Below, in pieces: positions 1-34,503 of a stretch of DNA of 34,503 nt (the first letter of the stretch is position 1; every line of letters starts with the position of its first letter). A model generated the notes under the pieces. The model made no database searches and was not told where the DNA came from. It was given only the letters and a program-made list of their open reading frames with translations. The translations under genes were made by a program, and so were the position numbers. The stretch comes from Geobacteraceae bacterium (GTDB lineage Bacteria > Desulfobacterota > Desulfuromonadia > Geobacterales > Geobacteraceae): assembly GCA_017861285.1 (NCBI GenBank), contig JAGFXO010000005.1, forward strand, positions 1-34,503, in the 5' to 3' direction.

Positions 1-3
1 AAG

Positions 4-33
4 CCTCCATAAAAAAAGGCCCCGACGGGGGCT
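4..33 (-). terminator. attenuator-like hairpin, T-run and Shine-Dalgarno upstream of a gene off the left edge
   Basis: Read on the minus strand, a G/C stem (5 pairs, bases 32-28 with 23-19) is followed at once by seven T residues (17-11) and then by GGAGG (8-4). A hairpin plus T-run placed directly before a ribosome binding site is the usual form of a transcriptional attenuator or riboswitch expression platform. The start codon would lie just outside the window. An AT-rich stretch near 64-75 could supply the -10 element, giving a leader of about 60-70 nt. I could not match the leader to a known riboswitch class. It could also be a simple terminator for an unseen minus-strand RNA. Confidence 0.45.
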
Positions 34-206
34 ATCCGCCACGGCCTGTTTTACCGACAAAAATAATATATAATGCTTTTTTTCGCAAGGAATAATGAGT
101 ATTTCCCCCGGAAGAAACGGGGAGGGTGTTTGTCATCGAAAATCAACCTATTGCGGAAAATTCATCGCTGAATCGTTTCATCGCTTCCCGAAGGTAAAGA
201 TGCCTC

Positions 207-236
207 ATTTGCGGTATCGAGTCGAGTATTTGCGGT
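207..236 (+). promoter_or_regulatory. direct repeat ATTTGCGGT, candidate enhancer-binding sites
   Basis: ATTTGCGGT occurs at 207-215 and again at 228-236, exactly 21 bp apart, or two helical turns. A third partial copy, ATTGCGG, lies at 150-156. They sit about 100-175 bp upstream of the start expected from the sigma-54 promoter at 311-327, the usual distance for bacterial enhancer-binding protein sites. The repeats are directly visible; their function is inferred. Confidence 0.4.
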
Positions 237-310
237 CGTAAAAACAGAACGTTGCCAACGGGTATGGCGTATGCTCCTTAAATTTCATCGAAAACTAACA
301 ATGTTGTGTC

Positions 311-327
311 TTGGCACGCTATCTGCT
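311..327 (+). promoter_or_regulatory. sigma-54 (RpoN) promoter
   Basis: The sequence TTGGCACG, four bases, then CTGCT matches the -24/-12 consensus (TGGCACG-N4-TTGCW) with a single mismatch. The invariant GG (313-314) and GC (325-326) are separated by exactly 10 bases, as required. Transcription should start near 338, giving a leader of roughly 28 nt to the ATG at 366. Such promoters need an ATP-driven enhancer-binding activator; the repeats at 207-236 are candidates for its site. Confidence 0.75.
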
Positions 328-365
328 TTACTAAAGACTCAAAATCATATCAGGAGGATGTACAA

Positions 366-614
366 ATGAAGAAAGTTCTGTCCACTATCGTTGCCGCTAT
401 CGTTGCTGTTGCTTTTGCCGGTGTTGTTTTCGCTGCTGAGCCTGCTGCCACTCCCGCCACTCCTGCCGCTCCTGCCGCTGAAGCGAAGAAAGCAGAAAAA
501 GCTCCGGCTAAGAAAACAAAGAAAGCAAAAAAAGCAAAGAAAGCTCCTGCAAAGAAAGCCGAGCCGGCAACTCCTGCTGCTCCTGCCGCTCCTGCTGCTC
601 CTGCTGCCAAGTAA
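366..614 (+). CDS. small exported Ala/Lys/Pro-rich protein
   Basis: This 82-residue protein has a clear signal peptide (Lys-Lys start, hydrophobic core, likely cut after Val-Phe-Ala at residue 23). The mature part of about 59 residues is almost entirely Ala, Lys, Pro, Thr and Glu. Pro/Ala-rich ends flank a strongly basic centre of repeated Lys-Lys-Ala units, so it should be disordered and highly positive. The ATG at 366 is chosen because CAGGAGG lies 9 bases upstream and because it begins the signal peptide; the frame is open further upstream but without a ribosome site. It stands alone, with a sigma-54 promoter in front and a strong terminator behind. A role in binding nucleic acid, polyanionic polysaccharide or the cell surface is possible but unproven. 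The gene is certain enough; the function is unknown. Confidence 0.85.
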   Translation: MKKVLSTIVAAIVAVAFAGVVFAAEPAATPATPAAPAAEAKKAEKAPAKKTKKAKKAKKAPAKKAEPATPAAPAAPAAPAAK

Positions 615-630
615 TTATTGCGAATCAGCG

Positions 631-667
631 AAAAAAAGCCGCATCCGAAAAGATGCGGCTTTTTTTT
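631..667. terminator. bidirectional rho-independent terminator
   Basis: A ten-base-pair stem (636-645 with 652-661) closes a CGAAAA loop. It has a T-run on the right (660-667) and an A-run on the left (631-637), so it can stop transcription in both directions. It lies between the convergent genes 366-614 and 666-1043 and overlaps the stop codon of the latter. Confidence 0.9.
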
Positions 668-1043
668 ATTCCTCCTGCCAGACATATGCCGGTTCGATGA
701 ACGGGTCGTAGAATCCGGGATAGGGTATAAAGAAGGTGACTATTTCACCGACCCCCGCCAGCGTACGCACCACCGTCATGCCGATACCCTTTAAAGGCCC
801 GATAAAAATCCCTTTTGCCGCACCGTCTTCCTTGGAAGTCACATAAATCTGCTTGGGAAATTCCAGCCACCCCGTGACCGCATTGGTGATGCCGCGGGCT
901 GCCTTGTTGCCCATTCCGCTAACTACCTCCTGTGCAGAACTGTCCTCGATTGATCGAAATTCATCGGCACATGCGGGAAGCACCGGCAGTGCAAGCATGA
1001 TACAAAAAAACGCCAGGGCAAATACTCTCTGTGTTCCTTTCAT
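666..1043 (-). CDS. exported TIGR04073-family (exosortase system-associated) protein
   Basis: The protein has 125 residues. It starts with a signal peptide (residues 1-26, cut after Ala-Cys-Ala). The mature part has the layout I associate with TIGR04073: Gly-Asn near the start, a Gly-Trp-Leu-Glu-Phe-Pro segment, a Gly-rich stretch (GIFIGPLKGIG), then an Arg-Thr-x-x-Gly-Val-x-Glu-Ile segment and a Phe-x-x-Pro-Tyr-Pro end. The family was named for co-occurrence with exosortase systems, but no exosortase or EpsH-like gene is seen here. AAGGA lies at a good distance before the ATG. It shares the bidirectional terminator with the convergent gene at 366-614. Its biochemical role is not known. The family call comes from pattern memory, not a profile search. 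Confidence 0.65.
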   Translation of the reverse strand: MKGTQRVFALAFFCIMLALPVLPACADEFRSIEDSSAQEVVSGMGNKAARGITNAVTGWLEFPKQIYVTSKEDGAAKGIFIGPLKGIGMTVVRTLAGVGEIVTFFIPYPGFYDPFIEPAYVWQEE

Positions 1044-1146
1044 GGCAGTATTCCTTTTAAAAGGGTGTTGTGTCTGCTTCCTTCACATAGGGACTCTCCT
1101 GATATTTCTAACATAAATACCGACGGGTAGCAAGTAACGGACCGGC

Positions 1147-3378
1147 TTAGAAAAGCATTTTCTCCACATGAAGGAAAGAATCAAATTTCTTCTTTAGCTG
1201 CTTCAGCTTGTCGATGTAGAATTCCGCATTTTCGTCAGGATGGGAAGGGTCGTATGCCGAGACGGGACGGCAGTTTTCGTATGCGGTAACTCCTTTCCCG
1301 CTTCCTGATACATAGTAGCTGATCTGGTCCCCCGCCCTGTAGGTGAATGATGATCTGAGCGCAATTTCGAACGCCGCTGACGGATTTCTTTTCCCCTGTC
1401 GCACCTTCTGCCGGTATACTTCGGGAGACTCGCCGAGGGTTTCCGTCTTGGCCAGCCAGGCGATGTCGAAGCCGTGTCCGCGCAGTTTTTGCAGATATTC
1501 GCTGTACAGCGTGTCGATTCGTTCCGGGGTATCCTGCAGAAGAAGCCGTATCATTTCTTTGAGGAATTCACGCAGGTATTTCTCCATACCCCTCGATTTC
1601 AGACCGCTTCCCTTGATGGTTATCTTTCCGTCATAGCCGAGAAGGGCATAATTTTTCATCTTATAGGAGAACATGGCCTTGTAGCGCCCGTCCATTTCCA
1701 CGTCAATACCTTCCGGCAGAGTCGCGGAAAGCTCCCGGATCAGCTTCTCTTCCTCACCTGCCTCGTGAATCGCCGGCGGCGGTATGAAATAAATTCCGTC
1801 GGTATCGATCTCCACCGGCCTGGCCCCGTTTTTCCGGAGCCATTCGAGCATGGTTTTTATGGTGTGGCGGCCGAGCCTCGTCACCTCTGCAGCCAGGGAC
1901 GGATCGGAGAAATTATGCACTGTCGTCCCGAGGTATCCGTAAAAGGAATTGATAAGTATCTTGAATGTCTGCTGCAGGGCGTTGTAATAATCCCTTTGCC
2001 CCGCGTCTCCGGTCTCCCGGGCGATCTTTTTGGCGGACAGCCTGAATTTCCTGAGATCTCTCAGCAGGGGAAGAAAGAGATCCAGGGAGTCCTTCTCCGG
2101 CCGCATTTCATGGGCAAGGAGAAGGGAAGGGTACAGGGATGCGACATCACAATGGACAATTGGGCCGACGACCCCCTCCTCGAATACATCGGCATATCCT
2201 CCTTCGAAATTTTCAGCCTTGCCTCCCGCTTTCGGAATGGCTATGGCGCTGCGCAGGTATTCCCTCAGGAAGAGCGAGTTTATTTTGGTCGCATTTCCCC
2301 TGATGATGCAGTTCTGGTATGAATAGGGAAAGATCCGTGTCTGGAGAAAATAGGGGTAGGAAAGAAGGCGGGACAGGGCAAGCGTCTCGCGCACATCATC
2401 CAGGTTATACCTTTTCAGTGATTCCGCATCCTGCAGATAAACCATGCCGATGTTTTGCCGGTCCAGATATGTCCTGTCCCTGCTCGCAAGCCCGAAATGA
2501 ACGGCCGCCGTTTTCAGCCCGTAATTCTCCAGTTCCCTGGTGCTGATATCGTACATCTGTACCAGGAAATAGGTGTCGACCACATGGCGGCCATAGATAT
2601 CCCATCGCGGATAATCGATCATTCTTTCCGCTATGGAGAAGCGGGAGGAGCGAACGCGGGGATCGCTTCCGTCCCGTCCCCAGCGAAGCCTGATGCCGTG
2701 CCGTGCCGCCCTTGCCCTTATATACTCCAGATCGAAGCGAAAGATGTTGTGCCCTTCGATGACATCCGGATCCCTTTCCCGGATGATTTCCCCAAGCCGC
2801 TCCAGCATGGCCGGTTCGCTCATTTCCCGGCCGAAAAGGACTTCCTCATATCCCTGTTCATCCATGACGGCGATCGATATGATCCTGTCTTCCTCCCTTT
2901 CCGGGTTGGAAAATTCGTAACCCTCCCGACAATATGTCTCGATGTCCAGTGCCAGCCGATGCAGCCCCTTGAAATCAAATCCCTTGAAAAGGGTTTTGCC
3001 GGTCAGAAGCAGATGCTGATGTACGGGGTCGGAGATGAACAGGTAGGGGGCTTCCGGTGAGGAGGGGGTTTTGCCGCTCTTTTTCGCGAGAAAGTCCCGG
3101 GCGTTGGCGCATTCATGCCAGTTAGCGAAGGACGCCATGAAACGGTATCCGGCCTCTCCCGTTAATGGCTTGAGCGAGATGACATGCGGGCAGTCTACCA
3201 TCAGTGACGGATGCTGCACGAGAATAAAGGGATGGAACGGGTCGTCGTGGAAGAATACGCCACGATCATCCCGCATGAAAAGACGGATAAAACGGCCGGC
3301 GAGTTCCGCGGCTACGATGCCTCGCGTTCCGTCAATGCCGAACAAAACCTTTTGATCAGCCGATAGAATTTTTTCCAT
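1147..3378 (-). CDS. family B DNA polymerase with 3'-5' exonuclease domain
   Basis: This 743-residue protein is a replicative-fold family B polymerase, comparable in length to archaeal and E. coli Pol II enzymes (about 775). The exonuclease domain is intact: Exo I Asp-Ile-Glu (145-147), Exo II Asn-x3-Phe-Asp (211-216) and Exo III Tyr-x3-Asp (324-328). The polymerase domain has motif A Asp-x2-Ser-Leu-Tyr-Pro-Ser (411-418), motif B Lys-x3-Asn-Ser-x-Tyr-Gly (473-481) and motif C Asp-Thr-Asp-Gly (525-528). The Gly after DTD, where E. coli Pol II has Ser, also occurs in Thermococcales PolB and need not impair activity. All catalytic carboxylates are present, so it should be an active proofreading polymerase, probably in repair or lesion bypass. 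It stands alone, 49 bp after the ferredoxin-like gene. No LexA box was recognised. Confidence 0.9.
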   Translation of the reverse strand: MEKILSADQKVLFGIDGTRGIVAAELAGRFIRLFMRDDRGVFFHDDPFHPFILVQHPSLMVDCPHVISLKPLTGEAGYRFMASFANWHECANARDFLAKKSGKTPSSPEAPYLFISDPVHQHLLLTGKTLFKGFDFKGLHRLALDIETYCREGYEFSNPEREEDRIISIAVMDEQGYEEVLFGREMSEPAMLERLGEIIRERDPDVIEGHNIFRFDLEYIRARAARHGIRLRWGRDGSDPRVRSSRFSIAERMIDYPRWDIYGRHVVDTYFLVQMYDISTRELENYGLKTAAVHFGLASRDRTYLDRQNIGMVYLQDAESLKRYNLDDVRETLALSRLLSYPYFLQTRIFPYSYQNCIIRGNATKINSLFLREYLRSAIAIPKAGGKAENFEGGYADVFEEGVVGPIVHCDVASLYPSLLLAHEMRPEKDSLDLFLPLLRDLRKFRLSAKKIARETGDAGQRDYYNALQQTFKILINSFYGYLGTTVHNFSDPSLAAEVTRLGRHTIKTMLEWLRKNGARPVEIDTDGIYFIPPPAIHEAGEEEKLIRELSATLPEGIDVEMDGRYKAMFSYKMKNYALLGYDGKITIKGSGLKSRGMEKYLREFLKEMIRLLLQDTPERIDTLYSEYLQKLRGHGFDIAWLAKTETLGESPEVYRQKVRQGKRNPSAAFEIALRSSFTYRAGDQISYYVSGSGKGVTAYENCRPVSAYDPSHPDENAEFYIDKLKQLKKKFDSFLHVEKMLF

Positions 3379-3427
3379 CCTTATCCTTTGTGCCGCCTAT
3401 CCTCTGCCTTCGCCTTCTGCCCTTTGC

Positions 3428-4162
3428 CTATTTTATATCCCCTCTTATGCCAATTGTCACTACCTTCAGCGGGATTTCCTTGCCGCTCGCCGCGAGCGCC
3501 TGATTTGCCGCCGTGATGATCCCACCGCAGCAGGGCACTTCCATCGCAAGCACCGTAATGCTTTTGATGGTCGAAGTGCGGAAAATCGCCGTAAGCTTGT
3601 CGATGTAAGCCTGTCCTGCGTCCGGCTGTTTCGGGCATCCCATGACTACGGCTTTCCCAGCCAGAAAATCCTGGTGGTATCCGGCATAGGCAACAGGAAC
3701 GCAGTCCGCGGTTATCAGCAGGTCCGCATCCTGGAAGTAGGGGGCATTGGGCGGCACCAGGGTAAGCTGCACGGGCCACTGGCCGAGCCGGCTTTGGACT
3801 GTGCCGGGGTCGTGCGCCGCATCCTGCAGGGAGGGTGCCGGTTTCAGGGTCATCATCCGGGAGCCGGGGCAACCTCCGCCGTGGTGGGGAGAATGATGTT
3901 TGTGTTCCGCGGCAGTGTTTACGGAGTTGTTGCGGAGTTTCTCGACCAGTTCCGCATCAAATTCGTCGGCTTCCCGTTCGATGATGCTGATGGCGTCTTT
4001 CGGGCAGTCGCCCAGACATGCTCCCAGCCCGTCGCAGAGATTGTCGGCGGAAAGCACCGCCTTGCCGTTCACGATCTTGATAGCCCCTTCCGCGCATGCG
4101 GGAACGCAAAGTCCGCAGCCGTCACATTTGTCCTGGTCAATGGATACGATTTTTCTTTTCAT
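3428..4162 (-). CDS. ferredoxin-like iron-sulfur protein with C-terminal Cys-Cys-Gly-Gly domain
   Basis: The protein has 244 residues. The N-terminus is a bacterial-type ferredoxin. The first motif is complete (Cys13, 16, 19, 23). The second reads Cys43, 49, 53 followed by Pro, with Leu46 where the second ligand would be, so it supplies one ligand fewer than a standard 2[4Fe-4S] ferredoxin. I recall this CDGLGACLGDCP variant as common to a whole family, so it is probably not damage. A His/Gly linker (about 86-96) leads to a domain with Cys residues near 145 and 167 and a Val-Pro-Cys-Cys-Gly-Gly motif near 210. That domain suggests a second redox or metal site. AAGGGAG precedes the ATG. The likely role is electron transfer or redox sensing; the partner is unknown, and the neighbouring polymerase does not obviously explain it. 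Confidence 0.75.
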   Translation of the reverse strand: MKRKIVSIDQDKCDGCGLCVPACAEGAIKIVNGKAVLSADNLCDGLGACLGDCPKDAISIIEREADEFDAELVEKLRNNSVNTAAEHKHHSPHHGGGCPGSRMMTLKPAPSLQDAAHDPGTVQSRLGQWPVQLTLVPPNAPYFQDADLLITADCVPVAYAGYHQDFLAGKAVVMGCPKQPDAGQAYIDKLTAIFRTSTIKSITVLAMEVPCCGGIITAANQALAASGKEIPLKVVTIGIRGDIK

Positions 4163-4308
4163 TGTATGCTCCCTTTCTTGCAGTCAGTCTGGAAGGTTTT
4201 CAGTTCGCCGTTCCATGGGGCAAGAATAGTGCGAAAGCAGGCTGCGGGACATGACACAGGTCAAAAATTCCGGATTTGGCATCGTCGGCGGTTGGAGGCG
4301 GTTTTGCG

Positions 4309-4331
4309 GGCCGTCACGATTGCTGACGGCC
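4309..4331. repeat. perfect 8-bp inverted repeat downstream of the EamA gene
   Basis: GGCCGTCA (4309-4316) and TGACGGCC (4324-4331) form a perfect stem with a 7-base loop, 10 bases past the stop codon of the leftward permease gene. There is no T-run after it on the minus strand, so it is not a classic intrinsic terminator. It could stabilise the 3' end of the message or be a protein site. The remainder of 4163-4341 shows no gene. Confidence 0.4.
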
Positions 4332-4341
4332 GTATTCAGGG

Positions 4342-5241
4342 CTATGTAATGTACCTGCGCTCAAGAAGACGACTGATAATTAATGGCAGGGCGACACCGA
4401 GAAATATCAGGGTGCATCCCATCCATTCCGCCGCATTGAGTCTTTCTCCAAGCAGCAGAAGCCCGCCGAGCATGCTCCAGATCGGATCGAGAGTGTAGAT
4501 CAGGCCGGCCTGGGCGGGGGTCGTGTACCGCTGATAGGTATTTTGCAGGGTAAAGCAGATAACCGTGGGAAAAACGGCGCAATACAGAAGCGCGCCTGCT
4601 GAAACGATCCCGAACGGCTGAACGGGCGGGGAGAAGAAAAAGGAAAGCGCGCCGCCGCATGCGGTTACCGTGGCAAACTGGACGAATGTCACGAGATATA
4701 TATCCTCATCCTCCAATAGTTTCGACACGGCGATGATGTGCAGCGCAATGAAAAAGGCGCAGATTGTTGACAGAAGGTCTCCCCGGTTGAATCCTTCCAC
4801 CCCTCCGCGGGCAAGCAGGAAAAGACCGGCAACCGCCAGTGACATCCCCGCGAAGGTAACCCGGCTCACTTTTTCCCGCCAGAAGACAAAGCAGGCGAGG
4901 GGAACGAAGAGGACGAACAGGTTATTGAGAAAACCGGCTCTGGAGACTGTTGTCCCGCTCACTCCCAGGACAAAGGTGGAGTTGGCCGCCGCAAGGGCAA
5001 GCCCCACGAGGATTCCGTTTCTGAGGAGCTTTCGGTTGAAGCGTGAGAACCTCCCCAGGCTGGCCATTCCCATGAGCGTGGTGGCCAGGCTAAAGCGGAG
5101 GAAGAGGAAAGTAATCGGGGGGATCTCCCGGAAACCGATCTTGTTGAAAACAAAGCTCCCGCCCCAGAGCATCGTGGTGATCACCATCCAGAATATCGCC
5201 TGCCTGTGGGTGACTGTTTTTTTCAATCCATTTGCTTGCAT
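4342..5241 (-). CDS. EamA/DMT-superfamily permease
   Basis: This 299-residue inner-membrane protein has about ten hydrophobic segments arranged as two five-helix EamA repeats, the standard plan and size of drug/metabolite transporters. Typical features are the MLWGGSFVFNKIG stretch in helix 1, a Pro/Phe-rich second helix (PPITFLFLRFSLA), and a C-terminal half with TYQRYTTPAQAGLIYTLDP followed by a helix ending in Gly-Glu-Arg-Leu. These proteins export or exchange small metabolites such as amino acids or purines; the substrate cannot be read from sequence. The ATG at 5241 is used although the ribosome site is weak, because the protein then begins with a short polar tail before helix 1. It lies 84 bp downstream of the RND exporter gene on the same strand. 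Confidence 0.88.
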   Translation of the reverse strand: MQANGLKKTVTHRQAIFWMVITTMLWGGSFVFNKIGFREIPPITFLFLRFSLATTLMGMASLGRFSRFNRKLLRNGILVGLALAAANSTFVLGVSGTTVSRAGFLNNLFVLFVPLACFVFWREKVSRVTFAGMSLAVAGLFLLARGGVEGFNRGDLLSTICAFFIALHIIAVSKLLEDEDIYLVTFVQFATVTACGGALSFFFSPPVQPFGIVSAGALLYCAVFPTVICFTLQNTYQRYTTPAQAGLIYTLDPIWSMLGGLLLLGERLNAAEWMGCTLIFLGVALPLIISRLLERRYIT

Positions 5242-5325
5242 AACCCCAACCGTAGCCGATCTATTCCCAACCTGCTTCCCCCCCGGATGGAAGCAGGACG
5301 GGAAATCCTATCCTGTGCCTGCCCG

Positions 5326-7878
5326 TCAGCAAGACGGGGCCTTTTTGCTCCGTGCCGAATACTGGAGAAGCGCCGGAAGTGTGATCAGCGCGAACAGTGC
5401 AGTGGCGCCGATGCCAAAGTTTGTTGCCCAGCCGATGGAGGCCATGGCGCCGTAATCGGTGAAAGCCAGTGAGCCGAAACCGGCAATGGTCGTCAGGGCG
5501 GAAAGGAGTACGGCGCGTCCTGACTGGACAAATTGTCTCTCCCCGCCGGCATCATTTATGCCGCGTACCCGGTGGGCGATGTGCATCCCGTAGTCGCTGC
5601 CCATGCCGAGAATGGTAACCAGGACCATGGAATTCATGAAATTAAAACGCATCCCGGTGAGTGCCATCAGACCCAGCATTGCGATGATACCGGCAATTAC
5701 CGGGAAAATTGAATGGAAAATGCCGGCGATGCTTTTGAAATGTGACAACAGCAGAAACAGGACCAGGGTTCCACCAAAAAGAAAACCCCAGAAAAAACTT
5801 TTCTTTACCGAATTGGACAGTTGACTGCTGACGAGATCGGCACTGGTTGCCCGTATTGTCGGGTCGAGCGCGGCGAGTTCGGTGAAAAAAGCTGTCTGGT
5901 CAAACTCTTTGCCCGAGTAATACAGGTAAAAGAGGAGATGGAAAGTGCCGGCATCCTGCACCAGGTGTCGCTCTATCACGCCGCTGAGCGGGGACCTTCC
6001 GAGGCGACCGACCGCATCTGCGCTGGAAACCGGGGCTCCGCTCTGCAGCTGTTCCATGCCGTGCAGCGTCTTTCGAAACGGTTCGAGGTGGAAACCGTTT
6101 TTCTCCAGCGCGCTGCGGAGAGTTGCGGCGGGGTTCCCGGCTCCAATGGCCCGGGACAGCCTGTCCCTCGTTTCACCTTCGACCTTCCGGTCATTGATTG
6201 CCCGGCCAAGCCACGAGTATGTCGCGAGCTCCCTTTTCAGTCGATATTTCTCGACCAGCGCCGCGATACGAGCGCCACGCTCCATGACCCCGTCAAGGGT
6301 GTTTCCTTCGACAGCAAGCAGCGCCTGTTTCGGACTGATGTTCAAATGTTTTTCGATCTTTTCCTGGGTCAGGAAAGCTTCGGAATGGCGGGGTTGCAGA
6401 TTCTTCAATTCTCCTTCGAAGGAAACAAAAAATGACAGCACAAAAAGGCAGGCGATGAGAACAAGCGACAGCAGGGCGATCTTCCCCGAATGCTTTCCTG
6501 TGAGGCGCCATACTGACCCAAGGGCGAAGGCGGGGAGCGGTCGATAGGATGTTGCTGGAAAATGGCGTTCGGCAAACACCAGCAGGGGAGGAAGAAAAAA
6601 AAGGGTTGCATACAGGGAAAAAATTACCCCGAGGCCGACCAGGACTCCGAGCTCGGACAGGGCGCGGACATCGGCAATGGAGAGTGCGAGGAAAGGAAAC
6701 GCGGTGGTCGTGGCCGCGGTAAAAACACCGTGCCCGGTATCGACAACCGCGCAGCGGAGGGCGTCGTCCGTATTCCTGCCGGCACTGCGTTCATGGTAAA
6801 AACGGTCGTAGAGGTGGATGGAATAATCCGTACCCAGCCCTATGATCAAGGCGGTAAATGCCAATGAGACTATATTGACGGAGGAAAGGAACAGTCCGGC
6901 GGCGCCCAGTGCCAGCACCGTCCCGTAAAGGAGAACCACCGGTATCAGAAGTGTCGGGAGGATACGGCGGTAGGTGAAATAAAAGAGCCCGAGCACAACG
7001 AACAGCGATGATACGACACAGGTGATGATATTCCGCTTCATAACCGCTTCATCGATGACGGCGCTCAAATGGGCTCCCGCGCAGGAAATCTTTACCGAAA
7101 ACCCTTTGCGTGCTTCATTGATCCCCTTTACCAGTTTCCGGGCAAATGTCATGTCGTGCACCGGCTGCGCCGGCACCGCAATCATGATCATGACCTGTCC
7201 GTCCCGCGAGAGAAAATAGGGTGAATCGGGATCGAGATCGAAGGACTGTGCGGCCCCTTTCAGGCGGGGCAGAATACGTTCGCGCAAATACAGGGGGTCG
7301 GCGGCGATAATGTCACGCATCCCCATCCCCCCCTGGCTGGCCAACTCCGTTCTGGCCCTTTTCAGGGAGCGGTCCATGGCCTGTGGGGCAAGCCTGTCGA
7401 CAAAACCATCGGCTTCTTCGGGAGAAAGAAACAGTGAGGGGCGACTGACGGCATAACCGATGAAATCGGCGAAAGCCGGGGCTTCAGCTGTTTCATAGAC
7501 ACGGTAGGTGACTTTACTGAAGGCGGGTTTGCCGTCGATCGAGAGTGCTTTCAGCCGTTCGGCGAAGGCCTCTGACTCGGGTATGATCTTTTGAGTCTCG
7601 CCCTCCAGGAGAAAGTATGCCTCCCGGGTGCTGCCTGTCCACTTCAGCGACTCGAGGAACAGCCGCAGAGGACCCGTGCTTGAGGGAAAAAGCCTGAATA
7701 TGTCTGATTCGAAGTGTACTGTCCTGATGGAGATAACTGCGAGGAACAGGATGAGCAGCGCGCAACCGATTGTCCGCAGGGGCCGCATGCGGCTTATCCG
7801 ATATATCCATTCCAGGTGGGTCTCAACGGCTGACCGGGTATATCGGGTTATTTGTACAAACTGCTTCCGGAGCGTCAT
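5326..7878 (-). CDS. RND/MMPL-family lipid-type exporter
   Basis: The protein has 850 residues from the chosen ATG. It has the two-fold RND plan: a first helix (about 36-55), a large periplasmic loop (about 56-280), five or six helices, a second periplasmic loop, then a second helix block. Each half carries the conserved RND helix-4 signature with its acidic residue: GLGTDYSIH (347-355) and a GMGSDYGMH copy near the C-terminus. The family (MMPL, HpnN and related exporters) moves lipids or other hydrophobic molecules by proton motive force. I start at 7878, not the upstream in-frame codon at 7989, because that would overlap the lipoprotein gene by about 110 bp. From 7878 the gap is 4 bp and AAGGG lies 12 bases upstream. 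Translational coupling to the lipoprotein suggests one export path. Confidence 0.88.
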   Translation of the reverse strand: MTLRKQFVQITRYTRSAVETHLEWIYRISRMRPLRTIGCALLILFLAVISIRTVHFESDIFRLFPSSTGPLRLFLESLKWTGSTREAYFLLEGETQKIIPESEAFAERLKALSIDGKPAFSKVTYRVYETAEAPAFADFIGYAVSRPSLFLSPEEADGFVDRLAPQAMDRSLKRARTELASQGGMGMRDIIAADPLYLRERILPRLKGAAQSFDLDPDSPYFLSRDGQVMIMIAVPAQPVHDMTFARKLVKGINEARKGFSVKISCAGAHLSAVIDEAVMKRNIITCVVSSLFVVLGLFYFTYRRILPTLLIPVVLLYGTVLALGAAGLFLSSVNIVSLAFTALIIGLGTDYSIHLYDRFYHERSAGRNTDDALRCAVVDTGHGVFTAATTTAFPFLALSIADVRALSELGVLVGLGVIFSLYATLFFLPPLLVFAERHFPATSYRPLPAFALGSVWRLTGKHSGKIALLSLVLIACLFVLSFFVSFEGELKNLQPRHSEAFLTQEKIEKHLNISPKQALLAVEGNTLDGVMERGARIAALVEKYRLKRELATYSWLGRAINDRKVEGETRDRLSRAIGAGNPAATLRSALEKNGFHLEPFRKTLHGMEQLQSGAPVSSADAVGRLGRSPLSGVIERHLVQDAGTFHLLFYLYYSGKEFDQTAFFTELAALDPTIRATSADLVSSQLSNSVKKSFFWGFLFGGTLVLFLLLSHFKSIAGIFHSIFPVIAGIIAMLGLMALTGMRFNFMNSMVLVTILGMGSDYGMHIAHRVRGINDAGGERQFVQSGRAVLLSALTTIAGFGSLAFTDYGAMASIGWATNFGIGATALFALITLPALLQYSARSKKAPSC

Positions 7879-7882
7879 TCCA

Positions 7883-8593
7883 TCAGAGCCCTTTGAAATC
7901 GGTAATGGGCAGTATGGTGATGCCGTCCAGGGTGGCGGCGAGAGCGGCTTCATCAACCGGCAGGTTAATTTCCGGTTCATCAAAGGCAATTTTCACCGTG
8001 TCTCCCAGGCGGTTGCGCATTTCGATGGTCGCGGGAAAGGCAACCCCGTTTATCTGCCGGTAACTGCCGTACAGTATCTGGTCGCCGCCGTCGTTTGATT
8101 TCCGCTGCAGCAACCCCCTCTCATCGAAGAAAAGAAACTCTCTTCCTCCGCTTGTTCCGGTACGCTCCAACTTGCCTCCTGACGCCGTCCCCGGGTCCGG
8201 CTGGTTCTCGATGACCCACTGCATCATGCTCCAGCCCTTGAGGGCACTATCTCCGGGCAGATCGGAGAATGACCCTGTATAGGCAGTTTCTTTTGATGGC
8301 ACGAGGCAGGTAATCCGTTCTCCCGAGACGAAAATCTCCATGAGGGTAAAGCCGAAGGGTGAAAGAACGACCAGGTGAAACCTGTCGGGGCGTTTGAAAA
8401 TCAGGTAACCGTTCCCTCCCATGCTTCCCCCCGAGTTCCTGAATGACAGGGAAACGAAAGATTGCAGGGTTTCAACCTCTTTCCCCGGCTTGACCGGTTC
8501 GACCGGTTTCGGAATACGTGCGCACGAGGTGAGAAGAAAAAGCATTATTATCGCGAGACAAATCGCTCTGAAGGATTTTTTTCGGACTGGCAT
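7883..8593 (-). CDS. LolB/LolA-fold outer membrane lipoprotein paired with the RND exporter
   Basis: The protein has 236 residues. The signal peptide ends in a lipobox, Leu-Thr-Ser-Cys, with lipidated Cys24. A Pro/Lys linker and a beta-rich domain follow: alternating short strands, a PDRFHLVVLSPFG segment, and an ending in which a strand built from substrate-like residues is compared with predicted values, as in LolA/LolB and DUF4292-type proteins. The fold binds acyl chains in a hydrophobic cleft. No residue after Cys24 is Asp, so outer-membrane sorting is expected. AGGAG five bases before ATG 8593 fixes the start; the longer frame would need a TTG without a ribosome site. Its stop lies 4 bp before the RND exporter. 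I infer that it accepts the exporter's lipid or lipoprotein cargo. The fold assignment is by overall pattern. Confidence 0.75.
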   Translation of the reverse strand: MPVRKKSFRAICLAIIMLFLLTSCARIPKPVEPVKPGKEVETLQSFVSLSFRNSGGSMGGNGYLIFKRPDRFHLVVLSPFGFTLMEIFVSGERITCLVPSKETAYTGSFSDLPGDSALKGWSMMQWVIENQPDPGTASGGKLERTGTSGGREFLFFDERGLLQRKSNDGGDQILYGSYRQINGVAFPATIEMRNRLGDTVKIAFDEPEINLPVDEAALAATLDGITILPITDFKGL

Positions 8594-8831
8594 CGTCGCT
8601 CCTGTTTTTCGAGTTTTTCGCAAAGGACGATGATAGCATAATCACTGGGCATTATGCCACCCTCTGGAAGAGAACCATCAGGCTCCGGGTCGTGAACCGC
8701 CTGTTTCGCCTGAATCTTTTTCTCCCGATTTGTCCGATAATGTTATACTTATGCACATGAGAAGAGGCATTTGAGGTCCTTGTGATCACTCGTAATTGTG
8801 CACAGAGATGGTGAAAAGGAGGAGTTGTGCC

Positions 8832-9548
8832 ATGAAAATAGATGGAAGCAGTGCATGGAAGATTTTCTCACGGTTTCTTGGTTATCTGATGCTGGCAGCA
8901 TTGTCCCTGGTGCCGGTTTCCACGGCACATGCTGCAGAAAATGCGGAAGCGCAGGCAATTGTGGACAAGGCAAAGGGAACCCTTGCCAACTTCATGAGCG
9001 ATGGGAACTATTCGTGGCTGCACAGTCATCTGAAAACCGCCTATGGGGTAATCATATTCCCGCAAATAATCAAGGCCGGTTTTTTCGTTGGCGGTTCGGG
9101 CGGCAGTGGGGTAATGCTGGTGCGGGATACGAAAACCGGAACGTGGAGCGAACCCGCCTTTTATACCCTGGGCTCGGTTACCTTCGGGTTGCAAATCGGC
9201 GGTGAGGCAGCCGAGGTGATTATGCTGGCCATGAACCGGAGTGCCGTTGAATCACTGTATTCTTCTTCGATAAAACTGGGCGGCAACGCATCAATAGCGC
9301 TGGGCCCGGTTGGAGGCGGGGCGACGGGCGAGGTGACGGCTGACTTCGTCTCCTTTGCCAAGTCGAAGGGGCTCTATGCCGGCATCAATCTCGAGGGGTC
9401 GTACATAGGTGTGCGCGACAGCCTGAACGAAGCATTCTATGGGAAATCAGTGCGGCCGGTGGACATAATCGTCAGGAAAGAGGTGAAGAACTCCGGTGCG
9501 GATGAGCTTCGGTCTGCCCTGAAAAATGCCTCGTCAACGAAGCAGTGA
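8832..9548 (+). CDS. exported SYLF-domain (Ysc84-like) lipid-binding protein
   Basis: The protein has 238 residues. A signal peptide is cut after Ala-His-Ala (residue 34). The rest is one SYLF/DUF500 domain: an N-terminal helix (AQAIVDKAKGTLANF), the YGVIIFPQIIKAGFFVGGSGGSGVMLVRD core, a second Gly-rich strand set (GGNASIALGPVGGGATGEV), and the late GLYAGINLEGSYIGVRDSLNEAFYG block. SYLF domains bind phosphoinositides in eukaryotes; bacterial exported forms probably contact membrane lipids, but their role is unsettled. The ATG at 8832 is preceded by AAGGAGGA, which decides the start over an upstream in-frame TTG at 8796. A TATACT box at 8744-8749 is a possible -10; no good -35 was seen. The gene is monocistronic and convergent with the cytochrome gene, with no hairpin in the 25 bp between. 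Confidence 0.88.
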   Translation: MKIDGSSAWKIFSRFLGYLMLAALSLVPVSTAHAAENAEAQAIVDKAKGTLANFMSDGNYSWLHSHLKTAYGVIIFPQIIKAGFFVGGSGGSGVMLVRDTKTGTWSEPAFYTLGSVTFGLQIGGEAAEVIMLAMNRSAVESLYSSSIKLGGNASIALGPVGGGATGEVTADFVSFAKSKGLYAGINLEGSYIGVRDSLNEAFYGKSVRPVDIIVRKEVKNSGADELRSALKNASSTKQ

Positions 9549-9573
9549 TGGTACTTCCCGGCAGCCGGCAATA

Positions 9574-9897
9574 TTATCTGAAAGTGGCAAGGATATACTC
9601 TGCTACTTTTTCCGCATCCTTATCGGGTATGATATTTCTGGCAAAACGCGGCATTCCCACCCCGGGGTTACGCATCCTGTTGACGATGTCCCCGGGGGTT
9701 CTTATATTGTTGGCTTCGAGGTCTTTTCTGGTAAGCGTCTTGTCCGGCTTTATGGTGTTGCCGCCCCCGGGGTGACAGGAGGCACAATGCAGCGAAAATA
9801 TTTCTTCGCCGCTCATCCCGCTGCCTGGTGAACAGCCGGTTGTCACAAGGATGGGAGCAGCGACCGCGATGGCCAGTATCAGCAGTTTTTTCGACAT
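9574..9897 (-). CDS. monoheme c-type cytochrome lipoprotein
   Basis: The protein has 107 residues. The signal peptide ends in Thr-Thr-Gly-Cys, a lipobox with Cys22, so the mature protein should be lipid-anchored. One heme motif, Cys-Ala-Ser-Cys-His (38-42), and a later Gly-Met-Pro that offers the distal Met ligand give the class I cytochrome c layout. The remaining 85 residues are the usual length for a cytochrome c6/c555-like domain, with a C-terminal helix (DAEKVAEYILATF) packing on the heme edge. It should carry single electrons at the periplasmic face. AAGGA is well placed before the ATG. Its partner is unknown; the upstream gene is a zinc-ribbon protein 61 bp away on the same strand. Confidence 0.9.
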   Translation of the reverse strand: MSKKLLILAIAVAAPILVTTGCSPGSGMSGEEIFSLHCASCHPGGGNTIKPDKTLTRKDLEANNIRTPGDIVNRMRNPGVGMPRFARNIIPDKDAEKVAEYILATFR

Positions 9898-9958
9898 TTC
9901 CGTGTCCTTCCGCGCCGTTCGGGCGTGCCGCGAAGCAATCTACCCGGAACCGCCCGTA

Positions 9959-10252
9959 TCAGAGTTCCTCTTCTTTCTCACATCTTTTACTGTGAGCGCC
10001 GCAATTTTCGCAAATCTTCATTTTCTCCCCGGGTTGAAACACATTGATATGGCTGCATCTTTTGCATGATATGGGGATAATCTCATCAAGGTAGAGATAG
10101 CAATTATAGTACCACTCCCAGTTCATATTCCTGATCTTTTCCAGTTCCTCCTCGGTCATTTCCTGGCTGGCGCTTTCCCAGGAAAGCAATTTGGGAACAC
10201 CCCGGTTTCTAATATCCTCTTCGGAAATCTTGACGCCGTCTTTTTTCTTCAT
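9959..10252 (-). CDS. small zinc-ribbon protein of unknown function
   Basis: The protein has 97 residues. The N-terminal two thirds are acidic and helical with several Trp (MTEEELEKIRNMNWEWYY). The C-terminus carries a treble of metal-binding pairs: Cys-Lys-Arg-Cys, then Cys-Glu-Asn-Cys 17 residues on, the spacing of a zinc ribbon, plus one further Cys near the end. There is no signal peptide, so it is cytosolic. The start is set at 10252, where GAGGGGA precedes the ATG; an in-frame ATG at 10270 has no ribosome site. It may follow hpt in one transcript (155 bp gap) and precede the cytochrome gene. Zinc ribbons of this size often bind nucleic acid or scaffold other proteins. I do not recognise the family. 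Confidence 0.7.
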   Translation of the reverse strand: MKKKDGVKISEEDIRNRGVPKLLSWESASQEMTEEELEKIRNMNWEWYYNCYLYLDEIIPISCKRCSHINVFQPGEKMKICENCGAHSKRCEKEEEL

Positions 10253-10407
10253 GGTCCCCTCGTGCCGCATATGCTGCCCGTGTTGTAACGTGCGGAAACA
10301 GAAAAGGAATCGGCGTTACCACGCCTTTCTATTCATTTTCTCATGATATGACGGTACGTCAAGCAAAAGACCGTATACGCTTATTGGAAGGGTTAAACAG
10401 GAAGGGG

Positions 10408-10941
10408 TTAAACAGCTTTCTTTTCAAGATACCCGACATACGGCAGAGCCCGGTACCTGTCGGAGTAATCCAGACCGTATCCGACGACCCATACGTCAGG
10501 TACATCGAATCCTACGTAATCGACATGCACGTCTTTTTCGATTCTATCGAGCTTCCTGAGGAGAGAACAGGTCTTCAATGACGCCGGGTTTCGGGTCGTC
10601 AGCAAATCCAGCAGGTAATGCAGGGTATGGCCGGAATCAACGATGTCTTCGACGATGAGAACGTGTTTCCCGGTAATGTCGGTTCTGGTGTCCATGACGA
10701 GGCGGAGCTGGCCGCGGGTTGTGTCGTCGTTATAGGAGGATACGGCAATGAAATCTATGCGGCGTGGAATGGTAATGCATCGGGAAAGGTCGGCAAGGAA
10801 CATGTAGCACCCCCGCAGGACGCCGATCAGCAGGATCTCATCCATGCCGGAGCAGTCCTCGGATATCAGGTGCCCAAGTTCCCGTACGCGTTCCCTGATC
10901 GTAACCTCGGAATAAAGTACGGCCGGTTCTCGTTTATTCAT
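10408..10941 (-). CDS. hpt: hypoxanthine phosphoribosyltransferase
   Basis: The protein has 177 residues, the usual size for bacterial HPRT. The PRPP loop is textbook: VLIVEDIVDSGHTL (94-107), with the Glu-Asp pair and the catalytic Asp102 before the Ser-Gly-His-Thr phosphate loop. The LLIGVLRGCYMFLADL segment (37-52) forms the pyrophosphate loop. FDVPDVWVVGYGLDYSDRYR near the C-terminus supplies the purine-stacking aromatic residue and the Mg-binding Asp. It salvages hypoxanthine (and probably guanine) to IMP/GMP in the cytosol. A GAGG site precedes the ATG. The last codons are followed by a near-perfect tandem copy of CTGTTTAACCC (10391-10414), a small local duplication just past the stop. 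The upstream exported-protein gene ends 34 bp before it. Confidence 0.95.
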   Translation of the reverse strand: MNKREPAVLYSEVTIRERVRELGHLISEDCSGMDEILLIGVLRGCYMFLADLSRCITIPRRIDFIAVSSYNDDTTRGQLRLVMDTRTDITGKHVLIVEDIVDSGHTLHYLLDLLTTRNPASLKTCSLLRKLDRIEKDVHVDYVGFDVPDVWVVGYGLDYSDRYRALPYVGYLEKKAV

Positions 10942-10975
10942 AACAGCCTCACGGTTTAGGTAACGCTATGACGGC

Positions 10976-11905
10976 CTATGGGGTGCGATTTTTTGCCTTC
11001 GCCGCCATTGCCGTCATCTCCCGCATCAGTTCATCGTAAGTTTCGAGCGATTTGATAAGGGGGGCGTCTTTTTTTGCCGATTCCTCGAAAAGTTTCAGTT
11101 TCCCGTTGAAGTTTCCGGTCCTGTTTTTCAGGTTGAGTATGCTCTGGCTCAAGTAGCTCTTTTCGTTCCTGTCGGCCTCTTTTCTCGTGATGAAAGTTTT
11201 GGTCTTGTTCCAGTACTCATCGGTACATCCGGCATAATGGTTGAGACTCTGCAGGAAGGAAAGGGTGGATGACGATATTTCGGCGGTTGCCGCAAGGCGG
11301 GTCCTCACTTCGTTCATGTCCCTGAGCAGCCGCTCGTCCGCAAAACGGGCAGCGGTGGCAATCTTGCCGGCCTTACTGTCCGCGGGAACCTGATCGAGGG
11401 CATCGACCATGGAAAGAAACTGTCCTGACGTGGACAGGTAGCGGGAGATGGCAACCGAAGCGGAATTGAGAGTCAGTACCCCCTGGGATATGAATTTCGT
11501 CAAAACAGATGCCTGTCCCGCGTAAGGGATGGGAAGGGCTCTGGCAAACCCCGCTGCAAACGACCCCGCTTCGATATATTTGGAGTATCCGGAAAGATTG
11601 GTGGTCATCCAGGTAACGAATGTTGAAAAATCCGCCATGGATTGCCGCTGTGTCTTGATATCCCCGCCAATTTCCCGAATCCTGCGGTAACTCTTGAGGA
11701 TAAGGGTATCGTTCCCGATATGGGGGGACTCCTGGAGAGTACCGATCTTTTCCTGGAGTGAGGAGTTTTCGTTCTGCAGGATCAGGAAAGCATCCTGTTG
11801 CTGTTTGAGCAGTGTCTCGCAGGAAAGGGATTCCTCCCCCCGTGCGGGATATGCCGCGAAAATGAAAAATAACAATATCGGAACAAGCAGGATACGAATC
11901 ATCAT
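10976..11905 (-). CDS. exported helical protein of unknown function
   Basis: I do not recognise a family. From ATG 11905 the product has 309 residues. It begins with a hydrophobic signal segment (Ile-Arg start, LLVPILLFFIFAAYPARG) likely cut near Ala-Arg-Gly. After that it is largely helical: a Gln/Leu/Asn-rich stretch that reads as coiled coil, a short hydrophobic Gly/Ala patch (about 120-150 of the precursor) that could dip into a membrane, and a Lys-rich C-terminal coiled coil. Two Cys, one soon after the signal and one in HYAGC, could form a disulfide. The longer open frame to 11980 lacks a ribosome site, whereas GGAG lies before 11905. It may be cotranscribed with hpt (34 bp). A periplasmic or membrane-associated role is likely; nothing more can be said. 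Confidence 0.65.
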   Translation of the reverse strand: MMIRILLVPILLFFIFAAYPARGEESLSCETLLKQQQDAFLILQNENSSLQEKIGTLQESPHIGNDTLILKSYRRIREIGGDIKTQRQSMADFSTFVTWMTTNLSGYSKYIEAGSFAAGFARALPIPYAGQASVLTKFISQGVLTLNSASVAISRYLSTSGQFLSMVDALDQVPADSKAGKIATAARFADERLLRDMNEVRTRLAATAEISSSTLSFLQSLNHYAGCTDEYWNKTKTFITRKEADRNEKSYLSQSILNLKNRTGNFNGKLKLFEESAKKDAPLIKSLETYDELMREMTAMAAKAKNRTP

Positions 11906-12049
11906 AGCATCTATCTCCACGAATCTTGGTGAAAAACTGCAGGTAACAGCAAAAATACAGAAAGCCTTGGCATCAGGCAAGCGTAAATTTATTCAGGAGG
12001 GTATCCTCATGCATCACGGTGCCCCACCGTGGGAAATTTGCCGGGAGGG

Positions 12050-12070
12050 TGTATACTTTCCATGTATACA
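12050..12070. promoter_or_regulatory. inverted repeat TGTATAC-N7-GTATACA, candidate operator
   Basis: TGTATAC at 12050-12056 and its reverse complement at 12064-12070 form a perfect 21-bp two-fold site. A TATAAA at 12085-12090 lies 14 bp further on, so the repeat would cover the -35 region of a promoter for the hydrolase gene at 12131. A second palindrome, CCCAC-C-GTGGG, lies at 12023-12033. The regulator is not known. Confidence 0.35.
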
Positions 12071-12130
12071 TCATGGGATAGGGGTATAAACAAGGACAAA
12101 CTCAGGAAATTGAACGAGTAAAGGGAAAAC

Positions 12131-13150
12131 ATGAGACCTCTGTTTCATCCCAGTCTTGTCAACGGGCCCTTCGCCGATCCGGGACTCTATATCGATTTCC
12201 TTTTTCAGAGGAGGGCGATACTGTTCGATCTGGGGGAAATTTCCCATATGCCGCCGCGAAAGCTCCTGAGGCTCAGTCATGTCTTTGTGACGCATACCCA
12301 CGTGGACCATTTCATAGGGTTCGACCACCTGGTGCGATTGTTCCTCGGCCGTGATAAAAAGCTCCACTTTTTCGGGCCCCCGGGTTTCTTGGACCAGATC
12401 TGGCACCGGTTATCATCCTACACCTGGAACCTGGTACAGAACTATCCCACTGATTTTACTATTGTTGCCGTTGAAATCCACCCTGACGGCAAGGCACTTT
12501 CGGCCGGATTCCACTGCAAACAGGGATTCCAGAGCCATGGCAACAGGTCATTTGCCCTGACCGACAGCATGCTGCTCGACGAGGAAACTTTCAGGGTCCG
12601 CTTTGCTTTTCTCGACCATAAGATTCCGGTGCTTGCCTTTTCGCTCGAGGAAAAAAATCATGTGAACATCATGAAAAACCGTCTGGATGAACGGGGGCTG
12701 CCGGTCGGTCCCTGGCTTGCGGACCTGAAGCACGCAGTCCTCGGGGAGGAGCCGGATGATCAACCTTTCAGGGTCTGGTGGAAAGAGGGGGTGAATGTCA
12801 TGGAGCGGTATCTTCCGCTTGGGCAACTGAAGCGCGACATCCTGCTGATCGTACCCGGACAGAAGATAACCTATGTTACCGATACTGTTCATGAGCCCGA
12901 GAACGCGTTGCGAATCATAGAACTGGCGAGAGGATCGGATTACCTGTTCATCGAAGCGGGCTTTCTCCACGAGGATGCCGAACGGGCAAGGGAGAAATTC
13001 CACCTGACGGCATACCAGGCAGGGCTTGTGGGTAGGGAAGCGGGGGCAGCCAGGGTGCTGCCCTTTCATTTCTCGCCGAAATGTACGGGGAGGGAGGAAG
13101 AGTTGCGCAGTGAAGTGGAAAGGGGCGTTGCCGGGTTGCCGGTTCCGTAG
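12131..13150 (+). CDS. metallo-beta-lactamase-fold hydrolase (RNase Z-like)
   Basis: The protein has 339 residues. The core metal motif His-Thr-His-Val-Asp-His (55-60) is complete. It is preceded by an ILFDLGE strand with its Asp and followed by a Gly-Phe-Asp-His segment. Later metal-site candidates are present: YVTDTVHEPEN (Asp) and an LPFHFSP His near the end. The LFLGRDKKLHFFGPPGF and GFQSHGNRS-like regions resemble RNase Z/ElaC relatives that cut tRNA 3' ends. However, the protein is longer and more divergent than housekeeping RNase Z, so another phosphodiester substrate is possible. AAGGG precedes the ATG. It is transcribed alone, facing the small membrane protein gene at 13196. An inverted repeat CGGAAC/GTTCCG at 13165-13190 lies between them but has no T-run. 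Confidence 0.85.
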   Translation: MRPLFHPSLVNGPFADPGLYIDFLFQRRAILFDLGEISHMPPRKLLRLSHVFVTHTHVDHFIGFDHLVRLFLGRDKKLHFFGPPGFLDQIWHRLSSYTWNLVQNYPTDFTIVAVEIHPDGKALSAGFHCKQGFQSHGNRSFALTDSMLLDEETFRVRFAFLDHKIPVLAFSLEEKNHVNIMKNRLDERGLPVGPWLADLKHAVLGEEPDDQPFRVWWKEGVNVMERYLPLGQLKRDILLIVPGQKITYVTDTVHEPENALRIIELARGSDYLFIEAGFLHEDAERAREKFHLTAYQAGLVGREAGAARVLPFHFSPKCTGREEELRSEVERGVAGLPVP

Positions 13151-13195
13151 CTTTCCGCCAATAACGGAACCGGCGTCAGAACAAGTTCCGGTCGA

Positions 13196-13534
13196 TTACC
13201 CCTTGAATGTGCGCCACATTCCCGCTACCAGCAGACCTGCGGCAAAAGCCGCCCCAATCAGGACGATCTCCGAAAACGGCAGGGATTTTTGTCCCCCGAG
13301 AGGCACTTGTCCGGGTGGACAGACGAATTGAGCAAGTTCCCTGGTGCTAATCTGAGTCATCAGGGGAATGTCTTCTATCCCGTAGATACATACCTCGCCT
13401 GTCGGAAGCGAGCAAAACCTGCTGGGAGGACACTTTTTCAGAATCTTCCGTTCCACTCCCTCTCCGCAACGGGCACCTGCTTCCTTGAGAATCTGAAGGG
13501 TTACATCCGGGTACTTGGAAATCTGCTCCGGCAT
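13196..13534 (-). CDS. small Cys-rich protein with C-terminal membrane anchor
   Basis: The protein has 112 residues and no signal peptide. Residues 1-80 are soluble and contain five Cys (23, 35, 41, 49, 72) in a pattern with Pro-Pro-Ser-Arg-Phe-Cys, Pro-Thr-Gly-Glu-Val-Cys and Val-Cys-Pro-Pro. A single hydrophobic helix follows (about 88-106, ending WRTFKG), which makes it look tail-anchored with the Cys domain in the cytosol. GGAGGTG just before the ATG is a strong start signal. It begins 55 bp downstream of the alpha-2-macroglobulin stop on the same strand, so it may be the last gene of that operon. The Cys set suggests metal or iron-sulfur binding. I do not know the family. Confidence 0.7.
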   Translation of the reverse strand: MPEQISKYPDVTLQILKEAGARCGEGVERKILKKCPPSRFCSLPTGEVCIYGIEDIPLMTQISTRELAQFVCPPGQVPLGGQKSLPFSEIVLIGAAFAAGLLVAGMWRTFKG

Positions 13535-13589
13535 CAGTCACCTCCATCAGTGCACGTCAGATTGACTTAGTGCAAGGCCTTGCCCCTCC

Positions 13590-16500
13590 TTAGGGGGTTA
13601 CTGTGACCTCCCATGGTCTGCTCTCCGACTTGATCGACGGCACATACATCGGCCAGACTGAAGCGGGCAGGGCGAGCGCCGTCCCTTCCAGTTCAGGACG
13701 CATGACGTAGCGGAATTCATGGCGTCCGGCCGGCAGATTGTCGAGGAAGAAGGCCATCCGTTCATCATGCCGCTCCGCATGGACGTACCAGTTCCAGAAT
13801 TCCCCATGCCCCGCGAACCGCAGGTCGGTCTTCGCCTCGCGAACCTCGAAACCGGCGGGCAGGCGGTCTTCGATAATGACGAAATTCATGTTTTCCCTGT
13901 TGTCAACCACGAGCCGGACCTCGATATCATCACCGGGAGATAGGGTCGCGCCCGGTTGAATGGGGATATATTCCAATCTCCATTCATTGCCGTCTTTATG
14001 GGCGTTGATACGATAGAGTTTCCGCTCGAGAACAAGTCCCGGCGACTGTGATCCTGATTCGGGAGGGACAAGGTAATCGAGCACGGCGGTGAGATACAGT
14101 GCCCCTTCAGGACCGCTTTTTGCCAGCTGCAGGCTGTTGGCCCCGCGCTTCAAGGTGGAACCCGGAATTGCCAGGGACGTACTTCCCTTCGTAATTTTCC
14201 CCTTCTCTACGGTAATCTGTTCCAGTTCCTTCCCGTTGAGCGTGAGTCGTGCCGTGCAGGATGCCTTGGACTCGCCGGTTGCCGCGACGTAATCGGCAAG
14301 CGCCTTGACCACCAGGGCCGTACCGCGCGTGGTATTCCACCAGCGCCCCGAGCGTTTGCGGACCAGGAATTCGGCGAGGGGCGGGGCAAGCGGGTCCGCA
14401 GGGTCGGAGGCCAGCACCGTTTCCAGCAGCATGGCCGTCGTTTCCACGGGTGAGGCGGACCATCGCCATGAATACCACCATGAAAGTGCGTCTTCATCCT
14501 GCAGATAGGCGGCGGACCCCTCCCGTTTCACGTTTTCTTTCAGGCCCGCAAGGAAGCTGTTTGCCCGCTGCTTCTGCCCGCCGTTCAGCAGGGCATCGAT
14601 GTAATAAATCCGCTCGGAAGGCCGGAGCTGTCTCCATGCGGCCTCGATCTTCTTTTCCACCGATTCGTCGGTTTTGCCGCTCAGGGTAAAGGAGCGATAG
14701 GCGAAGGGAAGGGAGCCGACGGCAGCTTTCCGCATCAATTCCCGCAGAGCATTTTCGCCCCTGTCAAGGACTTCCTTCCTCACGGTAACGCCGGACCTGT
14801 GGGAGAGTGCGAGACCATAAACGACATATGCCGTCATGTGCGGGTCACTGTTGCCTTCCTTCCACCATCCCCAGCCGCCATCTTCATGCTGGAAGTCATA
14901 GAGCCTCTTCAGCCCTTCATCCAGAACCCCGGGCAGCCTATCGGAGACCTCCTTTTCCAAGGAGACACGGCCGGAGCTGATAAGATTTCTTACGTATACG
15001 GCGGGCAGGAACCGGGACATGGTCTGTTCCACGCAGCCATAGGGGAAATCCACCAGTGCCGCGAGACTTTCCTGCAGGCTGGTGGCAAGGGTCGGCGCAA
15101 GGGTAACATTCAAAGAAGAGCCTTCCGTCAGGGCTTCATCGGGAAGCTCTACCGTTGCCTCGCCGACGGTGTCGCGCAGGACCAGATTCCCGAGGGATTC
15201 CCGCTTGATTGCCCGCGGAAGAACCGGAATCTGCAGTTCCATGGCGTCTCCATTCTCTCCGGCGGATGCCCGCAGGCGAAGCAGCGGCATCCCCGGATTG
15301 CCTGCCTTGACGTGGATGTCGCGGCGCAGCGTACCTCCTGCCGCAATCTTCCCGGAAAAAGCGGCATCGCCCCCCAATGCGAGCCCTTCGGCTTCAAAAC
15401 GGCCCACAACTCCAGTCTCCTTGGCGGTCATATTGCTGATCATGCCGGGAATCCGCAATTCGTCACCCTGAATGAAGTACCTTGGGGGCTGGAGACGGGC
15501 CATTACGTCAAGTCGGGAAATGAACTTGCCCCGGCCGGTGCCGAAATCGCTCGCATCGCTATGGCCGACGGCCGTTGCACGCCAGGATGTAAGATTGTCC
15601 GGAAGGACGAATTCGGCGGTAGCATTGCCCCGAGCATCAGTTTCAACGACCGGCATCCAGAAGGCTGTGTCCTTGAAGGTCTTGCGGACCCTCAATCCCT
15701 GCTGCCTGTCTTCAGAGGCAATGCCGGATATACGGTCTTTCGCGCCGCCGCCGAGATAGACCCGCGGGAAGGAATTGAGCGTAAGGACCAGGTGTTCTCT
15801 TTTGCCGCGAAAAAACGGGTAAATATCCTCCCGCCGTTCGGGAGAGATGGCAAATATCGCTTCATCTACGACCGCAATGGAGAGTTCGGCGGGACGGGGC
15901 GCCGGGTCTGCCGTCCCTTTCGCCGCCAGTGAAAGCCGCACCGTTTCCCCGGGCGCATATACCGGTTTGTCGGTTTTGATCGACACATCGAGCTGTCCGG
16001 GCTGATAATCGACCCGGAGCATTTTTGTCCGCGTATAAAAGCGGCCGCCCGAGACCGCTGTTGCGGAGACATAAATGTAGGGAGCGTATTCTTTCAGGAC
16101 GGGTATTTCCACGACCTCCACTGACCCCGCTGGACCGATCACTCTCCGGGAATAAATCTCCCTGCCTTCCAGGGTAACGAGAAGACTTGCCCCTGACGCG
16201 GGGTTCTTGACGATCATTCGGGCGGTTTCTCCGGGCTTGTATGATTTCTTTTCTGACTCAAGACCCAGTTCACGATAGGAGGAGTCCCAGGCATACCCCT
16301 CCTGCCAGACCCATACCCACTCGGGGACGACGGTTTTCCTGCCCTGCTCGTCCACCGCCGTGGCGGCAACACGCCAATACCCCGGGTGAGGAAAAGAATA
16401 GAGGAATTCCGCCTGTCCGGATGCATCGGTTTCAATTCCAAGGGTGTCTATGGTGCGGAACTTTGTAATCCGCGTCCGTTTGTCAAGGTATTGCTCATCG

Positions 16501-18782
16501 ATGGTAACTGAAACACGGGATCTGACGGGCTTGTCATCCCATGTCCGCGTTCGTGCCGAAAACTTCTGCGGCCGTCCCGGACGTACGAGATACCCGTGCG
16601 AGGCTACGTCCAGGGCCACTAGGGAAGGGGTTACCAGGAAATCTGCCGATGCGGATACCTGCCGGGAAGCCGGATCGGTCACGTCCGCTTCGATGGTATA
16701 TATCAGGGGAATGACAGTTTGTTTCGTCGGCACCGTGATTTTCACCCGGCCGTTTTCGTCGGAGGTCGCCTCCCCCTCACCGAGAAAATCCGAGTATGCT
16801 CCGGAATAATAATTTTCTTCTTCTCCATAAGCCCCTTCGGTGGGGTCTCCGCTTCCCGGGAAGGTTGTGGGGGAGGGTTGCGAGTAGATGCGATACCGTA
16901 TTTTGGCTCCGGCAACCGGCGCTCCGAAATAATACTGCGCCAGGAGCTGCAATTCCTCGGCGTCCCCTCCAACGCGGAATTTGTGCGCTGCTGTGAGGGA
17001 GACTTCGAACTCAGGTTTGCGATATTCGAGGACCTTGAAGTAGGTTTGCCAGGTCTCTTGCTTCGCTTCAGCCTTCAGGGTATAGGTGCCGAGGGAAGGG
17101 CCGCCCGGAAGCCCGAATTCACCGTGGAAGGAACCGGATGCATTGAGCGTACAATCCTTTTCGAAAACAGGTTGCCCATCGTTGTCTTCTATGGACACGC
17201 GAACCTTGTCAATACCGGGCAGGGCATATTCATCGCCGGCCCTTTTCCGCAAGATCCCCTTGAAACAGACTTGCTGTCCGGGGCGATACACGGGCCGGTC
17301 GGTGTATAGGTAGCCTCGAAGGCGGTCAGTCGCGTCCCGGTCATGGTGCCGGGCAAGGGAGATTGATGATGAGTGTCCGTCCTTGAAGGCGATGATTCTC
17401 ACCGGTTGTCCAGGTCCGGCGTATTCTGCAAGGCCGTTTGCATCGGTTACGGCAGTAAACTCGGGGCCGGCGGAGCCATCCGGCGACCTTGGGAAAGCCG
17501 TTACGGAAACACCTTCCATGGCTTTTCCGTCGACCAGGTCAACGGCATAGAGCAGGGTGCCTGATGGCGCCGCCTTTGCTACAATGCCGAGTCGTGTGAC
17601 CAGGAAGGCTGCGCGTGCCGCTGTTTTCCCCGATGCGGCCTCAACAACATAGATGCCCGGTCGCAGGGGAGGAAGCGGAAAAACTGCCGTTTTTGAATGG
17701 ATTCCCCTTTGCGCTTTCAAGGGAACGGAAAAAGTGTGCTCCCTTGAAAGAGAAGCAATCGGGATGGTCTCCGGTTTGTCGGTATCGATACTTCCCTCGC
17801 GGAATGCGGCCGAATCAACGGCATAAACGGTTATCCGAGCCTTGTCGATCCAGAGACCGCGAAGCCTGAGTTTTTTCGGGTTCGCGGGAAGGAAAACCCT
17901 TTCCGCATATTCAAACGAGAGGGAGGGGGGCCTGAGCGCCGCTTCGATGGTTATGGCGGAGCGTTCACCCTCCTTTACCTCGACATTCATTTGCGGGTCT
18001 GCTATCCGGTCGTCGTATGACCCAATGGAGTAGAATCCGGGAGGAAGCCCGGCAAAGACGATGTCACCTTTTTCACTTGTTCGTCCGCTCCTGTAGGCAG
18101 GCCCTCCGGACAGCCAGACTTCCGCACGGCCGATACTTGTGCGAGACCCTTTTTCCTTATCTCCAGCGACCAGCCTGACGGCCAGTGTTCCGCTCCTGCG
18201 AACCGTGATATCGCCGAGTTCCCTTTTCTCCCCCGCCCCGAGAGAGATGAAGAGGGTTTTTTCGGCAACCCATCCCCGTTGCCCTATCCTGACTTCATAT
18301 CCCCGTGCATCGACCCCCCTGATTTGAAAGATGCCGATCGCGTCCGTTTTGCCTGTCAGCCCCTTTCCGATTGCAACGGAAATGCCGGGTAAAGGTTTGC
18401 CTTGCGGATCAACGATTCTTCCGCTGATCATCCCTTCCCTGTTGAGGGGGATGGAAAATTTCACCGGGTCTGTACCGGCAAGACCGACAGTGCCGTAATA
18501 AACTGCGAATCCCGGACTGGTAATGGTATACCGGTAGGTCCCTTCAACAAGCGAAACCTGGAATTTTCCAGTGACGCCGGCAGTTTTTGACAGGGCAATC
18601 CGGGGTTTTTCAGGGAATTCCCTCCGGAACTGTATGGCAGCGTTCTGCACCGGTTGATTCGTTTCAGCTGAATAGATGAAGCCATCGACAACGATTTGCT
18701 TCTCCTTTGCTGATACCGGAATGCACAGAAAAAGAAGCAGAATTGTGACAGCAAAGGGAATCCCGGAAAAACCGGCTTTCAT
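13590..18782 (-). CDS. bacterial alpha-2-macroglobulin with intact thioester motif
   Basis: The protein has 1730 residues. A signal peptide covers about residues 1-25 (cut near Val-Ser-Ala). It has no usable lipobox, since Leu precedes the only Cys, so unlike E. coli YfhM it should not be lipid-anchored. Carboxypeptidase-regulatory/Ig-like repeats (about 30-310) are followed by a long run of macroglobulin domains, including TDRPVYRPGQ near 490 and a second TDKPVYAPGE copy. Next come the bait/anaphylatoxin region (WMPVVETDARGNATAEFVLPDNLTSWR), the thioester domain with Tyr-Gly-Cys-Val-Glu-Gln (Cys1250-Gln1253), and a C-terminal receptor-binding-like beta domain. Such proteins trap attacking proteases covalently in the periplasm. 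AGGAGGGC precedes ATG 18782; the frame stays open to 18911 without a ribosome site. It is the third gene of the VanW and AMMECR1-like operon. No pbpC neighbour is seen. Confidence 0.93.
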   Translation of the reverse strand: MKAGFSGIPFAVTILLLFLCIPVSAKEKQIVVDGFIYSAETNQPVQNAAIQFRREFPEKPRIALSKTAGVTGKFQVSLVEGTYRYTITSPGFAVYYGTVGLAGTDPVKFSIPLNREGMISGRIVDPQGKPLPGISVAIGKGLTGKTDAIGIFQIRGVDARGYEVRIGQRGWVAEKTLFISLGAGEKRELGDITVRRSGTLAVRLVAGDKEKGSRTSIGRAEVWLSGGPAYRSGRTSEKGDIVFAGLPPGFYSIGSYDDRIADPQMNVEVKEGERSAITIEAALRPPSLSFEYAERVFLPANPKKLRLRGLWIDKARITVYAVDSAAFREGSIDTDKPETIPIASLSREHTFSVPLKAQRGIHSKTAVFPLPPLRPGIYVVEAASGKTAARAAFLVTRLGIVAKAAPSGTLLYAVDLVDGKAMEGVSVTAFPRSPDGSAGPEFTAVTDANGLAEYAGPGQPVRIIAFKDGHSSSISLARHHDRDATDRLRGYLYTDRPVYRPGQQVCFKGILRKRAGDEYALPGIDKVRVSIEDNDGQPVFEKDCTLNASGSFHGEFGLPGGPSLGTYTLKAEAKQETWQTYFKVLEYRKPEFEVSLTAAHKFRVGGDAEELQLLAQYYFGAPVAGAKIRYRIYSQPSPTTFPGSGDPTEGAYGEEENYYSGAYSDFLGEGEATSDENGRVKITVPTKQTVIPLIYTIEADVTDPASRQVSASADFLVTPSLVALDVASHGYLVRPGRPQKFSARTRTWDDKPVRSRVSVTIDEQYLDKRTRITKFRTIDTLGIETDASGQAEFLYSFPHPGYWRVAATAVDEQGRKTVVPEWVWVWQEGYAWDSSYRELGLESEKKSYKPGETARMIVKNPASGASLLVTLEGREIYSRRVIGPAGSVEVVEIPVLKEYAPYIYVSATAVSGGRFYTRTKMLRVDYQPGQLDVSIKTDKPVYAPGETVRLSLAAKGTADPAPRPAELSIAVVDEAIFAISPERREDIYPFFRGKREHLVLTLNSFPRVYLGGGAKDRISGIASEDRQQGLRVRKTFKDTAFWMPVVETDARGNATAEFVLPDNLTSWRATAVGHSDASDFGTGRGKFISRLDVMARLQPPRYFIQGDELRIPGMISNMTAKETGVVGRFEAEGLALGGDAAFSGKIAAGGTLRRDIHVKAGNPGMPLLRLRASAGENGDAMELQIPVLPRAIKRESLGNLVLRDTVGEATVELPDEALTEGSSLNVTLAPTLATSLQESLAALVDFPYGCVEQTMSRFLPAVYVRNLISSGRVSLEKEVSDRLPGVLDEGLKRLYDFQHEDGGWGWWKEGNSDPHMTAYVVYGLALSHRSGVTVRKEVLDRGENALRELMRKAAVGSLPFAYRSFTLSGKTDESVEKKIEAAWRQLRPSERIYYIDALLNGGQKQRANSFLAGLKENVKREGSAAYLQDEDALSWWYSWRWSASPVETTAMLLETVLASDPADPLAPPLAEFLVRKRSGRWWNTTRGTALVVKALADYVAATGESKASCTARLTLNGKELEQITVEKGKITKGSTSLAIPGSTLKRGANSLQLAKSGPEGALYLTAVLDYLVPPESGSQSPGLVLERKLYRINAHKDGNEWRLEYIPIQPGATLSPGDDIEVRLVVDNRENMNFVIIEDRLPAGFEVREAKTDLRFAGHGEFWNWYVHAERHDERMAFFLDNLPAGRHEFRYVMRPELEGTALALPASVWPMYVPSIKSESRPWEVTVTP

Positions 18783-18834
18783 AAGTGCCCTCCTTGTCAA
18801 GCAAGCCGTAAAAGTGAATTCAAACGTAAAATTC

Positions 18835-19521
18835 CTATAGACGATTCCTGGAAGACACGGCAAGTGCCCGGAATTTAAAGACCCGGACGTTTGCAGCATT
18901 TCTCTCTCCAAGGCGTTTCATTGCCTCCCGGAAAGCCCAGGAAGAGGTTTTGGCCTCTCCCGGTACTATTGCCACCCCATTGCGTTCGTTCTCGACGAGC
19001 ATCCCCTCAGTGAGCGGATCTACCTCGGCATATGACGATACGGGCTCCGGTTCTCCCGGGAAGGTGATTTGTACGTCGGCTCCAAGAGCGATCTTCCGGT
19101 CGATCGAGTGTGCCCTCGGGTCAGTCAGGAGAGCCATCCTGATATTCCCGTCGATTTCACCGGCAATGTCTGGCGCACGCGGGTAAAAGCCGCCAAAGCA
19201 CGCGATTACCCTTTTCCCGGAGAAGAACGTGACAAAGCATGCCCTCTGCACTTGTGTGAGGAAATCAGCGGGAATTACCTTTTCAGCGAACCCGAGCCGG
19301 GCGAGAAAAACTCCCTTCGCATATTTCAGCAGTTCCGCTTTGCACTTCGTATCGGTAAAGACAGCAGCATGGGCCGGCTGGCTTTCTGGGCCGGATGCAG
19401 ATTCTTTTTTCACTTCCGGGGTATTGAAATCCGTGCTGGCGCAAGCATTTTTGCGCAGGGCGAAGTAAGGATCGGACACCATCGAAAAGAGCAGGAAAGT
19501 CGTGATGGCGATGGATTTCAT
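18835..19521 (-). CDS. exported AMMECR1-like protein
   Basis: The protein has 228 residues. It starts with a hydrophobic segment (ITTFLLFSMVSDPYFA), probably a signal peptide, followed by a low-complexity Ser/Pro/Glu linker. From about residue 60 the pattern resembles AMMECR1 domains: a LLKYAKGVFLARLG helix, a CFGGFYPRAPDIAGEIDGNIRMALLTDPRA block like the GCIG...AFRDPRF region, an Asp-Val-Gln-Ile strand, then VDPLTEGMLVENERNGVAIVPGEAKTSSWAFREAMKRLG, which matches the DGLIL...G.LPQVW...FL layout. AMMECR1 proteins are normally cytosolic and of unknown activity, so an exported one is odd. Its ATG overlaps the vanW stop by 4 bp (ATGA), and the macroglobulin start lies 52 bp beyond, so the three are surely cotranscribed. 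The family call is moderate. Confidence 0.6.
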   Translation of the reverse strand: MKSIAITTFLLFSMVSDPYFALRKNACASTDFNTPEVKKESASGPESQPAHAAVFTDTKCKAELLKYAKGVFLARLGFAEKVIPADFLTQVQRACFVTFFSGKRVIACFGGFYPRAPDIAGEIDGNIRMALLTDPRAHSIDRKIALGADVQITFPGEPEPVSSYAEVDPLTEGMLVENERNGVAIVPGEAKTSSWAFREAMKRLGERNAANVRVFKFRALAVSSRNRL

Positions 19522-20282
19522 CGACTGCCGCCTTTCAGTATTCTCGTTGGAGGAGGATAATAGTCCACGGAGAGTTCCTGATCATGAATCAGGTCGTCTT
19601 TTAGGTAAGAGCGCCTGGTGATGACGGAGAAACCGTACCCACCGGTCTGCTCCATGGGGAGAACTGTCGCATTCACAGTGTCGACGGCAATTGCAGGCTC
19701 GAGGGGGATGCTGTCCGTCTTAATTTCAACCTTGAATCCCTTGTCAGCGGTTGACCAGAAGCTTGCCGTCATACGCCGATTTTTCATGCTGATGCGCAGA
19801 ATGAGGGAAGTACGGTGGGGATTTCGCAGTTTCAGGTCTTTGCGCCAGGTTGCAATAGTTGCGTCCCTTCCCGGGGGGACATAGGAAACGGCGCGAGAGT
19901 GCGGATGGCGCTCGACAATTTCCATGCCGGCATAGAGCCCGGCATTGTAGATTGTTGATGCGAGCTGGCAAATCCCCCCACCTGGAATATCCTGGAGAGT
20001 GCCGAGACCGTTGATAATCGGCGCCGGGATATACCCATTTCCCCTGTCCCTGCTCCCGACAAGATCGTTGAAGCTGAAAATGCATCCAGGAGGTATGACG
20101 GTGCCGTCAAGGACCGCTGCCGCGAAGTCCGCATTGTGCATCTGGGCGGCGGACCGTCCGACAAGCGATGTGGAAAACCCCCCCCACAGATATGCATATC
20201 CCTGCTCGATGCCTTGCGAAACCTTCACGGAATTCAGGGTGAAGACAACCGTCAATAGTGCTATGCATAGATACTGGCTCAT
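19518..20282 (-). CDS. VanW-family envelope protein
   Basis: The protein has 254 residues. The N-terminus is a hydrophobic signal or anchor (LCIALLTVVFTLNSVKV). The body is a clear VanW domain: NADFAAAVLDGTVIPPGCIFSFND, VGSRDRGNGYIPAPII, the hallmark GGGICQLASTIYNA, EIVERHPHSRAVSYVPPGRDAT, and a closing beta segment. VanW proteins occur in glycopeptide-resistance and spore/cell-wall operons of Gram-positives and in many Gram-negatives; they are thought to act at peptidoglycan, but no reaction is proven. It is the first gene of the operon with the AMMECR1-like and macroglobulin genes. The ribosome site is weak (GTGAG before the ATG). It is transcribed away from modE. Confidence 0.88.
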   Translation of the reverse strand: MSQYLCIALLTVVFTLNSVKVSQGIEQGYAYLWGGFSTSLVGRSAAQMHNADFAAAVLDGTVIPPGCIFSFNDLVGSRDRGNGYIPAPIINGLGTLQDIPGGGICQLASTIYNAGLYAGMEIVERHPHSRAVSYVPPGRDATIATWRKDLKLRNPHRTSLILRISMKNRRMTASFWSTADKGFKVEIKTDSIPLEPAIAVDTVNATVLPMEQTGGYGFSVITRRSYLKDDLIHDQELSVDYYPPPTRILKGGSR

Positions 20283-20607
20283 TGCTCACAACCAGGATGC
20301 ACAGGATTCTCCATGGCCCGTCACGGGGGAAATTTTATTCGCTTTCAGAATTGTATCATCTGCTTCAGGGTTAGGCCACTCACGTCCCCTCCGGAAATTG
20401 TTCAAATACTGCAACGCATTCGGGACTTTTACGGGAAAGTGTGCTAATGTACCTACTGTTATTCCAAGCATTCTTTCCGACACCTTGCAGCTGCCTGTTG
20501 CGGATTCGCTGCGATTTCGACTGATAATCGCGGTTTTCCGGATACGGTGCATTCGATTGCCAGCTGAAACATCGTTATTCTATACATAAAGGAGCGTAGG
20601 AGTCATT
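20283..20607. other. divergent intergenic region between vanW and modE
   Basis: These 325 bases must hold the promoters of both divergent genes. On the minus strand an 88-residue open frame (20552-20286) ends 3 bases before the vanW start, but it has no good ribosome site and resembles nothing I can name. TACAAT-like boxes occur on the minus strand near 20353. Just before modE there is CGTTATTCTATACATAA (20571-20587), which shares the CGTTAT half and AT-rich core of ModE operators but lacks a clean second half. AAGGAG (20588-20593) is the modE ribosome site. Nothing else is evident. Confidence 0.4.
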
Positions 20608-21417
20608 ATGCGCAAGTCAAAGAAGCAGATTGAGGTTTCCGGGACGGTTTCTTTCAGGAAAACCGACATGGAGTTTCTGGGTAGCGACAGGATCGCCCTC
20701 CTGGAAAAGATTGACGAGTGCGGTTCGATAACCAAAGCCGCCAAGGCGGTTGGCATATGCTACAAAACTGCCTGGGACACTATCGATGCGATCAACAATC
20801 TTTCAGACAAGCCTCTGTTTATCAGGATGACCGGTGGAAAGTCGGGGGGTGGTACAAGGCTCACCGACGCCGGCAAGGAAGTGATACGGAAATACCGGAT
20901 AATCAACGAAGAGCATGAAAAATTTCTGGCGAACCTGGAAGACAAGATGGAAGATGTAAGCAGTCTCTACAAATTTCTCAAGAGGATTTCCATGAAAGTA
21001 AGCGCAAGGAACATCTTTGCCGGAACGGTGGTAAAAATTGCACGGGGAGCAGTGAATTCCGAGGTTGCCCTGGCATTGAAGGGAAGCGATCAAATTGTCG
21101 CCATAATAACCAATGAGAGCGTGGATAATCTGGCATTGCAGGAAGGGAAGGAAGCCTATGCGATCATCAAGGCAAGCTCCGTTATTATCAGTGCCGATGT
21201 GCGGGAGTTCAAGGTAAGCACACGCAACAAATTGCACGGGAAGATCGTCAAACTGACGCCGGGAGCGGTGAACACGGAATTGAATGTGGAGTTTTCCGGA
21301 GGGAATACCATCAGTTCGGTGATCACCAATGAGAGCGCCAAAAGCCTCGAACTCAAAGAAGGTGACGAGGTTTGCGCCATTTTCAAAGCGTCAAGCGTAA
21401 TACTTGGAGTAGGCTAG
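20608..21417 (+). CDS. modE: molybdate-responsive transcriptional regulator ModE
   Basis: The protein has 269 residues, matching E. coli ModE (262). The N-terminal winged helix-turn-helix (about 22-90) contains the LysR-like recognition segment GSITKAAKAVGICYKTAWD and a GGTRLTDAGKEVIRKY wing. Two MOP (molybdopterin-binding-like) domains follow. MOP1 (131-195) has SARNIFAGTVVKIARGAVNSEV, and MOP2 (203-268) has STRNKLHGKIVKLTPGAVNTEL. Each has the ITNES loop that contacts molybdate across the dimer. Molybdate or tungstate binding makes ModE repress modABC uptake and tune Mo-enzyme genes. No molybdate transport gene is in the window, so it is an orphan here. AAGGAG fixes the start. A partial operator-like sequence precedes it and may allow autoregulation. 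Confidence 0.95.
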   Translation: MRKSKKQIEVSGTVSFRKTDMEFLGSDRIALLEKIDECGSITKAAKAVGICYKTAWDTIDAINNLSDKPLFIRMTGGKSGGGTRLTDAGKEVIRKYRIINEEHEKFLANLEDKMEDVSSLYKFLKRISMKVSARNIFAGTVVKIARGAVNSEVALALKGSDQIVAIITNESVDNLALQEGKEAYAIIKASSVIISADVREFKVSTRNKLHGKIVKLTPGAVNTELNVEFSGGNTISSVITNESAKSLELKEGDEVCAIFKASSVILGVG

Positions 21418-21434
21418 TTTTCCCCTGGCAGGGA

Positions 21435-23459
21435 TCATGCCACTTCTTTCGCAAATACCGGCCGTCCAAGCGCAACCCGGTTTCTTCCGTCCGCCTTGGC
21501 CCTGTACAGGGCCAGGTCGGCTGAATGGATAAGGGTTGTAAAGGTATGCCCGTCTTCGGGGAAAGTCGCTATTCCGAAACTTGCGGTCAACCGTCCGAAC
21601 GGCATATTCTCCTCGTTGGGGAATTTCTCGGTTTCGATTTCCTGCCGGATCCTCTCGGCGACAAAACTTGCTTCCGTTTTTGAAGCATCGGGTAATACGA
21701 TGCAGAATTCCTCTCCTCCGTAGCGGACGACAATATCCATGTCTCGCACCGAAGCCTTCAATATGTCAGCTGTTTTTCTCAATGCTCCGTCACCGGCGAG
21801 ATGGCCGCACAGGTCATTGTAAATTTTAAAGAAATCCAGATCGATAAAAATAACGGAGAGATTCAAGCCACTGCGGGAGCTCCGGTTAAGTTCTTCTTCA
21901 AGCCTGTTTCTCAAGAAGCGGTGATTGTACAGACCTGTCAGATGGTCGGTTACCGACAGTTTTTCCAGTATGCTGGATTTTTCAATGGCCCAGGTCCGCT
22001 CTATCATCAATGAAGCGAGGTCGGCAAAAGATGCAAGCAGATTCAGGTCGGATTCATTGAAAACTCCCAGATTTTCCTTGTCGGAGAGATTCAGCACCCC
22101 CATGGTTCTGTCCTTGATTTTAAGCGGTACGCAAAGCAGGGATTTGGTTTTGAAACGGGGGCGATTGGGCATGCGCACCCTGCTGTCCTTTTCCACATCA
22201 TGGACAAGAAGCGGTGTTCCGCTGCTTGCCACCTTTCCTGCTATGCCTTCTCCCAGTTTGACGGTAATGCTCTGGGCGACACTGGAATTCATCCCTTTAC
22301 AAAAACCTATATGCATGCTTTTCCCGTTTTTATCGATCAGCATGATAGAACCACGGGAAGCTCCAACAAGGTCTGCGGCAATTTCCATGATGCTTCTGTA
22401 GAGTTCCTCCTTGTTTTCGGCAAAAAGAAGGGTATTGGTGAGCGTCATCAGGTTGCCCGACAAGGAACCGACTAGCATATGCTCCCTGTCTTTTTTCAAC
22501 TGAACGAATTTTGCCGTGATCCTGTTCGTCAGCAATTCCACCAGTTGATCATCCATTTGGTCAAATGCTGCGTCAAAGAGGGCGACAAAGCCAAACATGG
22601 AGACAGTTGCTTCCAGGGGGAAACTGACAACGCTTTCGGAGTCGAGCATCGGAAAGAGTTTCCTTACTTCATTGTCAATGGTGACGGTTTTTTTTGCCGC
22701 GTTCGGAACAATGAAGAGCGACAGTTTGTTCTCTGGAAGAGCGCCCAATTTTTCCGGGAGACCGAATGTCCCTTTCACAATAAAACTTTTTGTCGCCTCG
22801 TCACGGAGGGCGAAGGCAATTTTGGGGAACCCGAAAAGTGTCCTCAAAATGTCGCTTGCCACTGAAACCACCTCTTCGGTTGTTTTTAGCTCATCTATCT
22901 GGTTCAGGCTCCGCACGATGGTAGTAAGCTGGTTCCGGGTCTTGTCCGGAGCGGCAGCTTGTCTCTTTTCCCCGTACCGGTCAATGAGTATTTTGTGCGT
23001 CTGCAGGGCGACTTTTTCCACATCCTTGTATGCCTTGACCGGAATCATCTCGATTTGTTCGAGTATCTTGAACACGTCGACCTTTGTAGTCTTGCATAAC
23101 TCTTCGAGTTTAAGAATATTGATTGATTTTTCGCGGACACCTTCACCTGCCAGGCACATTCCGACATTTTCGATGCTGAATGGGATGAGAAAGCATAAAA
23201 GGCCTCCGTGCAGGCGGCAAATTACGGGCTTGTCGCTTCGCATGGCACCCTGAATCTGTTTTTCAAGAAAGGGGATAACCGTCTTGTTGCTGAACGGATT
23301 GTGCACAACAGCCCCACATGCCGTGACGGGTATTTCCTTTGCGGGGCTGTCCCCATCTTGTCGACGGTACAGGGTGAGATTGAAATCCGCCAGGAAATCA
23401 TACTTTTTCAAGGCTTCCAGCAGATCTGCCGTTTCTTTTTGCGTACAATTCCTTGTCAT
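21435..23459 (-). CDS. diguanylate cyclase with N-terminal PocR-like region and two GAF domains
   Basis: The protein has 674 residues and no membrane segments. The N-terminal 150 residues include VICRLHGGLLCFLIPFSIENVGMCLAGEG, which resembles a PocR ligand-binding domain (Cys, Gly-Gly-Leu, Pro-Phe). A first GAF domain follows at about 175-325 and a more typical second one at about 350-505, with GEGIAGKVASSGTPLLVHDV and KSLLCVPLKIKDRTMGVLNL. The C-terminal GGDEF domain (about 515-670) has an active Gly-Gly-Glu-Glu-Phe site (581-585) and an Arg-x-x-Asp inhibitory site (572-575). It should therefore make c-di-GMP under product inhibition in response to small ligands. ATG 23459 is used; the frame is open to a GTG at 23576, but that region looks like promoter and operator DNA. 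Divergent from the XRE/S24-like gene. Confidence 0.88.
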   Translation of the reverse strand: MTRNCTQKETADLLEALKKYDFLADFNLTLYRRQDGDSPAKEIPVTACGAVVHNPFSNKTVIPFLEKQIQGAMRSDKPVICRLHGGLLCFLIPFSIENVGMCLAGEGVREKSINILKLEELCKTTKVDVFKILEQIEMIPVKAYKDVEKVALQTHKILIDRYGEKRQAAAPDKTRNQLTTIVRSLNQIDELKTTEEVVSVASDILRTLFGFPKIAFALRDEATKSFIVKGTFGLPEKLGALPENKLSLFIVPNAAKKTVTIDNEVRKLFPMLDSESVVSFPLEATVSMFGFVALFDAAFDQMDDQLVELLTNRITAKFVQLKKDREHMLVGSLSGNLMTLTNTLLFAENKEELYRSIMEIAADLVGASRGSIMLIDKNGKSMHIGFCKGMNSSVAQSITVKLGEGIAGKVASSGTPLLVHDVEKDSRVRMPNRPRFKTKSLLCVPLKIKDRTMGVLNLSDKENLGVFNESDLNLLASFADLASLMIERTWAIEKSSILEKLSVTDHLTGLYNHRFLRNRLEEELNRSSRSGLNLSVIFIDLDFFKIYNDLCGHLAGDGALRKTADILKASVRDMDIVVRYGGEEFCIVLPDASKTEASFVAERIRQEIETEKFPNEENMPFGRLTASFGIATFPEDGHTFTTLIHSADLALYRAKADGRNRVALGRPVFAKEVA

Positions 23460-23547
23460 ATGGCATTCTCGCAAGTTAGGGCCCGTTTTGACCTCAATGT
23501 ATTGTCGAGGCGAAAATATTTCTAGGAAATTATTTGTTCTTGAGAAA

Positions 23548-23612
23548 AATATAAAGTCATGATAAACTGTTTTCACACGGTGAATCCGCTAATATAAAGA
23601 ATACTTTCACCG
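23548..23612. promoter_or_regulatory. operator-like half-sites over the divergent GGDEF/XRE promoters
   Basis: TTCAC-N3-GTGAA forms a perfect palindrome at 23572-23584. A further TTTCACCGG at 23605-23613 pairs with CGGTGAA (23578-23584) as a second inverted repeat. On the minus strand TATATT (23553-23548) would be a -10 element, and the base run 17 bp upstream (23576-23571) lies inside the palindrome. A protein bound there would block the cyclase promoter. The XRE protein encoded next door is the natural candidate. An ATCAC half-site near 23629 may be a further weak copy. Confidence 0.45.
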
Positions 23613-23694
23613 GCTTTATGTACATGTTATCACCATGAAATTAATTGTCAAGAAAATATCAACAAAGAAATATTAATTGCAGTGGAAATCGACC

Positions 23695-24345
23695 ATGAAT
23701 CAGCAAAATAATCACTCTGGACATACTCTGGGCTCACGGATCAAGGAAATCCGCCAGTCCAAAGGTCTTACCCAGAAAGAATTCGCCGATTCTCTCGGCA
23801 TCGTTCAGGGATTCCTGAGCGGTCTGGAAAGGGGGAAAAAGGTCCCTTCTGACACTCTTCTGATTGCCTTATGTCATCTCTATGAAATAAATAGGGAGTG
23901 GCTAAAGACGGGAAGCGGAGAAATTCACAAGTCTCTACCCCCTCAAGCGTCAATTGCGCACTCTACGGGAAACGCGATCATTCCACTACTCAAGCAGATA
24001 TCTCCGGACTTTCCCCAGGAGATAATGAGAGAGGATGTCTCCGACCGTATTTCCTTGCCCGATATGCCCGAAGGCTGCTATTCGATAATCAGCTACGGAG
24101 ATTTCATGGCCCCCACTATCCGTGACGGAGACCTTGTGATCTTCATGCCGGGATGTGATATCCGCAACAGGGATATTGTCCTGGTTCGCAATAAATGGGG
24201 CGAAGCCATCCTGAGAAGGTACCGGTTGAGGACAAACGAGATCTTTCTGGCGCCCGACAACCCCGCTTATGCGCCTTTTAAACCTGATCCGAACACAAGG
24301 ATAATCGGAAAGGTCGTTGACGTATGGAGAAAAATCCGGCTTTGA
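23695..24345 (+). CDS. XRE/S24-like regulator with degenerate protease site
   Basis: The protein has 216 residues. The N-terminal XRE helix-turn-helix (about 12-67) is well formed (LGSRIKEIRQSKGLTQKEFADSLGI, then a recognition helix and LERGKKVPS). The C-terminal half has the LexA/CI S24 fold: YSIISYGDFMAPTIRDGDLVIF (129-150) and a strand pair ending near the C-terminus. In active members the motif is Gly-Asp-Ser-Met, and a Lys follows in the later strand. Here Ser is Phe137 and the Lys position is Arg (174/175), so self-cleavage should be impossible. It may act as a ligand- or partner-controlled repressor dimer. ATG 23695 is used; upstream TTG 23677 has no ribosome site, and the site for 23695 is weak too. 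No other phage gene is near. Confidence 0.85.
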   Translation: MNQQNNHSGHTLGSRIKEIRQSKGLTQKEFADSLGIVQGFLSGLERGKKVPSDTLLIALCHLYEINREWLKTGSGEIHKSLPPQASIAHSTGNAIIPLLKQISPDFPQEIMREDVSDRISLPDMPEGCYSIISYGDFMAPTIRDGDLVIFMPGCDIRNRDIVLVRNKWGEAILRRYRLRTNEIFLAPDNPAYAPFKPDPNTRIIGKVVDVWRKIRL

Positions 24346-24388
24346 TATCCTGCTGCTTTTCTTATGCTCTTTGCCGCATATCGTTTCC

Positions 24389-24877
24389 CTATCCCTCGAT
24401 ACCCACCTGCACAAGTACGGGCTTCAGGATACGCTCGGCATCTCTCGGCGAAAGGCCGACCAGATAACCCCTCTTTCCGCCGTTGATATATATCGTCGGC
24501 AGTTCAAGAATTGACTCTTCCATGAAAACGGGCATCCTTTTTTTTGTGCCAAAGGGTGAAGTCCCCCCTACCATGTAACCTGAATGTTTGCGGGCGGAAT
24601 CGGGGGAACAGGGTGTTACGGATTTTACGCCGATGAATCTCGCCAGGTCTTTGGTTGAAACCTGCCTGTCACCGTGCATAAGGACGATCATGGGGTTTTT
24701 TGCATCGTCCTCCATGATCAGGGTCTTGATAACGGCGTGTTCGTCAAGATGCAATTCCCGTGCGGGAACCGACGTCCCCCCTTTTTCTTCGTAGTTGTAG
24801 TAATGGTCCGAAAAGGCCGCTTTTTCCGTGCGCAACTCACGAATTGCAGGGGTAACGGAAACTTTTTCCTTTGCCAT
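24389..24877 (-). CDS. ybaK: Cys-tRNA(Pro)/Cys-tRNA(Cys) deacylase YbaK
   Basis: The protein has 162 residues, the family length. It carries the YbaK/EbsC (INS-like) editing fold with the markers expected of YbaK: an HAVIKTLIMEDD strand with the catalytic-site Lys, HGDRQVSTKDLARFIG, and the diagnostic GYMVGGTSPFGTKK loop followed by PVFMEESIL. YbaK hydrolyses Cys wrongly attached to tRNA(Pro) by prolyl-tRNA synthetase, in the cytosol and usually without its own tRNA specificity. GAAGG precedes the ATG. It lies downstream of the cold shock gene, from which a terminator separates it, so it probably has its own promoter between 24878 and 24922. It converges on the XRE gene with 43 bp between and no hairpin seen. 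Confidence 0.93.
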   Translation of the reverse strand: MAKEKVSVTPAIRELRTEKAAFSDHYYNYEEKGGTSVPARELHLDEHAVIKTLIMEDDAKNPMIVLMHGDRQVSTKDLARFIGVKSVTPCSPDSARKHSGYMVGGTSPFGTKKRMPVFMEESILELPTIYINGGKRGYLVGLSPRDAERILKPVLVQVGIEG

Positions 24878-24922
24878 GGTATAACCTTCAACAGATGTTC
24901 TCTACCCTACATGATATCATAC

Positions 24923-24950
24923 AAAAAAAGCCCCGCATGAACGGGGCTTT
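24923..24950 (-). terminator. rho-independent terminator of the cold shock gene
   Basis: On the minus strand a nine-pair stem (bases 24950-24942 with 24935-24927, AAAGCCCCG type) is followed by seven T residues (24929-24923). It lies 21 bases past the cold shock protein stop codon. Confidence 0.9.
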
Positions 24951-24971
24951 CAAGGCTACTCGTGAGATGTA

Positions 24972-25172
24972 TCAAATCTTGTTGACGTTAGCGGCCTGAA
25001 GTCCTTTTGCGCCCTGCACAACGTCGAAAGAAACCTCCTGGCCCTCTTGCAGGCTTCGAAATCCGTCCCCCTGGATGGCGGAAAAATGTACGAAGACATC
25101 GTCGCCGTTTTCCTGCTCGATGAAACCGAAACCCTTGCTGTCATTAAACCACTTTACTACACCTTTTGCCAT
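24972..25172 (-). CDS. cold shock protein (CspA family)
   Basis: This 66-residue protein is one complete cold shock domain. It begins [18 protein letters not shown], with RNP1 Lys-Gly-Phe-Gly-Phe-Ile, followed by RNP2 Val-Phe-Val-His-Phe and the GQEVSFDV strand. It binds single-stranded RNA and DNA through these aromatic residues and acts as an RNA chaperone in the cytosol. Family proteins are not always cold-induced, and the paralog cannot be named from sequence alone. AGGAGGGAG gives it a very strong ribosome site, fitting high expression. It has its own strong terminator, so it is a single-gene unit downstream of ppdK. Confidence 0.95.
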
Positions 25173-25279
25173 TACTGCTCCCTCCTGTGACGTGCTTCCT
25201 GGTATTTTACGGGCATAATCCGGTGCCCCGAGAGAATCTATTGTCAGCGTTCCACCCTTTTTCCGACCAGTCGGCCGTT

Positions 25280-27931
25280 TTACTTCAGTGCGGCATGCGC
25301 CGCGGCAAGGCGTGCGATAGGAACGCGGAATGGTGAACAGGAGACGTAATCAAGACCGATTTTATGGCAGAAAACTACCGAGTCGGGGTCCCCCCCGTGT
25401 TCGCCGCATATTCCCAGTTTTATACCGGGTCTTGTGGAACGCCCCTTCTCACACCCCATGATAACCAGTTGACCGACGCCGTCCTGATCGAGAGTCACAA
25501 ACGGGTCATCCGGAAGGAGACCCTCCTCAACATACTGGGGGAGGAATTTGCCGGCATCGTCACGGGACAGGCCGAAAGTGGTCTGGGTAAGATCATTCGT
25601 GCCGAACGAAAAGAATTCAGCCTCCCGTGCGATTTCATCCGCAGTCAGCGCTGCCCTTGGAAGTTCTATCATGGTGCCCACAAGGTATTCCACCCTGACT
25701 CCGTAGCGCTCCATAACCTCTTCGCAGACCCGCACAGCGTTCTCCCTGAGAGTCTTCAGTTCCGAAACCGTTGCCACAAGCGGTATCATGATTTCCGGCA
25801 CCAGGCTGAATCCTTCGTTTTTCGTCAGTTCGCAGGCCGCTTCCATGATTGCCTGTACCTGCAGATCGTAAATTTCCGGATATGTAATACCGAGACGACA
25901 GCCGCGATGGCCGAGCATCGGGTTGAATTCATGGAGATAATCGACTTTTGACATCAGGGTCTGGGCGCTGACGCCCATTGTCTGCGCCAGTGCCTCGATA
26001 TCCTTCGTTTCATGGGGAAGGAACTCGTGGAGGGGCGGGTCGAGGAGCCGTATGGTGACGGGAAGTCCCTTCATTTCCGTGAAGATTCCTTTGAAATCGC
26101 CCTTCTGCATCGGCAGGATCTTTGCGAGGGCCTTCTTTCTAGCTTCGACGGAGTCGGCAAGGATCATTTCCCGCACGGCAGCTATGCGGTCCGCCTCGAA
26201 GAACATGTGTTCCGTTCGGGTCAGGCCGATCCCTTCGGCGCCGAATTCGCGAGCTGTCCTTGCATCGGCGGGAGTATCGGCATTGGTGCGCACCTTCAGT
26301 GTTTTGAATTTATCTACCCACCCCATGAGGGTGCCGAAGTCGCCGGTCAATTGCGGAGGAACCGTAGGAACAAGACCCAGCATCACTTCACCGGTGGAGC
26401 CATCGAGGGTTATAATATCACCTTTTTTCACCTCGATGCCGTTAACGGTAAATTCATTTGTTGAGTAATCCACCTTTATTTCGCCGCAGCCTGCTACGCA
26501 GCATTTACCCATACCGCGGGCAACGACGGCAGCGTGAGATGTCATGCCGCCACGGGCAGTGAGAATTCCTTGCGCCGCATGCATGCCGTGAATGTCTTCC
26601 GGACTGGTTTCGATGCGGACGAGAATGACCTTCAACCCTATTTTTGCCGCGACTTCAGCCTCGTCGGCGGTAAAGACAACTTCGCCGCTGGCAGCCCCGG
26701 GGGAAGCAGGGAGACCCTTAGCGATGACTTTCCTGGGGGCTTTTGGATCGAGGGACGGATGCAGCAGCTGGTCAAGCTGGCTTGGCATTACCCGCAAAAC
26801 GGCGGCTTTTTCGTCTATCAGACCCTCCTTTACCATGTCAACGGCAATTTTCACGGCCGCCCGGGCAGTACGCTTTCCGGTGCGTGTCTGAAGCATGTAC
26901 AGTCTACCCTTTTCAATGGTGAACTCGATATCCTGCATGTCAACATAATGCTTTTCCAGAATTGCACGGATCTTCACCAGTTGCTGGTAACATTCCGGAA
27001 GAACCTCTTCCATGGACTGGACGCCGTCTTTCTTTTTTGTCTTGCTGAGCGGCTGCGGAGTGCGGATCCCCGCAACGACATCCTCTCCCTGTGCGTTAAC
27101 CAGATATTCGCCGTAGAAATAGTTGTCTCCCGTGGAAGGATCCCTGGTGAAGGCAACCCCGGTCGCGCAGTTATTTCCCATATTGCCGAATACCATGGAC
27201 TGAATGTTAACGGCCGTACCCCATTCGGCTGGAATGTTGTTCAGCTTCCTGTACGTGATCGCACGCTGATTCATCCATGACCCGAATACCGCCCCGATGG
27301 CTCCCCACAGCTGCTCCTGGGGGTCTTCAGGGAAATCCCTGCCGAGCACCTCCCTGATTTTCCCCTTGAAAGTGATGACCAACTCCTTCCAGTCTGCCGC
27401 AGAAAGCTCCGTATCGAGGTCGACCCCTTCTTCCTCTTTCTTTCTTTCAAGAATATGCTCCAGTATGGAACCATCCATTCCCATGACTACGTTGGAATAC
27501 ATCTGGACGAAACGGCGATAGGCATCATAGGCAAAACGCTCATCCCCGCTCTGATCGATGATTCCCCGGATGGTGACATCATTGAGCCCCAGGTTGAGGA
27601 TTGTATCCATCATGCCCGGCATGGAAGCACGAGCGCCGGAACGCACCGAAACGAGCAGGGGATTCTTTGGGTCACCGAACTTCTTCCCCATTAATTCCTC
27701 GATCTTGCGCATATTCAAATCCACCTCTTCCTTGAGAGTTGGCGGATAATTCCGATCGTTATCATAGAATTCGCTGCAGACTTCCGTGGTAATGGTAAAT
27801 CCCGCCGGAACCGGTAGCCCGATGCTGGTCATCTCAGCAAGGTTTGCCCCCTTGCCGCCGAGCAGACTTTTCATCTCCCCTGTTCCTTCAGCCTTGCCGT
27901 CACCGAAGAAGTACACATATTTCGCAGCCAT
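25280..27931 (-). CDS. ppdK: pyruvate, phosphate dikinase
   Basis: The protein has 883 residues, the full family length. The N-terminal ATP-grasp domain opens with [23 protein letters not shown] and contains [25 protein letters not shown]. The central phospho-His domain has [16 protein letters not shown] with the catalytic His. The C-terminal PEP/pyruvate TIM barrel includes [18 protein letters not shown] and the GEHGGDP...[14 protein letters not shown] end with its catalytic Cys. The enzyme interconverts pyruvate, ATP and phosphate with PEP, AMP and PPi, which in an acetate-oxidising anaerobe supports gluconeogenesis. GGAGG lies before the ATG. It is the last gene of the recO-glyQ-glyS-ppdK string, but a probable terminator after glyS suggests at least partial independence. 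Confidence 0.97.
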
Positions 27932-28008
27932 TGCAATCCTCCTCTGTTCTTTGTTCTCTCCGCGAGAAAATGAAATGTTTTCTATCTGTCAATCAACTGA
28001 ACGTAAAT

Positions 28009-28049
28009 AAAAAAATGAGCGAAACCCGGAATCGGGCCCCCCGCTCCGG
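28009..28049 (-). terminator. probable terminator after glyS
   Basis: Right after the glyS stop, the minus strand forms an imperfect G/C hairpin. Bases 28049-28045 pair with 28030-28026, and inside that 28043-28040 pair with 28036-28033. Ten bases later come seven T residues (28015-28009). The T-run is further from the stem than usual, so termination may be weak and allow read-through into ppdK. Confidence 0.45.
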
Positions 28050-30173
28050 TTATATGGAAATTTTCGCGAAATCCGCAATATTGCCGAACATCCTGGCTAT
28101 TCCCGTCAAGAGGGCAAGCCTGTTATTACGAACCCTTTCGTCATCCGACATGACCATAACGGTATCGAAAAAGAGGTCGACAGACTCCTTCAGCGTCGCA
28201 ATTTCCGCAAGAGCGGCCAGGTAATCCCGATCGGCTATTTTCACTTCAGCGTTTTTCGAAACGGTACGATAGGAAGCGTATAAACGCCTCTCTGCGTCCT
28301 CCTGGAAAAGCCCTTCCGCCGGCGGTACGTCCACCCCTCCCTTGACGATGTTGCAGACGCGCTTGAATGCCACGGCCAGGGGTTCAAAGTCCGGGCGCCT
28401 CTTGAATTCGGACAAAGCGGCAATTTTTGCCGCTGTCTCGACCAGATCGTCAAACGATGCCGCCACCACGGCTTCCACCACGTCGCCGGGGAAACGGTCG
28501 GCCAACAGGTTGACAAAGCGGCCCTTGAAGAACTCCAGGACCTCTTTATGAACCTTTTCCCGCTCGCGGGTGATTTTGCATTGGAGCAGATCGAGGGATG
28601 CCGTGATGAAGCTGGTGAGCGGCAGTCGGTACCCCTTGTCCAGCGTGATATTGATGATGCCGATGGCCGAGCGCCGCAGGCCGTAAGGATCGGCCGAGCC
28701 GGTCGGGATGAGCCCTACACCGAAACAACCACAGATTGTATCCATCTTGTCGGCGAGTGAAACAAAGGCGCCGATATCGGAAGAGGGGAGCTCGCCCCCG
28801 GCTTGAGTAGGGAGGTAGTGCTCAGCAATGGCGTTGGCCACTTCGGCATCCTCGCCATCATGCAATGCGTATTCCCGCCCCATGATTCCCTGGACTTCCG
28901 GGAATTCCCCAACCATGCCGGTAACGAGATCGGCCTTACATAAAGTCGCTGCTCTGTGTACCTTGTCAAGGACCGGCTCGTTCAGGCCGGCCGCCAGCCA
29001 ATGTGCAAGCTGCCGAAAACGCTCCATCTTTTCAAAGGAGGTGCCCAGCTTCTGCTGATAGACCACGCTTTTGAGCGCCTCGACGCGCTTCTCGAGAGGT
29101 ACCTTTTTATCCTCCTCGAAGAAGAAGCGGGCATCGGAAAGGCGGGCACGCAGCACCCTCTCGTTACCCTTCACCACGACGGAAGGATCGTCCGCCAGAG
29201 TGTTGGGGATCGTTATGAAAACGGGGAGGAGCCTGCCGCCCTCGTCGATTACCGAGAAGTAGCGCTGATGGCTTCGCATGGAGGTGATCAGGACCTCTTT
29301 CGGCACCTCGAGGAAGCTCCGGTCGAATGTACCATGGACGGCGCTCGGGTATTCGACGAGATAGGTCACCTCATCAAGCAGCCCCTCGTCCGGCAGGAGC
29401 TGACCCCCGGAGGCCTTCGCCACCCGGTGGGTTTCGCGGCGAATGATCTCTTTTCTGCGTGCCGGGTCGGGAATGACGAAATGCCGCTCGCACTCTTCCA
29501 GGTAATGGGCGAAGTCGCGCACCGGAAAAGGCTGATTGGCCATGAAACGGTGGCCGCGGGAAACACTGCCGCTCTCGATGTTGCCGAAGGTGAACGGCAC
29601 GACGGTGCCGTCGAACAGGGCCACGATCCAATGGATTGGACGCGCAAAGCGGACATCCAGGTCGCCCCAGCGCATCGATTTCCGGAACGGGATGTTCACG
29701 ATAAGGCGCGGCAGGATTTCAGACAGCAGTTCATGGGTCGGACGGCCGGTCTCGGTTCTGGTCACCGCAAGCTTCAAAACTTTCCCGGCTTCGACAAGCT
29801 CGATTCTCGCATTGTGAAAGGTGGCGATTACTCCCGGCGAAAAAACGGTGCCATCTATCTGCAGAGGAGAGCCATCCCATCCTTTGCCGCGGAGGAAGCC
29901 CTCGCCTGCGCGAGTCAATCTGGCATCGGCATCGAAAGCAACATTTGTTGCCGGACCCGTATCGGTAATTTCCGCATCGGGCTGGACCGTCGAGATATCT
30001 TTCACCTGCAGGGCAAGGCGGCGCGGGGTAGCGAGAGTCCTGATCCCGTCGAAGGTAAGGCGGGCATTCGTCAACTCCTTTGCGATGATGCTTTCCATGT
30101 CGGCCATGGCTTTGTGGAGGAACCCGGCCGGGATCTCTTCTGTACCGATTTCCAGGAACAGTTCTTTTGCCAT
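28050..30173 (-). CDS. glyS: glycyl-tRNA synthetase beta subunit
   Basis: The protein has 707 residues, a little above the usual 690. It starts with the family signature [23 protein letters not shown] and continues with LATPRRLALQVKDIS, FRKSMRWGDLDVRFARPIHWIVALFDG, HRFMANQPFPVRDF and, in the HD-like core, DLVTGMVGEFPEVQGIMGREYALHDGEDAEVANAIAEHYLPTQAGGELPSSDIGAFVSLADKMDTICGCF. The C-terminal part is the DALR anticodon-binding region (FFDTVMVMSDDERVRNNRLALL). It pairs with GlyQ as an alpha2-beta2 enzyme; beta recognises tRNA. Its ATG overlaps the glyQ TGA by one base (TGATG), and AAAGGAGG lies upstream, so the subunits are translationally coupled for equal supply. Confidence 0.97.
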   Translation of the reverse strand: MAKELFLEIGTEEIPAGFLHKAMADMESIIAKELTNARLTFDGIRTLATPRRLALQVKDISTVQPDAEITDTGPATNVAFDADARLTRAGEGFLRGKGWDGSPLQIDGTVFSPGVIATFHNARIELVEAGKVLKLAVTRTETGRPTHELLSEILPRLIVNIPFRKSMRWGDLDVRFARPIHWIVALFDGTVVPFTFGNIESGSVSRGHRFMANQPFPVRDFAHYLEECERHFVIPDPARRKEIIRRETHRVAKASGGQLLPDEGLLDEVTYLVEYPSAVHGTFDRSFLEVPKEVLITSMRSHQRYFSVIDEGGRLLPVFITIPNTLADDPSVVVKGNERVLRARLSDARFFFEEDKKVPLEKRVEALKSVVYQQKLGTSFEKMERFRQLAHWLAAGLNEPVLDKVHRAATLCKADLVTGMVGEFPEVQGIMGREYALHDGEDAEVANAIAEHYLPTQAGGELPSSDIGAFVSLADKMDTICGCFGVGLIPTGSADPYGLRRSAIGIINITLDKGYRLPLTSFITASLDLLQCKITREREKVHKEVLEFFKGRFVNLLADRFPGDVVEAVVAASFDDLVETAAKIAALSEFKRRPDFEPLAVAFKRVCNIVKGGVDVPPAEGLFQEDAERRLYASYRTVSKNAEVKIADRDYLAALAEIATLKESVDLFFDTVMVMSDDERVRNNRLALLTGIARMFGNIADFAKISI

Positions 30174-31051
30174 CAGCGGCCTCCTTTCAACAGCGGAAAC
30201 CCGAGCCGCTCACGCATCTGCAGATACCCCTCGGCGCAAAGCCTTGCAATGTTTCTCACCTTTCCGATATAAGAGGCCCGCTCGGTAACCGAGATGGCTC
30301 CACGGGCGTCGAGCAGGTTGAATGCATGGGAACATTTCATCACATAATCGTAGGCCGGCAAGACCAGCCCGCGTTCCACAAGCCGGATGCACTCCGTTTC
30401 ATACATGGTAAAGAGCTGAAGCAGCATCGCAACATCCGCCTCTTCAAAGTTGTACGTGGAGAACTCCACTTCGGTCTGGTGGTGGATGTCACCGTATTTC
30501 ACGCCTTCGATCCACTGGAGGTCATAGACATTGTCGACACCCTGAAGGTACATGGCAATCCGTTCGCAGCCGTAGGTTATTTCCGAGGAAACCGGTTTGA
30601 GATCGATGCCCCCTGCCTGCTGGAAATAGGTGAACTGGGTGATTTCCATGCCGTCCAGCCAAACTTCCCAGCCCAATCCCCATGCTCCCAGCGTGGGGGA
30701 TTCCCAGTCGTCCTCCACGAAACGGATGTCGTGCTGGTTGGGATTGATGCCGAAAGCTTTCAGTGACTCCAGGTAAATGTCCAGTATATTCATCGGAGAG
30801 GGCTTCATGATTACCTGGAACTGATAGTAGTGCTGAAGGCGGTTGGGATTTTCACCGTAACGGCCGTCGGTGGGCCTGCGGGAAGGCTCGACGTAGGCCA
30901 CATTCCACGGCTCGGGTCCGAGGACGCGAAGAAAGGTCGCTGGATTGAAGGTGCCGGCCCCTTTTTCCACATCATAAGGCTGCTGGATGACGCAACCCTG
31001 CCGCGCCCAGAAGCCCTGGAGGGAAAGAATCAGATCCTGAAAAGTCAACAC
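30173..31051 (-). CDS. glyQ: glycyl-tRNA synthetase alpha subunit
   Basis: The protein has 292 residues and is the catalytic subunit of the two-subunit bacterial GlyRS. Diagnostic blocks are [97 protein letters not shown] and [15 protein letters not shown], with class II motif 2 and 3 residues. It charges tRNA(Gly) together with GlyS. The start is ambiguous. GTG at 31051 is only 4 bases after GGAGG, while the next codon, TTG at 31048, sits at a better 7 bases and would give the usual family start Met-Thr-Phe-Gln-Asp. The 205 bp to recO (31052-31256) show no gene and no T-box-like leader. Confidence 0.97.
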
Positions 31052-31256
31052 ATTTCCTCCACTCTATAATTAACAGTATGAATAAACGTAAAATGACTGT
31101 TTGCATATCCCGGCAACAGGTGGATTTGCCCTTTACTCAGAGAGAATGCAGAAATGCCGGCTACCTGGGTGTCCTCGATTACTTTAAATGTGGCTAAAAC
31201 AGCGGGACTTGCTAGATTATCCTGTAACAGGCTCCTGTGTCAAGGGCTATTGGTTG

Positions 31257-32003
31257 CTAATATTCATCTGTCCGCACTGTTTCCTGCAAAAAGGAAAGGG
31301 AGTTCAGAGGACGGTTCAGGTGTGCATCAATGCTCGCATCGAGGATTTCACCTGCTTCCGGAAGCGTGCTGCCCGGAAACCGAATTTTCCCGAATTGCCC
31401 CGTACGCATTGCCATGCCGAGCAACAAGAGAGTGTCGGGGGAGATCTTTCGCCCATTCCGGCTGCATGAGCCGCAAAAAATGCCTTGAGACTGAGGCTGG
31501 AAGCGCACGTCAGCAATGGAGGCGAGTGGCGTGCCGCAGCGAACGCATTTTTCGAGGGGGATTCGATACCCGAGTATATTGAGCAGGTTCGCTTCGAAGA
31601 AGCGGCGGTCATCCTCCACGGCAGGAGCCGAATTGAGGTATTCAAGGTAGGAGGCAAGCAGACGGTATAGCCTCGTATTCGGTTGCGCTTCCGGGATCAA
31701 ACGATCGACCAGTTCGCATGCATACCCGGCATACCCTATCTTTGCAAGATCTTCGCGAATGCGGGGGAAAATCGTCAGGACATCAACGCTCTCCAGGCGT
31801 GAAATCGTTTCTTTCAGTACGACCCGTATCTGCAGCCTGGCAAAAATTTCGAGGGCGCCGCCAAAGCGTTTCCTGCTTTTTTTAGCGTAACGCGCAATAC
31901 TTCCCATCTTGCCGTGTTCACGGGTAAAGATGGTAACGATTTTATCGGATTCGCCGTAGTCCCGAACAACCAGGACAATTGCCTCACAATCATTTGCCGG
32001 CAT
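31257..32003 (-). CDS. recO: DNA repair protein RecO
   Basis: The protein has 248 residues. The N-terminal OB-fold (1-80) begins CEAIVLVVRDYGESDKIVTIFTREHGKMGSIARYAKKSRKRFGGALE, matching the RecO signature for single-strand DNA and SSB contact. The helical C-terminus holds a four-Cys zinc site, Cys153-x2-Cys156 and Cys177-x2-Cys180, which is present in most RecO but lost in E. coli. RecO loads RecA onto SSB-coated gaps together with RecR. The gene begins 4 bp after the stop of the TPR gene, so the two are cotranscribed; its ribosome site is weak (GGGGTG), consistent with coupling. There is no hairpin visible between it and glyQ. Confidence 0.95.
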   Translation of the reverse strand: MPANDCEAIVLVVRDYGESDKIVTIFTREHGKMGSIARYAKKSRKRFGGALEIFARLQIRVVLKETISRLESVDVLTIFPRIREDLAKIGYAGYACELVDRLIPEAQPNTRLYRLLASYLEYLNSAPAVEDDRRFFEANLLNILGYRIPLEKCVRCGTPLASIADVRFQPQSQGIFCGSCSRNGRKISPDTLLLLGMAMRTGQFGKIRFPGSTLPEAGEILDASIDAHLNRPLNSLSFLQETVRTDEY

Positions 32004-32007
32004 GATT

Positions 32008-32451
32008 CTACCGGCACCCCAGCTTTTTCAGCAACATACCGCAAAACTTGTTCAGGGGGTGTTCTCTTTTCAGGGATGGAATAACCGGGTTTTTTCTCGT
32101 CCCGAGCTTTTCCAGTTCCAGGATAATTCCCTGATTATATTCGAATCGAAGTCCCTCCCGCATTGTTTGCAGCGCTTTTTCCTTTTGGCCGGAAAGAATG
32201 TAAATCCTCCCGAGGTTGAGGTAATGCAAAGCATTGTCCGGATCTTTCTCCAGTGCTTCCTTGCAGAGATCGATTGCTTCCTGGTGTTGTCCGCGGACTT
32301 TTGCCAGGCAGAAAGCCAGGTGGGAGCAATACAGGGGGGTTTTTTCGAGGGCGGTTGCCTGTTCGAAGCAGACCAGCGCAAGGTATACGTGGTCGTTGGT
32401 AAGGGCGTTCAATCCTTTCTCGTAGATTTCGTCAGCCTGCATATTGGGCAT
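32008..32451 (-). CDS. TPR-repeat protein upstream of recO
   Basis: The protein has 147 residues. It is built of about three tetratricopeptide repeats: ADEIYEKGLNALTNDHVYLALVCFEQA, then PLYCSHLAFCLAKVRGQHQEAIDLCKEALEKDPDN, then ALHYLNLGRIYILSGQKEKALQTMREGLRFEYNQ. A basic C-terminal tail rich in Lys and Arg (LEKLGTRKNPVIPSLKREHPLNKF) follows. There is no signal peptide, so it should be a cytosolic adaptor. The start at 32451 has GAGG eight bases upstream; the open frame continues to 32616, but the added 55 residues look like non-coding sequence and overlap the uvrC promoter region. The gene is directly upstream of recO (4 bp gap). Its partner is unknown. Confidence 0.82.
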   Translation of the reverse strand: MPNMQADEIYEKGLNALTNDHVYLALVCFEQATALEKTPLYCSHLAFCLAKVRGQHQEAIDLCKEALEKDPDNALHYLNLGRIYILSGQKEKALQTMREGLRFEYNQGIILELEKLGTRKNPVIPSLKREHPLNKFCGMLLKKLGCR

Positions 32452-32610
32452 GTCAAGACCTCGCCGGACAATGGTGTGAAAAAACTGACAGAAATAAACA
32501 TGTATGGCAAAAAACACAAGACGAAGAACAGTTGTTGTTTTCTTGCGAAGTGCTGCGTTCCCGGCGAGGAAATTTAATCCCCTGCTGCCTGTAAACCCGG
32601 CAAAATAGCT

Positions 32611-32638
32611 TTTCAAGCTGCTGCCATGAATTTATAAT
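32611..32638 (+). promoter_or_regulatory. uvrC promoter, possibly giving a leaderless mRNA
   Basis: A perfect TATAAT lies at 32633-32638, with a poor TTTCAA at 32611-32616 as -35 (16 bp spacing). The uvrC ATG at 32646 is only 7 bases past the -10, so transcription would start at or next to the start codon. No Shine-Dalgarno sequence is seen between. Confidence 0.5.
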
Positions 32639-32645
32639 AGCATGT

Positions 32646-34472
32646 ATGAATATCTCCACAACTGAAAATTTCCCTGCTGCTTGCGGCGTCTATATCATGA
32701 AAGGGGTATCGGGAACGATACTGTATGTGGGGAAAGCCAAAAACCTCAGGGCGAGAATCGGTTCATACCTTGCCCAATCCCGTGACAATCGCTGGCATAT
32801 CCGGTTTCTCATGGCGCGGGTTTCGGACATCGAGTATATCCTCACAGATACCGAAAAGGAAGCATTGATCCTTGAGAACACCCTCATAAAAAAACACCGC
32901 CCCCGATACAATATTAACCTGCGCGATGACAAGACATATTTTTCATTGCGCATGGACATGTCCGAAGAGTTTCCCCGCCTTACGATCATTCGCAAGGTGA
33001 CGAGAGACGGGGCACGTTATTTCGGCCCCTATTCCTCGGCTTCTGCCGCGAGGGATGTGCTGAAACAGCTGTATAAACTTTTCCGCCTTCGTCATTATCC
33101 GCTGGAGACATGCCGTCGACGTGGACGTCCGTGTCTCTTCCATCAGATAAACCAGTGTTCGGCTCCGTGCGCCGGCATCATTTCCCGGGAGGACTATGCT
33201 GCCCTTGCCCATGGCGCGGTGCTTTTCCTGCAAGGAAAGAACCGGGATCTTGTGAAGGTGCTGCGTTCAAGAATGGCGGAGGCGTCGACACGTGAGAGTT
33301 ACGAGGAAGCCGCCAGATTCCGAGACCTGATACGTTCCATAGAAGTGACCGTGGAAAAACAGAAAATGGTTGCAAATGGAGGGGACATGGATGTTCTCGG
33401 ATTCTGCCGCGAAGGAAGTGCCCTCCAGATATCAATGCTGTTTGTCAGGGGAGGAAGCCTTATCGGCAACAGGAATTTTACGCTTTCCTGGGAGATGGGC
33501 GATGAGGAAGGGATAGCGTCTTTTCTCGGCGAATATTACAATCGCGATGTGTATGTTCCCGATGAAGTGCTTCTGCCGCTTGCCATTGGGGAGCCGGGGG
33601 CTTTTGTGGACCTGCTGTCGGAAAAAAAAGGCAAAAAGGTAGCGGTAACCTTTCCCCGCAGAGGGAGAAAACGCGAGATGGTACACCTGGCCGGCAGGAA
33701 TGCCGAAACCGCTGCCTTGGAGCGCCGCGATGCCAGGGAGAACATGGATGCAATCCTCGATGAACTCAGGGAGAGGCTGCATCTCTCCAGAACACCCCGG
33801 CGCATTGAGTGCTACGATGTATCCAATATCCAGGGACAGCTTGCCGTAGCGAGCAGGATATCTTTCGTGGATGGCAGGCCCGACAAGGGCAACTACCGCC
33901 ACTATCGGATCAAAACCGTGACCGGAGCCGATGACTACGGCATGCTGCAAGAAGTCCTCTCCCGGCGGTTCAGGCGAGATGCCGGATCCGGTGAACTCCC
34001 CGACCTGATCGTCGTTGATGGCGGTCAGGGTCAGCTTGCCGTCCTTGCAAAAGTCTTGCAGGGGCTCGGTGTACACGGTGTGGATGCAGCTGCGCTGGCG
34101 AAAAGCAGGGTCGAGGAGGGTATGATGTCGACGGAAATATCCAGGAGCAATGAACGGGTCTTTCTTCCCGGGAGGAAAAATCCCGTAGTGCTGCGGCAAA
34201 ACTCGGCGCCGCTCCTTCTCCTTGCGCAGATCCGGGATGAAGCGCATCGCTTTGCCATTACCCATCACAAAAAGCTTCGGGGGAAGAGCACCCTGCGGTC
34301 GTCTCTAGCCGATATCAGGGGTGTGGGAGAAAAAAGGCAGAAGCAGCTACTGCGCCACTTCGGCAGCCTCAAAAAAATAGGGGAGGCATCGATTGATGAA
34401 TTGCTTCAAGTCGGGGGGATGGACAGAAGTACCGCAACAGCCTTGTGGGAATATTTCCATGGGAAGCAGTAA
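32646..34472 (+). CDS. uvrC: excinuclease ABC subunit C
   Basis: The protein has 608 residues, full length. The N-terminal GIY-YIG nuclease (about 10-90) has Gly-Val-Tyr (14-16), Tyr-Val-Gly (27-29) and the catalytic Arg in [10 protein letters not shown]; it makes the 3' incision. A four-Cys cluster ([21 protein letters not shown], near 155-175) matches the iron-sulfur site reported for UvrC. The UVR domain ([15 protein letters not shown], near 220) contacts UvrB. The RNase H-like nuclease has [20 protein letters not shown] and [12 protein letters not shown] for the 5' incision. Two C-terminal helix-hairpin-helix motifs ([23 protein letters not shown] and a second copy) bind DNA. It acts in nucleotide excision repair. 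The start codon has no ribosome site. It is divergent from the TPR-recO unit. Confidence 0.97.
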
Positions 34473-34503
34473 AAGCGGATTTACGTTTTAAGTTTTTGGT
34501 TTT

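Follow-up and report, generated by a model that had tools for sequence, protein, structure and literature searches.

Conservation across relatives indicates that the 82-codon gene preceded by the first 365 bases of the window (the whole stretch of DNA analysed, 34,503 bases, which is all of contig C22 of a 2.46 Mb host genome in 225 contigs) is almost certainly controlled by sigma-54 and an upstream activator site (UAS). As read from the sequences, the conserved unit is a UAS palindrome, a half-site, a −24/−12 promoter, a strong ribosome site, a short exported protein rich in Ala, Lys and Pro, and a terminator (Table 1). This unit is found in nearly all Geobacterales examined and in no genome of the class outside that order, the order being our own reading of the names of the relatives, which include Geobacter, Geomonas, Geomobilimonas, Geomesophilobacter and Oryzomonas (names covering 80 of 103 loci, with G. 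sulfurreducens not represented). We consider it plausible, while holding the view with some reserve, that the cell envelope is here filled, under a two-component sigma-54 switch, with a small disordered polycation.

Table 1 Position of the small gene, its regulatory elements and its convergent neighbour in the window.
Feature	Position	Strand	Basis
Palindromic enhancer (UAS) for a sigma-54 activator, TGCCTCATTTGCGGTA	201–216	+	22.8 bits, 112 nt ahead of −24 GG
Second UAS copy, 21 bp on; right half alone kept (ATTTGCGGT, 228–236)	222–237	+	Matrix scoring, conserved columns
Sigma-54 −24/−12 promoter TTGGCACGCTATCTGCT; GG 313–314, N10, GC 325–326	311–327	+	Consensus match, conservation
Predicted transcription start	338	+	Inferred from −12 spacing
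Shine-Dalgarno AGGAGG	352–357	+	Sequence reading
Exported lysine/alanine/proline protein, 82 aa	366–614	+	ORF reading, relatives, composition
Signal peptide, residues 1–23	366–434	+	Read by eye, no predictor
Mature part, 59 aa	435–611	+	After VFA cleavage site, judged by eye
Intrinsic terminator, 15-bp perfect stem and T-run	631–666	+	Sequence reading
TIGR04073 family (exosortase system-associated) convergent neighbour, context only	666–1043	−	NCBIfam 102.3 bits, cut-off 50

The promoter of the window matches 11 of the 13 informative consensus positions, in keeping with the preliminary description of this DNA, which had proposed a near-consensus −24/−12 element with exact GG-N10-GC spacing. 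The sigma-54 consensus published for Geobacter sulfurreducens, as given in the part of that paper available to us, is TTGGCACGGTTTTTGCT (PMC2725144). The homologue search listed 131 matches, of which 130 were read with their flanks (G041:C84 was left out) and divided by simple rules into 112 main-type, 9 GC-tail and 9 long TG members. A site matching at least 8 of the 13 positions 30–60 nt 5′ of the start preceded 106 of the 112 main-type members (the exceptions being L088, L099, L112, L116, L120 and L128), while the same test was passed by 18/621 other ORFs of these loci, counting those of 150 aa or more, and by 82/5600 shuffled upstream regions, controls that rule out a chance promoter. Among the side types the promoter was present in 0/9 GC-tail and 2/9 long TG members.

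Alignment of the upstream DNA on the −24 GG revealed conserved columns approximately 110 and 80 nt upstream, with positions near the second UAS copy kept at −84/−83 and −80 to −78 from the GG. The UAS has the consensus TRCCNCAWWTGNGGYA and the palindromic pattern T(A/G)CC-N-CA-WW-TG-N-GG(T/C)A; it was found in 102 of 103 deduplicated family promoters, mostly starting 110–115 nt ahead of the GG, and a second scored copy occurred in 12 promoters, mostly 20–21 bp further on. The 21-bp-phased direct repeats noted previously are real in that ATTTGCGGT occurs twice, at 207–215 and 228–236, with a spacing of 21 bp, but they are the right halves of the UAS and of its degenerate second copy, that is, a palindromic activator site with a half-site two helical turns beyond it rather than simple direct repeats. 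Since the promoters used to train the UAS matrix were also those on which it was counted, controls were added: sites of at least 10 bits fell in the expected interval in 106/108 promoters and in 3/2160 shuffles, this shuffle control complementing the independent test provided by the second switch-only scan described below. At least one copy bearing both promoter and UAS was present in each of the 55 genomes with a family match (55/55). Two marks of membership in a sigma-54 regulon were found, a −24/−12 element with GG-N10-GC kept before orthologues and an upstream activator site at a conserved distance, and the sequence-level refutation named in the preliminary description, absence of the −24/−12 element in front of orthologues, did not occur. 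At the level of sequence, order-wide promoter conservation and specific enhancer conservation strongly support its suggestion that the gene is under sigma-54 control with an activator of its own. Between enhancer and promoter, IHF-like sites carrying no more than one mismatch were enriched (47/103 cases, 14.7 expected), with the window's own best IHF-like match situated away from the conserved place. No RNA element was recognised in the region, the best Rfam matches being terminator look-alikes far under the gathering score, and a PADLOC search for a defence system gave no match at E 0.01.

We also searched for the switch using a composite DNA pattern (loose UAS, gap and promoter) that contains no protein information. 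In 30 genomes this pattern had 51 matches against 2 for the reversed control; 41 lay directly 5′ of known family genes and 8 elsewhere, with G125:276022 and G126 left unassigned. A second scan covered 40 genomes, comprising 21 class genomes outside the order and 19 within it in which the protein profile had matched weakly or not at all, and returned 9 matches, 6 of them with a consensus UAS. These six all lie in divergent genomes of genus g18 (G128, G130, G131, G132, G133 and G135), and each is immediately 5′ of a gene for an exported A/K/P protein of 73–77 aa that shares the AGGAGGATGTAC leader, although the protein profile had no match in four of these genomes and a weak match in two. The switch therefore predicts the gene. 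The remaining matches (G029, G137 and G141) have poor UAS letters and unrelated downstream genes.

A homologue of the protein was present in 55 of 58 related genomes, and a 12-row profile matched 128 of 141 genomes of the order at E 1e-3. At E 1e-6 the profile matched 122 of 277 genomes of the class, all 122 within the order, and none of the 136 class genomes outside it (0/136). Genomes with a match carry 1–9 copies. The family occurs in two recurrent gene settings. The first, which is that of the window, combines a convergent TIGR04073-family gene with a family B DNA polymerase, the TIGR04073-family gene recurring in convergent orientation downstream of 47 copies in the locus set, and elsewhere includes a divergent gene that we take to be radical-SAM-like from its sequence and the features of that family. 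In the second, the family gene is followed by what are presumably, again from sequence and family features, an Hsp33-like gene and truA- and hemA-type genes. The very low complexity of the mature part, and a composition common to signal peptides, might suggest that similar A/K/P proteins arose repeatedly and that the matches reflect composition alone. We regard such a chance family as extremely improbable, as the coincidence is contradicted by synteny and regulatory conservation: flanking genes are conserved, the regulatory DNA is kept at fixed spacing, the family is sharply confined to one order and the gene can be predicted from switch DNA alone.

The 82-aa protein has Lys-Lys near its start, then a run of hydrophobic residues and, as judged by eye, a VFA/A cleavage site, after which come 59 residues of which 44% are Ala, 24% Lys and 19% Pro, with Glu and Thr making up the rest. 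The earlier statement that the protein is made almost only of Ala, Lys, Pro, Thr and Glu is exact for this mature part (100%), which has a net charge of +10 and contains no His, Cys, Asp or aromatic residues by composition count. The pI is 10.3 and the protein falls on the disordered side of a charge-hydropathy plot, which, together with its composition, fits the earlier view of an unstructured polycation; that it is exported and disordered is very probable. Conservation of the signal peptide across the order is striking and exceeds that normally expected for such sequences; perhaps a function other than export, or a constraint on codons or translation, lies behind it.

Codon usage of the gene is distinctive, with GCT for 17/32 Ala, GTT for 6/6 Val and CCT for 8/11 Pro codons, compared with 7% (Ala GCT), 22% (Val GTT) and 8% (Pro CCT) in four neighbouring genes, and GCT accounts for 56% of Ala codons across the family. 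Codon patterns of this kind are expected in very highly expressed genes, and the gene is likely to be highly expressed when on. An AGGAG/GGAGG motif stands ahead of 99/112 main-type relatives, and terminator-like structures follow 99/112 main-type genes but only 2/336 random stretches. The gene is probably transcribed alone because a strong intrinsic terminator closes it, in line with the lone 82-residue exported protein described initially. Neither the window protein nor the scanned members received a family name in Pfam or NCBIfam at cut-off, and our literature searches found no paper naming this protein.

Sigma-54 activators are few in the host genome, which contains only nine matches to PF00158, and beside family genes GAFTGA activators were found only as 2 isolated neighbours. 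With moderate confidence, we regard as the likeliest activator an order-specific response regulator of NtrC/ZraR type on host contig C48 (L244 1823–3211), accompanied by an adjoining membrane kinase with HAMP, HisKA and HATPase domains and a borderline Cache_WalK domain (27.2, cut-off 27). Clear orthologues of this regulator (70–82% identity) were present in 45 of 52 genomes of the order tested (21/23 and 24/29) and in none of 21 genomes outside it. G029 and G070 lack both the regulator and the family; G033, G136, G137 and G138 retain the regulator with no gene of the family found there, and the family is present without the regulator in G129 and G135, which are incomplete assemblies (85% and 73%). 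Scanning with the UAS matrix found no UAS in the regulator's own operon.

It is rather unlikely that the activator is instead another sigma-54 regulator (NtrC, NtrX, a GAF/PAS type or a PilR-like protein), in which case induction would follow nitrogen, redox or surface state and not envelope stress. All of these are encoded by the host genome and NtrC orthologues were present in 12/12 genomes tested, but both NtrC and NtrX have orthologues in the class outgroup G141 and in genomes that lack the family. Four activators were profiled (the L244 regulator, L246, NtrC and NtrX), with L247, L248, L249 and L250 left out. The FleQ-like L246 was excluded because it is absent from G048, a genome carrying the family with a perfect UAS, and is found in genomes lacking the family. 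Comparison of EBP motifs with those in the available portion of a Desulfovibrio study gave no lead (PMC4641369).

If the C48 regulator is the activator, an envelope-facing histidine kinase would phosphorylate it, and the phosphorylated regulator would bind the UAS and loop to RNA polymerase-sigma54, helped in many members by an IHF-like bend, and the gene would pass from silence to very high expression. Exported by Sec and cleaved after VFA, the product would then act as a disordered cationic chaperone or shield that, like Escherichia coli Asr, stops aggregation or loss of integrity of periplasmic and outer-membrane components under stress. Such wiring resembles that of ZraSR-ZraP, the zinc/envelope-stress system: there, according to the part of the source available (PMC4987338), envelope stress leads a two-component sigma-54 activator to switch on a periplasmic chaperone. 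The likeness lies in a two-component sigma-54 activator over a small exported protein, the candidate regulator being of the same broad type, but unlike in ZraSR-ZraP it does not adjoin its presumed target. The C48 regulator scores below the cut-offs of the AtoC, NtrC and ZraR models (ZraR, 381.6 vs 760 bits), and no ZraP match was found among Pfam and NCBIfam matches of the window protein up to E 10. The preliminary description called sigma-54 control unusual for a protein of this kind, which is fair, yet ZraP offers a precedent for a sigma-54-driven exported chaperone (PMC4987338, as far as available).

As for the function of the protein, which we infer, the preliminary description suggested a surface, biofilm or counter-ion role; the sequence evidence leans toward an Asr-like envelope-protective role, a role that, by analogy, we can propose only tentatively. 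The acid shock protein Asr of Escherichia coli is described, in the accessible part of the source, as a disordered periplasmic chaperone (PMC10746267); its RefSeq product name is ‘periplasmic chaperone Asr’ (NCBIfam NF033636). From its sequence, Asr looks like the best functional parallel for the family, whose members appear to be built like Asr; acid induction and chaperone/aggregase activity are further traits that mark Asr itself. Asr and the window protein have in common a short, exported form with an MKKVL-type signal peptide, and a disordered cationic mature part rich in Ala, Lys, Pro and Thr; the signal peptide followed by a basic, low-complexity, disordered mature part that characterises NF033636 is present here, with cleavage judged by eye. 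The window protein scores 18.8 bits against the curated cut-off of 50, and BLASTP gave no alignment between it and E. coli Asr. At E up to 1, each of the 12 members scanned matches the Asr model, the best at 1.1e-5. Conversely, the family HMM gave E. coli Asr 75.6 bits, more than 500/500 shuffles of the mature part (best 67.9), a score still inflated by low complexity because the null2 correction was off. Asr differs in having Gln/His-rich repeats, which are absent from the window protein, and in regulation: Asr is not known to depend on sigma-54, whereas sigma-54 control is a feature of the window gene. The protein thus belongs by score to neither the Asr nor the ZraP family.

The main alternative, which we judge unlikely, is that the protein is a surface or matrix polycation that leaves or coats the cell and crosslinks or neutralises anionic polymers such as lipopolysaccharide, exopolysaccharide, extracellular DNA or acidic cytochrome filaments, tuning a biofilm or electron-transfer matrix. 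The polycationic composition and the affiliation of the host with an order of extracellular electron-transferring bacteria suit this view, but no sequence feature carries the protein beyond the periplasm. Further evidence comes from a second predicted UAS/sigma-54 target in the host genome (L240 526–1450, G000:C80), which encodes an exported protein of 200 aa for which neither Pfam nor NCBIfam gave a match at E 0.01. Its UAS scores 19.5 bits and lies 109 nt ahead of the GG, its promoter core TGGCACGCTATCTGC is identical to that of the window, and its 209-nt leader contains a c-di-GMP-I (GEMM-I) riboswitch (48.1 bits, gathering 35). Members of this riboswitch class in Geobacter, as reported in the part of the source available (PMC6456294), include cGAMP sensors that lie ahead of genes for cytochromes, pili and polysaccharides, and the second target hints at a link with surface physiology, although it is one case in one genome and the small gene itself has a short leader without a riboswitch.

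A role as a metal, proton or anion buffer, in which lysine tails and the PxGHPP(I/V) motif of some paralogues would bind protons, metals or oxyanions, is improbable. The GHP motif occurs in several paralogues and the GC-tail side family weakly resembles ExtJ, a small protein of a selenite/tellurite reduction cluster (NCBIfam NF040942), but the residues missing from the mature window protein (see above) argue against it, as do the ExtJ scores: full-length alignment was obtained in 2/6 side-family proteins, at no more than 17.6 bits against a cut-off of 52.5, and the window protein reached 7.7 bits. The window protein moreover differs from this side family in lacking the GC tail, and the side family in lacking the promoter.

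Returning to the envelope-protective reading, a sigma-54-driven exported protective protein is of a kind already known, and what is new is that this version is confined to one order, is disordered, occurs in multiple copies and has an enhancer code of its own. A more far-reaching version, which we offer as decidedly speculative, is that a private Geobacterales kinase-regulator circuit with this code is devoted almost wholly to one family (up to 9 copies per genome) of disordered secreted polycations. These would serve the envelope and matrix of electroactive cells, both anionic and rich in cytochromes, as a condensable cationic glue or shield, and would be a lineage-specific and so far undescribed counterpart of Asr/ZraP. 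The family is near-universal in an environmentally and technologically important order, yet Pfam and NCBIfam give it no name at their cut-offs. With its codon usage and its dedicated all-or-none switch, it shows clearly how sigma-54 can govern a protein that is cationic and disordered. The enhancer code makes the activator, the signal and the full target set directly testable, and if the protein does guard the envelope or organise the electroactive matrix, it would bear on survival and electron conduction.

Several related proteins depart from the main type. L106, L110, L113, L117, L119, L121, L124, L125 and L129 are exported Lys-rich proteins that end in AGC or SGC and constitute the promoterless GC-tail set. 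In genus g13, L115, L118, L122, L123, L126 and L127 are longer Thr/Gly-rich paralogues that have no scored sigma-54 site at the expected place and keep the signal peptide and Lys cluster. Elsewhere in the family, in a subset of copies comprising many paralogues (e.g. L016, L029, L062 and L086), the signal peptide and the Lys cluster are separated by a conserved (M/L)PxGHPx(I/V/M) motif, a GHP-type motif that is possibly a metal or heme ligand.
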